A stretch of 64,000 bases of DNA. Origin: an uncultured bacterium. Its GTDB lineage: Bacteria > Cyanobacteriota > Vampirovibrionia > Gastranaerophilales > Gastranaerophilaceae. The stretch covers positions 124,001 through 188,000 of the forward strand of contig CASEYP010000019.1 in NCBI GenBank assembly GCA_949292185.1, in the 5' to 3' direction. Shown one piece after another: positions 1 to 64,000 of this stretch. The notes beneath the pieces are model-generated. The model was given only the letters and a program-made list of their open reading frames with translations. It did no database searches and had not been told where the DNA came from. Each line of letters begins with the position of its first letter. Position 1 is the stretch's first letter. The position numbers and the translations under genes are program-made.

Positions 1-2
1 CA

Positions 3-551
3 TATGGACAAATAATTGAAGCTGCTCAAACAATTATGAATGATGAGCATACTAATAATTTTTACACAACATCTGCTGGTATTCCACAAGATGACACCAC
101 TGAAAATTGTAAAACAGGTGCTTGTTATTTCTTAAGAAACTATTTTAAAACAATAAATGAAAATTGCGCCACAGGAGATCATAAATGCGTTGGTGATTCC
201 TACAAAACATTAAAAGGCGGTACTACTTATCCACCAGCAACATTTTGTGTTCAAACAACCAACGGAGCAACTATCTGCGCAGGACATAACTCAACTAACC
301 AAGTAACAAGTATAACTGTTGATATTAATGGAAAAGACGGACCAAATATAGCTGGTAGAGATGTTTTCTCAATGGATATGAAAACAGACGGTTCACTTTC
401 TGATTATGGCAGTGGATCTAACGATCCTATTATTGCAGGTGCAGACGCTGATTTATGTGGAGCAGCTGATGGCAATGTTTCTATTTTGAATGAAGCTGCA
501 AGAGGTTGTTTGACAAAACTTATTGAATCCGGTTGGGTTATGGATTATTAA
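3..551 (+). CDS. Prepilin-like protein, C-terminal part (5' end outside window)
   Basis: The frame is open to the left window edge, so the ATG at 36 is probably internal and the gene starts outside. Near its C-terminal third it carries the segment VDINGKDGPNIAGRDVF, which matches VDVNGRKGPNKWGQDLF in the complete prepilin-type protein at 30312-31019. That suggests a secreted pseudopilin whose hydrophobic N-terminal methylation helix lies off the window. Several cysteines (CKTGAC, CATGDHKC, CGAADG) could form disulfides outside the cytoplasm. The exact role (type IV pilus, type II secretion or adhesion) cannot be told. Confidence is good for the family relation and low for function. Confidence 0.7.
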   Translation, partial: YGQIIEAAQTIMNDEHTNNFYTTSAGIPQDDTTENCKTGACYFLRNYFKTINENCATGDHKCVGDSYKTLKGGTTYPPATFCVQTTNGATICAGHNSTNQVTSITVDINGKDGPNIAGRDVFSMDMKTDGSLSDYGSGSNDPIIAGADADLCGAADGNVSILNEAARGCLTKLIESGWVMDY

Positions 552-601
552 TTTTAGAAGAAGTATTTTCCAACCTTTATGCAAAAAGAAAAATCTTTTT
601 A

Positions 602-660
602 TTGCACTGAAATCTTTTTTAATATAAAATACCACGTGTAAAGTGGTACTATTAAAGGAG
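602..660 (+). promoter_or_regulatory. tpiA promoter with palindrome at the start site, plus Shine-Dalgarno
   Basis: A -35 TTGCAC (602-607), 17-nt spacer and -10 TAAAAT (625-630) precede tpiA. A perfect inverted repeat, TACCAC (630-635) / GTGGTA (643-648), covers the expected transcription start near 637. A strong AAAGGAG (654-660) sits eight bases before the ATG. The palindrome could be an operator or a 5'-end hairpin; that is inference. Confidence 0.6.
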
Positions 661-668
661 ATTGTATT

Positions 669-1466
669 ATGTCAAGAAAACCAATTATTGCAGGAAACTG
701 GAAAATGCACCTTTTACAAGGTGAAGCAAAAGCCTTATATGAAGGTATTAAATCATTTGTAGATAAATTTAATGCACCTCAATTACCTACAGTTATTATT
801 GCTCCTGTATTTACATCATTAAATCAAGTAGCAGAAATTCCTTGTAATTGCGGATGCGAAGGTTCAAAATTATATGTTGCAGGACAAAATTGTCACTGGG
901 AATCATCTGGTGCATTCACTGGTGAAATTTCAGTAGAAATGCTAAAAGATGCAGGATGTTCTTATGTTATTATCGGACACTCTGAAAGAAGACAATATTT
1001 CTCTGAAACAGATGAAATGATCAACAAAAAAGCTAAAGCTATATTGGCTGGTGGTTTAATTCCAATCATCTGCTGTGGTGAAACTTTAGAACAAAGAGAA
1101 GCTGGCGTTACTGATACTCATATCGCTTCTCAAATCAAAGCAGCTTTAGACGGAATTTCAGCAGAAGATGTTGCTAAATCAGTTATCGCTTACGAACCAA
1201 TCTGGGCTATCGGTACCGGAAAATCTTGTGATGCTGATGAAGCTAACAGAGTTATCAAAATGATTCGTGGAGTTGTAAAAGAAGTTGCAGGAGCTCAAGC
1301 TGCTGATGCTATCAGAATTTTATACGGTGGTTCTGTAAAACCAGCTACTATCGAAGAACAAATGTCAAAATCTGATATCGATGGTGCTTTAATCGGTGGT
1401 GCTTCATTAAAAGCTGATAGCTTCAACGAAATCATTGAAAAAACTATGAAAGTTGCTGTTAAGTAA
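669..1466 (+). CDS. tpiA: Triosephosphate isomerase
   Basis: Cytoplasmic glycolytic enzyme interconverting dihydroxyacetone phosphate and glyceraldehyde 3-phosphate. The 265-residue protein has the family length and landmarks: N-terminal AGNWKMH with catalytic Asn and Lys, GHSERR with catalytic His, YEPIWAIGTGK with the catalytic Glu and loop 6, and ILYGGSVKP for phosphate binding. A strong ribosome binding site fixes the start. It is monocistronic, between its own promoter (602-630) and an intrinsic terminator (1504-1535). With the PPi-dependent phosphofructokinase at 39662-41344 it belongs to the glycolytic set of this organism. Confidence 0.97.
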   Translation: MSRKPIIAGNWKMHLLQGEAKALYEGIKSFVDKFNAPQLPTVIIAPVFTSLNQVAEIPCNCGCEGSKLYVAGQNCHWESSGAFTGEISVEMLKDAGCSYVIIGHSERRQYFSETDEMINKKAKAILAGGLIPIICCGETLEQREAGVTDTHIASQIKAALDGISAEDVAKSVIAYEPIWAIGTGKSCDADEANRVIKMIRGVVKEVAGAQAADAIRILYGGSVKPATIEEQMSKSDIDGALIGGASLKADSFNEIIEKTMKVAVK

Positions 1467-1503
1467 TTTTCTAAGACAAATTTGATTGACAGTCGAAAAG
1501 GAA

Positions 1504-1535
1504 AGGCCTAAAGTTATACTTTGGGTCTTTTTTTA
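1504..1535 (+). terminator. Intrinsic terminator after tpiA
   Basis: The arms AGGCCTAAAG (1504-1513) and CTTTGGGTCT (1519-1528) pair over ten positions with two G-T wobbles around a five-base loop. An eight-T run follows. Confidence 0.85.
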
Positions 1536-1563
1536 TTACAAATTTTCATGATAAATTATAACT

Positions 1564-2091
1564 ATGAATATCACCGCAGGAAAATATAAAGGTCAAAAAA
1601 TAATTGCACCGGATGAAAATATTACTCGTCCAACTTTATCTAAAGTAAGAATGAGTGTGTTTAATACTTTGCAAGCTATGATTGATTTTAATGGTGCAAG
1701 TTTTCTTGATATGTATGCAGGCTCTGGAATTATGGGACTAGAAGCCTTATCAAGAGGTTTTTCTAAGGTTGTTTCTATTGAAAAAAATAGAAAAGTTTAT
1801 AATATTATAAAATCTAATTTTAAAAAATATGAAAAAGACAACGATTTAAAATTGATTTTAGGCGACAGTATCAAAACTTGTAAAAACCTGTCTGAAACCT
1901 TTGATATAATCTATATTGATCCACCATATTTTTCAGGGATATATGAGGATTCACTAAATTCTATAAAATCTATTGCAAAAAATATCATTATCTTAGAACA
2001 TGTAACAGATATAGATTTTCAAAATTATGAAATCCTAAAACAAAAAAAATATGGTGATAAATATATTACATTTCTACGAAATGACAAATAA
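1564..2091 (+). CDS. rsmD: 16S rRNA (guanine(966)-N(2))-methyltransferase RsmD
   Basis: SAM-dependent methyltransferase that modifies G966 of 16S rRNA in the small subunit. The 175-residue protein opens with the family signature ITAGKYKGQKI and TRPTLSKVRMSVFN. It has a SAM-binding motif LDMYAGSGIMGLEALSRG (about residues 49-66) and the catalytic IDPPY motif typical of N2-guanine methyltransferases (about residue 120). It is slightly short at the C terminus but complete. In many bacteria coaD follows; here a glycosyltransferase follows instead. Confidence 0.9.
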   Translation: MNITAGKYKGQKIIAPDENITRPTLSKVRMSVFNTLQAMIDFNGASFLDMYAGSGIMGLEALSRGFSKVVSIEKNRKVYNIIKSNFKKYEKDNDLKLILGDSIKTCKNLSETFDIIYIDPPYFSGIYEDSLNSIKSIAKNIIILEHVTDIDFQNYEILKQKKYGDKYITFLRNDK

Positions 2092-2140
2092 TTTTTTTGA
2101 AATATAATGGAAATATAATTAAGTTCTCAGGGAAACATCA

Positions 2141-3187
2141 ATGGAAGAAAAAAAACAAAAAATTTTGCTTATAAAATTATCATCTCTTGGAGATGTGATT
2201 TTTAATATACCTTTAGCAAATGCCCTAAAAGATGCAGGATATGAAGTTACTTGGTTGGTTTCTGAAAAGGGAATTCAAGTTGTTCAAAATAATCCTTGCG
2301 TAGATAAAGCCGTATTGGTTCCTATTCAAAAATGGAAAAAAAGAGGATTTTCACTAGAAAGTTTCAAAGAATATTTGGCTATTTTAAAAGAACTTCGAGC
2401 AGAAAAATTTGATATCGCAATAGATTCACAAATGATGCTAAAAAGTTTATATTGGATGTTATTCTGTGGTGCAAAAAGAAGAATTATATCAAAAGAAGCT
2501 CGTGAAATGGCTATTTTAGGCGGAAATGAATGGATTGATGATATTTCATACGCACCGGATTCCCCTATTGTTTTAAATTATTTAAAATATGCTCAATATC
2601 TTGGAATAAAACCTGAAAAAATAAAAGTTTCACTTCCTCCAAGAAATGAAGAGCAAATAAAAAAAATAGATGATATATTATCAACACTAGATAAACAAAA
2701 ACCATTAGTTGTTATTGCACCCGCAACAACTTGGAAAAATAAACATTGGAACAAAGATAATTGGAAAAATGTTGTTGAAAATATCAGCGACAAATGCAAT
2801 ATCATTTTTACAGGCGGACCTAATGATTCTGAACTTATAGAATACATAAGCGGCGGCAAATTTCTAAACCTTGCCGGAAAAACCGATATTATGGAACTTA
2901 TGGAACTATTTTCAAGAGCAAATCTTGTAATGGCACCTGATAGCGGAAGTGCACATTTGGCTTGGGCAACAGGAAAACCTGCTGTAATCACAATATTTAC
3001 TTGTACACCAAAAGCTGTTTTAGCTCCTTATGGAGATAGTTCAAAATATATAGCATTAGGTGGTGAAGGTTTGCCATGCCAGCCTTGCTTTAAAAGAAAA
3101 TGCCATCTAAAGAAAAATATTGATGCTTGTACAAACTTCCCTAGCCCTAGAGAAGTTGTAAAAGTTATTGATAGCTTGATATTTTAG
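2141..3187 (+). CDS. Glycosyltransferase family 9 (heptosyltransferase-like)
   Basis: The 348-residue protein has the two-domain GT-B layout of the lipopolysaccharide heptosyltransferase family (WaaC/WaaF/RfaF group). The N terminus has KILLIKLSSLGDVIFNIP. The second domain has an ATTWKNKHW stretch, FTGGPNDSELIEYI, and the donor-binding region NLAGKTDIMELMELFSRANL followed by APDSGSAHLAWATGKP. A C-terminal CQPCFKRKCH cluster is common in the family. It probably adds a heptose or similar sugar to a surface glycan from an ADP-sugar. The exact donor and acceptor cannot be read. It supports a diderm envelope. Confidence 0.85.
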   Translation: MEEKKQKILLIKLSSLGDVIFNIPLANALKDAGYEVTWLVSEKGIQVVQNNPCVDKAVLVPIQKWKKRGFSLESFKEYLAILKELRAEKFDIAIDSQMMLKSLYWMLFCGAKRRIISKEAREMAILGGNEWIDDISYAPDSPIVLNYLKYAQYLGIKPEKIKVSLPPRNEEQIKKIDDILSTLDKQKPLVVIAPATTWKNKHWNKDNWKNVVENISDKCNIIFTGGPNDSELIEYISGGKFLNLAGKTDIMELMELFSRANLVMAPDSGSAHLAWATGKPAVITIFTCTPKAVLAPYGDSSKYIALGGEGLPCQPCFKRKCHLKKNIDACTNFPSPREVVKVIDSLIF

Positions 3188-3238
3188 ATAGAAAGTTGTA
3201 TAATTAAAATACCTAAAAGCAAATCATAAAGGGTCTTT

Positions 3239-5143
3239 ATGGGTTTATTTGATAAGTTTAAAGAAGTTACAAGAAAAGTTTCTGAGGTAGAAAATAACAT
3301 CTACCATGAAAAGCGTGATTATCTTGAGATTTATGAACGCAATCTTGAACTTGAAAAAGAAATCGCAGAACGTACAGAAGAATTAAATGATGCCAATAAA
3401 CGTATGTTTACCCTACAACACATCTGGGATATGATGAATTCTTCAACTCCACTAGAAAATGTGTTAGAGGCTATCGTAAACAGTACGCAGGGTGAACTTG
3501 GTTATATGCATTGTGTAATCATCAAAAAATGTACCGATGAAAATGGTGATTATATGCATATTATCGCCCAATCAAATGATACTTTAATTGATAGATTAAA
3601 TAACCTTATAGGACCACCCGGCATTCAAACAAGACGATTGAATTATGCAACCGATAGTGTTTTTGCAGACACAATGAACCAAAGAACAATTATTCAAACA
3701 AAATCTATTGATTTGTCATTAAGTTCTGTTTTACCTGAACTTCCACAAGAAACTGTTACTAAAATTTTAACAAACCAACCAATAAAATCCGTTATAGTAG
3801 TTCCACTAATTGCTCAGAAAAAAGAATTCGGATGGTTTTGCGTATTTTCAGCAAGAGAAGAACTTGCAAGTGCGGAAATGGATTTTCTTGGATTATTTGC
3901 AAAACAAATAGAAATGGCAATAACTATTGCAGACTTATTCCAAGCTGTAAGAGAACAAGCTGTTACAGATGCTTTGACAGGTCTATACAATAGAAGATAC
4001 TTTGAAGAAGCTTTAGAAAAAGAAGTTCAACGTGCAAAACGTCAAAAACAACCATTCTCAATTATTGGTATTGATTTAGATTACTTAAAAAGAATTAACG
4101 ATACTTATGGCCATACATTTGGAGATTTGGCAATCAAAACAATCGCTGACGTTTTAAAATCAAACGCAAGATCTGTCGATGTTCCTGCAAGAATTGGCGG
4201 AGAAGAATTTAACGTATTATTGCCGGGTATCAATTCAGAAGGTGCAATGGCAGCTGCAGAAAGAATTAGAAAATCTATTGAAAAAGCAGACATTGATACT
4301 GTTGGACATATCACAGGAAGTTTAGGTGTTGCAACGTATTTTGAACATAGCGAAAATGCTGAAGAATTGCTTGAATTAACCGACCAAGCTATGTACGCTT
4401 CAAAACGTAATGGAAGAAATAGAGTTACACTTGCAAAACCTATTTCTGAAACTTATTGGCAAGAAATTGCTGTTAATACATTCTTAGATATTCTATCCAA
4501 AAATAGAATTCCAAAAGCAAAACATCTTTCAAAAGAATTATGCCAAAAACTTAACGAAGCAAATAAAAATGAATCTGCAAAAGAAGGTTTATACACAGTT
4601 GCAGATATGCTGACAAAATTATACAATCCTATGCACACTCCTGGAGTTATCAAACAAAAAGTTCAAATGGCAGTAAGTCTTGCCAAAAGATTTGACCTTC
4701 CAAAAGAAGAAATTGATAATCTTCGAGTTGCAATCCTTTTATATGATATAGGCAACCTAATGCTTCCAACAGATCTTTTGCAAAAAGCAACTCCATTAAC
4801 AGAAGAAGAACGAGAAACAATCAAAAATCACCCTGTTATAGCTGCAAGAGAAATTCTAAAACCTATTTCATATATTCAAGACGTCCTACCAATTATTGAA
4901 CATCACCACGAAAATTGGGACGGTTCAGGTTATCCTAATAAAATTTCTAAAGATGAAATTCCACTTACATCACAAATTATACTTATCATAGACGAATACT
5001 TTGCCCTAACAGAACAAAGACCATACCGTGCAAAACTTTCAGGTCAAGATGCCTTAGAAATTATTAAAGCTGATGCCGGCAAAAAATGGAATGAAAATTT
5101 AGTTCAAGAATTTATTTCACTAATAGAACACGATATTAACTAA
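3239..5143 (+). CDS. GAF-GGDEF-HD-GYP cyclic-di-GMP signalling protein with altered HD motif
   Basis: The 634-residue protein has an N-terminal coiled coil (about 10-60), a GAF-like sensor region (about 65-235), a GGDEF diguanylate cyclase domain (about 240-400) and a C-terminal HD-GYP-like domain (about 430-630). The cyclase looks active: GGEEF at 320-324, with an inhibitory RxxD site (RSVD, 311-314) exactly five residues upstream. In the HD-GYP part the HHENWDGSGYP signature (556-566) is intact, but the HD pair is Y502-D503 and the usual HDIGK reads YDIGN. One metal ligand is therefore missing and phosphodiesterase activity is doubtful. No membrane segment is seen, so it is probably cytosolic. 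It may be a cyclase with a c-di-GMP-binding or degenerate effector domain. Confidence 0.88.
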   Translation: MGLFDKFKEVTRKVSEVENNIYHEKRDYLEIYERNLELEKEIAERTEELNDANKRMFTLQHIWDMMNSSTPLENVLEAIVNSTQGELGYMHCVIIKKCTDENGDYMHIIAQSNDTLIDRLNNLIGPPGIQTRRLNYATDSVFADTMNQRTIIQTKSIDLSLSSVLPELPQETVTKILTNQPIKSVIVVPLIAQKKEFGWFCVFSAREELASAEMDFLGLFAKQIEMAITIADLFQAVREQAVTDALTGLYNRRYFEEALEKEVQRAKRQKQPFSIIGIDLDYLKRINDTYGHTFGDLAIKTIADVLKSNARSVDVPARIGGEEFNVLLPGINSEGAMAAAERIRKSIEKADIDTVGHITGSLGVATYFEHSENAEELLELTDQAMYASKRNGRNRVTLAKPISETYWQEIAVNTFLDILSKNRIPKAKHLSKELCQKLNEANKNESAKEGLYTVADMLTKLYNPMHTPGVIKQKVQMAVSLAKRFDLPKEEIDNLRVAILLYDIGNLMLPTDLLQKATPLTEEERETIKNHPVIAAREILKPISYIQDVLPIIEHHHENWDGSGYPNKISKDEIPLTSQIILIIDEYFALTEQRPYRAKLSGQDALEIIKADAGKKWNENLVQEFISLIEHDIN

Positions 5144-5183
5144 ATACATTTAAAATAAACTGCTAATGTGATATAGTTTTTTT

Positions 5184-6116
5184 ATGAAAGAAAAAGATTT
5201 TATATCTGTTATAAAAAGGATTTCAGGCAGTGAATATATAGGAGATGACTGTGCTTATCTAAAAGATTTAGGAATAGTCATAACCCAAGATAGTCTTGTT
5301 GAAGGAATACATTTTTCACTTGATTATATGACGCCAGAACAATTAGGTTACAAATCAATAATGGTAAATCTTTCAGATATAGCTGCAAGCGGTGCCAAAG
5401 CTGAATATATTACAGTTTCACTATCAACACCCCCAAATATTGAAACTGATTTTGTCGAAAAACTGTATACAGGAATGCAAAAAGCCTGCCAAGAAAATAA
5501 TCAAAATATTAAAATTGTCGGAGGCGATATTACAGGTTCAGAGAAAATATTTATATCAGTATGCGCAATAGGCAATACTAAAAACTGCAAGATTTCCTCA
5601 AGAAAATCAGCAAAAGTAGGATATAAAATAGTCGTATCAGGCAATCACGGTTCTTCTGCTGTAGGTTTGAAATTATTAACAGAGGGAAAAACAACTCCTG
5701 AACAATTTATTAAAGCACACCTTGAACCAAAAGCTCAAATACTTTTTGGTCAAAAAATTTCTAACAACATAACAAAAGATTATGCAATGATGGATACTTC
5801 TGATGGGTTACTTGACGCATTATCAACTATTGCAAATGAAAGCCACGTTTTACTAGAAATTGATTTTAACAAAATTCCATACGATAAAGAAATAGAACAT
5901 TTTGAAAATTGGCAAAACTTAATTCTATATGGTGGTGAAGATTATCAAATTGTAGCTGCCGTACCAAAAGATTTTGAAACCTCAGGAACCGTTATCGGTG
6001 AAGTTAAGTCAGGTTCCGGCATTAATCTAATTAAAAATAACGAAATAACACACTTAGAAAGAGTAGAAATAGAACAAAAATTATTTAACCATTTTTCAAC
6101 GGAGCAAAATATATGA
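5184..6116 (+). CDS. thiL: Thiamine-monophosphate kinase
   Basis: ATP-dependent kinase making thiamine diphosphate from thiamine monophosphate. The 310-residue protein has the PurM/AIRS fold markers: YIGDDCAYL, TQDSLVEGIHF, the Mg-binding NLSDIAASGA, GGDITGS, DTSDGLLDAL and GGEDYQIVA. It overlaps ispD by four bases (ATGA), so translation is coupled. The preceding step, thiamine phosphate synthase, is thiE at 55802-56455, far away. No TPP riboswitch was seen upstream of this gene. Confidence 0.93.
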   Translation: MKEKDFISVIKRISGSEYIGDDCAYLKDLGIVITQDSLVEGIHFSLDYMTPEQLGYKSIMVNLSDIAASGAKAEYITVSLSTPPNIETDFVEKLYTGMQKACQENNQNIKIVGGDITGSEKIFISVCAIGNTKNCKISSRKSAKVGYKIVVSGNHGSSAVGLKLLTEGKTTPEQFIKAHLEPKAQILFGQKISNNITKDYAMMDTSDGLLDALSTIANESHVLLEIDFNKIPYDKEIEHFENWQNLILYGGEDYQIVAAVPKDFETSGTVIGEVKSGSGINLIKNNEITHLERVEIEQKLFNHFSTEQNI

Positions 6117-6781
6117 AATTAGGCGCAATAATCACAGCAGGCGGAACATCTTCAAGATTTGGTAATACAAATAAATTACTTGAGAAAATAAACAACAAAG
6201 AAATTATAAAATACACAATAGAAGCTTTTTTATCTGCCAATATAGACAAAATAATTATCTGTGCAAACAAAACTATTATAGATACTTTAGAACAAATATT
6301 TAATAATACTTCTAAAATAAAAATTATTGAAGGCGGTTCAACTCGTCAAAAATCTGTTTATAACGGAATACAAGCAGCATCAGATTGTGATTATGTACTT
6401 ATCCATGATGGTGCAAGACCAATGATTACAAAAGAAATTATAGAAAATACAATTCAAGCAGTTATTGAAAAAAAAGCCGTATCCGTAATGACCAAAACTA
6501 TCGATACAATAAAAGAAGTTGATGAAAATGGGAAAATTACCAAAACCATTGATCGTTCAAAATTATACAATACCCAAACTCCGCAAGCTTTTGAATATAA
6601 CTTGATAAAATCCGCACATGAAAAATTTAAAGGACAAAATTTTACTGATGATGCAGGACTTGCAGAAGCATTTGGATATGAGGTTTATATTGTTCAGGGG
6701 GATTATCGAAACATAAAAGTTACTACAAGATCCGACTTAGCATTGGCAAAAATTTATTTGGGAGAAATATATGGACAATAA
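6113..6781 (+). CDS. ispD: 2-C-methyl-D-erythritol 4-phosphate cytidylyltransferase
   Basis: Third enzyme of the MEP isoprenoid pathway; it joins CTP and methylerythritol phosphate. The 222-residue protein has IITAGGTSSRFG (nucleotide-binding loop, here GGTSSR rather than the common GxGxR), NKLLEKINNKEI, LIHDGARP and an NTQTPQAF motif near 160. It overlaps thiL by four bases and the next gene by eleven. It supplies isoprenoid precursors to the polyprenyl synthase at 8720-9604, which feeds the lipid carrier needed by the mur genes. Confidence 0.93.
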   Translation: MKLGAIITAGGTSSRFGNTNKLLEKINNKEIIKYTIEAFLSANIDKIIICANKTIIDTLEQIFNNTSKIKIIEGGSTRQKSVYNGIQAASDCDYVLIHDGARPMITKEIIENTIQAVIEKKAVSVMTKTIDTIKEVDENGKITKTIDRSKLYNTQTPQAFEYNLIKSAHEKFKGQNFTDDAGLAEAFGYEVYIVQGDYRNIKVTTRSDLALAKIYLGEIYGQ

Positions 6782-7554
6782 AATATTCAGTTCAATTATT
6801 GAAAAATATAAAAACTTTGAAGGAGTTGAAGCAATTGCAATCGGTGGTTCTTCTGCTGCGAATACTGCAGATAATTCATCTGATATAGATATTTATATTT
6901 TTACAACAAAAGAAATACCTGTCAGTGAACGTGAAAAACTTGTAAAACCTATATCATCAAAATACGAAGTCGGAGCAGAATACTTTGGTGCAGGGGATGA
7001 ATATTTTGTTGATACTCTAAACAAACAATTCGATATTATGTACTGGGATAAAAATTGGTTTGACAGTGTTGTTGAAAATGTATGGTTAAAGCATTACCCG
7101 TCAAACGGATACACTACATGCTTTTTATATACATTGAAAAATCAGCAGATTTTATTTGATAAAAACGGATGGCTTCTCAGTTTAAAAGAAAAAAATTAAT
7201 ACTGGCTACCCTAAAGAATTAAAAAATAACATTATAAAAAGAAACTTAATGCTTTTGAAAGATAAACCATTCGCCTCTTATTATGAACAAATAGAAAAGG
7301 CCATCAAAAGAAATGATATTGTCAGTATAAATCATAGAATTGCAGCATTTTTAGCAAGTTATTTCGATATTATTTTTGCTAAAAACGAACTATTGCATCC
7401 GGGAGAAAAAAGACTTGTACAATTTGCAAAAAACAATTGCAAAATCTTGCCCGACAATTTTGAAAAAAATATCAACGATCTGCTCATTCAGCCTAATCCA
7501 AATATCCTTAATATTTTAGATACTATAATAAATAATTTAAAAAAGATTTTGTAA
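6771..7554 (+). pseudogene. Nucleotidyltransferase-like protein (DUF4037-like) split by a frameshift in an A7 tract
   Basis: The first part (6771-7199) has a nucleotidyltransferase motif, AIGGSSAANTADNSSDIDIY. The second part continues in frame +1: after the first stop, the frame reads NTGYPKELKNNIIKRNLMLL, then a domain with SYYEQIEKAIKRNDIVSINH and HPGEKRLVQFA, as in the C-terminal region I associate with DUF4037 proteins. Removing one A from the seven-A run 7189-7195 restores one continuous protein of about 260 residues. The cause may be a genuine pseudogene, a slippage-expressed gene or an assembly error. It overlaps the ispD end by eleven bases, so it is the last gene of the thiL-ispD operon. 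Confidence 0.75.
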
Positions 7555-7655
7555 TAAATTATTAACATTTGTTACAAAAAGATAATCTTCTGAAATTCTC
7601 TCAGAAATAAAACCTTTATATTTATAGATAAATATAAAAATAAGGAGAGATTATC

Positions 7656-8042
7656 ATGGCTGGCAACGTAGAAGATATCAATTCAGTAGACGAACTTAGA
7701 AAAGCCCAAGCTGCTGCACAAGCACAAGGCACAAATATAACAAATTATTCTCAATGGGAACAAATACTTGAAGATTTTGAAACAGCAGGTATTCAATCTA
7801 CAGGAACTTTTGATGGTGATGTGAAATTACATGAGCAAGTTATGCAAAAAATTGAAAATTTTATCGAACAAGCTCAAGAAATTCAAAAACAACAAGAATT
7901 AAATCCTAAAAATGATGAAAGTTCCAAATTAGATAACCAAACAGCACAAGATAAAGATCAAGTAGTTAAAGCAAATGTAGCAAATGGTACAAGTTCAGCA
8001 ATTTTAGCTGACTATATGAAATATTATCATATGCTTAGTTAG
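7656..8042 (+). CDS. Small hypothetical hydrophilic protein
   Basis: This 128-residue protein is rich in Gln, Ala, Asn and Glu, with a likely helical core (HEQVMQKIENFIEQAQEIQKQ) and a low-complexity polar tail. There is no signal peptide, membrane segment or recognisable domain. The start is set by AAGGAGAG just upstream of the ATG. The upstream region carries a TTTGTTACAAAAA element (7568-7580) at the same distance from the start as in front of the gene at 45810. Its last eight bases overlap the convergent lepB. I do not recognise its function. Confidence 0.7.
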   Translation: MAGNVEDINSVDELRKAQAAAQAQGTNITNYSQWEQILEDFETAGIQSTGTFDGDVKLHEQVMQKIENFIEQAQEIQKQQELNPKNDESSKLDNQTAQDKDQVVKANVANGTSSAILADYMKYYHMLS

Positions 8043-8727
8043 ACATTTTGTCATCTAATCTGTGCAAAATTCTCATTCTCTTTGGCGGCCAAAATACTGT
8101 AACAGCACGACCGACAAATCTATCACGTTTTAATGTGCCCCAATATCTGCTATCTTGAGAATTTCCACGATTATCACCCATCATAAAATAACTATCTTTT
8201 GGAACAATAAACGGACCGCATTTGATTACTTGCGGATTTGCTAACATTTCATCAGTTACTTTACCTTTTGGACAAGGTGTATATTCATATACGCTTTTTA
8301 CATAAGGTTCTTCGTATTTTTTATCGTTTATATATACATAAGCTCTGCCATCTTTTTCTTCTTTAATTTCAACCTTATCACCAGGCATTCCGACTACACG
8401 CTTGATATATGCAATATCTTTGCAAAATATTCCGGTTAATCTTGCCAAAAGCGGTAACGGCTTTCTTGATAATTGTGTTGATGGCGGATAAAATACCATA
8501 ATATCACCACGTTTAGGACCTGTGAAAAATCTTGAAAATCTTTCTACAACAATCCTATCACCTTCAACTAGTGTAGGATGCATTGAACCTGAAGGTATCC
8601 ATCTGATTTCACCAATAAAAAATCTTATTAATATAACCATTACAACCACAAATACTATGGTTTCAATCGTTTCTCCCCAAGCTGTTTCCCTAAATTGTTT
8701 ATATTTTTCTATATATTTCCTAAACAT
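8035..8727 (-). CDS. lepB: Signal peptidase I
   Basis: Membrane serine protease that removes signal peptides from exported proteins. The 230-residue protein has one N-terminal transmembrane helix (about 20-38), then PSGSMHPTL with the catalytic Ser, the YIKRVVGMPGDKVEI box with the catalytic Lys, and the GDNRGNSQDSRYWG box near the C terminus. It overlaps the downstream end of the polyprenyl synthase gene by eight bases, so the two are co-transcribed. The many exported proteins in this window (BamA, OmpH-like, TPR proteins) are likely substrates. Confidence 0.95.
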   Translation of the reverse strand: MFRKYIEKYKQFRETAWGETIETIVFVVVMVILIRFFIGEIRWIPSGSMHPTLVEGDRIVVERFSRFFTGPKRGDIMVFYPPSTQLSRKPLPLLARLTGIFCKDIAYIKRVVGMPGDKVEIKEEKDGRAYVYINDKKYEEPYVKSVYEYTPCPKGKVTDEMLANPQVIKCGPFIVPKDSYFMMGDNRGNSQDSRYWGTLKRDRFVGRAVTVFWPPKRMRILHRLDDKMSN

Positions 8728-9604
8728 TACTTAAAAGCTCCAAAAACTCTTCTATTGCTATTTTATATTCATTATCAGGTAATTTTTTAACTATATTTTC
8801 AGCATTTTTTATATAATTATTCAACAAATCTTTCGTTTTTTCAATACCTGATAAACTTTCTTCCACACTGCCGCTATATATTACAGGCGCATTATAAATA
8901 CCTTCAGTGATATCACTATTAACAGGTTTTGAAACATCTTCTTTTAAAATATTCAATAAATCATCTCTGATTTGAAACGCTATACCTATGTTTAGACCCA
9001 AATTTTTTATTTCTTCTAACTCATAATCCCCATCTACATCTGTCATAAATGGTGTCACTAATGCGGTTTCAAAAAGATAACCCGTTTTGTTTTTAGTTTT
9101 TTCAATATAATTTTCTATTGTACCAATTTTGTATCTGTCGAAATTTTGATTAATTTCACCCAAACACATCTGCCTGATCGTTTTTGAAAATTGTTCAATA
9201 ATTTCAAAACTACCGATTTGTGTTAATTTATCCATTGCACGAGCTAGAATATAATCCCCTGAAATGACAGCTAATTTATTATCAAACTCAGAAGATAAAG
9301 TTTTATGTCCCCTGCGCAAATCACTTTCATCAATAATATCATCGTGAATTAATGAAGCATTATGTACAAGTTCCACAACAGTTAAAACTTCAAGCTGTTT
9401 ATCAGATATTTGTTCATTATTTGCTTTTAAATACAACAGTGCCAACAATGGACGAATACGCTTTGACGGATAAGTTAGAAAGCTAACAAGATGAGAGTTT
9501 AAAGGTTCACGTACTTGTATTGTACTAACCATTTTTTCTTCAATTATATTAAGTTCATTTTGAACAATTTGTCTAATTTTATTATATTTTTCGTTAAAAC
9601 TCAT
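8720..9604 (-). CDS. Polyprenyl diphosphate synthase (trans-prenyltransferase)
   Basis: The enzyme extends allylic diphosphates with isopentenyl diphosphate. The 294-residue protein has the first aspartate-rich motif in LIHDDIIDESDLRRGH and the second in FQIRDDLLNI, plus the PSKRIRPLL motif near the N terminus. The second motif reads DDLLN instead of the common DDxxD. It could be a short- or medium-chain synthase (IspA/IspB group); chain length cannot be judged. It starts one base before the end of ftsQ and overlaps lepB, at the tail of the mur/ftsQ run. Confidence 0.88.
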   Translation of the reverse strand: MSFNEKYNKIRQIVQNELNIIEEKMVSTIQVREPLNSHLVSFLTYPSKRIRPLLALLYLKANNEQISDKQLEVLTVVELVHNASLIHDDIIDESDLRRGHKTLSSEFDNKLAVISGDYILARAMDKLTQIGSFEIIEQFSKTIRQMCLGEINQNFDRYKIGTIENYIEKTKNKTGYLFETALVTPFMTDVDGDYELEEIKNLGLNIGIAFQIRDDLLNILKEDVSKPVNSDITEGIYNAPVIYSGSVEESLSGIEKTKDLLNNYIKNAENIVKKLPDNEYKIAIEEFLELLSNV

Positions 9605-9605
9605 A

Positions 9606-10502
9606 TTACTTAGTTTTTTTCAATTTCAAATAATTTACCTTATCCCAACTTAAATCAATATACCTAATTTGACCATCCATATCAGAAATTTGCGGTAAAA
9701 TTGTATATATTCTTTTTATTCTTTCAAAAACAGAACTATCTAATGCCCCAAGTCTAATACTTGTTGTTTGAATTTTTACATATACATCGTTTTTGTTGCG
9801 CATATCAACATATTCAACTTTTTCATTTGAATATGTTTCAACAGCTTTCACAATTTTTTCTATATATTGAACTTTTTTAACAGTTACATCCTTACTTAAA
9901 TCAGCAGAACTTGTTAAAACTTTCAAAACAGGTTCAGTTTCTGTAAAATTCATATATGACTTATTTGCAATAACAATTCCGTCCAATGTGAAAAATGCTA
10001 TAGGTTTTTGTTTCAAGTCTTTTTTAATAATTGCAATAGGCGTTCTTTCTCTTACAATAATTTGCAATCTTGCAGGAAATCCATAACGTCTTACATATAC
10101 ATTTTTAATTACAGGAATTTTAAATATTTCTTTTTTAATTGGATTTACATTTACCAAAAATATAGGTACTTTAGGAGTATCGATTTTGCTCAAAGAATTC
10201 TTAATAACATAATCCGGTACAATTTTGTTATTTACAATTTCAATTCTTTTATCATCACCTTTTTTGAAAGTATCTTTTGGAAAATACCATCCTGATAAAT
10301 TGAAGAATTTATATATCACGAAAACAAGTAAAACTAAAACGATAAATCTTAAAAAAGCTTTTATACGGTTAATTTTTCTTCTTTTTTTTCTGATTTTTCG
10401 CTCTGTTTGTTTATGCTTAAGAGAATGTTTTGCAAGTAAAAACTCATCTTGCAAATCTTCATTCTCATTATTTTCGAAATTATTAAATTCTTCTTCTGTC
10501 AT
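9606..10502 (-). CDS. ftsQ: FtsQ-like cell division protein with POTRA domain
   Basis: The 298-residue protein has a basic cytosolic N terminus (KRRKINRIK), one transmembrane helix (about 50-68), and a periplasmic POTRA/FtsQ part with the motif IKNVYVRRYGFPARLQIIVRERTPIAII. Then comes a FtsQ-type domain ending in IRYIDLSWDKV. The order murC-murB-ddl-ftsQ is the classic division/cell-wall order. It probably couples divisome assembly to septal wall synthesis. The start overlaps the ddl stop (TAATG), indicating translational coupling. Confidence 0.85.
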   Translation of the reverse strand: MTEEEFNNFENNENEDLQDEFLLAKHSLKHKQTERKIRKKRRKINRIKAFLRFIVLVLLVFVIYKFFNLSGWYFPKDTFKKGDDKRIEIVNNKIVPDYVIKNSLSKIDTPKVPIFLVNVNPIKKEIFKIPVIKNVYVRRYGFPARLQIIVRERTPIAIIKKDLKQKPIAFFTLDGIVIANKSYMNFTETEPVLKVLTSSADLSKDVTVKKVQYIEKIVKAVETYSNEKVEYVDMRNKNDVYVKIQTTSIRLGALDSSVFERIKRIYTILPQISDMDGQIRYIDLSWDKVNYLKLKKTK

Positions 10503-11455
10503 TATTTATTTAATCCTGCACTATTTAAAATAATCTGAACAAGATTATCATAGCTTATTCCCATAACTTTTGCCTGTGCCGGTAAATCACTTGTAGTTGT
10601 CATTCCAGGAGATGTATTAATTTCAATTACATAAGGAACGCCGTCTTTTCCTATCATAAAATCAACTCTTGAAACCCCTCTACAACCTGCTGCCTGATGA
10701 GCTTTAACTGCAATTTCTTTTGTTTTCTTTGTCAATGCTTCATCTAATTTTGCAGGTAAAATAAATTCTGACATACCCGGAGTGTACTTAGATTCATAAT
10801 CATACCATTCATTTTTAGGTATAATTTCAAGAATTTCTGTTGCAAAATTCTTTCCATCTTCTTCCAAAACTCCAACGGTTACAAATACACCATCAATAAA
10901 TTCTTCGATTAAAACATCGTCATTATATTTAACAGCTTCTTTATATGCAGCTGATAATTCATCACGTGAATTAACCTTAGTCATCCCAAAACTTGAACCT
11001 TCAGAAACAGGTTTTGTAAATACTGGGAATTTTAAATCTTTTGTTTTTTCTAAAGCATCTTCACCCTTTTGAACAAAAACAGATTTTGCTAAAGGAATAT
11101 CAGGACAGCTTGCTAAAACACGTTTTGTATATTCTTTATTCATACAAATAGCACAAGACATAACACCACAACCTGTATACGGGATTTGTAAAATTTCTAA
11201 AATTCCTTGAATACATCCATCTTCACCATATTTGCCGTGAAGTGCATTATATGCATAATCATATTTTCCGTCTTTTAATTTTTGGGCAATATCCTTATCA
11301 ACTTCAACAATTTCAGAATTTTTATAACCCAATCTTTGTAATGCATCAAAACATCCTTTGCCGGAACGTCTTGAAATTTCTGCTTCTGATGACATTCCGC
11401 CACACAATACAGCAATTTTTGCATTTTTTTCTATTTTTTGTACAATATTTTGCAT
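10502..11455 (-). CDS. ddl: D-alanine--D-alanine ligase
   Basis: ATP-grasp ligase making the D-Ala-D-Ala dipeptide of peptidoglycan. The 317-residue protein has CGGMSSEAEISRRSG, ALHGKYGEDGCIQGILE, PYTGCGVMSCAICMNKE, KPVSEGSSFGM, the SRVDFMIG region and EINTSPGMTTTSDLP at the C terminus. The first 25 bases overlap the end of murB. The ligase signature is complete, so activity is expected. Confidence 0.95.
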   Translation of the reverse strand: MQNIVQKIEKNAKIAVLCGGMSSEAEISRRSGKGCFDALQRLGYKNSEIVEVDKDIAQKLKDGKYDYAYNALHGKYGEDGCIQGILEILQIPYTGCGVMSCAICMNKEYTKRVLASCPDIPLAKSVFVQKGEDALEKTKDLKFPVFTKPVSEGSSFGMTKVNSRDELSAAYKEAVKYNDDVLIEEFIDGVFVTVGVLEEDGKNFATEILEIIPKNEWYDYESKYTPGMSEFILPAKLDEALTKKTKEIAVKAHQAAGCRGVSRVDFMIGKDGVPYVIEINTSPGMTTTSDLPAQAKVMGISYDNLVQIILNSAGLNK

Positions 11456-12333
11456 ATTTCATTTTCCTTATTATTTTTTCCACCCAAAAATCTTATTTCA
11501 GGTTCAAGTTCTATATTATAAGTATCTTTTACTTTGTTATACATTTGAAGCATTAAACTCAAAACGTCTAAAGAACTACCCGAATTATCATTTACAATAA
11601 AATTAGCATGATTTTCCCAAACTCGAACTCCACCACAAGACATTCCCTTTGCACCAACAGAGTCCAATAATCTTCCTGAAGAATCTCCTTTTGGATTTTT
11701 GAAAATACTGCCGCAATTTGGTAGTGCTAATGATGGCTGATGTTCTTTTCTAAATTTTAAATTTTCATCCATTCTTTTTTGAACATCTTCGCAAGTTGAC
11801 TTTTCCAATTCAAAACATGCCTGAAGAACAATCAAATCTTCATCCTGACAACGAGAAGATCTATATCGAAACTTCATTTCATCATTATAAAGTTTCATAA
11901 TTCCTTCATTTTGAGAATAACAAATTGCATACTTTAATTTGTCACTAACAGATTGAGAATTAGCTGAAGCGTTCATATAAACTTCGCCGCCTACAGACCC
12001 CGGAAATCCAATCATAAACTCTAAACCCGAAAGTCCTTTTTCGCAAACAACTTGCGCTAACTTTGGACCTCTTATCCCAGCATCTGCTAAGACTTTATTC
12101 CCATCAATAGTAACAGATTTCATATTTCTGGTAAGTATTATTTTACCGTCATATCCGTCATCTGAAATCAAAGTATTAGACAAATTTCCAAAAACTTTGA
12201 TGTTATTATTTTCCTTCAAAATTTGCTCAAATTCATCAATATTTTCAGGTAAAAATACTTCACCAATTTTTCCGCCAATTTTAAATGAAGTTAATCTTTT
12301 TATATCAAAGTTTTTTTCACAATTAATTACCAA
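11431..12333 (-). CDS. murB: UDP-N-acetylenolpyruvoylglucosamine reductase
   Basis: FAD/NADPH enzyme that reduces UDP-GlcNAc-enolpyruvate to UDP-MurNAc. The 300-residue protein carries the type II-like short form: TSFKIGGKIGEVFLP, GNLSNTLISDDGYDG, GLEFMIGFPGSVGGEVYMNA, the YRSSR segment, CGSIFKNP with the catalytic Ser, and a GMSCGGVRVWENHANFIVN stretch. It overlaps both murC (11 bases) and ddl (25 bases), so the three cell-wall genes are translationally coupled. Confidence 0.95.
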   Translation of the reverse strand: MVINCEKNFDIKRLTSFKIGGKIGEVFLPENIDEFEQILKENNNIKVFGNLSNTLISDDGYDGKIILTRNMKSVTIDGNKVLADAGIRGPKLAQVVCEKGLSGLEFMIGFPGSVGGEVYMNASANSQSVSDKLKYAICYSQNEGIMKLYNDEMKFRYRSSRCQDEDLIVLQACFELEKSTCEDVQKRMDENLKFRKEHQPSLALPNCGSIFKNPKGDSSGRLLDSVGAKGMSCGGVRVWENHANFIVNDNSGSSLDVLSLMLQMYNKVKDTYNIELEPEIRFLGGKNNKENEICKILYKK

Positions 12334-13732
12334 CTCCTGCTTTCTCCTTACTCAAAGTCAATAATTCTTTGCCTAAGTTAGTAATTGTTCCTGCGCCAAG
12401 GCCAATAACAATATCACCTTGTTTTAATTCAGGATACAATTTTTGTGCAACTTCTTTTATACTGCCAGGCAAATATTCACACGGAATATCAATTTTTTCT
12501 TTTAATTCATTAACAAAAGCCTGTGAATTAACTCCCTCAATAGGATCTTCACTTGCAGCATAAACATCTGTCACAATAACTTTATCAACTTTATTAAAAG
12601 CTTTCATAAAATCATTCCACAAATTTTGCAATCTTGTATATCTGTGAGGTTGGAAAACTGCAATAATATTTTTATTTTTGAATGATCTTGATGATGATAA
12701 TGTAGCTTTAATTTCAGTTGGGTGATGCGCATAATCATCATATATAGAAATTCCGTTAAACTCCCCAACTTTTTGGAATCTTCTTCCCATTCCACAGAAT
12801 GTTGCAAAATATGGATTTACTAAACTCATATCAACACCTGCTTGATGCAAACTTGCCCATACAGCAAGTGAATTATAAACATTATGAACACCTTTAAGAC
12901 AAATTTTTAATCTTGTTTGAACTTCACCCTTATACAAAATATCAAAAGTTGTAAAATCTTCGGCATAATCAATATTTTTGGCACAATAATCTGTATTCCC
13001 GCCAATTGAATATGTAACAAATTTTGCATGATGTGCAAGTGGAGTTTCAGAAAAATATTTTACTAATCTTTTAACACCTTCATTATCAGTATTAGCAAGT
13101 ACAATTCCGTTTTCTCTCAAATTTGAAAGAAAGACCTCAAATGTTTCCAAAATAGATTCCAAACCGTTTTTGTAAAAATCTAAATGATCAGGTTCCAAAT
13201 TGTTTACAACAACTAAATTTGGTGAATATTTAACAATAGTTCCATCACTTTCATCAAGTTCTGCGATAAAAAACTTATCATGTGCAGCATTGGCATTTGT
13301 ATCAAGTTCCGGAATCATACCTCCTACAACATAAGATGGCTTTAACCCTGCCTTTTCTAATACATAAGAGCATAAACCACTTGTTGTAGTTTTACCGTGA
13401 GTTCCTGAAAATCCGATAAAATATTTTTCATCTTTAGCAATTTCAGCCAACAAATCTGACCTGTGCCATATTGGAAGTCCTAAACGTTTTGCCTTTTGTA
13501 TTTCAGGATTATTATCTCTTATTGCCGTACTTGCAACAACTATACAATCATCAGGCACATTATTTTCATCGTGTCCAATATAAACTTTTGCACCTAATTC
13601 TCTTACCTTTTGAACATATTTACTATCATTTATATCAGAACCTGAAACTTCAAATCCTTTTTGCAATAAATATTTTGCTAATCCGCTCATCCCTACGCCA
13701 CCAATGGCGATAAAATGGTATTTCTTTTTCAA
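12323..13732 (-). CDS. murC: UDP-N-acetylmuramate--L-alanine ligase
   Basis: Adds the first amino acid of the peptidoglycan stem peptide. The 469-residue protein has the N-terminal dinucleotide-like HFIAIGGVGMSGLAKYLL, the P-loop GFSGTHGKTTTSGLC, the ELDESDGTI motif, NLEPDHLDFY, and DDYAHHPTEIKATL in the C-terminal domain. It is the first gene of the murC-murB-ddl-ftsQ-prenyl synthase-lepB run. The 143-base gap to the divergent gene at 13876 must contain the operon promoter. Confidence 0.96.
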   Translation of the reverse strand: MKKKYHFIAIGGVGMSGLAKYLLQKGFEVSGSDINDSKYVQKVRELGAKVYIGHDENNVPDDCIVVASTAIRDNNPEIQKAKRLGLPIWHRSDLLAEIAKDEKYFIGFSGTHGKTTTSGLCSYVLEKAGLKPSYVVGGMIPELDTNANAAHDKFFIAELDESDGTIVKYSPNLVVVNNLEPDHLDFYKNGLESILETFEVFLSNLRENGIVLANTDNEGVKRLVKYFSETPLAHHAKFVTYSIGGNTDYCAKNIDYAEDFTTFDILYKGEVQTRLKICLKGVHNVYNSLAVWASLHQAGVDMSLVNPYFATFCGMGRRFQKVGEFNGISIYDDYAHHPTEIKATLSSSRSFKNKNIIAVFQPHRYTRLQNLWNDFMKAFNKVDKVIVTDVYAASEDPIEGVNSQAFVNELKEKIDIPCEYLPGSIKEVAQKLYPELKQGDIVIGLGAGTITNLGKELLTLSKEKAGVGN

Positions 13733-13875
13733 AATTATATTCCCTACTATTTATATCTACTCTTCTTCTAATAATTATAATACTAAAATAATAATTATGA
13801 TTGATTTTTATAATTTTTTAACAATAAAAAATCAATAGCAAAAAATACTTTTCATAAGGTTTATACCAAAACATA

Positions 13876-14439
13876 ATGTTAAAATTACCACCTATAAAAC
13901 AAATAAAAATAACAAACTATTTAACCTATAAAACAAAATCCAAAAACACCGGAGCTTTTGTATACAAAATGGCGAATAAACAAGGTCAAATAGTCGGAGA
14001 AATGATTGCATATCCTGAAACTATTTATGATATTAATCGTCAATTTTCACCGCACGCAGATTCTTATAAATCTTTTTTTATAAAATCTCTTATGGCATTT
14101 AATAGGAATAAAAATGTTGGAACAACGTTTATAAATATTGCGAAAAAAGAAAGTCTTAGAAATTTTTGTCTTGGAAACTTACATTTGATATCTTCTTCTC
14201 GCTTTGACAAAATAAATCCTCCACATATTTTCTATCGCAAAATGGGCTTTAAGTTTAACAAATACTCAAAACTTACAGAAAAATATATTGATGATTGTAT
14301 AAAAAATCATAAACAAGTTGAACAAGGTCACTGTCCAATGGATATTCCGATGTATATTATAAAAAATACAGATGAAAACACCGAATCAAAACACTTTAAT
14401 CTCTTTCGACAATTTCCTTATCTAAGTGATATTTTATAA
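13876..14439 (+). CDS. GNAT-like acetyltransferase paralogue 1
   Basis: This 187-residue protein resembles GNAT acetyltransferases in its C-terminal half: NVGTTFINIAKKES (acetyl-CoA loop region, with the usual GxG weakened), then GNLHLISSSRFD and NPPHIFYRKMGF, the typical terminal strand with Tyr. It is followed by two related genes (14489 and 15074). The SYKSFFIKSL stretch matches YKSFFINYL in the third. There is no good Shine-Dalgarno, so the start is uncertain. Substrate unknown. Confidence 0.72.
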   Translation: MLKLPPIKQIKITNYLTYKTKSKNTGAFVYKMANKQGQIVGEMIAYPETIYDINRQFSPHADSYKSFFIKSLMAFNRNKNVGTTFINIAKKESLRNFCLGNLHLISSSRFDKINPPHIFYRKMGFKFNKYSKLTEKYIDDCIKNHKQVEQGHCPMDIPMYIIKNTDENTESKHFNLFRQFPYLSDIL

Positions 14440-14488
14440 ATATATTAACTAAATAGCAAAAATAAAATTTAGAAGTTTTAATACAACT

Positions 14489-15064
14489 ATGAACATCTCA
14501 AAATTAAAATTTCCACCCCTAAAATATAATCAAATAAAGAAATTACCTGACAAACTCATTTATGGAACAGCTCGTGATATTTATGGTCAATATGCCGAAG
14601 AATTTGTTATGTTTTCAACAAAAAAAGGTTCTAATAATCGTGCCATAATGAGATGTTACCCTGAACTTATAGAACGTGATGGGAAAATAAATGTTCCGTC
14701 TTTATATATATGGTTTTTAAGTTCCAATTGCTCTGGTCAAGGTTATGGAACTGCTATGCTAAACTTTGCAATTAAACATAGTAAACAAATAGGTTGTAAT
14801 GGAAACTTTCACCTAACCGCAGATACGAGTTTTATGCCAAATAGAATTCCTCACATTTTTTATAGAAAATTCGGAATGAATACAACTACTCCAGCTATTA
14901 ATAAAAAACTTGATAAATTTATAGCACACAAGAAAAATGCTACTCACCGTGATTTTGAAATAGCTAATATGTATTATCCACCACTGCAAAATAAAAATAA
15001 ATTTCTGGAATTTATTCAAAAAAAATTTTTATGGTGTAAATACTTGCTAAACGGAGGAAAATAA
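14489..15064 (+). CDS. GNAT-like acetyltransferase paralogue 2
   Basis: This 191-residue protein is the most divergent of the trio. It has the best acetyl-CoA-binding loop (SGQGYGTAMLNFAIKHSK) followed by GNFHLTADTSFMPNRIPHIFYRKFGM, which corresponds to the NPPHIFY-K-GF motif of its neighbours. A 49-base gap separates it from gene 1 and nine bases from gene 3, so transcription is probably shared. No substrate can be assigned. Confidence 0.72.
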   Translation: MNISKLKFPPLKYNQIKKLPDKLIYGTARDIYGQYAEEFVMFSTKKGSNNRAIMRCYPELIERDGKINVPSLYIWFLSSNCSGQGYGTAMLNFAIKHSKQIGCNGNFHLTADTSFMPNRIPHIFYRKFGMNTTTPAINKKLDKFIAHKKNATHRDFEIANMYYPPLQNKNKFLEFIQKKFLWCKYLLNGGK

Positions 15065-15073
15065 TCTTTTCTT

Positions 15074-15670
15074 ATGCAATCAATTTTACTAACCAAACCA
15101 ATAAAAAATATTCCGGAGAAATTATTCTATAAAAGTAAAACCCTTATTCAAAACTCTATCCACGACGAATATTCAAGACGCCTTATATATCCGGCATTTC
15201 AATACAATGCAGTAAATACAATAACCGGAGAATTTAGTGGAACAATGATAGCTGCACCAATGAAATATGCAAATCCTGCCAAAAGATTTTATCCATATAA
15301 ACACCCCTACAAATCATTTTTCATAAATTATCTTTCAACAGAAAATCACCACCAAGGTTTTGGAAAAGCTTTTATAGAACTTGCCAAAAACGAAAGTAAA
15401 AAATACAATTGCAAAGGTCGAGTTCACCTAATTGCAAGCAGAATTTATGATAGAACAAATCCACCACATATTTTCTATAAAAAATGCGGATTTATTTCTC
15501 AATCAAAGGACATAAACAAATATCTGGATACTTGTATCAATTCAAATACTCAAATGGATTATTTTCTTGCAGATAACCTTGATATGTTTTTACCAATAAA
15601 AGAACAAAACCACAAAAAATCCATTCAAATTTTAACCAAATTGACTAATTTTTTGAAAAATTTTCTATAA
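15074..15670 (+). CDS. GNAT-like acetyltransferase paralogue 3
   Basis: This 198-residue protein has HQGFGKAFIELAKNESKK as the likely acetyl-CoA loop, then GRVHLIASRIYDRTNPPHIFYKKCGF. It shares YKSFFI and NPPHIFY with paralogue 1. A GGAGG at 15054-15058 lies 15 bases before the ATG, further than usual. Its end is two bases from the end of the convergent gene at 15673-17154. Function unknown. Confidence 0.72.
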   Translation: MQSILLTKPIKNIPEKLFYKSKTLIQNSIHDEYSRRLIYPAFQYNAVNTITGEFSGTMIAAPMKYANPAKRFYPYKHPYKSFFINYLSTENHHQGFGKAFIELAKNESKKYNCKGRVHLIASRIYDRTNPPHIFYKKCGFISQSKDINKYLDTCINSNTQMDYFLADNLDMFLPIKEQNHKKSIQILTKLTNFLKNFL

Positions 15671-15672
15671 AA

Positions 15673-17154
15673 TTATATTTCACCCAAACTATCAATCTTG
15701 AATGAACATCCAATCTCTTCTTGAGATAAAACTGTAATGTTATTCAAATATAATGATAAAATTGTGAAAAATATCTGTCTATATTCCATAGGTACAACAA
15801 GTTTAGGATTATAAATCTTTAACCTTTTTGCCTTTTTTCTAATCTTTTCAGCCAATTTTTCAGCTAAAGTTCCGTCAATTTTAATTAATGATTCGTCACT
15901 TTCATCACAACTTAAAACAATATCAGAATAAGTTTTTTCAGAAAGTTCAAATGCACTAATTGTTTCACCATCTTCGTTAACATAATTTCTGCAAATCTGT
16001 CTTGCTAATGTTAATCTCAACTTATTCAATATATCAGCCTTGCTTCCTTCATCAGCAAAATCATTAATCTTTTCAAAAATATATGTGATATTTTTAATTG
16101 AAACTCTTTCCTTTATCAAACTTGTCAAAATATACTTGATATCAGCATAAGTTAACAAATCAGGTATAATATTTTCTATTAAAAATTCATTTTCCTTTTC
16201 TACAACTTCTAAATATTTATCAATATCATCATAATCTAAAAGATCATCAACATATTTAATTGCAACATACTCTAAAGCCTTTGCAATATATTCAGAAGCA
16301 CTAACACCTTTTTGCCAAAAATCTTTTGCTTTATCCTTTTCTATCCAAATTACTTTTCTATCTGTCATCTCATCTACTGCAGATACAGAATTTTTAATTT
16401 TATGTTCCAAATGCAATTCATCAGAATAAAACATCAAATATCCAGGACAAACTCCGGCTCTAAAAACTTCCATTCCGCGTATTCTTATACTAAATTCGCA
16501 AGAACTTAAATTTTCATCATCTTTAAACACAACTTTTGGAATTACATAACCGTTTTCTTCCGTTAATTTTAAACGAGTTCTTACAGTTTCTGCAACTAAT
16601 TCCTCACCTGTATTTTTTCTATCTGAATCTACAAATCCTAAAAGTTCTTCACTTAGATATATGGTTAATTTTTCTTCGTGCAATTTTGAATACATTAAAT
16701 CAGGTGAAGTTGCTTTGTTTAATTGAGCTTTTAAATCTTCTAACTCTTTTAGCCCTGCTGAAATTTTATCATTAAGTTTTTTTCTGGAAACTGAAGCCGG
16801 TGCCTCACCTTCTAATTCTGCTTTAATCTTATTAATTTTTTCTTTTTCTCTTCTAATTTTAGATTGAATTTCTAAACATTGTTCATATTCAGTCATTTTT
16901 GGAGAAAGCATTTTCTCCATTTGGCTTTTAAAATCAGATATACTAATTATGTCACTTTCAGAAGGATTTTCAGATTTTGCCTCACGCATAAAAATACAAT
17001 TCAATTGAGAACCTGTTTCTTCATCCCCAACATCATGCATACTGTATAAATCCCAACCATTCATAGACATTTCATTAAGAAGATTTTGCAACTCTTGAGC
17101 ATCTTCTCCTGAACACGTTTTTATAACATATTCCATCCTATTTTTTCTATACAT
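15673..17154 (-). CDS. Hypothetical protein with DUF4177-like N terminus and coiled coil
   Basis: The first 55 residues of this 493-residue protein (MEYVIKTCSGEDAQELQ, then MNGWDLYSMHDV and LNCIFMRE) resemble small DUF4177-type domains found at the N terminus of varied proteins. A coiled coil follows (about 90-150: MTEYEQCLEIQSKIRREKEK and so on). The rest is a mixed acidic region with no motif I recognise. It is encoded six bases after the udp stop, so probably in the same operon. An AAGGA nine bases before the ATG supports this start over the internal ATG at 17136. Confidence 0.65.
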   Translation of the reverse strand: MYRKNRMEYVIKTCSGEDAQELQNLLNEMSMNGWDLYSMHDVGDEETGSQLNCIFMREAKSENPSESDIISISDFKSQMEKMLSPKMTEYEQCLEIQSKIRREKEKINKIKAELEGEAPASVSRKKLNDKISAGLKELEDLKAQLNKATSPDLMYSKLHEEKLTIYLSEELLGFVDSDRKNTGEELVAETVRTRLKLTEENGYVIPKVVFKDDENLSSCEFSIRIRGMEVFRAGVCPGYLMFYSDELHLEHKIKNSVSAVDEMTDRKVIWIEKDKAKDFWQKGVSASEYIAKALEYVAIKYVDDLLDYDDIDKYLEVVEKENEFLIENIIPDLLTYADIKYILTSLIKERVSIKNITYIFEKINDFADEGSKADILNKLRLTLARQICRNYVNEDGETISAFELSEKTYSDIVLSCDESDESLIKIDGTLAEKLAEKIRKKAKRLKIYNPKLVVPMEYRQIFFTILSLYLNNITVLSQEEIGCSFKIDSLGEI

Positions 17155-17160
17155 AATTGT

Positions 17161-17922
17161 TTATCCTTTTTTTAATATTTTTATTGCCTCGATTGCGGTT
17201 TTTATAGCTTTTTCCGTATCATGTGCAACAGGATTATCTAAATTTTGTTTTTCTCTTTCCTGATTTGCAACTGTTAAAAATACAGAACCAACTTTAACTT
17301 TTAGAAAACTTGCAACAACAAATAATGCCGCAGACTCCATCTCAGATGCTAAACATCCTAAACGTTTCCAAGCTTCCCATTTATTTTGCAACTCATAACT
17401 TACAGGCATATTTTCAGCATTATGCTGTCCATAAAATGAATCCTTACATTGAACAATTCCCGTATGATATGTATAATCAAGATTTTTTGCAGCCTGAACC
17501 AATGCATTTGTAACCTCTAAATTAGCTACCGCAGGAAATTCAATAGGGGCATACTCTTTGCTTGTACCTTCCATACGAATTGCACCCGTTGCGATAACAA
17601 TATCGCCACCCTTAACATCTAAAGCCATACCGCCACAAGTGCCGACTCTAATGAAAACTTCCGCTCCAACTTTCACAAGTTCTTCCATTGCAATAGATGC
17701 AGAAGGGCCTCCAATACCTGTTGATGTTACACTAACTTTTTCACCATCTAAATATCCTGTATATGTAACAAATTCTCTTCTGTCAGCTACTAATTTTGCA
17801 TCATCAAAATATTGAGCAATTTTTGCACATCTTTTTGGATCTCCCGGAAGTATAACATATTTTCCGACATCACCCTCTCTTAACCCAATATGATATTGCG
17901 TTCCGTCTTGTGAATAGTTCAT
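17161..17922 (-). CDS. udp: Uridine phosphorylase family nucleoside phosphorylase
   Basis: The 253-residue cytosolic enzyme splits nucleosides with phosphate. It has the PNP/UDP family markers [46 protein letters not shown] and the catalytic-region [17 protein letters not shown]. The [10 protein letters not shown] segment is typical of uridine phosphorylase rather than of purine phosphorylase. It is followed by the 493-residue protein with only a six-base gap. Confidence 0.88.
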
Positions 17923-18058
17923 ATCTGCCTCTTTTAAAAATCAACAATAAGTTATTAAGTAATGAAGTGATTTTGTTATTTTGGGATCTTATTAATATTT
18001 ATGCCAATTAACTCAATCACTTGCATACTTAACATTTTTATCAACTAAATGCTCAGAT

Positions 18059-18508
18059 CTATTGTCCTTTTAACTTTTGGATAACTAAATCTGTAATATC
18101 AACACCACCAACAAAAACAACTTGATCTGATAAAACAGCATCTAATTTTTGTGCAACCATTACAGCTTTTGCTGCTGTTTGAACTTGGTTTAAAATTTGA
18201 GTTTCTTTTGAACTTCTCAATTTATACAAAGCTTCTTGTTTTGCATTAAATTCAGTAGCTGTTTGAGTTTCAAAGTTTTGTTTTTTCAACGGAGTATCCA
18301 ATGCCTTATATTGTTTTTCCTTATCAACCATATATTGTTGCAATTCTAAACTTTTAGCATCAATTTCTTTTACAGCTTGCTGAGCAGCAGGATAATTATC
18401 TAACACTTTTTGATAATTTAAATATCCAACTTCAGCATTAGCTTGAGAACCAACAGAAATAGTAAATCCAGCGACTAAAAGCACTGCCATTAATTTCAAT
18501 TTTTTCAT
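18059..18508 (-). CDS. OmpH/Skp-family periplasmic chaperone
   Basis: This 149-residue protein has an N-terminal signal peptide ending near NAE (about residue 26), followed by an OmpH/Skp-like sequence: VGYLNYQKVLDNYPAAQQAVKEI, a helical, Gln- and Lys-rich coiled coil, and a return segment with DAVLSDQVVFVGGVDITDLVIQKL. In many bacteria the Skp homologue sits beside bamA, as here (24 bases downstream of bamA). It likely holds unfolded outer-membrane proteins for BamA. Confidence 0.85.
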   Translation of the reverse strand: MKKLKLMAVLLVAGFTISVGSQANAEVGYLNYQKVLDNYPAAQQAVKEIDAKSLELQQYMVDKEKQYKALDTPLKKQNFETQTATEFNAKQEALYKLRSSKETQILNQVQTAAKAVMVAQKLDAVLSDQVVFVGGVDITDLVIQKLKGQ

Positions 18509-18532
18509 AGTACCTCCTATAAGTTATTTATA

Positions 18533-20551
18533 CTAATATAATAAGTCTCCTACACCAAAAGTAAAGTATCCGTTAGAAGATCCGTTATCACCCGGATTTG
18601 TAAGCGGAATACCATAATCGATTGACAATGGTCCCATTCCAGGAATGTAAACTTTCAAACCAACACCGGCAGATACAGCGTACATAGGTCTGTCGTATAT
18701 TGTATCTGAAACTGTACCATCAAATACTTTACCTGCATCAACCCATACTGTAAATCTTAAGTTATTAAGGAACGCAATTCTTGTTCTATCCAAGAACGGA
18801 ATTGGTGTTGCAAATTCAGCAGAACCCATGATGAATGCGTTACCTGTACCTACACCACTCATCTTGAAACCTCTAACTGTATACGGGCCACCTAAACGAT
18901 ATGCCATAACTTCCGGAATATCACCATGAATTGCACCGCCACCTTTAGCTGTGAATGATAATGATGACTTCTTACCAACAGGAATATATTGTTTAATCAT
19001 ACCTGTTAACTTACCGTTAGTTTTATCAAATCCATTCAAGCCAAGATTTTCGTCAAATCTCAAACTTGCCATTGTACCGTGTCTTGTTACTGTTGCAGAA
19101 TCTCTTGTATCATAGATTAATGCAGGGCTTAATGACAAGAACAATCCGCCTTCTAACTGCTTAGCACGTTCTGAAATCGGAACATTGTATCTTTGATATA
19201 ATTTGTAAATTCCGTTAAAATCACCTTCAGATACGTCAATATTTTCAACACCTAAACTAAATGATGCTGTAGCATGACGATTTCTCTTTAATCTGTGAGC
19301 AACTGTAGCTTCTATACCATATCTTCTTTCAATAGCCAACGGAACTTGGTATGAACCAAAATCTCTAAAGAATATTCTATTATTTAAAGAAGTATCAGCA
19401 TTAAAGAAATACGGCTTGAAGTAACTTAATTCCGCTTGGATATTCATGTGATCTTTAACTGATGAATCGTTCAAGATTACACCTGTACCAACCAAACCTG
19501 TTAAAGATAATCTTTCACATCTGCCACGGAAATTATTTTCAGAAATTCCCATAGACCCGAACAAACCTGTAACAGTATCAATACCACCACCAATTGAAAT
19601 ACTTGCAGTTCTCTGTTCTTGAATTTTGATTGTAATATCATACGCATCAGGAACTTCATCACTAGGTTCAATTTCTCTTGTTACATCTTTAAAAGCCTGA
19701 GTTGCATATAATCTTACCAAATCTTCTTTTATAAGATTTTCGTTATATATCATGCCAGGCTCTGTCAAAATATTACGGGCAACAATATAATCTTTTGTCT
19801 TTTCGTTACCCTCAATCATAATTTTGTCAATAATACCTTCTTTGATACTAATATTAATCGTACCGTCAGGATCATCAGTAACAGAATCTACTCTGGCTAA
19901 AATATAACCTTTTGAGGTGTACAACTCTTGAATTTGCGCAATCGCAGCATTCAATTTTGTGATATTTTGAGGCTTTCCTTTCATATCATTTAAAGTAGCC
20001 AAAATATCTTCAATAGGAACAACAGTGTTACCTTCAACAGTGAAATCTTTTACAGGAATATTTTCTTCCACAACAATCTTTACAGTGACTGTTCCATCAT
20101 CATTTTTCGATGGTATAGCTTTCATTTTTTCTGTAAAGTAACCGGTTTCATAAATAGTTTTCAAATCGGCTTGCAAAAGTTCACGTGAATATTCACTGCC
20201 CTCTTTCATTTGCATTTTATCGGTCAATTCCTGAGGAGAAATGGAGTTAAGGCCATAAAATTCTATATTTTTAATTGTTCTTTTTTCTTTATCAGCGGAT
20301 TCTGAAGTAGTGACAGACCCAGAGCTTAAGTCGGTAGGATATTTGCCCTGAGTATATTCTGGAGTATTTGAGTTTGTATAATTGGTATATTTATCAAAGA
20401 CAGTATTAGCGTAGTTGTTGTTATACTGTATAGCTTCGTCGGATAAGCCCATTCCTCCCCATACATCATCAACAGCTAAACTAACGTTTTGTGCCATCAT
20501 AACCAAGATTACGGATAACACGAGTTGCTTTATAATATTTCTAAATTTCAA
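18533..20551 (-). CDS. bamA: Omp85/BamA outer-membrane assembly factor with three POTRA domains
   Basis: This 672-residue protein has a signal peptide (about 1-27), three POTRA domains (about 90-320: IKNIEFYGLNSISPQEL, VKDFTVEGNTVVP, IDKIMIEGNEKTKDY), then a beta-barrel with the conserved GGPYTVRGF loop and an RxVxG-type end, finishing YFTFGVGDLLY. Three POTRAs are the pattern of cyanobacterial Omp85, against five in E. coli. The start is TTG at 20551 with AGGA nine bases upstream. It works with the OmpH-like gene just downstream. Confidence 0.92.
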   Translation of the reverse strand: MKFRNIIKQLVLSVILVMMAQNVSLAVDDVWGGMGLSDEAIQYNNNYANTVFDKYTNYTNSNTPEYTQGKYPTDLSSGSVTTSESADKEKRTIKNIEFYGLNSISPQELTDKMQMKEGSEYSRELLQADLKTIYETGYFTEKMKAIPSKNDDGTVTVKIVVEENIPVKDFTVEGNTVVPIEDILATLNDMKGKPQNITKLNAAIAQIQELYTSKGYILARVDSVTDDPDGTINISIKEGIIDKIMIEGNEKTKDYIVARNILTEPGMIYNENLIKEDLVRLYATQAFKDVTREIEPSDEVPDAYDITIKIQEQRTASISIGGGIDTVTGLFGSMGISENNFRGRCERLSLTGLVGTGVILNDSSVKDHMNIQAELSYFKPYFFNADTSLNNRIFFRDFGSYQVPLAIERRYGIEATVAHRLKRNRHATASFSLGVENIDVSEGDFNGIYKLYQRYNVPISERAKQLEGGLFLSLSPALIYDTRDSATVTRHGTMASLRFDENLGLNGFDKTNGKLTGMIKQYIPVGKKSSLSFTAKGGGAIHGDIPEVMAYRLGGPYTVRGFKMSGVGTGNAFIMGSAEFATPIPFLDRTRIAFLNNLRFTVWVDAGKVFDGTVSDTIYDRPMYAVSAGVGLKVYIPGMGPLSIDYGIPLTNPGDNGSSNGYFTFGVGDLLY

Positions 20552-20633
20552 GAATTTTGTTCCTTACAAACTCTCACTATTCTCCTAGCAAAATTGTATC
20601 ATAAATTTTTTAAAAAGTACAAAATTTTTACAA

Positions 20634-21446
20634 CTATTTACCAACTGTAACCTTATAAATTTTATTTTTATTTACACCATACAATTCAGATAAAATTACA
20701 GAAATATCTTTGGCACTAAAACCTTTATTCTGCAAGCATTTTATCTTATCTTCAATATCAGAAAATTCTGTCTGATTTTTATCCCTAAAAATCATAACAA
20801 CAAATTCACCTTTCGAAACATTATTTTCTAAATGTTCAATAACATTTTCAATTTTATCAACCACTACTTCTTCAAAAACTTTTGTAAGCTCTCGCCCAAA
20901 TGCAACCTCTACATTTGGTCTAACTTTGTTAATAATTTTCAAAGTTTGCACAATTCTGTTTGGAGATTCATAAAAAACCATATCTTCCAATTTATGCTCA
21001 TTTACAATATCCTGAATTTGTTTTTCTGTTTTAGGTAAAAATCCAACAAATGAAAACTTTTCACTATCGCGTGAAATTTGAGAAAGAAAAGTTGTTACAG
21101 CACACGCACCAGGTAATGAAGTTATAGAAAATCCTCTTTGTCTTAACTCTTTTACAACCACAGACCCAGGATCACAAACCAAAGGAGTTCCTGCATCAGA
21201 AACTAATGCCATTTTCTTACCGCTTTGTAAAATTTCAATAATCTGTGAAAGACGTTCTTTTTCGTTATATTTATGATAAGAAACACATTTTGTCTTTATA
21301 TCAAAATGATTTAATAATTTTTGAGTAACTCTACTGTCTTCGCAAGCTATCAAGTCAACAGATTTCAAAACTTCTATTGCTCTAAATGTTATATCACCCA
21401 AATTTCCGATAGGTGTCGGTACTATATAAAAATCAAATTCTTTCAT
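20634..21446 (-). CDS. rsmI: 16S rRNA (cytidine(1402)-2'-O)-methyltransferase RsmI
   Basis: The 270-residue tetrapyrrole-methylase-fold enzyme methylates C1402 in the decoding centre. The signature motifs are FYIVPTPIGNLGDITFRAIEVL, the CEDSRVT stretch, MALVSDAGTPLVCDPG and FYESPNRIVQTL. Length and order match the family. It lies 83 bases upstream of bamA on the same strand, with a terminator hairpin for another gene behind it (21472-21493). Confidence 0.93.
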   Translation of the reverse strand: MKEFDFYIVPTPIGNLGDITFRAIEVLKSVDLIACEDSRVTQKLLNHFDIKTKCVSYHKYNEKERLSQIIEILQSGKKMALVSDAGTPLVCDPGSVVVKELRQRGFSITSLPGACAVTTFLSQISRDSEKFSFVGFLPKTEKQIQDIVNEHKLEDMVFYESPNRIVQTLKIINKVRPNVEVAFGRELTKVFEEVVVDKIENVIEHLENNVSKGEFVVMIFRDKNQTEFSDIEDKIKCLQNKGFSAKDISVILSELYGVNKNKIYKVTVGK

Positions 21447-21471
21447 AACCCAAGTTTAACATAAAATAAAA

Positions 21472-21493
21472 GGCCGGTCTAAATAGACCGGCC
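21472..21493 (-). terminator. Intrinsic terminator for the gene at 21523-21924
   Basis: A perfect nine-base stem GGCCGGTCT (21472-21480) / AGACCGGCC (21485-21493) with an AAAT loop lies just past the stop of the minus-strand gene at 21523-21924. On that strand it is followed by TTTTATTTT, so it is well formed. It also separates this gene from rsmI, which is therefore expressed from its own promoter. Confidence 0.88.
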
Positions 21494-21522
21494 AATGTAT
21501 GTGAGTAATCTAATTTACCAAA

Positions 21523-21924
21523 CTATGCAAACAATTCTGCAAATGGTCCTTTTGGATCACGAACTCCTAATTCCACTGCGTAATCAGATGCTGATTGCAT
21601 TCCAGGTAGAACAACCTCATTCATACCTTTTGATACGCTTGCTACTTGATTTCCCGTCACTTGATAAGTATAACCCAAACGTTTCAATTCATTGTTTGTA
21701 TTTACTGCAATTTCTTTATCAACTGCACTTACAGTTGAGAATGTTACTCCGTATGGATTGATATTATCCAAATCTTTTCTATCTATTGTGTTTTTAAATT
21801 CTATAGGTGCTTTTGATACAACTTCAGATGCTTTTGCTGTGTGTGCTGTTTGTTGTGTTCTTCCTACAGAACCAAAACCAAAACTTCTAAATGCATCATT
21901 ACCGTTAATTCCTTGTGTTCCCAT
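21523..21924 (-). CDS. Hypothetical protein, 133 residues
   Basis: This soluble-looking protein has no signal peptide or membrane helix. Its N-terminal part is low-complexity (FGFGSVGRTQQTAHTAKASE) and the C-terminal part contains VNTNNELKRLGYTYQVTGNQV. It has a good RBS (AAAGAGGAG before the ATG) and a strong dedicated terminator, so it is very likely a real, monocistronic gene. I do not recognise the family. Confidence 0.7.
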   Translation of the reverse strand: MGTQGINGNDAFRSFGFGSVGRTQQTAHTAKASEVVSKAPIEFKNTIDRKDLDNINPYGVTFSTVSAVDKEIAVNTNNELKRLGYTYQVTGNQVASVSKGMNEVVLPGMQSASDYAVELGVRDPKGPFAELFA

Positions 21925-22185
21925 CTGTCGAATCTCCTCTTTGTACTCACATACTCTAAATGATTTTAATTCATTTATTTTTAGTTTGTTATCATAATCA
22001 TCCTGTTAATTTGATTTTCCATCTTGTATATATATAAAGTATTTCAAGTTTAAATAATTGCTTTTAAGAAACAAAATGTTACAATTTCTTAACATTATTT
22101 TTAAATACACTCTGAAAATAGCCACAAGGCTAATAGTAATATGGACTAGAAATGCTAATATAAAACTGGAAAGGATAAAAGGAAA

Positions 22186-22422
22186 GTGAAAAAGAAAAAC
22201 ACACAAATTAAACAAAAAGCCTTGACAGAAAGAGAATTAGAAGTCCTAAAATATGTTATGCAAGGCTTAACAAACAATGAAATTGCTGACATACTAATGA
22301 TCACTCATCACACAGTAAAAGCACACGTTGCATCTATTATACGTAAACTTGGAGTAAGAAATAGACTTGATGCTTCTATGATTGCAAAAGAAAAAGAATT
22401 ATTTAATCTTCATCAAGACTAA
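22186..22422 (+). CDS. Stand-alone LuxR/GerE-type helix-turn-helix protein
   Basis: The 78-residue protein consists almost only of a LuxR/NarL DNA-binding domain: [20 protein letters not shown] followed by [19 protein letters not shown], then [16 protein letters not shown]. No receiver or ligand domain is present, so it would act without a phosphorylation input of its own, or in a dimer with a partner. The start is GTG with an AAAAGGAAA stretch before it. Its 3' end overlaps the convergent lepA by 20 bases. Targets cannot be read. Confidence 0.85.
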
Positions 22423-24205
22423 GAACAGCCATGAAAGCTTCTTGAGGAACTTCCACACTACCAACGGATTTCATTCGTTTTTTACCTTTTTTCTGTTTTT
22501 CAAGAAGTTTTCTTTTACGTGAAATATCACCGCCATAACATTTAGCAAGTACATTTTTACGCATAGCTTTGATTGTAGTTCTTGCAATTACTCTTCCGCC
22601 TATGGCAGCCTGTACAGGAACTTCAAATAACTGTCTTGGTATAATTTCTTTTAACTTAGCCGTTAATTTTTGTCCGATATAAAATGCACTATCTTCATGG
22701 CAAATTACAGACAAAGCATCGACCACTTCACCTGCCAACATGATATCTAACTTCACAAGTTTTGAACGCTTATATTCGCTAAATTCATAATCCAAACTTG
22801 CATATCCTTTTGTCCTTGATTTTAACTGGTCATAAAAATCAGTAATAACTTCACTCAAAGGAATTTCATAAGCTAAATCAACACGAACCTTGTCCAAATA
22901 TGTCATATTGATAAAAATACCACGTTTTGTTTGAGCTAAATCCATCAATGTTCCGACATATTCATTCGGGGTAATTATCTGAACTTTAACATAAGGTTCT
23001 TCTATATAATCTCTATATTGCGCCGCAGGAAGATTTGCAGGATTATCAATTTCGACAACCTCACCATTAGTTTTATGAACCTTATAAACTACAGATGGAG
23101 CAGTTGTAACCAATGAAAGATTATATTCACGTTCCAATCTTTCTTGCGCAATTTCCATATGCAACATACCCAAAAATCCGCAACGGAAACCAAAACCTAA
23201 TGCACTTGATGTTTCAGGTTCAAAAGTAATACTGCTGTCATTAAGTTTTAATTTTTCTAAAGCTTCTTTTAAATCGCCATAATCTTCATTATCAACAGGA
23301 TACAAACCTGAAAATACCATTGGCAAAGCTTCTTTATATCCAGGTAACGGTTCTTTTGCAGGGTTTTCAATATGAGTAATTGTATCACCTACAAAACGCG
23401 TCAATTCTTTGATAGAACCTGCAAAATATCCAACATCCCCACAAGTTAATTTTTTAACAGGAACTCTTGTCGGGGTTTGATAACCAAGTTCAATAACTTC
23501 ATACTCTTTCCCCGAAGCCATAAACTTAACTTTATCACCAAGCGCGATACTTCCATCAACAATCTTAAAATAACAAACCGTACCTAAATACTGATCATAA
23601 ACACTATCGAAAACTAAAGCTCTTAAAGGTTTATCGGAATTATCAACCGGAGCCGGAATATAATTAACAACAGCTTCCAAAACTTCATCAATACCAACAC
23701 CTGTTTTAGCACTGACAGGAATTGCCATAGATGCATCAATTCCGAGTATTTCTTCAATTTCTTGTCTTACACGCTCTACATCAGCAGAAGGTAAATCAAT
23801 CTTGTTTATAACAGGGATAATTTCCAAATCCTGTTCAATTGCCAAATAAACATTCGCCAAAGTTTGAGCCTCAACACCTTGTGTTGCATCGACAATTAAC
23901 AATGCACCTTCACAAGCTGCTAAAGACCTTGAAACTTCGTAAGAAAAATCAACGTGTCCGGGAGTATCGATTAAATTTAGCTCATAATCTTTGCCATCAG
24001 CCGCCTTATAATTCATTCGCGCTGCATTTAATTTAATCGTAATCCCACGTTCACGCTCAATATCCATAGAATCAAGTAACTGCTCTTGCATATCTCGCTT
24101 TGCAACCGTACCGGTTTTTTCAAGCAATCTATCCGCAAGAGTAGATTTTCCATGGTCAATGTGGGCAATTATACAAAAATTTCTTACATTATCTCTGGTT
24201 TTCAT
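22403..24205 (-). CDS. lepA: Elongation factor 4 (back-translocating GTPase)
   Basis: The 600-residue ribosomal GTPase has all landmarks: [16 protein letters not shown] (P-loop), [49 protein letters not shown], the SAKTGVG motif and the LepA-specific C terminus with the [17 protein letters not shown] tail. It is followed by no co-directional neighbour; the gene upstream region (24206-24270) is AT-rich. Confidence 0.97.
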
Positions 24206-24270
24206 ATCAAAGATTATATCTAAAAAATTTTATATTGTAAAATTGCCAAAATTTTTGCAAAACTCACTAC

Positions 24271-24300
24271 AAAAAACCGACCCTAACCTCCTAAGGTCGG
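24271..24300 (-). terminator. Terminator of the 52-residue gene
   Basis: CCGACC (24277-24282) and GGTCGG (24295-24300) form a six-base stem with a 12-base loop. Six A at 24271-24276 give a U-run on the minus strand, 34 bases past the stop of the small gene at 24334-24492. Confidence 0.7.
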
Positions 24301-24333
24301 ATAGTTTGAAAGTGAGGATAATACCTTATGTAA

Positions 24334-24492
24334 TTACATAAGACCAAGAACTTTTTTATACCAAGAAAATGATTCAATCTCGGTACCATTAAAAGTTGTT
24401 TTTGCACATTGATTTTTTAAATAGTTTTCAAATTCATCATTGAATTTGGATTTTACTTTTTGTGTTTCCTTTTCCGTAACTGATGTTGACAT
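24334..24492 (-). CDS. Small protein of 52 residues
   Basis: Read from the reverse strand, an ATG at 24492 opens a 53-codon frame ending at TAA (24334-24336). The product starts MSTSVTEKETQKVKSKFNDE and ends GTEIESFSWYKKVLGLM; it has no membrane segment and looks helical and polar. A strong SD (24501-24508, AAAAGGAG) sits eight bases before the start. An extended -10 (TGT-TATAAT, 24546-24551 on the opposite strand) and the terminator at 24271-24300 make a complete transcription unit. Function unknown. Confidence 0.7.
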   Translation of the reverse strand: MSTSVTEKETQKVKSKFNDEFENYLKNQCAKTTFNGTEIESFSWYKKVLGLM

Positions 24493-24722
24493 AGAACCTA
24501 CTCCTTTTTACACTTTTTTAATATTCTAAACAGAACCCCACTTTAATTATAACATATTTTCCATGGTTTTACTACCTATAAAGCACGTTGCAAGAAATTT
24601 TTGCTAGCTGTAAAGGTATTTTTAAATGTAAAATTTTGTTAAGGAGATTTGTTTTAATAAACTTAGATTTAATTAAAAGAAATTTTGTTTAAAATTTTGC
24701 ATTTTTATGTTAAACTTTTTCT

Positions 24723-25634
24723 ATGAAATTAATTGGTGAAAACATACATATAATCTCAAAAACAGTCCGAGAAGCACTTGAAAACAGAGATGAAAATTTT
24801 GTTAAAAATTTGATAAAAATTCAAGAAAAAATGGACTGCGTAGATTTAAATATCGGTCCTGCCAGAGGGAAACTTGACAAGATATTTGAATGGTTAGTTC
24901 CTCTTGTACAAGGACAAGATATTTCATTTGATTCTACAAACCAAAATGCAATTGTCGAGGGGTTAAAACTTGTAAAAAATTCACAAAATTGCTTTATCAA
25001 CAGCACAACAAACGATTCTGAAAAGTTAGAAACCTTAACAGATTGTGCCGCAGAAAACCAATGTAACCTTATTGCACTTACATTATCTAAACAAACAGGA
25101 ATTCCTAAAACTGCAGACGAACGATTGGAAATAGTTTTTGAAATATATGAAAAATGTATGGAAAAAGAAATAAGTCATAATAAAATTTATTTTGACCCGT
25201 TAGTGTTACCAATTCAAGCAGATCAAGCCCAAGGTGTTGAAACATTAAATACAATAAAAATGATTAAAGAAAGTTTTGACCCAAGTGTAAACACAATCAT
25301 AGGGTTATCAAACATTTCAAATGGTACTCCAAAAACTTTACGTCCGTTATTAAACAGAGTATATGGAACTTTAGCATATGGAGCAGGTTTAGATGCTGTA
25401 ATTATGGATGCTAAAGATGAAGAATTAGTCAGAATTTTTAACATGCTTGATAAAAATTCTCCAACTTCAAAAGTTGACGAATTATATTTAAATCTTGCAG
25501 AAATGATGAAAAATTTTGGAGATTTAGAAGATATAAAATTTGACAAAAATAATATTGATGAGCAAAATATTATTAAAACAGCTACAGTACTATTGAATAA
25601 AACAATATATTCTGATAGCTTTACACAGGTATAA
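24723..25634 (+). CDS. Methyltetrahydrofolate methyltransferase-like pterin-binding protein
   Basis: This 303-residue TIM-barrel protein resembles the methyltetrahydrofolate:corrinoid methyltransferases (AcsE, or the pterin-binding module of MetH). It starts with IGENIHIISKTVREAL, then LDKIFEWL, SFDSTNQNAI and FINSTTNDSEKLETL. It continues with KIYFDPLVLPIQADQAQGVETL and IIGLSNISNGTP, where the asparagine-rich loops bind pterin. The rest of a Wood-Ljungdahl pathway is not in the window. It may serve methionine synthesis or a small C1 route; which one cannot be decided here. Confidence 0.75.
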   Translation: MKLIGENIHIISKTVREALENRDENFVKNLIKIQEKMDCVDLNIGPARGKLDKIFEWLVPLVQGQDISFDSTNQNAIVEGLKLVKNSQNCFINSTTNDSEKLETLTDCAAENQCNLIALTLSKQTGIPKTADERLEIVFEIYEKCMEKEISHNKIYFDPLVLPIQADQAQGVETLNTIKMIKESFDPSVNTIIGLSNISNGTPKTLRPLLNRVYGTLAYGAGLDAVIMDAKDEELVRIFNMLDKNSPTSKVDELYLNLAEMMKNFGDLEDIKFDKNNIDEQNIIKTATVLLNKTIYSDSFTQV

Positions 25635-25675
25635 GTTTTATGTTAAAATAAGAAAAAATTTTGAGGAGCAAAAAA

Positions 25676-27790
25676 ATTAGAAAGCATTTATTAACAACTA
25701 TTTTGGTTTCAACATTTATGTTTTGTGCAATGCCTGCTATTGCACAGATGTCACCTGAGGCAAGTGCACTTTATCAAGAAGCATGCAGTGCCGAACATCA
25801 ACAAGACTTGAAAGGTGCAATAGAAAAACTTGAACAAGCAATAAAATTGCCAGGCGCAGATGCTATGGTTTATACAAAATTGGCAGGCTTGTATTCTGAA
25901 ATAGATGATAGCCAAAAAGCTCTTGAAACATACAAAAAAGTTATAGAACTTAAACCGGATGATGCCTTTGTTTATATAAGTATCGGAAGCATTTACGAAA
26001 ATCAAGGAAATTATAAAGAAGCTCTAAAAGCTTATGAAAAAGCCTTAGATATTTACCCTGAATACAAGTACAATTATTTTAATATTGCAAACGTTCAATA
26101 TCAATTACACGATTACAACGGTGCAATAAAAAGTTATAACACATTTTTAGATACATATTCTCAACACACAGAATCAAGAGAAAATCTTGCAGCATCATAT
26201 TATGCCGTAAAAGATTATGATAATGCCGTAAAACAATATAAATTTTTATATGACAAAAATCCTGACACATTCAAAGATTTTTCACAATACGGTTTAGCAT
26301 TATTAAATAACAACGAAGCTGAAAAAGCAGCTGAAATGCTTGAAAAAGCTATTGGTCTTGATAATGAAAATTATTCTGCGCACTTAGGATTAGCTCAGGC
26401 ATACCAAGATCTTGGCAAAAACGATATGTCCTATGAACAATATCAAATCGTATTAGCCAAAGTTCCAAATTTGAACACAGTTCGCCTTGATTATGCAAAC
26501 TTACTTGCTGATATGAACAAAAATACTGAAGCTATATCTCAATATAATATGTATATTAAAGCTTTTCCAAATGACATTAACGGATATAAAAATATTGCTA
26601 ATGTCTATAAAACTCTAAGCAACTACGATAAAGCTTTAGAAAATTATTTGATAGCTGAAACTAAAGACAACAACGATATTAATCTAAAAAAAGATATCGC
26701 CCTTTGCTATCATAATAAAAAAGATTACGCAAACGCTTTGAAATATTATGATATTATACTAGTTTCACAACCGGATGATTATAATTTGAAGGTAAATAAA
26801 GCATTAGCTCTACATGCATTAAAAAGATATGATGAAGCTATTTCAATGTATGAAGATCTTTTACCTGTCAAGAATGATAAAACAATAAAAGACAACTTAA
26901 ACAGTGCACGAGTTGCAAGAGGTCATAAACTTATTGAAACTAAAAATTACGGAAATGCAATCGAGGATTTCAAAACTGCAATCAAAGACGGATATACAGA
27001 TGGCTATGTATACTATGGATTAGCAAAAGCATACAGAGCAACAGGAGATAACACAAAAGCTGCTGAAAATTATGAAAAAGCTATTTCTATAGATCCTGAC
27101 AAAACTGCATATTCTGCTGAATATAGTGAATTTATTTCATCACTATATAAACCAAAAGTTACAGTTCAACAAACTCAAGGTGCAAACAAAGGTGATTTAC
27201 CATCTATCAATTTAACTATTGATGAAGTTGACAAAACACCTGCAACCACAACTGCGACAAGTGATACAAAAGCAAAAACTCAAAAAACTGAAACAGTAAC
27301 ACCTTCAGCTTCTGCTGTTTCAAAACAGAATGAAGAATTGATTGCTTCAGGTGATAAAAATTATAAAAGTAATAACTATGATGCAGCTGTTCAAAATTAC
27401 CAAGATGCATTGCAACTTGTACCAAATGATGCTGTAACATTATTAAAACTTGGAAATATATACAAATTAAAAGAGGATAATACAAAAGCTGTTAATTATT
27501 ACCAAAAATCTATAATTGTAAATCCTGATTATACAGATGGCTGGTTTAACTTAGGATTAGCTTATGCAAATGAAAATAACTTGATTGAATCTCAAAAAAG
27601 TTTTGAAAAAGTTATTTCACTAGATTCAAATTACAACTTCGGATATGCATATTATGCACTGGGTCTTGCACTGGAACAGCAAGGCAAAACTGAAGAAGCT
27701 ATCAAGAATTATAAGCTATTTACAAAATACAATAACGATAAAAATATGATAAACACTGTTCAAACAAAAATTAAGCAGCTTCAAAAATAA
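25676..27790 (+). CDS. Exported TPR protein (possible ATT start)
   Basis: The protein has a signal peptide (about 1-24, RKHLLTTILVSTFMFCAMPAIAQ) and a long array of tetratricopeptide repeats, roughly 34 residues each, in two blocks divided by a Thr/Lys-rich linker. The end has a last TPR group (LIASGDKNYKSNNYDAAVQN). The frame extends to a TTG at 25661 with no ribosome site before it. GAGGAG (25663-25668) stands seven bases before an ATT at 25676, so ATT may be the true start; a TTG start at 25661 remains possible. TPRs bind proteins or peptides; this may be an envelope scaffold. Confidence 0.82.
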   Translation: MRKHLLTTILVSTFMFCAMPAIAQMSPEASALYQEACSAEHQQDLKGAIEKLEQAIKLPGADAMVYTKLAGLYSEIDDSQKALETYKKVIELKPDDAFVYISIGSIYENQGNYKEALKAYEKALDIYPEYKYNYFNIANVQYQLHDYNGAIKSYNTFLDTYSQHTESRENLAASYYAVKDYDNAVKQYKFLYDKNPDTFKDFSQYGLALLNNNEAEKAAEMLEKAIGLDNENYSAHLGLAQAYQDLGKNDMSYEQYQIVLAKVPNLNTVRLDYANLLADMNKNTEAISQYNMYIKAFPNDINGYKNIANVYKTLSNYDKALENYLIAETKDNNDINLKKDIALCYHNKKDYANALKYYDIILVSQPDDYNLKVNKALALHALKRYDEAISMYEDLLPVKNDKTIKDNLNSARVARGHKLIETKNYGNAIEDFKTAIKDGYTDGYVYYGLAKAYRATGDNTKAAENYEKAISIDPDKTAYSAEYSEFISSLYKPKVTVQQTQGANKGDLPSINLTIDEVDKTPATTTATSDTKAKTQKTETVTPSASAVSKQNEELIASGDKNYKSNNYDAAVQNYQDALQLVPNDAVTLLKLGNIYKLKEDNTKAVNYYQKSIIVNPDYTDGWFNLGLAYANENNLIESQKSFEKVISLDSNYNFGYAYYALGLALEQQGKTEEAIKNYKLFTKYNNDKNMINTVQTKIKQLQK

Positions 27791-27793
27791 AAC

Positions 27794-28216
27794 ATGAAAA
27801 AGACATTTTTATTATTAGCATTTACGTTATTATTAACGATATTTACCTGCGCGTGCAACAGTGAAAAATCAGTTGTATTATTTAACAAACATAGTTTTAC
27901 ACCTGAAACAATCACCTCAAACAGCAACACAAATGTCTTTAGACCCGGAGATAAAATAAATTACCTCATAACATTGCCAAAACCTGTTCAATCAAAACTA
28001 CTTTTAATCCAGATTGTCAAAGTCGGAGGCGACAAACAAGAAAGACTCGGGTATGAACTGGTTTGGGGCAAAACGGTTAAAATAAGAGATGAACAAGTTT
28101 ATTATTACACAAATTATATAGTACTAAATCAAACCGGTGCTTATATTATGAAAGTTTATTCAAGAGATAATCCAACTAAACTTTTGACATCAGCTTATTT
28201 TTATGTAAGAAATTAA
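27794..28216 (+). CDS. Exported protein, possible lipoprotein
   Basis: This 140-residue protein starts four bases after the TPR stop. It has a hydrophobic N-terminal leader (KKTFLLLAFTLLLTIFTCAC), with a lipobox-like Cys that is not ideal. The mature part is a beta-rich sequence with GDKINYLITLPKPVQSKLL, LGYELVWGKT and AYIMKVYSRDNPTKLLTSA. It is probably co-transcribed with the TPR gene and located in the periplasm or anchored to a membrane. I do not recognise the family. Confidence 0.72.
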   Translation: MKKTFLLLAFTLLLTIFTCACNSEKSVVLFNKHSFTPETITSNSNTNVFRPGDKINYLITLPKPVQSKLLLIQIVKVGGDKQERLGYELVWGKTVKIRDEQVYYYTNYIVLNQTGAYIMKVYSRDNPTKLLTSAYFYVRN

Positions 28217-28239
28217 TTTTAAAAAAAAAGGAAAGAAAA

Positions 28240-28638
28240 ATGATAAAAGAAAAAGCTTTAGAATATTTTAAAAACGGATATTCATGTTCAGAATCCGTAA
28301 TACAGGCTTGTATTGACGAAGGTTTATGTGATAAAGAACTATTACCTTGCGCTACAACATTTTCAGGCGGAATGTCATCAGGCTGTGCTTGTGGAACTGT
28401 TACTTCTTCTCAAATGGTTCTTGGCTACCTTTTTGGAAGAAATAACAAATTTTCTAATCCTCTATTAGGAAGAGAAAAAGCCGCAAAATTTATAGAAGAA
28501 TTCAAAAAGAAAAACAAAGTAACTTGTTGTAGAGTACTTTGTGCAGGACTTGAAGGAAGCGCAAGAAAAGAACATTGTTCAAAACTTGTTGCAGATGCTT
28601 GCGATATTTTAGAATCACTTGTTAAGGTAAAAGTATAA
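28240..28638 (+). CDS. C_GCAxxG_C_C family protein
   Basis: This 132-residue cysteine-rich protein is named after the family pattern seen here: GYSCSESVIQACIDEG, then TTFSGGMSSGCACGTVTSSQ and VTCCRVLCAGLEGSARKEHC, giving a regular cysteine array that could bind a metal, or form redox disulfides. The family is widespread in anaerobes and its biochemical role is not established. It ends one base before the crcB start, so the two are coupled. Confidence 0.88.
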   Translation: MIKEKALEYFKNGYSCSESVIQACIDEGLCDKELLPCATTFSGGMSSGCACGTVTSSQMVLGYLFGRNNKFSNPLLGREKAAKFIEEFKKKNKVTCCRVLCAGLEGSARKEHCSKLVADACDILESLVKVKV

Positions 28639-29012
28639 TGTTAAATATTTTGGCAGTCTTTATAGGTGGTGGAATTGGTGCTGTAACAAGATATCTTACG
28701 GGATTGTTCTTTATTCAAAACTTAAAAACAAATATACCTATTTCAACTTTCGTCGTTAATATTATTGGCTGCACAATATTAGGATTTTTATACATTTATT
28801 TTATTGAAAAATTTCAAGCTAATCCTGCACTAAAACTTGCTCTAACAGTTGGTTTTTGTGGAGGTTTAACAACATTTAGCACTTTTTCGCTTGAAATATT
28901 AGAAATGATTAAAAATAATCAATTTATTATAGCAAGTATATATTTACTACTAAGTATTATCGTAGGACTCATTGGAGTATACATTGGAGGATATTTTGCA
29001 AAACTTTTATAA
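28638..29012 (+). CDS. crcB: Fluoride ion exporter CrcB
   Basis: This 124-residue membrane protein has four helices and the fluoride channel landmarks: GGGIGAVTRYLTGLFF, NIIGCTILGF, GFCGGLTTFSTFSLE (the Phe-rich constriction) and a C-terminal helix with YIGGYFAKLL. It removes fluoride from the cytosol as a dual-topology dimer. I looked for a fluoride riboswitch upstream and saw none; it is instead immediately downstream of the C_GCAxxG gene. Confidence 0.9.
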   Translation: MLNILAVFIGGGIGAVTRYLTGLFFIQNLKTNIPISTFVVNIIGCTILGFLYIYFIEKFQANPALKLALTVGFCGGLTTFSTFSLEILEMIKNNQFIIASIYLLLSIIVGLIGVYIGGYFAKLL

Positions 29013-29844
29013 ACCTGAAAAACTACACTTTTTAACAGCCGGAATGCCACTTGCAACAGGCAAAGGCGGATATAAAAAAGCATTTGAACTACTTGAAGAA
29101 ATGAATTTAGACGGGATGGAAGTCGAATTTGTCCATGGTGTTAGAATGTCTGATGAAAACCGTCAATTCTTAAAAGAAATATCCAAAGAAAAGAATTTTC
29201 TTTTAACAGCACACGGACCTTTTTATATAAATTTAAACTCAAAAGAAGAAGAAAAAATTGACGCAAGTGTCCAAAGAATTGTAGAAACAGCCCAAGCAGC
29301 CAATGATTTTGGCGGATACAGTATAACTTATCATGCTGCATTTTATATGGGACAAGATAAAGAAACCGTTTTCCAACAAGTTAAAACTCAAACAAAAAAA
29401 ATCCTTGATACCCTTGAGAAATATGGTATAAAAGTTTGGGTAAGACCTGAAACAACAGGTAAACCTACTCAATGGGGAGATTATGAGGAAATCATAAGAT
29501 TATCAAAAGAATTTGAACAAGTTTTGCCTTGCATAGATTTTTCACACATTCATGCCAGAACTGCAGGGGAATATAATACCTATGACGAATTTTGTAAAAT
29601 TTTAAACAAAATAGGTACAGAACTTGGTGATTATGCTCTAAATAATTTCCACGCACATTTAGCCGGAATTGAGTATACTCAAAAAGGTGAAAAATGCCAC
29701 CTTATCTTTGAAGAATCTGACATGAATTATAAAGATCTTTTAAAAGCCCTAAAATCCTTCAATGTAAAAGGTGCCCTAGTTTGCGAAAGCCCTAATATTG
29801 AAACCGATACAAAATTGCTAAAAGATTATTATATGAGTTTATAA
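28996..29844 (+). CDS. TIM-barrel protein of the endonuclease IV / sugar isomerase type
   Basis: The protein begins at a TTG (28996) with GGAGG five bases upstream, inside the crcB end; a longer TTG start at 28972 would be less well placed. Its 282 residues form an AP-endonuclease-family-2-like barrel: LTAGMPLATGKGG, DGMEVEFVHG, LTAHGPFYINL, SITYHAAFYMG, RPETTGKPTQWG, CIDFSHIHAR, FHAHLAGIEY and a terminal ALVCESPNIE. His and Glu residues in these motifs match metal ligands of endonuclease IV. It could be a DNA repair nuclease or a related isomerase. Confidence 0.75.
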   Translation: MQNFYKPEKLHFLTAGMPLATGKGGYKKAFELLEEMNLDGMEVEFVHGVRMSDENRQFLKEISKEKNFLLTAHGPFYINLNSKEEEKIDASVQRIVETAQAANDFGGYSITYHAAFYMGQDKETVFQQVKTQTKKILDTLEKYGIKVWVRPETTGKPTQWGDYEEIIRLSKEFEQVLPCIDFSHIHARTAGEYNTYDEFCKILNKIGTELGDYALNNFHAHLAGIEYTQKGEKCHLIFEESDMNYKDLLKALKSFNVKGALVCESPNIETDTKLLKDYYMSL

Positions 29845-29935
29845 AAAAATCCTCCAAATAGTTGAAATATTAAAGTTTTTTATAAAGTTACCGATATAAA
29901 AGCCATATTATTTTAACTAACAAAAGAGGACATCT

Positions 29936-30304
29936 ATGTTTAATTCTGTAAATAATCCATTTGGTCAAAGAATAGAATCTGCGGTTTCAACAGGTCAAGA
30001 AAAACGTCAACATCAACAAGAACAACAAAAAGAAGAAGAAAAACGATATCTTGAAAATGATGAAAAAGACGAAGTTAAAATTGGAGGACTACCAATTTTG
30101 ACAGAAGAAGAAGTACTTGCAATGACAAGAAATTACATTTCTAACCTAAAAGCAGAACACGAAGCAAACCCAAAAATTGTCGAAAAACTGGATAAATTCC
30201 TCAACAAATTTGATGTGAAAAAATTTATGAAACAAAATCCCAATATGACAAGCGCAGATTTTCATATGGTAATGTTTAATGAAACAGCCAATTTAATAAA
30301 ATAA
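29936..30304 (+). CDS. Hypothetical charged protein, 122 residues
   Basis: It has a Gln/Glu/Lys-rich N terminus (QEKRQHQQEQQKEEEKR), then a more ordered region VKIGGLPILTEEEVLAM and a tail with NPNMTSADFHMVMFNE. The ORF has an AAGAGGACATCT RBS region and is separated by seven bases from the convergent prepilin gene. No motif is recognised; presumably cytosolic. Confidence 0.65.
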   Translation: MFNSVNNPFGQRIESAVSTGQEKRQHQQEQQKEEEKRYLENDEKDEVKIGGLPILTEEEVLAMTRNYISNLKAEHEANPKIVEKLDKFLNKFDVKKFMKQNPNMTSADFHMVMFNETANLIK

Positions 30305-30311
30305 ATTAGCT

Positions 30312-31019
30312 TTATTCAATTATACCAGATGAATCTTTTATCATTTGCTCGGTAGTTTTACTAGCCTCACCAACAGCATAATTATTTGGATTATCAGGTG
30401 GGAAAAGCGCAACATTAGTTACAAAAACTCTATTATTCAGCAATACACTATCAGATGCTCTTACTGAGAACGCAAAAAGATCTTGACCCCACTTATTTGG
30501 TCCCTTACGACCATTTACATCAACAGCAAATAATTTCATATAATTAGTACTATTCGTTAAAATTATCATACTATTATCAAGTACATACGCTCTATTTAAA
30601 TTACCCCAAGGAGCTGCAGGATAATTGTTTGGAATACACCCCTCATTTAACGGATCATTCTCACAACTGCGGGTAACGCCCATAGCTTTATTAAACGCAT
30701 CCATAAATTGTTTACATTCAGTACCCTTTTCGGTAGGATTACCTTCCATATTTAACCCAAAATCCCTTTTCATTGCCGCTGTAGGTACTTTATAACAAGA
30801 ATAAACTTTACCCTCATCCATTGTGACATTTTTTAATGCTGCATCCATTTTTGCATATGCTGTTCTAAATTCAGCAAGCCTTGCTCTTTGTTGAACAGAT
30901 GATCCGACAGTAGATATTGTTAACGTTGCCAAAACTCCAATCAATGACAACGTAATCATTACTTCCGAAAGTGTAAATCCATGTTTTTTATTATTTAAAT
31001 TCATACTCATTATTCTCAT
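30312..31019 (-). CDS. Prepilin-type N-terminal cleavage/methylation protein
   Basis: The protein has a class III signal (HGFTLSEVMITLSLIGVLAT: Gly before Phe, Thr, Leu, Glu at +5), a hydrophobic helix, and a globular part with SCYKVPTAAMKRD, CKQFMDAFNKAMG, ENDPLNEGCIPN and VDVNGRKGPNKWGQDLFAF. The last motif is shared with the partial protein at 3-551. The ATG at 31019 (SD-like AGGA 10 bases upstream) is the likely start; later ATGs at 31007 and 31004 are possible. It is a pseudopilin or surface pilin whose export machinery is not in this window. Confidence 0.88.
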   Translation of the reverse strand: MRIMSMNLNNKKHGFTLSEVMITLSLIGVLATLTISTVGSSVQQRARLAEFRTAYAKMDAALKNVTMDEGKVYSCYKVPTAAMKRDFGLNMEGNPTEKGTECKQFMDAFNKAMGVTRSCENDPLNEGCIPNNYPAAPWGNLNRAYVLDNSMIILTNSTNYMKLFAVDVNGRKGPNKWGQDLFAFSVRASDSVLLNNRVFVTNVALFPPDNPNNYAVGEASKTTEQMIKDSSGIIE

Positions 31020-31080
31020 CAACCCTATATCCTAATTTTAACATATTTAATTAAACACGTCAATCGTATACAGCCTTTGA

Positions 31081-31995
31081 CTATGCTCTAGGGTGAGTTT
31101 CGTTATAAACTTCTTTCATGTGCTGCATAGAAATATGTGTGTAAATCTGAGTGTTAGAAATACTTGCGTGCCCCAAAAGTTCTTGCACAACCCTCAAATC
31201 CGCCCCGTTTTCTATCAAATGAGTTGCAAAACTATGACGAAACATATGTGGGGTAACCTTTTTAGGTAATTGAATTTTCTCAACAATATCATTTATAACA
31301 TTACGAATCATTCTGGTTTGCAATCTATAACCTGTTTTATTGATAAATACAGGTGTAGTGTCAGTAATTGGTTCTAATGTATAACCCTTTGCAACTAAAG
31401 GTCTTGCATAATCTATATACCCTTGCAAATACATTTTGGCTCTATCCGTAATAAGAATAATTCTTTCCTTTGCGCCTTTACCAAATACAGTAATTTCATT
31501 ATTCTCAAGATTTAAATTGCCAAAATTTAAACCGCTTAATTCTGAAACTCGCATTCCACTTGCCCATAACAATTCTAAAATTGCACGATTACGATATCCG
31601 GCAGGAGTTTCGATATTAATGTTGTTTAAAATGTCCTCAATCTCCTCCATTGTGAGGAATTTTGGTAAAGATTTCGGTCGTTTAGGGGATATTAGGCTTT
31701 CTGCAGGGTTATTTTCTATCTTTTTTTCACGGTGTAAATACCTGTAAAACGTACGTATAGAAGCTATTTTACGGGCAATGGTAGTCTTTTTGTAATTGAA
31801 GATTTGAATAAAGTGTAAATACTCCCTAACTTTAGAAAAATTAACATCTTCACACCTCTGATTATCTAGCCATATCAAATAGGCTAAAATATCGGCATAA
31901 TAAGCCTTTGCGGTATGTTCAGAAAAGTTCTTTTCTACCAAAATATATGTTTTAAAATCCTCTAAATCATGTTTTGATTCTAAGTTCAATACCAT
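31081..31995 (-). CDS. xerC: Tyrosine recombinase XerC/XerD type
   Basis: The 304-residue protein has the XerC/D layout with an N-terminal SAM-like domain and catalytic residues in ASGMRVSELSGLN (Arg), VFGKGAKERIILI (Lys), THPHMFRHSFATHLIENGADL (His-x-x-Arg), and LGHASISNTQIYTHIS (His and Tyr nucleophile). It has no phage-like extensions and no neighbouring att sites, so it is the chromosomal dimer-resolution recombinase rather than an integrase. XerC or XerD cannot be separated from one sequence. Confidence 0.9.
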   Translation of the reverse strand: MVLNLESKHDLEDFKTYILVEKNFSEHTAKAYYADILAYLIWLDNQRCEDVNFSKVREYLHFIQIFNYKKTTIARKIASIRTFYRYLHREKKIENNPAESLISPKRPKSLPKFLTMEEIEDILNNINIETPAGYRNRAILELLWASGMRVSELSGLNFGNLNLENNEITVFGKGAKERIILITDRAKMYLQGYIDYARPLVAKGYTLEPITDTTPVFINKTGYRLQTRMIRNVINDIVEKIQLPKKVTPHMFRHSFATHLIENGADLRVVQELLGHASISNTQIYTHISMQHMKEVYNETHPRA

Positions 31996-32084
31996 CCATT
32001 TACCTTATTGCTTTTTTCTAATAACTATTATACAATACTTTTAGAAGATTTAGAATAGTTAAAAGTTAAAAAGTAGGTGAAAAC

Positions 32085-33887
32085 ATGAATTGTAAAAAAT
32101 TATTAGTTACGTCAATGCTATTGACAGTTTCTATATTCTGTGTAAATTCTTCGTTTGCTGCCCAACCTATAAAAGCTCAAGTCTCAAAAAGTTATGTTGA
32201 TATTAATCGTATGATTGAATATAACAACTATGAAACAGCTGATGAAAAATTAAAAGAAATTTTAAGTAAAAACCCTAATGATCTTAATGCTAAAGGTTTA
32301 CAGCTGGTATCAATGGCAAAGCAATATAAATTGGCACCTGCGCAATCAGAATTAGATAAATTATTAAAAAAATACCCTAACAATGCACAGTTACATTATG
32401 CACAAGGTTTAGTATATTTAATGCGTCAAACATCTTCTGACGTTGAATATATCAAAAATATTGATAACCTTTCAAATGCAGCTATTCAAGAATTTGTAAA
32501 GGCTGTTGGTATTGATAGCACATATTATCAAGCTTATAACGCTATGGGTGTTGCAACATTAAAGTTAGGAAACAAAAAAGACGCTCAAGATTTATTTAAA
32601 GTTGCACTAAAAAATAATCCACAATTCGCACCTGCTTATGACAATTTAGGTAATATCGCAATGTTAGATGGCGATTTAGATCAAGCTGAAAGATATTATC
32701 TTCAATCTATTAAATGCAATTCACACAACCCTACTTCTATGTACCATATGGGGCAAGTAGAGGCAAGACGTGGAGATTACACAAAAGCTTTAACTTGGTT
32801 AAACCACTCCTTGCATATCAATCCTAATTCTTCACCTGCTTGGAACTTACAAGGAGAATTATACCTAAAACAAGGTAACCAACCGGCTGCTATCAATTCA
32901 TTCAAAAAAGCAATCTTGGTTAAACCTGAAAACTCTCGTCCTTATATAAATTTGGCAGGAGTTTATGAAAGAAGAGCAGATCATGAATTTGCTATGGAAG
33001 AATTAAAAACTGCAATTATCTTAAATCCTAACTATAAAGAAGGTATTTACAGAGTTGCAAATATGTCTTTGGAAACAAAAAAATATCAACAAGCTCTTGA
33101 ATATTATTCAAGATTGTTAGGTGATGCAAATTACAATAACAAAGCAATTATCGGTTTAGCAAATACCTATTATGAAATGGCTAAAGATACTGCAGATAGT
33201 AATGATTTCACAACAAACAAAGATGTATACTTAGCTTACGATTATGTTAATGAAGCAATCCAAAGAACTCCTAATGATTTAAAACTACATTTAGCAAAAA
33301 TCAAATTAGGTAAGATTACTCACCAAATGGCATTAACAGAAGAAAATCTTAATTACATTGTACAATCTGCAAGTAACAGCTTGATGGATACAGTTATTAA
33401 AGGTGAAGCTTACTTGTCATTGGGTAGAGAAAAAGATGCTGTATATACATTTGAAAATGCAATTAATTTTGCAAACAGTATAGATGATGAATTATATTTA
33501 GCAGAAATTCTTGTTCAACACAAACAATTCAGAACTGCAAGAAAAGCTTTGCAAAAAGTTATTATGACAGATCCTGATAATAGAATTGCCGCAAATGGTA
33601 TTCATTATATTGACTTATGCGAAATGAAATCAAATGAATTCTTTGAAATTGCTTTAAGAGAATACAAAGAAGGCAATTACGCATCTGCAATCGAATATTG
33701 TAACAGAGCAATCGACTTCTATCACAATGCTCCATCAATTGCCAAATTGAAAGCTCAATCTTATGAAGCTGAAGGCAATTACCAAGGTGCAGTTAAATAT
33801 TATACTCAATACTTAGCATTGTCACCTAATGCAAATGATAAGAATGCTGTAGTTCAAAGAATTAACGCATTCCAACAAAAAATCTAA
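32085..33887 (+). CDS. Exported TPR protein, 600 residues
   Basis: The protein has an N-terminal signal peptide ending around residue 25 (CVNSSFAAQPIK), then a nearly continuous series of tetratricopeptide repeats, for example AYNAMGVATLKLGNKKDAQD and AIEYCNRAIDFYHNAP. An RBS (GTAGGTGAAAAC) precedes the ATG. It is distinct from the 709-residue TPR protein at 25676 but of the same architecture, and probably has an envelope scaffold or assembly role. It is followed by the small ORF at 33951 and engB. Confidence 0.85.
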   Translation: MNCKKLLVTSMLLTVSIFCVNSSFAAQPIKAQVSKSYVDINRMIEYNNYETADEKLKEILSKNPNDLNAKGLQLVSMAKQYKLAPAQSELDKLLKKYPNNAQLHYAQGLVYLMRQTSSDVEYIKNIDNLSNAAIQEFVKAVGIDSTYYQAYNAMGVATLKLGNKKDAQDLFKVALKNNPQFAPAYDNLGNIAMLDGDLDQAERYYLQSIKCNSHNPTSMYHMGQVEARRGDYTKALTWLNHSLHINPNSSPAWNLQGELYLKQGNQPAAINSFKKAILVKPENSRPYINLAGVYERRADHEFAMEELKTAIILNPNYKEGIYRVANMSLETKKYQQALEYYSRLLGDANYNNKAIIGLANTYYEMAKDTADSNDFTTNKDVYLAYDYVNEAIQRTPNDLKLHLAKIKLGKITHQMALTEENLNYIVQSASNSLMDTVIKGEAYLSLGREKDAVYTFENAINFANSIDDELYLAEILVQHKQFRTARKALQKVIMTDPDNRIAANGIHYIDLCEMKSNEFFEIALREYKEGNYASAIEYCNRAIDFYHNAPSIAKLKAQSYEAEGNYQGAVKYYTQYLALSPNANDKNAVVQRINAFQQKI

Positions 33888-33950
33888 TATATTTTAGAAT
33901 TAAATCTAATATATAATAGACAATATCCCAGACAAATTATATATTAAATT

Positions 33951-34208
33951 ATGAATAAAAAATTTGATATAAGAAAAACATTTGAAACATTTTTGAAAGA
34001 GCCTCTTAGTATTTTAACTGAGGGGCTGTTTCAAATAGTAAATATTCAAGCAAATATTTTTAATCAAGAATCATCGTTTAATGTAGATTTTGTCAATAAC
34101 AAAACACAATTAACAGTTGTGAATAATGAAAAAATGTGTAATCTATTCCAAACCGTACTTTATAAAAAACGAGTGAAAGAAGCTAAAGAAAAGGCACTTA
34201 CAAAATGA
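33951..34208 (+). CDS. Hypothetical protein, 85 residues, coupled to engB
   Basis: It overlaps engB by four bases (ATGA), so it is translated with it. The protein is neutral to basic, with FLKEPLSILTEGLFQIVNIQ and a lysine-rich C terminus (YKKRVKEAKEKALTK). No signal or known domain is visible. No Shine-Dalgarno stands before the ATG, so its start is uncertain. Confidence 0.6.
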   Translation: MNKKFDIRKTFETFLKEPLSILTEGLFQIVNIQANIFNQESSFNVDFVNNKTQLTVVNNEKMCNLFQTVLYKKRVKEAKEKALTK

Positions 34209-34783
34209 AAACAAAACCTTATTTGAACGCTAAATTTGTAATCAGCGCAGAAAAATTAAGCCAATGTCCGAATTTTAACCTGCCTGAATTTCCACTGTTA
34301 GGACGCTCAAATGTTGGTAAATCATCATTTATAAACGGTTTGGCAAATAACCGAAAACTTGCCAAAACATCAAATACCCCGGGGAAAACAAGATTGATAA
34401 ATTTCTTTAATTTTTCTGACCAGTTTATTATAGCAGACCTTCCGGGATATGGGTATGCAAAAGTGTCAAAAGAAGCACAAAACAAATGGCAAAAGTATTT
34501 AGAAGAATATTTACTAAAACGAGAACAAATAAAATGTCTTGTTCAACTAATCGATGCAAGACACGAAATTCAGAAAAATGATTACCAAATGCGTGAATGG
34601 GTAAGTGCATATAATCTGCCAATCATAACTGTAGTTACTAAAACAGATTGCATATCAAAAAATAAAGTTCAAAGCACATTATCTTATATAAAAAAAGAAT
34701 TTTCAGGCGAAGTGTTCCCATTTAGTGCAGTTGACAACAGATATAACGATAAAATTTTAGAATTTTTCACTCATATAGATTAA
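34205..34783 (+). CDS. engB: Ribosome biogenesis GTPase EngB (YsxC/YihA)
   Basis: The 192-residue GTPase helps late assembly of the large ribosomal subunit. The motifs are GRSNVGKSSFINGL (P-loop), TPGKTRLINFF (switch I), DLPGYGYAKVS (G3), and VTKTDCISKNK (G4), followed by a FSAVD G5 segment. Length and order match the family. It is immediately upstream of the candidate RNA (34793-34980). Confidence 0.94.
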   Translation: MKTKPYLNAKFVISAEKLSQCPNFNLPEFPLLGRSNVGKSSFINGLANNRKLAKTSNTPGKTRLINFFNFSDQFIIADLPGYGYAKVSKEAQNKWQKYLEEYLLKREQIKCLVQLIDARHEIQKNDYQMREWVSAYNLPIITVVTKTDCISKNKVQSTLSYIKKEFSGEVFPFSAVDNRYNDKILEFFTHID

Positions 34784-34786
34784 AAA

Positions 34787-34980
34787 AAATGTGATACTTT
34801 CTATCTGTTTAGAAACATATAATTTCAATAGTAATCAAGATTTACATAGTTTATTGCGTTTATATTTAAAGGTTTTGTACATTTGCCCATTACTTAGGGG
34901 ACACGAACAGTGAATTTTGTTTCTAACTTTTGTGTGACAGAAAGTATCGACAAATTAAAAGAGTAAAATATACTTTTTCA
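34787..34980 (+). ncRNA. Candidate structured RNA with a 6S-like layout
   Basis: The 440-base gap after engB has no plausible gene. It contains GATACTTTCT (34793-34802) and its exact reverse complement AGAAAGTATC (34939-34948). A second stem is GTTTAGAAAC (34807-34816) with GTTTCTAAC (34919-34927), one base bulged. An apical stem is GTTTTGT (34872-34878) with ACACGAAC (34901-34908), one C bulged, around CCC/GGG. A large unpaired bubble lies between the second and apical stems. A weak terminator-like hairpin (34957-34978) follows. Length near 190 and closing stem/bubble/apical stem resemble 6S RNA, but no sequence homology is claimed. The rest of the gap (34981-35171) shows only AT-rich sequence. 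Confidence 0.4.
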
Positions 34981-35171
34981 TACTAAATCACACCCTAAAA
35001 CATTTTTTATATCAACAAGAAAATTTCTTGCTTATTCATAATATAAAAAATAAAAATCCTTTTCCATTTAGCCTCCTTGTTTATATAGAATATTAAAATT
35101 TTAATAAGAATACTATTACCCGAGTGTCTACTTTCTAATAGAAAAGTGATTTATAATTTCTGAAAGCAGTT

Positions 35172-35217
35172 TTGGAAAAATTCCCCCATTTGTGCTATTA
35201 TATAAGCAAAATAGGAG
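35172..35217 (+). promoter_or_regulatory. Promoter and ribosome site of the flavodiiron protein
   Basis: TTGGAA (35172-35177), 18-base spacer and extended -10 TGC-TATTAT (TATTAT at 35196-35201). ATAGGAG (35211-35217) precedes the ATG at 35224. Confidence 0.55.
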
Positions 35218-35223
35218 AAAAAA

Positions 35224-36432
35224 ATGTACAATATAAGAAAAATTACGGAAGATTTATTCTTAGTCGGCGCAAACGATAGAAGATTATCGTTATTTGAAGG
35301 TGTATATCCTGTACCAATCGGTGTATCTTACAATTCATATTTACTTTTAGATGAAAAAACAGTTCTTTTAGATACAGCCGATAAGGCAGTTGTTCATCAA
35401 TTCATGGAAAATGTGAAAAAAGCATTAAACGGTAGAACTTTAGACTATCTTGTAATCAATCACATGGAACCTGATCATTGTGCGGAAATTCCTGAAATTT
35501 TGCACAAATTCCCTAATGTAAAGCTTGTTTGTAACGCAAAAATTCAAACTATGCTAAAACAATTCTTTGATTTTGAAATTCCTGAAGAAAGATTGATGAT
35601 AGTAAAAGAAGGCGATACATTAAATACAGGTAAACATAACCTAACATTTGTATTTGCCCCAATGGTTCACTGGCCGGAAGTTATGGTAACTTACGATACT
35701 ACAGATAAAATTTTATTCTCAGCAGATGCTTTCGGAACATTCGGTGCTATTGACGGAAATATGTATGCTGATGAAGTTGATTTTGAACATAGATATATGG
35801 ACGAAGCAAGACGTTATTACGCAAATATCGTTGGTAAGTACGGACCTCAAGTTCAAGCTTTATTGAAAAAAGCTGCAAATCTTGAAATCAAAATGATTTG
35901 CCCACTTCACGGTTTTATTTGGAGAAAAGACTTAAATGTTTATATCGATAAATATATGAAATGGTCAACTTATACTCCTGAAATTCAATCTGTACTTATC
36001 CCATACGCTTCAGTTTATGGCGGAACTCAAAATGCAGTTGAAATTTTAGCTGCTAAATTAGCAGAATTAGGCGTAAAAGATATCAAAATTTGTGATACCT
36101 CAGTTACTGATGAATCATATATCATAGCTGACGCTTTCAAATATTCTCATATCGTATTTGCTTCAACAACTTATAACAACGGAATATTTGTTTCTATGGA
36201 TAATCTTTTACACGATATAGTTGCTCATAATCTTCAAAATCGTAAGATTGCAATTATCGAAAACGGCTCTTGGGCTCCTGTTTCCGGAAAGCTTATGACA
36301 GATTTAGTTTCTCAATTAAAAAATATTGAAATCATAGGCAACAAAGTAAGTTTGAAATCTACTTTGAAAGAAAATCAATTAGAAGAAATAGAAACACTTG
36401 CAAAAGCTATTGTTGATACAATGGAAAAGTAA
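35224..36432 (+). CDS. Flavodiiron protein (A-type)
   Basis: The 402-residue cytosolic enzyme reduces oxygen or nitric oxide at a diiron site with FMN. The N-terminal metallo-beta-lactamase-like domain carries the ligands: NHMEPDHCAEI (H-x-E-x-D-H), APMVHWPEVM, FSADAFGTFG and CPLHGFIW. A flavodoxin domain follows (IPYASVYGGTQNAVEIL). No rubredoxin fusion is present, so a separate electron donor is required. It is 13 bases upstream of ferritin, giving an oxygen/iron protection operon that suits an anaerobe. Confidence 0.93.
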   Translation: MYNIRKITEDLFLVGANDRRLSLFEGVYPVPIGVSYNSYLLLDEKTVLLDTADKAVVHQFMENVKKALNGRTLDYLVINHMEPDHCAEIPEILHKFPNVKLVCNAKIQTMLKQFFDFEIPEERLMIVKEGDTLNTGKHNLTFVFAPMVHWPEVMVTYDTTDKILFSADAFGTFGAIDGNMYADEVDFEHRYMDEARRYYANIVGKYGPQVQALLKKAANLEIKMICPLHGFIWRKDLNVYIDKYMKWSTYTPEIQSVLIPYASVYGGTQNAVEILAAKLAELGVKDIKICDTSVTDESYIIADAFKYSHIVFASTTYNNGIFVSMDNLLHDIVAHNLQNRKIAIIENGSWAPVSGKLMTDLVSQLKNIEIIGNKVSLKSTLKENQLEEIETLAKAIVDTMEK

Positions 36433-36445
36433 AGGAGATGATATT

Positions 36446-36955
36446 ATGTTAGATAAAAAATTAGAAAACGCATTTAACGACCAAATCAACAAAGAGTTAT
36501 ATTCAGAATATTTATATTTAGCAATGAAAGGAATTTTTGCAGACTTAAATCTTCCTGGATTTGTAAATTGGTTTGATGTTCAAGTACAAGAAGAAAGAGC
36601 ACACGCTATGGGTATGTTCGATTATGTGTTTGAACGCAACGGACAAGTAAAACTTGAAGCTATTGAAAAACCTGAAATTAAAGGAACAACTCCATTAGAA
36701 GTATTTGAACAAGTTTTGGAACACGAAGAATATGTAACTTCAAGAATTAATGCTTTAATGGATGTAGCAGATGAAGTAAAAGATAGAGCTGCATTATCTT
36801 TCTTAGACTGGTACTTGAAAGAACAAGTTGAAGAAGAATCAAATGTTGGTGGAGTTTTAGCTAACTTAAAACTTATCGGTGACGATAAAAAAGCTTTATT
36901 TATGCTTGATAAAGAACTTGCTACAAGAACATTTGTTCCTCCTGTTATTGGTTAA
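36446..36955 (+). CDS. Ferritin
   Basis: The start at 36446 is set by AAAGGAG seven bases upstream; an in-frame earlier codon at 36398 lies inside the flavodiiron gene and is unlikely. The 169-residue protein has the bacterial ferritin sequence: NDQINKELYSEYLYLAM with the first ferroxidase Glu, EERAHAMGM, EHEEYVTSRINALM, and QVEEESNVGGVL. It stores iron and, with the flavodiiron protein, limits oxygen-derived damage. Confidence 0.93.
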   Translation: MLDKKLENAFNDQINKELYSEYLYLAMKGIFADLNLPGFVNWFDVQVQEERAHAMGMFDYVFERNGQVKLEAIEKPEIKGTTPLEVFEQVLEHEEYVTSRINALMDVADEVKDRAALSFLDWYLKEQVEEESNVGGVLANLKLIGDDKKALFMLDKELATRTFVPPVIG

Positions 36956-36993
36956 TTTATCCAAACATAAATACATTTTTAATATGTCAATAA

Positions 36994-37024
36994 AAAATGT
37001 CCTCCAAAATTTGGAGGACATTTT
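36994..37024. terminator. Bidirectional terminator between ferritin and leuS
   Basis: A symmetric hairpin with the stem TGTCCTCC (36998-37005) / GGAGGACA (37013-37020), extended by A4/T4 on both sides, sits between convergent genes. U-runs are available in both directions. Confidence 0.88.
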
Positions 37025-37042
37025 CTTTTATAAATTATTGTT

Positions 37043-39529
37043 CTATTTAACAACAATGTTAACAAGTTTTTTAGGAACAACAATAACTTTTACAACTGTT
37101 TTTCCTTCAGTTTGAGCTTTAATTTTTTCACTATTTAAAGCAACTTGTTTCATTTGTTCTTGGTCTAAGCCTTCATCAACTTCAATTCTATCTTTAACTT
37201 TACCGTTAATTTGAACAACTAATGTAATAGAACTTGATTTAGCAAGATTTTCATCCCACTTACACCAAGGTTGATTATGAATTGAACCTTCACCGCCTAA
37301 ATCATGCCATACTTCTTCAGTCAAGTGAACTGCAACAGGTGACATAAGTTTAATCAATGAAATTACTGCAAAACTTAGAACATTCTTATCTTCATCAGAC
37401 AAGTCTTTTTTCTTAGCTTGCCAATCATAAATTGCATTAGTCAATTCTCTGTATTTTGAAATTACAGTATTGAATTGGAAGTCGTTAGAAATATCATTTG
37501 TAATACCCTTAATTGCCATATGAACAACTCTTACCAAGTCATCATTATCTTTTTGTAATGGGAAGTTCAATTTGTAATTAAGATTGATATTATCAGCATT
37601 TGTAGAAACTAATCTCCAAACACGATTTAAGAATTTATAACAACCTTCAACACCGGCATCAGACCAGTCGAAATCTCTAGCTGGAGGTGAATCAGAAAGA
37701 ATGAATAATCTGGCTGTATCAGCTCCGTAATTTTCAAAGATTTCATCCGGATCAACAGTGTTGCCCTTAGATTTAGACATTTTAGAACCATCTTTTAATA
37801 CCATACCTTGAGTTAACAAGTTTTTAAACGGTTCATCAAAATCTAACAATCCGCAATCACGTAAAGCTTTTGTGAAAAATCTTGAATACAACAAGTGTAA
37901 TATAGCATGTTCAATACCACCAACATACTGATCAACAGGAAGCCAGTGATTTACTTTGTCTTTATCAAAGCATTTTTCTGAATTTTTAGCATCAGAATAT
38001 CTTAGATAATACCAACTTGAACATACAAAAGTATCCATTGTATCAGTTTCTCTAACCGCATGCCCGCCACAAACAGGACATACAGTATCCTTAAATGTTT
38101 TTGAAGTTGTAATTGGAGATTTTCCAACAACTTTGAAATCAACATCCTTAGGTAATAAAACAGGTAACTGATCTTCAGGAACCGGTTGAATACCGCACTT
38201 GTCGCAATAAACAATAGGAATTGGAGCACCCCAATATCTTTGACGTGAAATTAACCAATCACGAAGTCTATATTGAGTTTTAAATTCACCAAAACCTTTA
38301 TCAACAGCCCATTGAGTAATTGCGTGTTTAGCTTTTTCATTTTGCATACCGCTAAATTCACCTGAATTTACCAAAACACCAGGTTCTGTGTATGCTTCTT
38401 TTGAGCAATCGCTAGGATTTTGCGGATCCTCAATAACAACCTTCATTGGTAAATTATATTTTTTAGCAAAATCGTAATCTCTTGTATCGTGAGTAGGAAC
38501 AGCCATAACAGCACCGGTTCCGTATTCTACAAGAGCATAATCAGCTGTCCACAATGGGAAGATTTCACCATTGAACGGATTTTTACAATGTGTACCTAAT
38601 GGAACACCTGTTTTAACACGTTCAGTTGATAATCTTTCGATTTCAGTCATCTTACGAGCATTTGCTCTATAATCTTCAACTGCTTGTTTATTTTCTTGAG
38701 TTGTTAATTTTTCAATATCTTTATATTCAGGTGCAACAACAAGATATGTAATACCAAATACTGTATCCGGTCTTGTTGTATAAACAGGAACTTCTATTTT
38801 TTCACCGTTTGGAGCATCTACTACAGGGAATTTGAAAATAGCACCTTTAGATTTACCAATCCAGTTTGCCTGCATTGTTTTTACATTATCGCCCCAACCA
38901 GGGAGTTTTTCTAAATCGTCTAACAATACTTCTGCATAATCAGTAATTTTGATAAACCATTGTGATAAATATTTTTTCTCAACAACACTATCACATCTCC
39001 AGCATTTACCATCAATTACCTGTTCGTTAGCAAGTACTGTTCCACAATTATTACACCAGTTTACAGCAGCTTCTTTTTTGTAAACTAAGCCTTTTTTATA
39101 TAATTGTAAAAATAACCACTGTGTCCATTTATAATAATCAGGCTTACAAGTAGTTACTTCTCTGTCCCAATCGTATGACAAACCCAACATTTTTAATTGT
39201 TTTGTCATATATGCAATATTTTCATCAGTCCAAGTTTCAGGATCTGCGTTATGTTGCATTGCTGCGTTTTCAGCCGGTAAACCAAAACTGTCCCAGCCTA
39301 TCGGATGTAATACATTAAATCCGTTTGCTCTTTTGAAACGTGCAATTACATCGGTAATTGTGTAGTTTCTAACATGTCCCATATGTAGCTTACCTGAAGG
39401 ATATGGGAACATTGATAGAGCATAATACTTAGGCTTGTCTGATACATCAGGGGTTTTAAAAGCCTTTGTATCTTCCCAGACTTTTTGCCATTTCTTTTCT
39501 ATTTCTTGCGGAAAATAATTTTCTTTCAT
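37043..39529 (-). CDS. leuS: Leucine--tRNA ligase
   Basis: The 828-residue class I aminoacyl-tRNA synthetase charges tRNA-Leu. It has FPYPSGKLHMGHVRNY (HIGH motif), SWDFGLPAENAA-type core residues, the connecting editing domain (VYTTRPDTVFGITYLV and TGAVMAVPTHDTRD), a zinc-like segment (CPVCGGHAVRETDTMDTF) and DGSKMSKSKGNTVDP (KMSKS). Length and order are typical of bacteria. Confidence 0.97.
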   Translation of the reverse strand: MKENYFPQEIEKKWQKVWEDTKAFKTPDVSDKPKYYALSMFPYPSGKLHMGHVRNYTITDVIARFKRANGFNVLHPIGWDSFGLPAENAAMQHNADPETWTDENIAYMTKQLKMLGLSYDWDREVTTCKPDYYKWTQWLFLQLYKKGLVYKKEAAVNWCNNCGTVLANEQVIDGKCWRCDSVVEKKYLSQWFIKITDYAEVLLDDLEKLPGWGDNVKTMQANWIGKSKGAIFKFPVVDAPNGEKIEVPVYTTRPDTVFGITYLVVAPEYKDIEKLTTQENKQAVEDYRANARKMTEIERLSTERVKTGVPLGTHCKNPFNGEIFPLWTADYALVEYGTGAVMAVPTHDTRDYDFAKKYNLPMKVVIEDPQNPSDCSKEAYTEPGVLVNSGEFSGMQNEKAKHAITQWAVDKGFGEFKTQYRLRDWLISRQRYWGAPIPIVYCDKCGIQPVPEDQLPVLLPKDVDFKVVGKSPITTSKTFKDTVCPVCGGHAVRETDTMDTFVCSSWYYLRYSDAKNSEKCFDKDKVNHWLPVDQYVGGIEHAILHLLYSRFFTKALRDCGLLDFDEPFKNLLTQGMVLKDGSKMSKSKGNTVDPDEIFENYGADTARLFILSDSPPARDFDWSDAGVEGCYKFLNRVWRLVSTNADNINLNYKLNFPLQKDNDDLVRVVHMAIKGITNDISNDFQFNTVISKYRELTNAIYDWQAKKKDLSDEDKNVLSFAVISLIKLMSPVAVHLTEEVWHDLGGEGSIHNQPWCKWDENLAKSSSITLVVQINGKVKDRIEVDEGLDQEQMKQVALNSEKIKAQTEGKTVVKVIVVPKKLVNIVVK

Positions 39530-39607
39530 ATTTTCTTTCTACTCCACTTATTCTCAACTCTGAGTATAGCACAAAGGCAAAACGCCGTAAACATCTTAAT
39601 TAACAAA

Positions 39608-39636
39608 AGAGAGATTGTTATAAAAACAATCTCTCT
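39608..39636 (-). terminator. Terminator of the PPi-phosphofructokinase gene
   Basis: AGAGAGATTGTT (39608-39619) pairs exactly with AACAATCTCTCT (39625-39636). On the minus strand a TTTTG stretch follows, 26 bases past the stop of the gene at 39662. Confidence 0.85.
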
Positions 39637-39661
39637 TCCAGAATTATTTTTCAAATTTGGA

Positions 39662-41344
39662 CTAAACAGAAGCCAATTCTTTGCTTCTTTCTAATTGTAA
39701 TGTAATAGTTGTAATATCACATACAGAAGATGGTCCAAAGTATTGAATTGCGCCTGGGAATAAATATCTGTCATTCATAGCCCAATCTTCTCTATTGTCT
39801 TGTAATCTCTTGAATACAGGACCGTCAAGTTTTACTAAAGCTTTTTGAATAACCGGTTTCATTTCACCGTGACGTTTTTCCATATTCATCATCATTGTTA
39901 ACGGAATACCGCCTGCAATCCATTGATCAGCAGGTTGAGTCAAGTTTCTTACTGATGATAAATATCCTGTTAAACCAAAGTTAATCAATGCAAAAGCATT
40001 GTAACCAAGTGAATAACAATAATCAGCATCAAAGTTTGATGGGAATGCACAACGTCCTTCATAACCGAAGAAGTGTGATTGTGCTGAGAATTTTCCAATA
40101 TAATCACCTTGAGATTTTAATTCATCTAATCTTGAAGAAATCATTTCGATTAATAATTTTTCAGTTTCAATTTTAGAAACTTGAACATTACCGTGTGGGT
40201 CACGATCTGCTAATAATTGACCTTTGATTAATGCTGGTAATGAACTGTATACCTTTGCATTTTCATCATCTAATCTGTTTTCTACAATTTCAAATTTTTC
40301 TCTGATAGTAGTTGCGTTAACAAAATCAGGATCAGATTCCAAAGATGCCATGATATCATTCAAGTTTGAAATCATAGAACCCATTTCCGGAATAAATTCA
40401 ATCAAACCTTCTGGAATAACTGCAATACCGAAGTTTTTACCTTTATCAGAACGTTTTACAATAATATCTGTCATATATTCAATAATTGAAGCTAATGACA
40501 TTTTCTTTTCTTGAATTTCTTCAGAAATCAAAGTGATATTTGGTTGAGTTTGTAATGCAGCTTCTAAAGCAACGTGAGAAGCACTTCTTCCCATAATCTT
40601 GATAAAGTGCCAATATTTCTTAGCAGAATTTGCATCTCTTTGAATATTTCCGATAAGTTCTGCGTAAGTTTTTGTTGCTGTATCAAAACCGAAAGAAATT
40701 TCGATTTGTTCATTTTTCAAATCACCATCAATTGTCTTAGGACATCCGATAACTTGAATTCCAGTGTTATGTTTAACAAACCATTCAGCTAACAAAGCTG
40801 CGTTAGTGTTAGAATCATCTCCACCAATAATTACAACAGCAGAAATGTTTAATTTTTTACATACAGCTAAAGATTTTTCAAATTGTTCTTCAGTTTCTAA
40901 TTTTGTTCTACCTGAACCGATAATATCAAAACCACCGGTATTTCTATATGCATCAATAAATTCATCATCAAATTCTACATATTTGCCATCAATAATACCA
41001 GAAGGTCCACCTAAAAATCCGTATAATTTATTTGCAGGATTAGCATTTTTCAATGCGTCATATAAACCTGCAATAACATTGTGTCCACCAGGAGCTTGAC
41101 CACCTGATAAAATTACACCAACGTTTCTAACTTCTGAAGTTGAAGCAGATGAAGATTTTTTAAATGTAACAGTTGGTTTTCCATAAGTGTTTGCAAATAA
41201 ATTTTTAATTTGTTCACGATCTCTTACAGCTTCTGTAGCAGATCCTTCAACCATTTCCAATGAGTTTACGCCATTTTGTAAACTTGAAGGAAGTTTTGGT
41301 TGGTACTTTAATCTTTCAATTTGTAATGGTGAAAGTTTTGTCAT
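39662..41344 (-). CDS. pfp: Pyrophosphate-dependent 6-phosphofructokinase (long type)
   Basis: The 560-residue enzyme phosphorylates fructose 6-phosphate using PPi rather than ATP. Landmarks are [36 protein letters not shown], the [18 protein letters not shown] motif (GGDD instead of the GGDG of ATP-PFK), [17 protein letters not shown], and [15 protein letters not shown]. This is the plant-beta/spirochaete-type long form. It makes glycolysis cheaper and reversible, which fits an energy-limited fermenter. Confidence 0.92.
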
Positions 41345-41527
41345 TTAAAATTTCCTTTCCTTTTGTAACAGTGTTTACATGCAATATTCTACTACAAAAA
41401 CCTACAAAGTGAAGATTTAACACTTGATGTTGTTACGGTATATTTTTGATACTGTTAATTTAGCAATATTTCACCTAAAGTAATAATATTTATTAAAGCT
41501 GAAATATTAAAAAATAATAAATTTCGC

Positions 41528-41568
41528 TTGTGAAATTGTTTTGATAATTTATAATGTAAATATATAAT
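41528..41568 (+). promoter_or_regulatory. Two overlapping promoters of grpE
   Basis: One is TTGTGA (41528-41533), a 16-base spacer and TATAAT (41550-41555). A second is TTGATA (41541-41546), 16 bases and TATAAT (41563-41568). No CIRCE (HrcA operator) inverted repeat was seen in the 243-base upstream gap. Confidence 0.5.
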
Positions 41569-41587
41569 GTTGTGAAGGGAAATACTT

Positions 41588-42181
41588 ATGTTCAACAAAA
41601 ATTCAAATCCGTTTAAAGACGAAAAAATCGTTAAGGACGAAGAAACAAAACAAGAAGAATCAACTACAGCAGAAACCGAAGAAACTAAAGCTGAAGAAGC
41701 TAAACCTGCTGAAGAAGATAACGCAAATGATAAATTAAAAAAACTACAAGAAGAATATGACAAATTAAATCAACAATATATTCGTCTTGCTGCAGATTTT
41801 GATAATTATAGAAAACGTCAGGCACAAGAACGAGAAAATCTTATCAAATTTGGAACAGAAAATGCTCTAAAAAGTATGTTAGAAGTTCTTGATAATTTTG
41901 AAAGAGGACAAAAAGCACTTGAAAATGTTGACGATTGCGAAAAAGTCAAAGAAAGTTTCAATCTTGTACACAAACAAGTATTTGATGCATTAACAAAACT
42001 CGGACTTGAAGAAATAAAAGCCATCGGAGAAGAATTTGACCCCAATTTCCACGAAGCAGTTATGCAAACACCAACAAGTGAACACCCGGAACATACTGTA
42101 ATCAACGAATTACAAAAAGGTTACAAATTGGGTGACAAAGTCCTTAGACCTACCCTTGTTAACGTTGCTACTGCCGAATAA
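41588..42181 (+). CDS. grpE: GrpE nucleotide-exchange factor
   Basis: This 197-residue cochaperone speeds ADP release from DnaK. It has an acidic, disordered N terminus (about 1-55), a long coiled coil ([20 protein letters not shown] with DFDNYRKR), and the C-terminal beta domain with [20 protein letters not shown] and LVNVATAE. It is followed after 44 bases by dnaJ. dnaK is not adjacent. Confidence 0.94.
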
Positions 42182-42225
42182 TATTATTTGAAAGACTTGA
42201 GGATATAAAGGAAGTAGAAAAAACA

Positions 42226-43350
42226 ATGGCAGATTACTATGAAATATTAGGGGTATCAAAAGATGCTTCAAAAGAAGAGATAAAATCGGCTTTTCGTAGG
42301 AAAGCCAGACAGTTACACCCTGATGTAAACAAAGCACCAGATGCTGAAGAAAAATTTAAAGAACTAGGAAAAGCATACGAAACCTTATCTGATGACAATA
42401 AACGTGCAACATACGATAGATATGGCGAAGATGGGTTGAAAAATGCCGGTTTTGATACAAATGGACCTTTTGCAGGCGGATTTGGCGATTTAAATGATAT
42501 TTTTGAATCATTCTTTGGCGGATTTGGCGGATTTGGATTTGGCGGAAGACCTGATCCTAATGCTCCTCAACGTGGTGATGACTTAAGATATGATATTAAA
42601 CTAAAATTTGAAGAAGCTGCTTTTGGAGTAAGCAAAGTTATAAAATTTGATCATCTTGAGACATGTCCTGATTGTAACGGTACGGGTGCCGAAAAAGGTT
42701 CTCAAAAGACAACTTGCCCTCAATGTAACGGTACCGGACAAGTTAAGACAGTTACAAGAACTCCTTTAGGAAATTTTGCACAAATCACAACATGCCCGCA
42801 TTGCCAAGGTTCCGGACAAGTTATTGATAAACCTTGCAAAACTTGCCAAGGTCACGGTCAAATAACTAAAGAAAAGAAAATTGAAATAAAAATTCCTGCC
42901 GGTGTTGACAATATGTCAAAAATAAGAGTATCCTCAGAAGGTGATTGCGGAACAAATGGCGGTCCAAATGGTGATTTGTTTGTCGTAATTCACGTTGAAC
43001 CTTCTAAATACTTTAAACGTGACGGAATAAATGTCTTTACTGAACTTGAAATTTCTCCGGCTCAAGCTGTTATGGGTGATGTTGTTACAGTTCAGACACT
43101 TGATGGAGATAAAGAAGTTCAAATTCCTTCAGGAATACAACATTCTAATATCGTTAAGATTAAAGGTGCAGGTATTCCACTTATCACAAAACCTTCTCAA
43201 CGAGGCGATCATATTATTGTTGTTAAAATCAAAATTCCAACACGCCTAAGCGATGAAGAGAAAAAATTATATCAAAGACTTTATGAACTAAATGGTGGCA
43301 AAAAACCACAAAAATCAATTATGTCAAAAGTTAAGGGAGTATTTAAGTAA
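42226..43350 (+). CDS. dnaJ: DnaJ chaperone
   Basis: This 374-residue J protein hands substrates to DnaK. It has the J domain with HPD ([20 protein letters not shown]), a Gly/Phe-rich linker ([20 protein letters not shown]), four CxxCxGxG zinc repeats ([32 protein letters not shown]) and the C-terminal substrate-binding part. Its stop overlaps the next gene start by one base, so translation is coupled. Confidence 0.96.
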
Positions 43351-44765
43351 TGCGGAAAATCTTAACGGCAATATGCTTATGTTTTATGATTTGTACAACT
43401 GCTTTTGGAGCTCAAGTTCCTGAATCAGTACAAAACTTTGTAAATAAAGATTTCCCTAATACAAATTTCAGATTTGATGGGGCAATAATTTTACCTGACA
43501 ACACAATGTATTTGCCTGTTTTTCCCGCCAAAACTCAAGATTTAAAAGAAGTTAGCATCAAATCAAGTTATCCTGTTAATACAGCTATGAAACAGAAACC
43601 TGATATGATTATTTTGAATAACAATTATGTACTTTTAAAAGTTTTAAATGTTAATGGCAAAAAAACCGTCATAAATTTGACATCTACTCCTGAAGAACTC
43701 CAAACAGGACTTTTGCCTCAAGATATACTCCTTCCAAAAGGACTTGTTATTCCTGAATCTTTAAAAGGAATTATCGGAAATATTGATGTTACTGTAGCTC
43801 AAGACACAGGACTTAGAATAAATAATTCTAAAAATAAAGTTAAAAAATTAACTACTCCTGTTGAACCCCTAAATGGTAAAACATTTTATATCTCTACAGG
43901 AACTAATAGAAATATCCAAGTAATTCAAACAAATAATAAAAATCCTGAATATTCACTTGAACAAGAACACGTTATCAATGATATGAAAGCTTATAATAAT
44001 GAATTTCTTTTGGTAACTTATTTTGATTCAAAAGTTATGAATGTTATTTCTTTAATGGATGAAAAAGTTATTAAACAAGTTAATTTTGAAATTTGTCCTG
44101 AACAAATTATCATTGATAATGCTCAAAAAATTGCATATATTACATCTGGCTCAAATTCAAGTGTATATATATTTAGCCTTGAAACAATGACATTGAAAAA
44201 ACAATTAAAAATCAATGGTATGTGTGAAAAATTTACCCTTAGCGAAGATGGAACAAAATTATTCTACGTAGATAGAAATACCAATGATATTTGGGTAATT
44301 GAACTTGATAATGACTTTTTACTTAGAAATATCGGTAGTTTTCCAAACGTTTCAAAAATTGCTTATGCAAACGGTAAGATATACATAATAAGCAGAACAA
44401 AAAACAGACTTGCTATTGTAGATTATGAAACTTTAGGATTTTTATCAGAACTTGAAGTCTGTGAAAAACCTGTTGATTTATATGCACACAACGGTGAATT
44501 ATTTATCCTTGGCGCTCAAGATAACACCGTAGATGTTTTAAATACTCAGGACGATGTTCTTACAGATAAATTATTCTTAAATACAAACGCATTTGCAACT
44601 AAAATTACACCAATCGAAAACAGTAATTTAATAATGATAACAAATGCAAGATCAGGTTTGTATTCTGTAATTGATACAGATACAAAAGAAATTGTAAAAA
44701 CAAGCCCGCTAGATGTTCCTGTTAGAACAATAGTAGTAACAAATAAGGTGAAAACAATAAAATAA
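43350..44765 (+). CDS. Exported beta-propeller-like protein
   Basis: The 471-residue protein has a signal peptide (RKILTAICLCFMICTTAFGAQ), then a beta-rich region and a series of blades resembling YncE-type seven-bladed propellers (for example FYISTGTNRNIQVIQTN, AYITSGSNSSVYIFSLETM, LFYVDRNTNDIWVIELD, IYIISRTKNRLAIVDYETLG, LIMITNARSGLYSVIDTDTK). No catalytic motif is visible. It is translated from a start overlapping dnaJ, which is an odd partner; a role in envelope folding or ligand binding is conceivable but not shown. Confidence 0.72.
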   Translation: MRKILTAICLCFMICTTAFGAQVPESVQNFVNKDFPNTNFRFDGAIILPDNTMYLPVFPAKTQDLKEVSIKSSYPVNTAMKQKPDMIILNNNYVLLKVLNVNGKKTVINLTSTPEELQTGLLPQDILLPKGLVIPESLKGIIGNIDVTVAQDTGLRINNSKNKVKKLTTPVEPLNGKTFYISTGTNRNIQVIQTNNKNPEYSLEQEHVINDMKAYNNEFLLVTYFDSKVMNVISLMDEKVIKQVNFEICPEQIIIDNAQKIAYITSGSNSSVYIFSLETMTLKKQLKINGMCEKFTLSEDGTKLFYVDRNTNDIWVIELDNDFLLRNIGSFPNVSKIAYANGKIYIISRTKNRLAIVDYETLGFLSELEVCEKPVDLYAHNGELFILGAQDNTVDVLNTQDDVLTDKLFLNTNAFATKITPIENSNLIMITNARSGLYSVIDTDTKEIVKTSPLDVPVRTIVVTNKVKTIK

Positions 44766-44767
44766 AA

Positions 44768-45337
44768 ATGATAGAAAATTTTGATAACACAACACAAGAA
44801 GTTTTAAAAGAACTTGAAAAAACTCAAAAACAATTTTGGAATATTTCAAGAACTACTGCAGAATTTTTATATAATTTAATTGTTGATTCAAAATCCCAAA
44901 GTGTACTGGAAATCGGTACATCAAACGGATATTCAGGAATTTGGCTTGCTAAAGCTTTAAAAAAAACAGGCGGAAAACTTACAACTATTGAGTTTTATGA
45001 TAAAAGACTTGATATTGCAAAAGAAAATTTTGAAAAATGTAATGTTGCAGATATTATTACAACAAAAAAAGGTGATGCCGCAACGATTTTAGAATATTTA
45101 CCGGAAGATTTTAAAATTGATTTTGCATTTGTTGATGCAAACAAAGCCCAATATATAAAATTCTTCCACCTAATTGCACCTCACCTAAAAACCGGCGGCT
45201 ACATTGCATGCGATAACGTAATTTCTCATGCACAAAAAGTTCAAACATTTATAGATGATATCAATGCAAATCCTGATTATGAAAATGTGGTATTACCATT
45301 ACCGGCAGGATTATCATTGGCAAAAAAAATACGATAA
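44768..45337 (+). CDS. Class I SAM-dependent O-methyltransferase
   Basis: The 189-residue enzyme has the SAM-binding VLEIGTSNGYSGIWLAKAL, the acidic loop TTIEFYDKRLDIAKENF, GDAATIL, and the catechol O-methyltransferase-like FAFVDANKAQYIKFFHLIAP with a metal-binding Asp (IACDNVISH). It belongs to the family of small bacterial O-methyltransferases (caffeoyl-CoA OMT-like), whose natural substrates are often unknown. It starts two bases after the propeller stop. Confidence 0.85.
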   Translation: MIENFDNTTQEVLKELEKTQKQFWNISRTTAEFLYNLIVDSKSQSVLEIGTSNGYSGIWLAKALKKTGGKLTTIEFYDKRLDIAKENFEKCNVADIITTKKGDAATILEYLPEDFKIDFAFVDANKAQYIKFFHLIAPHLKTGGYIACDNVISHAQKVQTFIDDINANPDYENVVLPLPAGLSLAKKIR

Positions 45338-45339
45338 TT

Positions 45340-45370
45340 AAACTTAAAAATCCTAATATAAGTTTTTAGT
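45340..45370 (+). terminator. Probable terminator after the O-methyltransferase
   Basis: AAACTTA (45340-45346) and TAAGTTT (45359-45365) form a seven-base stem with a 12-base loop followed by a T-rich stretch. It lies between the O-methyltransferase stop and the HIT gene, so the latter may be partly separate. Confidence 0.5.
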
Positions 45371-45393
45371 TTTGAATTAAAAAGGAGAAAATT

Positions 45394-45708
45394 ATGAGCG
45401 AAGATTGCATTTTTTGTAAAATTATAAATGGTGAATTCGGAACAGAATTTGTTTATGAAACAGAAAATACTGTAGTTTTTAATGATATTAACCCAAAAGC
45501 TCCAATACATATGCTTGTTTGTCCTAAAAAACATATTGCATCATTAAATGAATTAGAAGATAAAAATTTAATGGCTGAACTTTTGCAAACAGTAAAAGAT
45601 GTAACAAAAAAAATTGGTCTAAAATCTTATAAAACACAAATTAATACAGGAAAAGAAGCAGGACAAGAAGTTTTCCATTTACATATTCATATTCTTGGAA
45701 ATAAATAA
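45394..45708 (+). CDS. HIT family nucleotide-binding hydrolase
   Basis: The 104-residue protein has CIFCKIINGE at the N terminus and the triad HLHIHILG near the C terminus, the HIT signature. Such proteins hydrolyse AMP-linked substrates such as adenosine phosphoramidates. Length and motifs fit the Hint branch. A good SD (AAAAAGGAG) precedes the ATG. Confidence 0.93.
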   Translation: MSEDCIFCKIINGEFGTEFVYETENTVVFNDINPKAPIHMLVCPKKHIASLNELEDKNLMAELLQTVKDVTKKIGLKSYKTQINTGKEAGQEVFHLHIHILGNK

Positions 45709-45719
45709 TTAGTTAAAAC

Positions 45720-45809
45720 TTTGTTACAAAAATCTTTTGATATTAAAGATTATTATAAAAAACTCCGTTAACCATAACATGTATATAAATAGATAAGGAG
45801 ATATGCGTT
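45720..45809 (+). promoter_or_regulatory. Upstream region of the EF-hand/LysM-like gene
   Basis: TTTGTTACAAAAA (45720-45732) stands 77 bases before the ATG at 45810, the same place as the identical 13-mer in front of the gene at 7656. An ATCTTT/AAAGAT inverted repeat follows, then a TATAAATAGATA stretch and AAGGAGATATG. The shared motif and spacing suggest a common promoter or operator. Confidence 0.45.
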
Positions 45810-47336
45810 ATGGTAGATGGAGTTGGCAACACCCCGCAGCAAAATCAACCCCTTAAATTAAAAGGAAAAGACGGTAAAAGCATTGATTTAAATAATCTTA
45901 AAGGATTACAAAAAACAAAAGGAAACGAAGCTCTTTTTAACATGTATGACAAAGACGGAAATGGTGTCATAGATGAAAAAGAAGCTGTTGTAATGCAAAA
46001 AAATCTATATTCATTATCAAATGGTAATGGCAAAATCTCACAAAGAGAAATGAAAGCTTTATTTGGCGACAATAATAAAGCAGCATTTGAAGCATTATCA
46101 AAACTAGCGGATCAACAGGCAACTCCAAAAGGCGAAAAATATACAGAAGTAAACGGAAACACAACAACCGAATTTTATAATAGTAATTTTGGAATTGAAC
46201 ATTCACAACGTCAAGATGTAACAAAAAATCAAGATGGAAGCACAACTACAGTTTTCCAAAATGGAGATCAAATGATCAAATTCCAAGATGGAACATCTAC
46301 CTATGTCCAACAAGACGGAACAATAATAAAACATAACAAATCAGGTCAAAAAACTTCCATGATAAAACCTGATGGTACAGAAATAATATACAAAAATGCA
46401 AATACAGTTATAATCAACAATAAAGATGGTCAAAAAGCCTCTATGATTGAATATCGTGACAATCAACAGGTTCAAACAAATTATGAATACACGCAAGATG
46501 GTCAAACAATAGCAAAAGAATACACCGGAGAAGGTGAAAATGCACAATTATCATCAATTACGGTTTCAAGCAAAAAAGACGGTCATAATATAGATACAAA
46601 ATACGCCTCAGAAGCGGATATGAAAAATAACAGACCATCAGAAACTATTCAAGATGCGCATAATCCAACATTAAAAACAACAACCAAATACATTTATGAT
46701 GACTTCGGTAATATAAAAACAGAAACAAAAAATTCTGCAGGAGAAACAACAACAAAATACACAAACTCCCAAGGAGAAGAAATTCAAGCAGAAGCATTTA
46801 ACCCGTCATCTTATGAATATACAGTTCCTGAAGGACATAGCATTTCTCAAATAGTTAAAGACGGATTAAAGAAACAAGGTATAGAAAATCCAACAGATGA
46901 ACAAATAAAAGAAGCACGTCAACAATTGCTTGATGCAAATCCTGGCAAATATAAAACTATGAAATCAGGTCAATACAAAGGCAATCAATATTTTTATGCA
47001 AATGATAACATCACAATGCCTAAGTTTAATCTAACCCAAGCACCTGAAGAAAATGACAGTATTGCCTCTCAAGGAAATCAACAAAATGTCTTACCGGAAG
47101 TAGTTATTACCGGGGCCAAAATATCACCTGAAAACGTTGCCTTCAAACAAGATCTTCAAACTCAACTTGGAGCAGATTTTGAAGTTGGTTATGCTCAAGA
47201 TGGATCAATTGAAGTTAAAGATCAAAATGGTAATATTCATACCAATATAAACAGTATGATGGATAATCCAAATGAAATTAAAAAAGACATACTTGATCCA
47301 AAATTTAACATCGATGATGACACATACATGGCTTAA
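45810..47336 (+). CDS. Large EF-hand and DG-repeat protein with LysM-like segment
   Basis: The 508-residue protein has one clear EF-hand (YDKDGNGVIDEKEAVVMQ, about 50-67) and a possible second (SNGNGKISQREMKALFG). Then comes a region of repeated K-D-G- and Q-D-G-type beta turns (QDGSTTTVFQNGDQ, QDGTIIKHNKSGQK), and near residues 341-395 a LysM-like stretch YTVPEGHSISQIVKDGLKKQ. It has no signal peptide, so export would need another route. Its DG-repeat style is shared with the protein at 56452-57690. Function unknown; calcium binding is inferred from the EF-hand. Confidence 0.75.
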   Translation: MVDGVGNTPQQNQPLKLKGKDGKSIDLNNLKGLQKTKGNEALFNMYDKDGNGVIDEKEAVVMQKNLYSLSNGNGKISQREMKALFGDNNKAAFEALSKLADQQATPKGEKYTEVNGNTTTEFYNSNFGIEHSQRQDVTKNQDGSTTTVFQNGDQMIKFQDGTSTYVQQDGTIIKHNKSGQKTSMIKPDGTEIIYKNANTVIINNKDGQKASMIEYRDNQQVQTNYEYTQDGQTIAKEYTGEGENAQLSSITVSSKKDGHNIDTKYASEADMKNNRPSETIQDAHNPTLKTTTKYIYDDFGNIKTETKNSAGETTTKYTNSQGEEIQAEAFNPSSYEYTVPEGHSISQIVKDGLKKQGIENPTDEQIKEARQQLLDANPGKYKTMKSGQYKGNQYFYANDNITMPKFNLTQAPEENDSIASQGNQQNVLPEVVITGAKISPENVAFKQDLQTQLGADFEVGYAQDGSIEVKDQNGNIHTNINSMMDNPNEIKKDILDPKFNIDDDTYMA

Positions 47337-47367
47337 TATTTGAAAAGAAATCTTTATATGATAGCAT

Positions 47368-47395
47368 TAGGTTACACAAAAATTTGTGTAACCTA
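47368..47395. repeat. Perfect 13-base inverted repeat between 45810 gene and speE
   Basis: TAGGTTACACAAA (47368-47380) and TTTGTGTAACCTA (47383-47395) are exact reverse complements separated by two bases. It could end the upstream transcript (T-rich after it) or act as an operator for speE, whose ATG is 35 bases further on. Confidence 0.8.
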
Positions 47396-47430
47396 TTTGT
47401 TTGTACAAAAAGAAAGGATAATTAAACGAA

Positions 47431-48282
47431 ATGAAAAATGGAATAGAAAATGGTTATTATCATGAAATTACCCCTGGAGGTTATGGAATAGCAATAAAAG
47501 CAGGAAAAGTTTTATTTTCTGAACAATCACCATTTCAGAAAGTAGAAGTTTTTGAAACAGATTCACAACTTGGAAGAGTTTTAACCCTTGATGATTTAAT
47601 GATGACAACAGAAGGCGATGAATACCATTATCACGAAATGATTACCCATATTCCAATGATGCAACATCCAAATCCAAAAACAGTTTTGGTAATCGGTGGC
47701 GGAGACGGCGGAACAATCAGAGAAGTTATGAAACATAAAACAGTTGAAAAAGCTGTATTATGCGAAATTGATGGAATGGTTATTGAAGCTTGCAAAAAAT
47801 ATCTTCCGACAATTTCTTGTGAACTTGATAATCCAAAAGTTGAAATTCTAGTACAAGATGCCATTGAATACATCAAAGATAAAAACAATGAATTTGATAT
47901 TATCCTAATTGATTCAACAGACCCAATGGGACCTGGAGAAGGTTTATTTACAGAAGAATTTTATACTAATGTAAAAAATTCTTTGAAAAAAGGTGGTATT
48001 ATGGTTGCACAATCTGAATCACCATTTACAAATAAAGAAGAAATCAAAAAAATGTATAATTTACTTAAAAAAGTATTCCCAACAGTTGCAACATACACAT
48101 CAAATATTCCAACCTATCCTGGCGGATATTGGGCTTGGGCATTTTGCTCAGTTGATGTTAAACCTTTAGAATACTTTAACGAAGAACGTGCGAAAGAAAT
48201 TATTCCAACTTGCAAAATATATAATAAAGAATATCATAATGCACGTTTTGCACTTCCAAATTATTTAAAAGAACTTTTATAA
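47431..48282 (+). CDS. speE: Spermidine synthase
   Basis: The 283-residue enzyme transfers aminopropyl from decarboxylated S-adenosylmethionine to putrescine. It has the family motifs SPFQKVEVFE, LTLDDLMMTTEGDEYHYHEM, VLVIGGGDGGTIREVMKH (substrate site), the DSTDPMGPGEGLFTEEFY stretch, and SNIPTYPGGYWAWAFCS. The gene follows the palindrome at 47368-47395 and ends in a strong terminator (48309-48335). SpeD is not in the window. Confidence 0.94.
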   Translation: MKNGIENGYYHEITPGGYGIAIKAGKVLFSEQSPFQKVEVFETDSQLGRVLTLDDLMMTTEGDEYHYHEMITHIPMMQHPNPKTVLVIGGGDGGTIREVMKHKTVEKAVLCEIDGMVIEACKKYLPTISCELDNPKVEILVQDAIEYIKDKNNEFDIILIDSTDPMGPGEGLFTEEFYTNVKNSLKKGGIMVAQSESPFTNKEEIKKMYNLLKKVFPTVATYTSNIPTYPGGYWAWAFCSVDVKPLEYFNEERAKEIIPTCKIYNKEYHNARFALPNYLKELL

Positions 48283-48308
48283 ATTATTAAAATAACTTGC
48301 AAAAAAAA

Positions 48309-48335
48309 GGAAAGCTTCTTAGAGCTTTCCTTTTT
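48309..48335 (+). terminator. Terminator after speE
   Basis: GGAAAGCT (48309-48316) and AGCTTTCC (48323-48330) form an eight-base stem, followed by a run of T. Confidence 0.88.
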
Positions 48336-48356
48336 GCTGTTATAATAACTAAAATT

Positions 48357-48710
48357 TTAAGAATCACTATTACCTTTATAAGCACTTACAACATCCTGGT
48401 ACATCACAGGTAATTTGACAATTTTATGCGTTAAATAATAAGGATTTGTAAATACGGAAAAAATTTCAGCTCCTACAGATGTTGTCATATTTGCAGTACC
48501 TCTTAAAAAATCATTTTTAATAGTTTTTTTACTAAATTTATGTCTAAATGGATTATTACTCTCATAAACATCATAAGTAACTGAATCAATCACCTGCGAT
48601 GTCGGTGTTGAATCAATCCAATCTGATAACCCAGAAATATTTTGATTTATTGAGGTAATGCCTAACAAATTCATACTTACATTAAAGCAAAAAACATTAA
48701 TTTTTGCCAT
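48357..48710 (-). CDS. Hypothetical protein, 117 residues
   Basis: The N terminus (KINVFCFNVSMNLLGITSIN) is mildly hydrophobic; the rest is polar (QVIDSVTYDVYESNNPFRHK and a C-terminal YQDVVSAYKGNSDS). It is located between the speE terminator and the fabF terminator, both on the outside. Upstream on the minus strand there is a TATATAAAA stretch. No domain is recognised; expression is plausible but unproven. Confidence 0.5.
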   Translation of the reverse strand: MAKINVFCFNVSMNLLGITSINQNISGLSDWIDSTPTSQVIDSVTYDVYESNNPFRHKFSKKTIKNDFLRGTANMTTSVGAEIFSVFTNPYYLTHKIVKLPVMYQDVVSAYKGNSDS

Positions 48711-48736
48711 TTTTATATACTAAAATTTACACAAAA

Positions 48737-48764
48737 AAGCCTTATACTATACAATATAAGGCTT
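48737..48764 (-). terminator. Terminator of the fatty-acid cluster (after fabF)
   Basis: AAGCCTTATA (48737-48746) and TATAAGGCTT (48755-48764) pair exactly, with an eight-base loop; the A-run 48733-48738 is the U-run on the minus strand. It ends the fab cluster 29 bases past fabF. Confidence 0.88.
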
Positions 48765-48792
48765 CTTATGTAAATAAAATCTAAAATTCAGA

Positions 48793-50043
48793 TTAAACTT
48801 CTTTAAATATTAAAGAAGCGTTTTGTCCACCAAATCCAAATGAATTTGACAAAGCAGCATGAAGTTCTGCTTTAACAGCTTTATACGGAACATAATTTAA
48901 ATCCGCAACTTCTTCATCTTGGTTATCCAAGTTAATTGTTGGTGGAACAACATTATCATTAAGTGCTTTAATACAAACGATAGCTTCAGCAGCACCGGTT
49001 GCACCTAACATGTGACCGTGCATACTCTTTGTTGAAGTTACATAAAGCTCAGGATTTTGTTTTCTATCACCAAAAACTTTAGCAACAGCTTCAGATTCAG
49101 CTTTATCGCCTAAACCTGTACTTGTACCGTGAGTATTAATATATTGAATATCAGATGGTTTCATACCAGCATCTTTTAGTGCAAATTCCATTGAATGTAT
49201 TGCGCCTGCACCATCAGGAGCCGGAGCAACGATATCATAAGCATCACCTGTTTGACCATAGCCTACGATTTCTGCATAAATTTTTGCACCACGTTTTTTA
49301 GCATGTTCATATTCTTCAAGAATTAAAACTGCTGCACCTTCTGACATTACAAAACCATCTCTGTCTTTATCATAAGGACGAGAAGCTCTTTGAGGTTCGT
49401 CGTTACGTTTAGACAATGTTCTTGCTGCGGAGAATGCACCAACACCTACATCACAAATTGTTGCCTCAGCACCACCTGCAACCATTATATCTGCATCTCC
49501 ATATTGGATTGAACGGAATGCATCTCCGATTGAATGAGATCCGGTTGCACAAGCTGATACTACAACTTTATTTATACCTTTAAATCCATATTTGATAGAA
49601 ATTCTACCGGATGGCATATTTACAATCATCATTGGTACTGTAAATGGTGAACATTTGTTTGGTCCTTTTTCAATAATTCTGATATGGTTTTCTTCAAATG
49701 TTCTAAATCCGCCAGCTGCAGAACTTACAATAACACCTACTCTGTATGGATCAAGATCTTCAATTTCTTTTATCTTAGAATCCTTAATCGCTTCATCGGC
49801 TGCTACCATTGCAAATTGGATAAATCTATCCATTTTCTTTGCTTCTTTTGGATCCATATATTCTTCAGGTTTAAAATCTTTAACTTCACCTGAAATTTTA
49901 ACAACGTGTTTGCTAATATCGATAGATTCTGATGTTGAAATACCGCTTTTACCGGCTTTTAAACTTTCCCAGAATTTATCAACACCAACACCAAATGGTG
50001 TAACAGCTCCCAATCCTGTAATTACTACTCTTCTTTTATCCAT
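48793..50043 (-). CDS. fabF: Beta-ketoacyl-ACP synthase II
   Basis: The 416-residue condensing enzyme elongates acyl-ACP with malonyl-ACP. Motifs are VVITGLGAVTPFGVG, VVSACATGSHSIGDAF (catalytic Cys), NTHGTSTGLGDKAE and TKSMHGHMLGATGA (two catalytic His). It is the last gene of the cluster. The 111-base gap upstream contains a hairpin, so its level may differ from acpP. Confidence 0.96.
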   Translation of the reverse strand: MDKRRVVITGLGAVTPFGVGVDKFWESLKAGKSGISTSESIDISKHVVKISGEVKDFKPEEYMDPKEAKKMDRFIQFAMVAADEAIKDSKIKEIEDLDPYRVGVIVSSAAGGFRTFEENHIRIIEKGPNKCSPFTVPMMIVNMPSGRISIKYGFKGINKVVVSACATGSHSIGDAFRSIQYGDADIMVAGGAEATICDVGVGAFSAARTLSKRNDEPQRASRPYDKDRDGFVMSEGAAVLILEEYEHAKKRGAKIYAEIVGYGQTGDAYDIVAPAPDGAGAIHSMEFALKDAGMKPSDIQYINTHGTSTGLGDKAESEAVAKVFGDRKQNPELYVTSTKSMHGHMLGATGAAEAIVCIKALNDNVVPPTINLDNQDEEVADLNYVPYKAVKAELHAALSNSFGFGGQNASLIFKEV

Positions 50044-50072
50044 TTAAGATATCCCCTTTAATATATAAATAA

Positions 50073-50107
50073 TGCGAGAATGAAATACCTCGTATCCCAC
50101 TCTCGCA
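50073..50107 (-). terminator. Hairpin between acpP and fabF (attenuator or partial terminator)
   Basis: TGCGAGA (50073-50079) pairs with TCTCGCA (50101-50107), and TG (50081-50082) with CA (50098-50099) across a mismatch. On the minus strand the sequence TTATTTATATATT follows. It lies between acpP and fabF, where partial termination would give acpP more transcript than fabF. Confidence 0.55.
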
Positions 50108-50154
50108 AATATAAAATCCAGTTTGAATAATTCGAAATTCAAATAGTGAGATAA

Positions 50155-50391
50155 TTACTTACCTAATTTGCTGTCAATGTAATTAACTGCATCTTGAACT
50201 GTTTGAATTTTTTCTGCGTCTTCATCAGGAATTTCGCATTTGAATTCTTCTTCTAAAGCCATAACTAATTCAACTGTGTCTAATGAATCAGCACCTAAAT
50301 CATCTGTAAAACGAGCTTCAGGTGTAACTAATTTTTCGTCAACACTTAATTGATCTACTACAACTTTTTTTACTGTGTCTAATGTACTCAT
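50155..50391 (-). CDS. acpP: Acyl carrier protein
   Basis: This 78-residue acidic carrier protein holds growing acyl chains on 4'-phosphopantetheine. [18 protein letters not shown] (Ser in DSL is the attachment site) is canonical and the rest of the sequence matches typical ACPs. It lies between fabG and fabF, with an own leader of about 120 bases and the hairpin behind it. Confidence 0.97.
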
Positions 50392-50513
50392 CTTCTTTTC
50401 CTCATTATTATTTTTGTATTACTAATACTTGTCTTGTTATATTATAAACCGTTGAATTAATTTTTGCAAGGTATTTACAAATACAGCAATATATTGTTAA
50501 AAATCTTTACTAA

Positions 50514-51245
50514 CTAGATAATCATACCACCGTCAACTTCTAGAGCTTGACCTGTAATATAATCAGTATCCAATGCTAAGAATTTAACAGCTTTTGCGAT
50601 ATCTTCAGCTTTACCCAATCTTCTTAGTGAAATAGCTTTCAAATAATCATCTAGATTTGGTAAATTTTTAGTCATATCTGTTTCGATAAAACCAGGGCAT
50701 ACAGCGTTAACTCTGATTCCACGAGAACCTAATTCTTTTGCTAAAGATTTTGTAAAACCGATTAAACCGGCTTTTGCTGCTGAATAATTTGCTTGACCAG
50801 GGTTACCATACAAACCAACTACTGATGATGTATTGATAATTGCGCCACTTCTTTGTTTCATCATCAATTTTACTACAGGTTTTGATACATAAAATGCACT
50901 ATTTAAATTTGTATTAATAACAGCATTCCATTTTTCTGCATCCATTCTAATAAATAAATCATCACGAGTAATTCCGGCATTGTTTAATAGAATATCAATT
51001 CTACCATATTGTTCAATAATTTTTGCAATACCTTCATTTACTTCTTCTTGATTTGAAACATCAAATTTATAACAAGAAGCATTTGAACCTAAAGCCTTTA
51101 ATTCCTCAACTGTTTTTTCTGCTGCTTCAGAATTACCTGCATAATTAATAACAACATCGCAACCTGCTTTTGCTAATTCAATGGCACAAGCCTTACCAAT
51201 ACCTCTTGAACCACCTGTTACCAAAGCCACTTTTTTATCTGTCAT
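50514..51245 (-). CDS. fabG: 3-oxoacyl-ACP reductase
   Basis: The 243-residue short-chain dehydrogenase reduces 3-ketoacyl-ACP with NADPH. It has VTGGSRGIGKACA, LLNNAGITRDDLFIRM, INTSSVVGLYGNPGQANYSA with the catalytic Ser and YxxxK (SAAKAGL), and CPGFIETDM. It lies 30 bases after fabD on the same strand. Confidence 0.96.
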   Translation of the reverse strand: MTDKKVALVTGGSRGIGKACAIELAKAGCDVVINYAGNSEAAEKTVEELKALGSNASCYKFDVSNQEEVNEGIAKIIEQYGRIDILLNNAGITRDDLFIRMDAEKWNAVINTNLNSAFYVSKPVVKLMMKQRSGAIINTSSVVGLYGNPGQANYSAAKAGLIGFTKSLAKELGSRGIRVNAVCPGFIETDMTKNLPNLDDYLKAISLRRLGKAEDIAKAVKFLALDTDYITGQALEVDGGMII

Positions 51246-51275
51246 AATTTTTCTCCTTATTTCAAAATTTAACCT

Positions 51276-52223
51276 TTATGCTAATGCTAATTCTTCTTTT
51301 AAAGCTACAATCGTTGCTTCTAAAGATTCTTTATCATAAATATTATATGTTTTAACAGTAGCATCAATTTTTTTGTTTAACCCGGCTAAAACCTTACCAG
51401 GTCCGATTTCTATAAAAGTATCAACATCTTCAGCAATCATATTCTGAATTGTTTGAGTCCAATGAACTGATGAATAAATTTGACGAGGCATTTTATGTTT
51501 AAATTCAGGAGCCAAGAATGTTGCATGAGCATCTACGTTTGTAAATACAGGAACTTGAGCATTATCTAAATCAAGTTCAGATACAAAACTTGCAAATTCA
51601 TGACCTGCATTTTCCATAAATTTTGAATGGAAAGCACCAGATACAGCCAAAGGAACAACTCTTCTTGCACCCGCAGCTGATAGCAATTCACCGGCTTTAG
51701 CTACAGCAGCCTCATCACCTGTAATTACAACTTGTGCCGGAGAATTATAATTTGCAACATCAACATAACCAACACTAGATGCTTCTTTCAAAGCTTCTTC
51801 CAAACTACCTTCAGGAGCATTTAAAATAGCAGCCATAGCGCCACCTTTTGTTTGACTCATTAAGTCTGCTCTTTTTTGAATAGCTTTTAATGTTGTTTCA
51901 AGATCCATAACACCTGATGCGTACATTGCACAATATTCACCCAAACTGTGACCTGCTGTACAATATGGCGTTATATCAAGTTGTGATTTCAAAGCTTCTA
52001 ATGCAGCGATTGACGTTGTTACAATTGAAGGTTGAGTATTTACTGTTTGTTTTAAATCTTCTTCCGGTCCTTCAAAACACATTTTTGTAATACTTTTTCC
52101 TAAAACTTTATCTGCTGTATCAAAAACATTTTTAGCAGCTTCGTAATTGTCGTACAAATCTTTTCCCATTCCAACAAACTGTGAACCTTGACCTGGGAAA
52201 ATAAAAGCAATTTTCTTTGTCAT
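51276..52223 (-). CDS. fabD: Malonyl-CoA:ACP transacylase
   Basis: The enzyme loads malonyl groups on ACP. It has AFIFPGQGSQFVGMGKDL, the catalytic GHSLGEYCAMYASG with the nucleophile Ser, and SGAFHSKFM with the catalytic His. The ATG at 52223 (MTKKIAF) is preferred over the GTG at 52235, which would overlap the GGGAG Shine-Dalgarno itself. The protein is 315 residues, as expected. Confidence 0.95.
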   Translation of the reverse strand: MTKKIAFIFPGQGSQFVGMGKDLYDNYEAAKNVFDTADKVLGKSITKMCFEGPEEDLKQTVNTQPSIVTTSIAALEALKSQLDITPYCTAGHSLGEYCAMYASGVMDLETTLKAIQKRADLMSQTKGGAMAAILNAPEGSLEEALKEASSVGYVDVANYNSPAQVVITGDEAAVAKAGELLSAAGARRVVPLAVSGAFHSKFMENAGHEFASFVSELDLDNAQVPVFTNVDAHATFLAPEFKHKMPRQIYSSVHWTQTIQNMIAEDVDTFIEIGPGKVLAGLNKKIDATVKTYNIYDKESLEATIVALKEELALA

Positions 52224-52296
52224 ATTTTTATACACTCCCTACTTATCATCCTATAAATCGTTATAGATAATTATACAACAAACACACCAATAAAGC

Positions 52297-52325
52297 AAAA
52301 AATAGGCAATTAATGCCTATTTTTT
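52297..52325 (-). terminator. Hairpin terminator between fabH and fabD
   Basis: AATAGGCA (52301-52308) pairs exactly with TGCCTATT (52314-52321), extended by A4 and T4 on the flanks. A U-run follows on the minus strand, 26 bases beyond the fabH stop. It splits the cluster, so fabD-fabG would need its own promoter or readthrough. Confidence 0.82.
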
Positions 52326-52350
52326 ACAATTAATATATTTATAAAAAGTA

Positions 52351-53361
52351 TTAGCAAATACCTTCACGAAGTCTGACAACTGCAGCACCCCAAGTCATGC
52401 CTGCACCAAAACCGCATAATATAGCAGTTGAACCAAGTTTAATTTTACCTTTTTCAACCCCTTCAACAAGAGCTATTGGAATAGATGCAGCTGAAGTATT
52501 TCCGTAATATTTAATATTAGAAATAACTTTTTCATCTGAATATCCTAATCTTTGTTGTAAAGCTTCAACAATTCTTTGATTTGCTTGGTGAGGAATTAAA
52601 TAATCAATATCATCAGCAGTCATGCCAGCTTCTTCTATTGCTAAATCAACATATTTTGGTAATGTACTTACAACAAATTTGTAAACATCACGTCCTGCCA
52701 TATGAATTTTTGAATCAACAACATCACTAGGTTCAACAAGCGGACAATTTTCACCAGGCATATTCATATAAATGTACTGACCAATTTCACCATCAGCTTT
52801 GATTTCTAAAGATAAAATATCATCAACACCATCTTCGGCTTCAGTAACAACCATAGCACCTGCACCATCACCGAATAAAATAGATGTACCTCTATCTTTC
52901 CAATCAACTAAACGTGAATTGTTATCAGCAGCAACAATCAAAATTGTTTTATATAAACCTGAACCAACCAAACCACGTGCAACTTGTAGTGCATAAATTA
53001 AACCTGTACAAGCAGCTGTTAAATCAAAAGATGGTACGTGATTTGGAATACCAAGTCTATATTGCATATCACATGCTAATGCCGGATATAATTGAGGCGG
53101 AGCTGATGCTGCTGCAATTACACAATCAATATCTTCTGGTTTAAAACCTGATTTTTCTATTGCTTTTTTGGCTGCATCAACACCTAAATCTATGGCATTT
53201 TCATTACCAGAAACAACACGTCTTTCTTTAATACCGGTACGTGTATAAATCCATTCATCAGATGTTTCATATAGTTTAGTTAAATCATCATTTGTTAAAA
53301 CTGTATTTGGAACACTATATCCCATTCCGGCTATTCTAAGTGGTTTTACGTTATTAGTCAT
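52351..53361 (-). CDS. fabH: Beta-ketoacyl-ACP synthase III
   Basis: The 336-residue enzyme starts fatty-acid synthesis from acetyl-CoA and malonyl-ACP. It has DEWIYTRTGIKERR, LTAACTGLIYALQVA with the catalytic Cys, LIPHQANQRIVEALQQ with His, and KYYGNTSAASIPIAL with Asn. It is located 11 bases after plsX. Confidence 0.96.
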   Translation of the reverse strand: MTNNVKPLRIAGMGYSVPNTVLTNDDLTKLYETSDEWIYTRTGIKERRVVSGNENAIDLGVDAAKKAIEKSGFKPEDIDCVIAAASAPPQLYPALACDMQYRLGIPNHVPSFDLTAACTGLIYALQVARGLVGSGLYKTILIVAADNNSRLVDWKDRGTSILFGDGAGAMVVTEAEDGVDDILSLEIKADGEIGQYIYMNMPGENCPLVEPSDVVDSKIHMAGRDVYKFVVSTLPKYVDLAIEEAGMTADDIDYLIPHQANQRIVEALQQRLGYSDEKVISNIKYYGNTSAASIPIALVEGVEKGKIKLGSTAILCGFGAGMTWGAAVVRLREGIC

Positions 53362-53372
53362 AATTATGTTTC

Positions 53373-54437
53373 CTATCTGTTTATGTTCTCTGCAATTTTA
53401 GAGTTTATATCCTTGTTTAACACCCTAACTGCAGCCCTTACAGCATTTTTCATTGCATAAGTTGAACTGCGACCATGAGCAATTACGGATATACCCTTTA
53501 CTCCTAATAATAGCATACCACCAAAAACTTCCCAATTAATTTTTTTCAAGATGCGTCTTAAAAATGGTTTAGCCATTAAACCAATAATACAGCCTATAAA
53601 ATCAGATTTAAATTCACTGGAAATCATTTTCAAAAGCATTGATGCTGTTCCTTCTGTAACTTTTAATGCAACATTTCCTGCAAATCCGTCACAAACTACA
53701 ACATCACATTTGTTAACAAAAAGTTCCTTACCTTCAATATTTCCAACAAACTGAATTTTTCCTTGTTCGTTCATTTCTTTCAATAAAGGATAAGTTTCTT
53801 TAACTAAAGCATTACCTTTGCCTTCTTCTTCACCGATACTTAAAATTCCAACTTTAGGATTTTCAATACCTACAATATGTTTAGAATAAGCAACACCCAT
53901 TTCTGCAAATTGAGTTAGCATTTCAGGAGTACAATCGCTATTTGCACCACCATCAATCAATACGAGAGGATCTTTCATTGTCGGGATAGTAACAGCAATA
54001 GCAGGACGAGTAACACCGTGAATTCTGCCTAAACCAAATAAGCTTGCAGCCATTGCTGCACCTGTTGAACCTGCAGAAACTACAGCTTCACATCTGCCTT
54101 CTGCAACTGCCCTAACTGATGCTACTATAGATGAATCTTTCTTTCTACGAATTGATTGACCTACAGCTTCGCCCATGCCAATAACTTCTGATGCATGTGT
54201 AATTGTATAATCTATTTTATCAAGATCAATTTTTATCTTGCGTTTGTGACCTTTTGTCCCACAATCAGAAAGAATAAAACCTCTTTTTCTAATTTTTTCT
54301 AATATAGCTTTAATTTCATCTTCCTTGCCGACAAGCTCAAGGCCCACACCATATTCTTGTGCTGCCCATATTGATCCTTCAACAATTGCTCGTGGAGCGT
54401 AATCTCCACCCATTGCATCTATCGCTATTCTCGCCAT
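53373..54437 (-). CDS. plsX: Phosphate acyltransferase PlsX
   Basis: The 354-residue enzyme makes acyl-phosphate from acyl-ACP for phospholipid synthesis. It starts IAIDAMGGDYAPRAIVEG, then has VSAGSTGAAMAASLFGLG, LIDGGANSDCTPEML, GILSIGEEEGKGN and the GNIEGKELF and DGFAGNVALK segments. A GAAGGAT precedes the ATG. The rpmF-plsX-fabH order is the common bacterial arrangement. Confidence 0.96.
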   Translation of the reverse strand: MARIAIDAMGGDYAPRAIVEGSIWAAQEYGVGLELVGKEDEIKAILEKIRKRGFILSDCGTKGHKRKIKIDLDKIDYTITHASEVIGMGEAVGQSIRRKKDSSIVASVRAVAEGRCEAVVSAGSTGAAMAASLFGLGRIHGVTRPAIAVTIPTMKDPLVLIDGGANSDCTPEMLTQFAEMGVAYSKHIVGIENPKVGILSIGEEEGKGNALVKETYPLLKEMNEQGKIQFVGNIEGKELFVNKCDVVVCDGFAGNVALKVTEGTASMLLKMISSEFKSDFIGCIIGLMAKPFLRRILKKINWEVFGGMLLLGVKGISVIAHGRSSTYAMKNAVRAAVRVLNKDINSKIAENINR

Positions 54438-54510
54438 ATCCTTCTCTCTCCAAAGTTTGGTATGAAAATCAGAAGCGGCAATTTTTATTGTCGCCTCTGA
54501 TTATCTTATG

Positions 54511-54840
54511 TTATTCTTCTGTTTTTTCTTCTTTTGCTTCTTCAGCTTTAACTTCTTCAGCTTTTGCTTCTTCTACAACTGGTTCTTCAGCGCTTTTAGC
54601 TGCTGCTTTTTTTGTTGTTTTCTTTGTAGCTTTTTTTGCAGGAGCTGTTGCTGCTGCAGCTGCTTTGTCAGCCAATTTTACAGGTTGACCTTTGTATGTT
54701 CCGCATGCTGTACATACGGTGTGTGTTAAAACTGTTTCTCCGCAATTAGGACATTTTGTTGTTGCCGGTTTGGTAGCTTTCCAATTAGATCTTCTGCTGC
54801 CTTGAGCGGAATGTCCTGTTCTTTTCTTAGGTACTGCCAT
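54511..54840 (-). CDS. rpmF: Ribosomal protein L32 with long acidic/basic C-terminal extension
   Basis: Residues 1-56 are a normal L32: MAVPKKRTGHSAQGSRRSNW, then a zinc-binding CPNCGETVLTHTVCTACG. Residues 57-109 form an unusual tail, first Ala/Lys-rich (KKATKKTTKKAAAK), then Glu/Ala repeats (EEAKAEEVKAEEAKEEKTEE). L32 usually has 55-60 residues. A SD (AAAAAAGGAAAG) supports the start. The tail resembles low-complexity extensions on ribosomal proteins in some lineages, and its purpose is unknown. Confidence 0.93.
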   Translation of the reverse strand: MAVPKKRTGHSAQGSRRSNWKATKPATTKCPNCGETVLTHTVCTACGTYKGQPVKLADKAAAAATAPAKKATKKTTKKAAAKSAEEPVVEEAKAEEVKAEEAKEEKTEE

Positions 54841-54870
54841 TTTTGTCTTTCCTTTTTTATTTTCTGCTAA

Positions 54871-55371
54871 CTAATCTTTTGGGTTAATTTGGATATTTTT
54901 AAAGACTTCCAGTCTTGGGTCGGGAATATTTTCTTCGGTTAAAAAATCCTTCCCTTTACAATTAATACCACAAACTTTTTTATTTGGAATATTTAATATT
55001 ACAGATTGATACAATAAGTCATAAATATCAATCTCTTTTGAACCATTTAAGTCTGTTACAAATTGACCGTCTTTTATTTCGAACTCTTGTCCTGATTCGC
55101 TATATTCGCCTAATAGTGTGCCTTTTGAGTATAATTCATCTATATTAAAATCTAATTTATACTCATATTTTTCTAAGCATAAATCACATTCTAAAGTTAC
55201 AGTTCCTTTTACATTTCCTGTAACTTCAATAAAATCTCCAAGTGATTTTATACAAAGTTCGGCATGGATTGGGGTAACACAATCTATTCCTTCAATTTTT
55301 TCATCAAAGGTACAATATAATGTTTTATTTTCGGCTTTTTCTAAATCTTCAATATATAATATTTTTTCCAT
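54871..55371 (-). CDS. DUF177/YceD family protein
   Basis: The 166-residue protein has the CDLCLEKYEYKLDFNIDELY motif of the YceD family and SKEIDIYDLLYQSVILNIPN. It is typically encoded with rpmF, as here, and has been linked to 23S rRNA maturation in some species; that role is family knowledge, not shown here. The last motif pair CGINCKG could bind zinc. Two bases separate it from the upstream 87-residue gene. Confidence 0.88.
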   Translation of the reverse strand: MEKILYIEDLEKAENKTLYCTFDEKIEGIDCVTPIHAELCIKSLGDFIEVTGNVKGTVTLECDLCLEKYEYKLDFNIDELYSKGTLLGEYSESGQEFEIKDGQFVTDLNGSKEIDIYDLLYQSVILNIPNKKVCGINCKGKDFLTEENIPDPRLEVFKNIQINPKD

Positions 55372-55373
55372 TT

Positions 55374-55637
55374 TTATACATACTGTTCTTCTTGGATAGC
55401 AACTGATGCTATTTGATTAGAAAGAAAACATACTTTTTTCAATGGACCTTCTGTTTCTTTTTCTATCAATGAAGCATTTGGAGATTGCATTTTTTCAACC
55501 AATTCTTGATACAAAGCTTGTGCATCTTTTACATATAAAACTAACGGTGCTGTTGAACTTTTTATAAATACCAATACTGCATAACGTTTTTTTATATTTT
55601 GTGCATTCATTCCTTGTGCATTAAATTGTTGTACCAT
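55374..55637 (-). CDS. Hypothetical protein at the head of the rpmF-plsX operon
   Basis: The 87-residue protein (MVQQFNAQGMNAQNIKKRYA then FIKSSTAPLVLYVKDAQALY) has no known domain. It is preceded by AAGGAGATAAGT and a clear promoter (55662-55690), and its stop is two bases before the DUF177 start, so it opens the operon of DUF177, rpmF, plsX and fabH. Confidence 0.68.
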   Translation of the reverse strand: MVQQFNAQGMNAQNIKKRYAVLVFIKSSTAPLVLYVKDAQALYQELVEKMQSPNASLIEKETEGPLKKVCFLSNQIASVAIQEEQYV

Positions 55638-55661
55638 ACTTATCTCCTTATTTTTATATGT

Positions 55662-55690
55662 ATTTTAACGAAAAAAAGAGTGAAAATCAA
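55662..55690 (-). promoter_or_regulatory. Promoter of the rpmF-plsX-fabH operon
   Basis: On the minus strand TTGATT (55690-55685), a 17-base spacer and TAAAAT (55667-55662) are well placed. The expected start lies near 55655, giving an 18-base leader with AAGGAG. Confidence 0.65.
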
Positions 55691-55801
55691 TATTAATCTT
55701 TTTGTTTTACTTACAAAAAAACCGTTTAAAATACTCCATATTAGCATTCTACTTGACTAAACAAGTATGTATTTGTAAAATGTAAGCATCGGAGTTGTTT
55801 T

Positions 55802-56455
55802 ATGTGGGACAAATTAAAAGAACAATTTAATCTTTTAAAACTTGAGAAAAAAAGACTCTATCTTATTACGGATTCTGAAAAATTTATATCTAAAGATGAT
55901 TTTTTAGATGCAATAGCTTCTGCCCTGCAAGGTGGAGTTGATATTGTTCAATTAAGAGAAAAAATAATTCCTGATAGTGTTGTTGTAGAAATTGCACGTA
56001 AGGTTAGAACCTTGTGTGATGAATACGGCGCAACTTTTTTAGTAAATGACAGACCTGATATTGCAAGAATTTCAGAGGCTGATGGAGTTCATCTGGGACA
56101 AGATGATATAAGCGTAGAAGATGCAAGAGAAATTCTGGGACAAAACGCTATTATTGGAAAATCCTGTCATAATACTGATGAAATTATTTCTGCAGTAAAT
56201 GAAGGTGCTGATTATGTTACTTTTGGCCCAATTTTTACTACTTTGTCAAAATCAGGAGAATATATCGATTTTGCACAAATTCAATGGGTGCTTGAAAATA
56301 TCGATATTCCAGTATTTTTAACAGGTGATATTACACTTACTAACATTCAAGAACTTTCTCAAACAGGTGCAAACAAATTTGTTATTACAAATTCTATAAT
56401 GTATGCAAGAGTTCCTGAATATTCAGCAAGAGAAATTTTAAAATATCTGCCCTAA
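55802..56455 (+). CDS. thiE: Thiamine phosphate synthase
   Basis: The 217-residue TIM-barrel enzyme joins HMP-PP and thiazole phosphate. It has LYLITDSEKF, GGVDIVQLREK, FLVNDRPDIARISEADGVHL followed by GQDD, GKSCHNTDEIISAVNEGADY, VTFGPIFTTLSK and LTGDITLTNIQEL. The GGG loop near the end reads TGDI, a mild departure. Its partner thiL is at 5184-6116. No TPP riboswitch was seen upstream. Its last four bases overlap the end of the convergent gene at 56452. Confidence 0.9.
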   Translation: MWDKLKEQFNLLKLEKKRLYLITDSEKFISKDDFLDAIASALQGGVDIVQLREKIIPDSVVVEIARKVRTLCDEYGATFLVNDRPDIARISEADGVHLGQDDISVEDAREILGQNAIIGKSCHNTDEIISAVNEGADYVTFGPIFTTLSKSGEYIDFAQIQWVLENIDIPVFLTGDITLTNIQELSQTGANKFVITNSIMYARVPEYSAREILKYLP

Positions 56456-57690
56456 ACTAATTTAATGATATTTCCTTGTTTATCGAATTCCATTAACATT
56501 TCGTTTTTGCCATCGGATCTTTCATAATATATTTTTGGCAATCCTTCTTTTGTATATGCGACATGTTTTTCGAAATCGGTTTTATAATTCATTACAGTAA
56601 CATCTTTTGAACCATCTTTAGATATTACCGTAAGTTTTTCGGAACCATCTGCTAAACGTTCACTAATTGATTGGTTATCTTGATTAAATGTAATCGTTTT
56701 TGGTTTGTTCAAATCAGTTTGATCTAAAATTGCAGCAAGATTTCCGTTTAAATCAAATCTATGAACCACTATTCCACCACTTTCAGTCATTGTCGAAATA
56801 GCTTCTAATGCTCCATTTGAAAAATATACTTTTTCTCCTTGAACTTGTTTTGGATCATAACCCAAAACATACGCTTGTGCAGGAACCAAGTCTTTATCTG
56901 CCATTGGATTCTTATTTGTTAAATTTGGAACAGGAGATTTTGTTTCTACAGAACGACTTGCTACAACACCATTTATGAATTGAAGTTTTTCTTTTGAATG
57001 TTGGTTTTCATCTTTTGTTACAATACTTGTTATATTTCCGTTTTTATCAAAATCTATTTTTCTTCCCATATTTTGAGCTTCATTTGTTTCAACGATGGAA
57101 GAAGTTTTTTCTTTTAAATTTACAATATATTCTTTTACAGTTCCATTTGGCTCATATTCCTTTTCTATTACCATAAATGGTTTGCCATCTTGGTATGCTG
57201 TTTCATTCAAAATTTTACCTGTTTCAGGTGAATATTTTACTAATTGAATTAGCGGAATTCTAGGTAATTTACCTTTTTCGATTATATTTAAATTTTCTTG
57301 GACTTGAACAAGACGTCCTTGTGCATCGTATGTTTCTATTTTATTTATAGCATCATTCGGAGCTTGAACTTCCATTTTATAGACAACGGTGCCATCATTT
57401 GTTTTCTTGATGATGCTATCCAATTCACCCATTGAATTATAAATTTTTTCACCTTGTATTGTTTTTATTGCTTCAGGTTGCAATATTGTCGGAAGAAGCG
57501 GTTGAACATTCTTTGCCACAGGTCTTGAAATTGATGGTGCATTATATGATGCTAATGCATTCATTCCGTTTAAATTTGAATTATTGCTAATTTGACTATT
57601 TTGTTGAGGTTGTTGAATCGGATTTGTATTTAATCCGTTTGGCATACTTATATTTCTAACCATTGGTAAAGAATTTATTGAGTCTATCAT
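56452..57690 (-). CDS. DG-repeat hypothetical protein related to the gene at 45810
   Basis: The 412-residue protein begins with a Gln/Asn-rich N terminus (TNPIQQPQQNSQISNNSNLN) and then has repeated turns such as QGEKIYNSMGELDSIIKKTN, VQGEKVYFSNGALEAISTM and FDKNGNITSIVTKDENQ, with a closing KQGNIIKLV. It resembles the 45810 protein in repeat style and in having a GTTACAAA element about 70 bases upstream (57761-57768 on the other strand). No signal peptide is seen. Function is unknown. Confidence 0.7.
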   Translation of the reverse strand: MIDSINSLPMVRNISMPNGLNTNPIQQPQQNSQISNNSNLNGMNALASYNAPSISRPVAKNVQPLLPTILQPEAIKTIQGEKIYNSMGELDSIIKKTNDGTVVYKMEVQAPNDAINKIETYDAQGRLVQVQENLNIIEKGKLPRIPLIQLVKYSPETGKILNETAYQDGKPFMVIEKEYEPNGTVKEYIVNLKEKTSSIVETNEAQNMGRKIDFDKNGNITSIVTKDENQHSKEKLQFINGVVASRSVETKSPVPNLTNKNPMADKDLVPAQAYVLGYDPKQVQGEKVYFSNGALEAISTMTESGGIVVHRFDLNGNLAAILDQTDLNKPKTITFNQDNQSISERLADGSEKLTVISKDGSKDVTVMNYKTDFEKHVAYTKEGLPKIYYERSDGKNEMLMEFDKQGNIIKLV

Positions 57691-57864
57691 ACTACCGCCT
57701 TTATAAAATTTTCACACTACACTATATCTATAAAGGTATAACAAATACTTTTATTGCCAATTTGTAACTTTTTGTAAATTGTTAATTCTATTGCAATATT
57801 TAGGGTTTTTTAATTTTTATAGTATAATAAATTCAAGGGATATTTTTATGAAGAAGGAGCAAAG

Positions 57865-59235
57865 ATGTTCGGAGTAATACTAGCAGGGGGTTCAGGAAGT
57901 AGATTATGGCCATTATCAAGAGAATTATATCCTAAGCAACTCTTGAATTTATATGCTGAAAAAAGCTTATTACAATCTACTTTTGAGAGATTAAATAAGT
58001 TTATTCCTGCCGAAAATATTATCAGTGTTGCAAATACTAAACATCAAGCTAATGTTAAAATGCAACTTGGGAAATTGAGTGAAAATTCAATTATCCTATC
58101 TGAACCGATTTCTAAAAACACTGCTCCTGCTATTGCTCTTAGTGTAAAATATCTTATCGAAAATAATAAATCAGACGAAACTGTTCTTGTTGTTCCATCT
58201 GATTTGCTAATCGAAGATAACGAAAAATTTATTCAAACAATAAAAGAAGCTCAACCGCTTGTTGATAAGGGTTATATTGTAACTTTCGGGATAAAACCTA
58301 ATTACCCTGAAACAGGATTTGGTTATATTTGCGCAGATAATAATATCGTTAAAAGTTTCACTGAAAAACCTGACAAACAAACCGCTGAAGAATATATTAA
58401 AAAATCAAATTATTTCTGGAATAGCGGAATTTTTATGTTTAAAGCTTCTGTTATGATGAAAGAATTTGACAAATATTGTCCTGAAATTTCTGCAATAATC
58501 AATAAAATTAACTGTTCCGATAAAAATATTCCATTTACTGAATTTGAAAAAATGCCATCCATTTCAATCGATTATGCGGTTATGGAAAAAAGTGATAATA
58601 TTGCAATGGTTGAATTAAAATCTAACTGGAAAGATTTAGGTTCTTGGAAATCTATTTATGAAGTTAGTCCAAAAGATAAGAATAACAATGTTTTTGTCGG
58701 TCACGTTATCGATAAGGATTCTAAAAATTCCTTTGTTTACGCTTCATCAAAACTTGTAGCAACTATCGGACTTGAAGATACCGTTGTTATAGAAACAGAA
58801 GATGCCATTTTAGCTTGTAAAAAAGATCATACCGAAGATGTTAAACAAATTTATGAAACACTAAAAGAGCAACACGATGATACCCAAAAGGTTCATAAAA
58901 CCGTTTACAGACCTTGGGGATTTTATACAGTGATTGCAGAAGGAAAAGGTTTCCAAACAAAGATTATTCACGTAAATCCGGGACAACAATTATCTGTTCA
59001 ATCACATAACCACAGAAGTGAACATTGGGTTATGTTATCAGGTATGGCAAAAGTCGTTCTGGAAGGGGAAGATCATATTCTATCTCCAGGACATAGTATT
59101 GATATCCCGGTAAAAGCTATCCATTCATTACAAAATCCTTTTGAAGAAGACTTGGAAATTATTGAAGTTCAAAAAGGTGATATACTTTCTGAAGATGATA
59201 TTATCAGATATGAAGATATCTACGGTCGTGTATAA
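57865..59235 (+). CDS. manC: Mannose-1-phosphate guanylyltransferase / mannose-6-phosphate isomerase
   Basis: The 456-residue protein makes GDP-mannose. It starts with the nucleotidyltransferase signature VILAGGSGSRLWPLSRELYP, continues with VLVVPSDLLIEDN and FTEKPDKQTAEEYI, and ends in a cupin domain (YRPWGFYTVI, HRSEHWVMLSGMAKVVL with metal-binding His) typical of bifunctional enzymes. It would supply mannose or derived sugars for surface glycans. A SD (AGAAGGAG) precedes the ATG. Confidence 0.93.
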   Translation: MFGVILAGGSGSRLWPLSRELYPKQLLNLYAEKSLLQSTFERLNKFIPAENIISVANTKHQANVKMQLGKLSENSIILSEPISKNTAPAIALSVKYLIENNKSDETVLVVPSDLLIEDNEKFIQTIKEAQPLVDKGYIVTFGIKPNYPETGFGYICADNNIVKSFTEKPDKQTAEEYIKKSNYFWNSGIFMFKASVMMKEFDKYCPEISAIINKINCSDKNIPFTEFEKMPSISIDYAVMEKSDNIAMVELKSNWKDLGSWKSIYEVSPKDKNNNVFVGHVIDKDSKNSFVYASSKLVATIGLEDTVVIETEDAILACKKDHTEDVKQIYETLKEQHDDTQKVHKTVYRPWGFYTVIAEGKGFQTKIIHVNPGQQLSVQSHNHRSEHWVMLSGMAKVVLEGEDHILSPGHSIDIPVKAIHSLQNPFEEDLEIIEVQKGDILSEDDIIRYEDIYGRV

Positions 59236-59306
59236 GTCTTGATTTTCAATGGTCTTTAGGGTTTGTAACATTATGTAAATAATATATCCTTTTTATATAA
59301 AATTGA

Positions 59307-59330
59307 GCAATTTTGGATTTTCCAAATTGT
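59307..59330 (+). terminator. Possible terminator after manC
   Basis: CAATTTTGGA and TCCAAATTG (within 59307-59330) pair with one bulged T. Only a short T-run follows, so it is a weak candidate; the -35 of the next promoter overlaps it. Confidence 0.4.
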
Positions 59331-59355
59331 TTAATATAATATAACGAGGTATAAT
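59327..59355 (+). promoter_or_regulatory. Strong promoter before the 59.36-59.69 kb region
   Basis: TTGTTT (59327-59332), 17-base spacer, consensus TATAAT (59350-59355). The predicted transcription start falls at about 59361-59363, right on the ATG of the 61-residue ORF, so the transcript is leaderless or is a non-coding RNA. Confidence 0.65.
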
Positions 59356-59362
59356 TATTATC

Positions 59363-59548
59363 ATGACCGAGAAGACTGAACAAAACTTAAAAGTAATTAG
59401 AAGAGATGCTCCAGAGACGAGAGAACAAGAAGTTGTTGACAAAAATCGGTTAACTCGGCAGACAAATCCGATTGTAAGAAAGTTGTTGGACTTCAGTTTA
59501 TCTGACAAAACCTGCAAATTTTCGGTTAAAGATTTGTTTAAAAGATAG
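59363..59548 (+). CDS. Small 61-residue ORF, coding or RNA uncertain
   Basis: The frame encodes MTEKTEQNLKVIRRDAPETR and then a basic, helical stretch (KLLDFSLSDKTCKFSVKDLF). The start lies where the promoter (59327-59355) would begin transcription and no SD is visible. Codon use (two CGG and a CAG) is less AT-biased than its neighbours. AATCGG (59444-59449) pairs with CCGATT (59468-59473), so an RNA function is possible. It is followed by the GC-rich stretch at 59549-59693. Confidence 0.4.
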   Translation: MTEKTEQNLKVIRRDAPETREQEVVDKNRLTRQTNPIVRKLLDFSLSDKTCKFSVKDLFKR

Positions 59549-59693
59549 GCTCATGTAGCACGGTTTTATGAGGATCGACACGCTGGGTAATTCTTGCGGT
59601 TTGTGAAGGGCTGAAACGTAATTTTACTTCGTTTCCCCACTTGGGGGGCGATTTAAAAATAAGTTGTCGGTAGTTTTTTAAAGTTTTTAATTT
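59549..59693 (+). other. GC-rich, hairpin-rich intergenic stretch
   Basis: This 145-base segment is visibly richer in G and C than its surroundings. It has CTCAT (59550-59554)/ATGAG (59568-59572), GAAACG (59613-59618)/CGTTTC (59630-59635) and CCCC/GGGG (59635-59638, 59643-59646). It may be the 3' half of a non-coding RNA from the promoter at 59327, or a leader for the gene at 59694. It does not match the tmRNA, SRP RNA or RNase P motifs that I know. Confidence 0.4.
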
Positions 59694-60209
59694 ATGTATG
59701 AAATAAAAAAACAAATATATTTGGATTTTACAAAAAATCAGAAATCCGCATTATGTAATTATTTGCGAGCTTTGGTAAAAAAATCAATGGATTTAACTGT
59801 TGATGAAATTTTCGAAAGCTTCGTCGCTGATGAAAAGTATTATTTGGAATTACATTGTTCAAGATTTGAATTTTTGGAAGATATAATCGATAATAATGAT
59901 TTTAAAAGCGATACCATAAAATATTTAAAAGAATGCAAAAAATATTATGAATACAAAGAAAAACAACGACCAATAATAGAAGCAAATAAAGAATATGAAA
60001 AACAAAAACGAAAATTCCTTCAAGAAGTAAAAATGTCTAAAGAAGCACCGACAAAGAAACAACTTTATTATTATGATAGACTTTGCAAAAAATATGATAT
60101 AGAGAAAAAAGAATTAACATCAAAACTTGAAGCCCGTAATGAAATTGATAGAATAATAACGGAACATCAATCAGATTATAAAATAAATCCCGAAACAAAC
60201 GAGGAATAA
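59694..60209 (+). CDS. Hypothetical basic protein, 171 residues
   Basis: The protein has an N-terminal acidic part and a mostly helical, Lys/Glu-rich middle (DTIKYLKECKKYYEYKEKQR). Near residues 117-135 APTKKQLYYYDRLCKKYDIE resembles a short motif seen in several phage and plasmid proteins, but no family can be assigned. There is no clear ribosome site. The stop is three bases before prmC, so they are co-transcribed. Confidence 0.65.
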   Translation: MYEIKKQIYLDFTKNQKSALCNYLRALVKKSMDLTVDEIFESFVADEKYYLELHCSRFEFLEDIIDNNDFKSDTIKYLKECKKYYEYKEKQRPIIEANKEYEKQKRKFLQEVKMSKEAPTKKQLYYYDRLCKKYDIEKKELTSKLEARNEIDRIITEHQSDYKINPETNEE

Positions 60210-60212
60210 ATA

Positions 60213-61055
60213 ATGATACTTATACCGGATATTGTAAAAATACTAACAGATTCAGGAATAGAACCAAACGAAGCAAATGTTGAAGTTAAACTTCTCATTG
60301 AACATTTTGCGGGATATTCGCTGGTTGATATTTTAATGGGTAAAAAGCTTGACGAAGAAAAGCTTAAACTTGTAGAAGAAAAAGCAAAATATAGAGCTAA
60401 AACAAAAGAACCTATACAATATATTATTGGCAGTGCAGATTTTATGGGTGAAAAATTTTTAGTAAATCCATCCGTTTTAATTCCTCGAGATGAAACAGAA
60501 ATTCTTGTTAGAAAAGCTATTGAAATCATTGAGAAAAATAACTTTAAACAAGCTCTTGATATAGGTACAGGTTCAGGTTGTATAGCTTGTATGGTTGCAA
60601 AATTAACATCTTGCCAAATTATAGGCCTTGATATCTCAACAGAAGCAATACATACGGCTTTTTCTAATATGGAAAGAATGGAACTTTTTAACAAAGCAAC
60701 ATTTAGAAAATCTGATATATATTCAAAAATCAGACCTGAAGAAAAATTTGATATTATAATTTCTAATCCTCCATATATTCCGCCAAAATTAAAAGCAACT
60801 ATTCAAAAGGAAGTGTCTTTTGAACCTGAGAATGCACTTTATACAAATGATGAAAAAGGGTTAGAATTTTATGAAAAAATAATAAAAGATGCACCAAAAT
60901 TTTTAAATCCAAAAGGCTATGTAATTTTTGAACTTGGTATAGGGCAAAGTCAAGATGTTGCACAGATTTTCAACACTTATCATTTCACAAATATTCAAAT
61001 AGTAAAAGACCTTGCAAATATTGATAGGGTAATTTTTGCAAATTTAAACAACTAA
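60213..61055 (+). CDS. prmC: Peptide chain release factor N5-glutamine methyltransferase
   Basis: The 280-residue enzyme methylates the GGQ glutamine of release factors. It has a N-terminal helical domain, ALDIGTGSGCIACMVAKL (SAM site), IIGLDISTEAI, and the catalytic IISNPPYIPPKLKA. The C-terminal part has FELGIGQSQDV. Its last four bases overlap the end of convergent bioC. Confidence 0.94.
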   Translation: MILIPDIVKILTDSGIEPNEANVEVKLLIEHFAGYSLVDILMGKKLDEEKLKLVEEKAKYRAKTKEPIQYIIGSADFMGEKFLVNPSVLIPRDETEILVRKAIEIIEKNNFKQALDIGTGSGCIACMVAKLTSCQIIGLDISTEAIHTAFSNMERMELFNKATFRKSDIYSKIRPEEKFDIIISNPPYIPPKLKATIQKEVSFEPENALYTNDEKGLEFYEKIIKDAPKFLNPKGYVIFELGIGQSQDVAQIFNTYHFTNIQIVKDLANIDRVIFANLNN

Positions 61056-61795
61056 TGAATTCTTCTTGCTATAACAATTAAAGGTGCATAAGTTAGAGTA
61101 TTTTCGGGATATTTTTTTGAAAACTTATCGCAAAATTCTTTAACCTTAACTATAGTCCAAGCTTTATCTGATAGTGAATTTACGCCTGTATTTTTCAAAT
61201 GTGCCAACATCTCCAATGGCGTTTGAAATTTCATATCTTCATAAAAACTTTCGCAATATAAAACTTCAAATCCATGATTTTTCAAAATATTTTCAATTTC
61301 ATCTTGAGATTTATACTTTAATGAAAGTCCCGTAATTTCTTTTATCTGTTTAAAATTTTCAGGTGTAAATGTCGAAAATGCCAAAACAGCATTATCTTTC
61401 ATTGACAATTTTAAAATATCAATAGCCTTATCCAAATTTTCAAACCACTGAAACATAGCATTTGAAATTATCAAATCCATTTTCTGAGAAGGTTTTATTT
61501 TTAGTGCATTTCCGCAATAAAATTCGACATTTGGAATAAGTTTTTGAATATATAACTTTGATTTGCTAACAAGATCATTTGCATAATAGTTTTTAAATGA
61601 AATATCTTTAACAATACGTTTTGTCAAAAGTCCTGTTCCTGAACCAAGTTCTAAAATTTTCTCAAAATTAGAAGAAATCTTAGCAAGTTCAATAACCATC
61701 TTAGTTGCCATCAAATCTTGAACAACAGCATTTTTATCGTATTTATTCATACTTTTTTCAAAATGTTTTTTAACTTGTTTTGAATCTATTGGCAT
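61052..61795 (-). CDS. bioC: Malonyl-ACP O-methyltransferase BioC-like
   Basis: The 247-residue SAM methyltransferase masks malonyl-ACP so that the fatty-acid machinery can build the pimeloyl chain of biotin. It has KHFEKSMNKYDKNAVVQDLM, ILELGSGTGLLTKRI and IISNAMFQWFENLDKAI, which are BioC features. It overlaps bioG by ten bases. The assignment rests on neighbours bioF and bioG as well as sequence. Confidence 0.9.
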   Translation of the reverse strand: MPIDSKQVKKHFEKSMNKYDKNAVVQDLMATKMVIELAKISSNFEKILELGSGTGLLTKRIVKDISFKNYYANDLVSKSKLYIQKLIPNVEFYCGNALKIKPSQKMDLIISNAMFQWFENLDKAIDILKLSMKDNAVLAFSTFTPENFKQIKEITGLSLKYKSQDEIENILKNHGFEVLYCESFYEDMKFQTPLEMLAHLKNTGVNSLSDKAWTIVKVKEFCDKFSKKYPENTLTYAPLIVIARRIH

Positions 61796-62460
61796 AAATC
61801 AACAATCTCTTTCCAGCTTGTAAAGTTGAAAAACGGAGAATGTCCGTATTCTAAAACTTTTATTTCAGTATTATTTTTATTATGGCTAGATTTTTGATTA
61901 GCTGGTGGAATAATTTTATCAAATTCACTTACCAATGCTATATCATAAAATTTTTCATAATTTATTTTTGTATTTTTGATCAAATTATATAAATTTTCAA
62001 GTTCTGATACCCTATTTTCAATAGAACGCTGAACAGGGTTTTGCATATATTTGTTATATTCTTCTTCTGTTTTAAATACGTTCTTATAAAACTTTCCGCC
62101 TAAACCCACTGCGGCATGCTTTAGTGTTAATTCAAACATCTTAACAGGTATTCCAAATTCATTATCAACAGGAGTAACTGTTCCATTTATCGCAATTTTA
62201 TAATCAAAATCAACAAATAAATCTTTTAATAAATATGCTACAAATACGCCCATTGACCAAGTTATTAGAAATTTCTGTTCATAAAATGAAGATAAATCTT
62301 TGATAATATCTAAATCTTGAATTTCGTTATAATCATAGACTATTAAAACATCAAAGCCATCACAATTAAGGAATATGAAAGGATTTTCATCAAAACTCCA
62401 ACCGGCAAAAAAGACTATCAAATTTTTATTATTTTGCCTATTTAGCCAAAAGTTTTTCAT
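61786..62460 (-). CDS. bioG: Pimeloyl-ACP methyl ester esterase BioG-like
   Basis: This 224-residue alpha/beta-hydrolase-like protein has the BioG/DUF452 pattern: NNKNLIVFFAGWSFDENPF, the nucleophile in LITWSMGVFVAYLL, SEFDKIIPPANQ with Asp, and YGHSPFFN with the catalytic His. It removes the methyl ester after chain elongation, an alternative to BioH. It overlaps bioF by 23 bases and bioC by ten, giving tight coupling. Confidence 0.88.
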   Translation of the reverse strand: MKNFWLNRQNNKNLIVFFAGWSFDENPFIFLNCDGFDVLIVYDYNEIQDLDIIKDLSSFYEQKFLITWSMGVFVAYLLKDLFVDFDYKIAINGTVTPVDNEFGIPVKMFELTLKHAAVGLGGKFYKNVFKTEEEYNKYMQNPVQRSIENRVSELENLYNLIKNTKINYEKFYDIALVSEFDKIIPPANQKSSHNKNNTEIKVLEYGHSPFFNFTSWKEIVDLCQ

Positions 62461-63571
62461 TTACTATCTCCTTCAAATTTGTCAATTCATTTTCTTCAAT
62501 ATCGCAAGTCAAAGACAAACGTATTCTAGAAGTTCCGACAGGAACGGTCGGAGGTCTTATCGGAAGTGTAAAATATCCGTTATGGAATAAGACCTCACAC
62601 AAATCTATAGTGTCCTTATTTTCCCCAACAATTACAGGAATAATATGACTATCACTTCCAAAACTTTTACCTATAGATAACATTTTCTTACATTTTTCTC
62701 TAACTTTAGGAAACTTATTTTCTATAATCCATTTTGAAAAAGCTATACATATTGGAGGTAATGCCGTTGAGAAAATAAATGAACGAGATTTATTGATTAA
62801 AAAGTCAATCAAAACTCTTGAACCAACAGCAAATGCACCCATTGAACCTACAGATTTTCCAAAAGTTCCAACAATTAAATCAACATCATCAATAATCCCT
62901 AAATCCTCAGCAACTCCAAGCCCTTTTTCTCCAAAAACTCCAAAAGCATGAGCTTCATCAATTATAAAATTACAATCGTATTTTTTCTTTAATTCAACAA
63001 TCTTTTTCAAATCTTCAATGTCGCCATCCATTGAAAAAACACTTTCGGTAATAATAAAAGCATTTCGATAATTTTTACGTTCCCTTATCAAAAGTTTTTC
63101 TAAAACTTCCATATTATTATGCGGAAATCTGAAAAACTTACCTTCTGATAATCTCATACCATCAATAATAGATGCGTGATTTAATTTGTCAGAAAAAATA
63201 ACATCACCCTTTAGATTTAACGCACTTGAAATCCCAACATTTGCATGATATCCGCTATTAAAAATCAATGCTGCATCTTTTTTATACAAACTTGATAAAA
63301 GAGTTTCTAATTCTTTATACACAGGCAAAGTTCCTGTTAATAATCTTGAAGATGCACTTCCAAATGAATATTTATCCCCGACAATATCTAAAAATTCTTT
63401 TGTAATTTCTCTATTATCAGCAAAATTTAAGTAATTATTTGAAGATAAATTCAAAAGCTTCTGACCCTTGTAAAAAATAAACTTACCGTCTTTTGCTTCA
63501 AAATCTTTTAAATTTCTAAAATGTGAATTACTTTTTAATTCTTCCAAAAATTTTCTATAATCATCATACAT
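62438..63571 (-). CDS. bioF: 8-amino-7-oxononanoate synthase
   Basis: The 377-residue PLP enzyme condenses pimeloyl-ACP or -CoA with alanine. It has LNLSSNNYLNFADNREI, SFGSASSRLLTGTLPVY, FIIDEAHAFGVFGEKG (PLP Asp and His) and GTFGKSVGSMGAFAVG with the Lys. It is first in bioF-bioG-bioC. A promoter lies so near that the transcript may start at the ATG; no SD is visible. Confidence 0.94.
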   Translation of the reverse strand: MYDDYRKFLEELKSNSHFRNLKDFEAKDGKFIFYKGQKLLNLSSNNYLNFADNREITKEFLDIVGDKYSFGSASSRLLTGTLPVYKELETLLSSLYKKDAALIFNSGYHANVGISSALNLKGDVIFSDKLNHASIIDGMRLSEGKFFRFPHNNMEVLEKLLIRERKNYRNAFIITESVFSMDGDIEDLKKIVELKKKYDCNFIIDEAHAFGVFGEKGLGVAEDLGIIDDVDLIVGTFGKSVGSMGAFAVGSRVLIDFLINKSRSFIFSTALPPICIAFSKWIIENKFPKVREKCKKMLSIGKSFGSDSHIIPVIVGENKDTIDLCEVLFHNGYFTLPIRPPTVPVGTSRIRLSLTCDIEENELTNLKEIVNEKLLAK

Positions 63572-63577
63572 ACAACT

Positions 63578-63606
63578 AATTTATGACAAACTAATAACTA
63601 TTTCAA
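63578..63606 (-). promoter_or_regulatory. bioF promoter, possibly giving a leaderless mRNA
   Basis: On the minus strand TTGAAA (63606-63601), a 17-base spacer and TAAATT (63583-63578) place the start near 63571, the first base of the bioF ATG. No SD precedes the ATG. No BirA-type operator palindrome was seen. Confidence 0.5.
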
Positions 63607-63619
63607 CAATAATTAAGCA

Positions 63620-63649
63620 TAAAAAAAAGAACTCCGAAATCGAAGTTCT
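63620..63649 (-). terminator. Terminator of the gene at the right edge
   Basis: AGAACTCCG (63628-63636) pairs with CGAAGTTCT (63641-63649) with one G-T wobble. The A-run at 63621-63628 is an eight-U run on the minus strand, 21 bases past the stop at 63671. Confidence 0.85.
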
Positions 63650-63670
63650 AACCTACCACTAAACTATCTT

Positions 63671-64000
63671 CTACTTATCTATATGAACATTTTTACTTTC
63701 GTATTCAATGCCCATTTCTCTAAGTGTTTTAATAAAATTCTGTGCACAAATTCTTTGAGCTTCCGGAGGTACAATCCTTAAAATTTCAACAGTTCTAGAA
63801 ATTACAGGATCCTTATCATACCAACGGTTATTTGCATTCACAGGTTTTACCATTGCATAAAACTTATCTATTGTTTCTTTTGAAACTTTTTCTTCAATTT
63901 TTTGTAAGAAAATTTCTGCCTGAGCTCTTAATTCAGTTTGATAATTTCTTAAAAGCTCAATTACTTCTAATAATAATGGGTCATGATCATACCAACGTTT
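63671..64000 (-). CDS. Repeat-containing protein, C-terminal part (5' end outside window)
   Basis: The frame is open to the right window edge; the ATG at 63853 is probably internal. The 109 visible residues hold two copies of a unit with RWYDHDPLLLEVIELLRNY and RWYDKDPVISRTVEILRIV, each followed by a helix (AEIFLQKIEE / AQNFIKTLRE). The repeated W-Y-D-x-D-P motif about 57 residues apart suggests an array of such units upstream. I do not recognise the family. A terminator follows at 63620-63649. Confidence 0.68.
   Translation of the reverse strand, partial: KRWYDHDPLLLEVIELLRNYQTELRAQAEIFLQKIEEKVSKETIDKFYAMVKPVNANNRWYDKDPVISRTVEILRIVPPEAQRICAQNFIKTLREMGIEYESKNVHIDK

What the first reader, a model, noticed from the sequence alone, without database searches (positions are those of the whole stretch)
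59327..59693. Strong promoter driving an RNA-like, unusually GC-rich region of unknown class
A near-consensus promoter (TTGTTT, 17, TATAAT) starts a transcript at about 59362 with no room for a ribosome site before the 61-residue ORF. The ORF has atypical codons (CGG, CAG). The next 145 bases are GC-rich with at least three hairpins, unlike the AT-rich genome around. This could be one non-coding RNA of about 330 bases rather than a protein gene plus spacer.
Basis: partly seen in the sequence, partly recalled or inferred. Interest (0 to 1): 0.5.

Follow-up and report, generated by a model that had tools for sequence, protein, structure and literature searches.

The report
Structured mRNA folding over small gene
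A small gene of gut bacteria is copied into an RNA whose folded shape has been kept by evolution, with its two ends paired over the spot where ribosomes should load, so the message probably controls its own translation.

Summary
The finding is real, but it is neither a plain non-coding RNA nor a plain gene plus spacer. Window 59341-59635 (about 295 nt) looks like one conserved structured RNA with a genuine 61-codon ORF inside, in a Gastranaerophilales-type bacterium (non-photosynthetic Cyanobacteria). The ORF is protein-coding: dN/dS 0.40, found in 44 of 46 genomes of the genus and 240 of 383 of the order. In only 3 of 52 genera (55 of 383 genomes) it is followed by a conserved RNA domain. There, compensatory changes support a closing helix that pairs the leader, including a GAGG ribosome site, with the 3' end, two helices inside the ORF, and a three-helix domain after the stop. 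Codon choice, and apparently some amino acids, follow the RNA pairing. No Rfam family matches. Likeliest mechanism: fold-back occlusion of the ribosome site, as in hok, AapA and icaR mRNAs, here for a non-toxin core gene. Structure well supported; transcription and function inferred.

The parts
59341..59635 (+). Core of the structured RNA (leader, ORF, post-stop domain, 3' strand of the closing helix)
   Evidence: Seven helices, 54 pairs, 92.2% of cells paired in 44 sequences; simulations on the tree. Transcript ends not mapped.
59341..59356 (+). H1, 5' strand of the long-range closing helix; contains the GAGG site
   Evidence: coordinates
59346..59349 (+). GAGG, probable Shine-Dalgarno site, 13 nt before the ATG
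   Evidence: Invariant in the 50 sequences of A3; six bases before ATG in genus g27 (L086, L087)
59363..59548 (+). ORF of 61 codons, conserved small charged protein of unknown function
59366..59374 (+). H3, 5' strand (codons 2-4)
   Evidence: partner 59451-59459
59384..59388 (+). H4, 5' strand (AACTT, codons 8-9); invariant, so not proven
   Evidence: partner 59430-59434
59430..59434 (+). H4, 3' strand (AAGTT, codons 23-24)
59451..59459 (+). H3, 3' strand (codons 30-33)
59478..59486 (+). H2, 5' strand (codons 39-42)
   Evidence: partner 59514-59523
59514..59523 (+). H2, 3' strand (codons 51-54)
59548..59552 (+). P1, 5' strand, beginning at the last base of the stop codon
   Evidence: partner 59608-59612
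59561..59577 (+). P2 hairpin (59561-59564 with 59574-59577)
59581..59598 (+). P3 hairpin (59581-59586 with 59593-59598)
59608..59612 (+). P1, 3' strand
59620..59635 (+). H1, 3' strand (contains ACTTCG)
   Evidence: coordinates
59327..59355 (+).
   Evidence: altered in L010 and L022

Best explanation
The locus is a structured messenger RNA. Supported by comparison: the leader around the GAGG site pairs with a segment about 70-90 nt after the stop codon, closing the whole ORF into a loop; helices inside the coding sequence and a three-helix domain after the stop complete a compact fold, kept by compensatory change in three genera. Inferred: in the folded RNA the ribosome site is hidden, so translation of the 61-aa protein is limited to the time before the 3' end is made, or needs an event that opens the closing helix (a factor bound to the post-stop domain, perhaps the protein itself, or 3' processing). 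What opens it is unknown.
For: Pairing maintained: 92.2% of cells against 37-47% with partners slid. Simulations on the tree: observed pairing beats 300 of 300 for H1, H2, P1, P3, 297 for H3, 295 for P2. Coupled changes on a tree, e.g. H2 pair UA/CG 5 changes on each side and 5 for the pair. Leader against 130 nt after the stop: -21.6 kcal/mol (shuffled -11.1) in 53 loci, but -9.2 (shuffled -8.9) in 24 loci of genera lacking the domain. G-U at one H1 position in 42 of 50 fits RNA, not a DNA repeat. Paired codon positions use locally rare codons, a preference weaker or absent in the 24 loci without the domain. The ORF stays protein-coding, so control of its translation is a natural role.
Against: No transcript or expression data. 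The window's own H1 is among the weakest (-14.2 kcal/mol, z about -2) and its RNA is not unusually stable. No single H1 or H3 pair is significant in the pairwise test; H1 double-change cells are reached by 10 of 300 simulations. GAGG is 13 nt from the ATG, rather far. GAGGTATAAT is also kept in several genera without the domain, so it has another use. No general alternative (open) fold was found. Helices inside the ORF go beyond what hiding a ribosome site needs.
Confidence: 0.55

Rival explanations
1. Dual-function RNA: besides coding, the folded RNA itself acts, alone or bound to the encoded protein.
For: Structure extends through the ORF (H3, H2); post-stop loops are nearly invariant; single-copy core gene in 34 of 34 good genomes of the genus (two copies only in G003).
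Against: No trans partner known; the domain was found with no other gene; H1 covers the ribosome site, which points to control in cis.
Confidence: 0.2
2. RNA stability element: the closed 5'-3' ends mainly protect the mRNA from, or mark it for, nucleases.
For: H1 would pair the 5' end; icaR 5'-3' pairing is an RNase III substrate (abstract, PMC3868564).
Against: Does not explain the helices inside the ORF or the conserved post-stop loops.
Confidence: 0.1
3. Attenuator or processing element for the downstream 171-aa gene and prmC-like gene.
For: In several genera ORF, 171-aa gene and prmC-like gene lie in a row; the domain lies between the first two in the window.
Against: The domain stays with the ORF where the downstream genes are absent from the fetched stretch or on the other strand (e.g. 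L113, L116, L127; L118, L123, L135). No terminator-like site was found in 59200-60300.
Confidence: 0.08
4. Untranslated RNA: the first reader's pure non-coding RNA.
For: Strong structure; weak spacing of the ribosome site.
Against: dN/dS 0.40 and in-frame length changes; protein conserved in genera without the domain.
Confidence: 0.03
5. DNA inverted repeat, such as a mobile element or operator pair, rather than an RNA helix.
For: The two H1 strands form an inverted repeat flanking a small ORF.
Against: Kept G-T positions break DNA symmetry; one copy per genome except G003; no viral contig carries the core pattern.
Confidence: 0.02

Closest known systems
hok and AapA type I toxin mRNAs (5'-3' long-distance interaction)
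   Same: Full-length mRNA folds back so that its 3' end pairs near the 5' ribosome site; structure involves the coding region (AapA3: an SD-masking hairpin within the ORF); translation off until a change (PMC6733600 passages; PMC5502269 passages).
   Different: The protein here is hydrophilic, not a hydrophobic toxin; core single-copy gene; antisense RNA and 3' processing untested; no Rfam match.
icaR mRNA of Staphylococcus aureus (3'-UTR pairing with the Shine-Dalgarno region)
   Same: 3'-UTR segment complementary to the ribosome site of the same mRNA (PMC3868564, abstract and one discussion section).
   Different: Different gene; icaR uses a UCCCC(UG) motif, here ACUUCG-type; here additional covarying helices in the ORF and after the stop.
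RNAIII and other structured RNAs with a short ORF; tmRNA
   Same: One folded RNA that also carries a short ORF; RNAIII also has 5'-3' contacts (PMC5502269 passage).
   Different: tmRNA is present elsewhere in the genome and none was found in the window; no evidence of action in trans.

Membership tests
hok/AapA-type I toxin mRNA | 5'-3' pairing that covers the ribosome site | tested here: met
   H1, by comparison only; occlusion itself is inferred
hok/AapA-type I toxin mRNA | Small hydrophobic, membrane-active toxin (recalled feature) | tested here: not met
   53 proteins: GRAVY -1.26 to -0.66; best 19-residue mean hydropathy 0.49 at most
hok/AapA-type I toxin mRNA | Overlapping antisense RNA | not tested
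   No RNA data; the scan gave one minus-strand promoter-like site near the leader, chance level
hok/AapA-type I toxin mRNA | Activation by 3' processing | not testable with these tools
   needs RNA experiments
icaR-type 5'-3' UTR pairing | 3'-UTR complementary to the Shine-Dalgarno region of the same mRNA | tested here: met
icaR-type 5'-3' UTR pairing | RNase III cleavage of the duplex | not testable with these tools
   needs RNA experiments
tmRNA | tRNA-like domain / match to RF00023 | tested here: not met
   No ARAGORN or Rfam hit in the window; tmRNA lies at G000:C33:28869-29271
6S RNA | Match to RF00013 | tested here: not met
   No hit in the window; a sub-threshold candidate lies at G000:C2 (42.4 bits, cut-off 46.4)
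Any Rfam 15 family | Covariance-model match | tested here: not met
   0 at gathering score in the window; 0 at E<=5 in 59230-59760
Riboswitch | Ligand-binding aptamer controlling an expression platform | not testable with these tools
   The post-stop domain could be an aptamer, but it is 3' of its gene and was found with no other gene

The most novel reading that the evidence does not exclude
A coding structural RNA in which the messenger's own fold is the regulated or functional object: RNA helices dictate synonymous codons and even amino acids of a conserved core protein, and the folded RNA, perhaps bound by that protein, works as a switch or ribonucleoprotein. It would be a non-toxin counterpart of hok, so far seen in three genera only.
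Probability: 0.25. Interest if true: 0.75.

Novelty: new variant of a known kind. Interest (0 to 1): 0.55.

Why it matters
Fold-back of a bacterial mRNA over its own ribosome site is known from few examples (a 2017 review, PMC5502269, passages seen, names icaR, hok and RNAIII; AapA is in PMC6733600). Here it is conserved across dozens of species in what looks like an ordinary gene, with a built-in contrast: related genera have the same gene without the domain or the 5'-3' pairing (24 loci). That makes the purpose and origin of whole-mRNA structure testable, and adds an RNA element with no Rfam match in uncultured gut bacteria.

Tried and rejected
Local alternative hairpin (3' strand of H1 pairing with sequence just downstream): seen in some loci, not general (median z -0.17, 6 of 53 below -2; rough, the site was mislocated in some rows, e.g. 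L081). Upstream extension of H1: weak (203 of 5000 permutations reach it; also mislocated in some rows, e.g. L008, L018). Stability of a single sequence as evidence: not unusual. Read-through of the stop into the domain: rejected because many relatives have further stops at once; L078 and L122 are exceptions. Known RNAs. Protein function: no hits in Pfam, NCBIfam, PHROGs, PADLOC, one non-significant PDB match (E 0.32), low-confidence helical model (pLDDT 60), so no fold search was run. Phage carriage of the core pattern: no hit.

Results against my reading: the pairwise test supports only 3 pairs at E<0.05 (two P1, one H2). H1 double-change cells are reached in 10 of 300 simulations and P2 in 16 of 300. 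H4 is invariant and unproven. Of the shuffle measures, further pair types were reached by 42 of 500. One of 24 loci without the domain (L108) shows strong leader/downstream pairing (z -5.1). In the swap test 28% of foreign 3' ends on average pair better than the own one, and that test does not correct for relatedness. Helix definitions came from these same alignments, so paired percentages lean upward.

Rows dropped: of 53 sequences, A3 holds 50 (L025, L026, L030 left out: shortened or altered domain); A5 and A6 hold 44 (also without L002, L024, L029, L105, L106 as near-duplicates and L078 for its lost stop). L056 (contig end) and L128 (duplicate of L015) were never in the set. R1 hits exclude three genomes of the genus (G020, G021, G034), those of the shortened variants.

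Full report
Where it is. The window lies in a 1.9-Mb genome (G000:C19); the window is 31.3% GC. Among 45 loci from titled genome records, those whose title names a group are mostly Candidatus Gastranaerophilales, Melainabacteria or Cyanobacteria MAGs, including Zag_111; one is titled Muribaculaceae and many only 'bacterium'. The ORF sits between a manC-like gene (57865-59235) and a 171-aa gene followed by a prmC-like gene (the labels manC and prmC are recalled from the sequences and come from no call).

The ORF is a gene. The single sequence finds it in 34 of 59 relatives, that is 34 of 36 of its genus. A profile of 35 homologues finds it in 44 of 46 genomes of the genus, and in 34 of 34 at least 90% complete and at most 5% contaminated. 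In an order-wide draw it is found in 240 of 383 genomes at E<=0.1, 35 of 52 genera; all but one weak match are in one family. In 53 sequences carrying the RNA or a shortened variant, lengths are 58-66 aa, all in frame, and dN/dS is 0.40 overall and 0.39 for 254 pairs at 70-99% identity; by alignment column it is 0.21 at 1-8, 1.5 at 25-32, 0.14 at 33-40 and 0.20 at 57-64. No family was recognised.

The RNA. DNA after the stop matches in 27 of 59 relatives, in G006 with 88% identity over 52 bases where the protein is 61% identical. Aligning leader, ORF and 3' region showed a long-range helix H1 between 59341-59356 and 59620-59635, two helices within the ORF that vary (H3, H2), one that hardly varies (H4), and a domain P1-P2-P3 beginning at the stop codon. 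In 50 sequences five helices have 94.3% of cells paired against 35-46% when partners are slid and 87.0% in shuffles. In 44 sequences all seven have 92.2% against 37-47% slid and 86.4% shuffled. Fewest changes on a tree built without the helix columns are coupled: H2 pair UA/CG 5 on each side and 5 for the pair; P2 pair 3/3/3; two P1 pairs 6/7/7 and 8/8/10.

Tests against relatedness. A null that keeps the tree and each column's number of changes was simulated 300 times. Observed pairing exceeds all 300 for H1, H2, P1 and P3, all but 3 for H3 and all but 5 for P2; H4 cannot be tested. In an R-scape-like pairwise test written here, 3 pairs reach E<0.05 and all 3 are in the structure (two P1, one H2); the next two in rank, P2 at E 0.07 and P3 at E 0.73, are in it too. 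No H1 or H3 pair is significant alone.

The closing helix. The 28-nt leader pairs with the 130 nt after the stop at -21.6 kcal/mol on average against -11.1 for shuffled 3' sequence in 53 loci (median z -4.9; 49 of 53 below -3). In 24 loci of genera without the domain it is -9.2 against -8.9 (1 of 24 below -3, L108). In 0 of 20,000 random re-pairings did the sum reach that of own 5' and 3' ends; this does not correct for relatedness. By eye, L010 changes the leader after GAGG to AACGACAG and its 3' strand to CTGTAGGTTTCTCGTTAC, which still pair; L025, L026 and L030, whose domain is shortened or altered, still keep a matching 3' strand (all three below z -3). The window's own helix is a weak member (-14.2 kcal/mol, z -2.1).

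RNA shaping the protein. Paired codon positions use codons rare in nine neighbouring window genes: E3 GAG 49 of 49 (8% there), K40 AAG 53 of 53 (17%), T50 ACC 45 of 53 (9%). In the 24 loci without the domain the preference is weaker or gone where the residue is kept (K40: AAA 12, AAG 8; F53: TTT 12, TTC 11). L58, also shifted (TTG 49 against TTA 14, TTG 6), lies in no helix I defined. H3 joins codons 2-4 to codons 30-33: L042 has GATGAGAAA/TTTCTCATC, L103 GACAAGAAA/TTTCTTGTC, L022 GAAAAGA/TCTTTTC, so amino acids at both ends appear to change together to keep the helix.

Distribution. The covariance model of the post-stop domain hits 55 of 383 genomes of the order draw, 3 of 52 genera: 38 genomes of the window's genus (of 41), 16 of g22 and 1 of g24; in a class-wide draw that partly repeats the same genomes, 42 of 382, 3 of 97 genera. 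Comparing coordinates, 54 of the 56 matches abut the ORF; the other two (G030, G087) are cut off by contig ends. In 9 of the 24 fetched loci without the domain the 171-aa gene starts within about 10 nt of the stop. The domain stays with the ORF where downstream genes differ. I read it as an element gained in a subset of the family and tied to this ORF; the order of gain and loss was not tested.

Promoter. TTGTTT-17-TATAAT is present, but TATAAT is inside H1 and is lost in L010 and L022, where TTGTTT is altered too. Genus g27 has GAGG six bases before ATG and no TATAAT there. I favour a start just upstream of 59341, giving the mRNA a GAGG site. Against this, GAGGTATAAT is conserved in several genera without the domain, so a second, internal start cannot be excluded.

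Mechanism and comparison. Because H1 covers the ribosome site, the likeliest role is translational control by fold-back, as for hok and AapA mRNAs (PMC6733600, passages; PMC5502269, passages) and icaR (PMC3868564, abstract and one discussion section). It is not filed with the toxin families, since the protein is not hydrophobic. What opens the helix is unknown; the post-stop domain, with near-invariant loop bases, is the natural sensor or protein-binding site, which is inference. In my paper searches (listings only, apart from the passages and sections named and a term check of PMC11109978) I saw no report of this RNA; subscription papers and preprints are not covered.

Noticed in passing
59307-59330: Upstream inverted repeat GCAATTTT...AAATTGT, conserved in most of the genus; in one group of relatives (L018, L019, L023, L058) both arms differ together (GCAC...GTG). 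It could be an operator, a -35 region or an RNA hairpin.
   Followed up: partly
about 59262-59305: Conserved upstream block with TGTAAC/ATGTAAAT-type repeats and TATATA, also seen in genera without the RNA domain; possibly the true promoter or a regulator site.
   Followed up: no
59694-60209: 171-aa gene of unknown function (no Pfam or NCBIfam hit above cut-off), often next to the ORF and a prmC-like gene in relatives.
   Followed up: partly
L078, L122: The ORF's stop is displaced and the protein runs a few residues into the RNA domain.
   Followed up: no
L108: A locus of another genus (g21) without the domain whose leader nevertheless pairs well with sequence after the stop (-19.2 kcal/mol, z -5.1); chance or an independent case.
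   Followed up: no
G000:C2:148123-148298 (L190): Sub-threshold 6S RNA candidate (42.4 bits against a cut-off of 46.4).
   Followed up: no
genera g30 and g36 (L089-L091, L093, L094): The same small gene has a quite different leader; in g36 a TATAAA-like stretch abuts the ATG, which may be leaderless.
   Followed up: no
L018, L020, L098: Here the 3' strand of H1 could instead form a local hairpin with sequence just downstream, a possible open state in some species only.
   Followed up: partly
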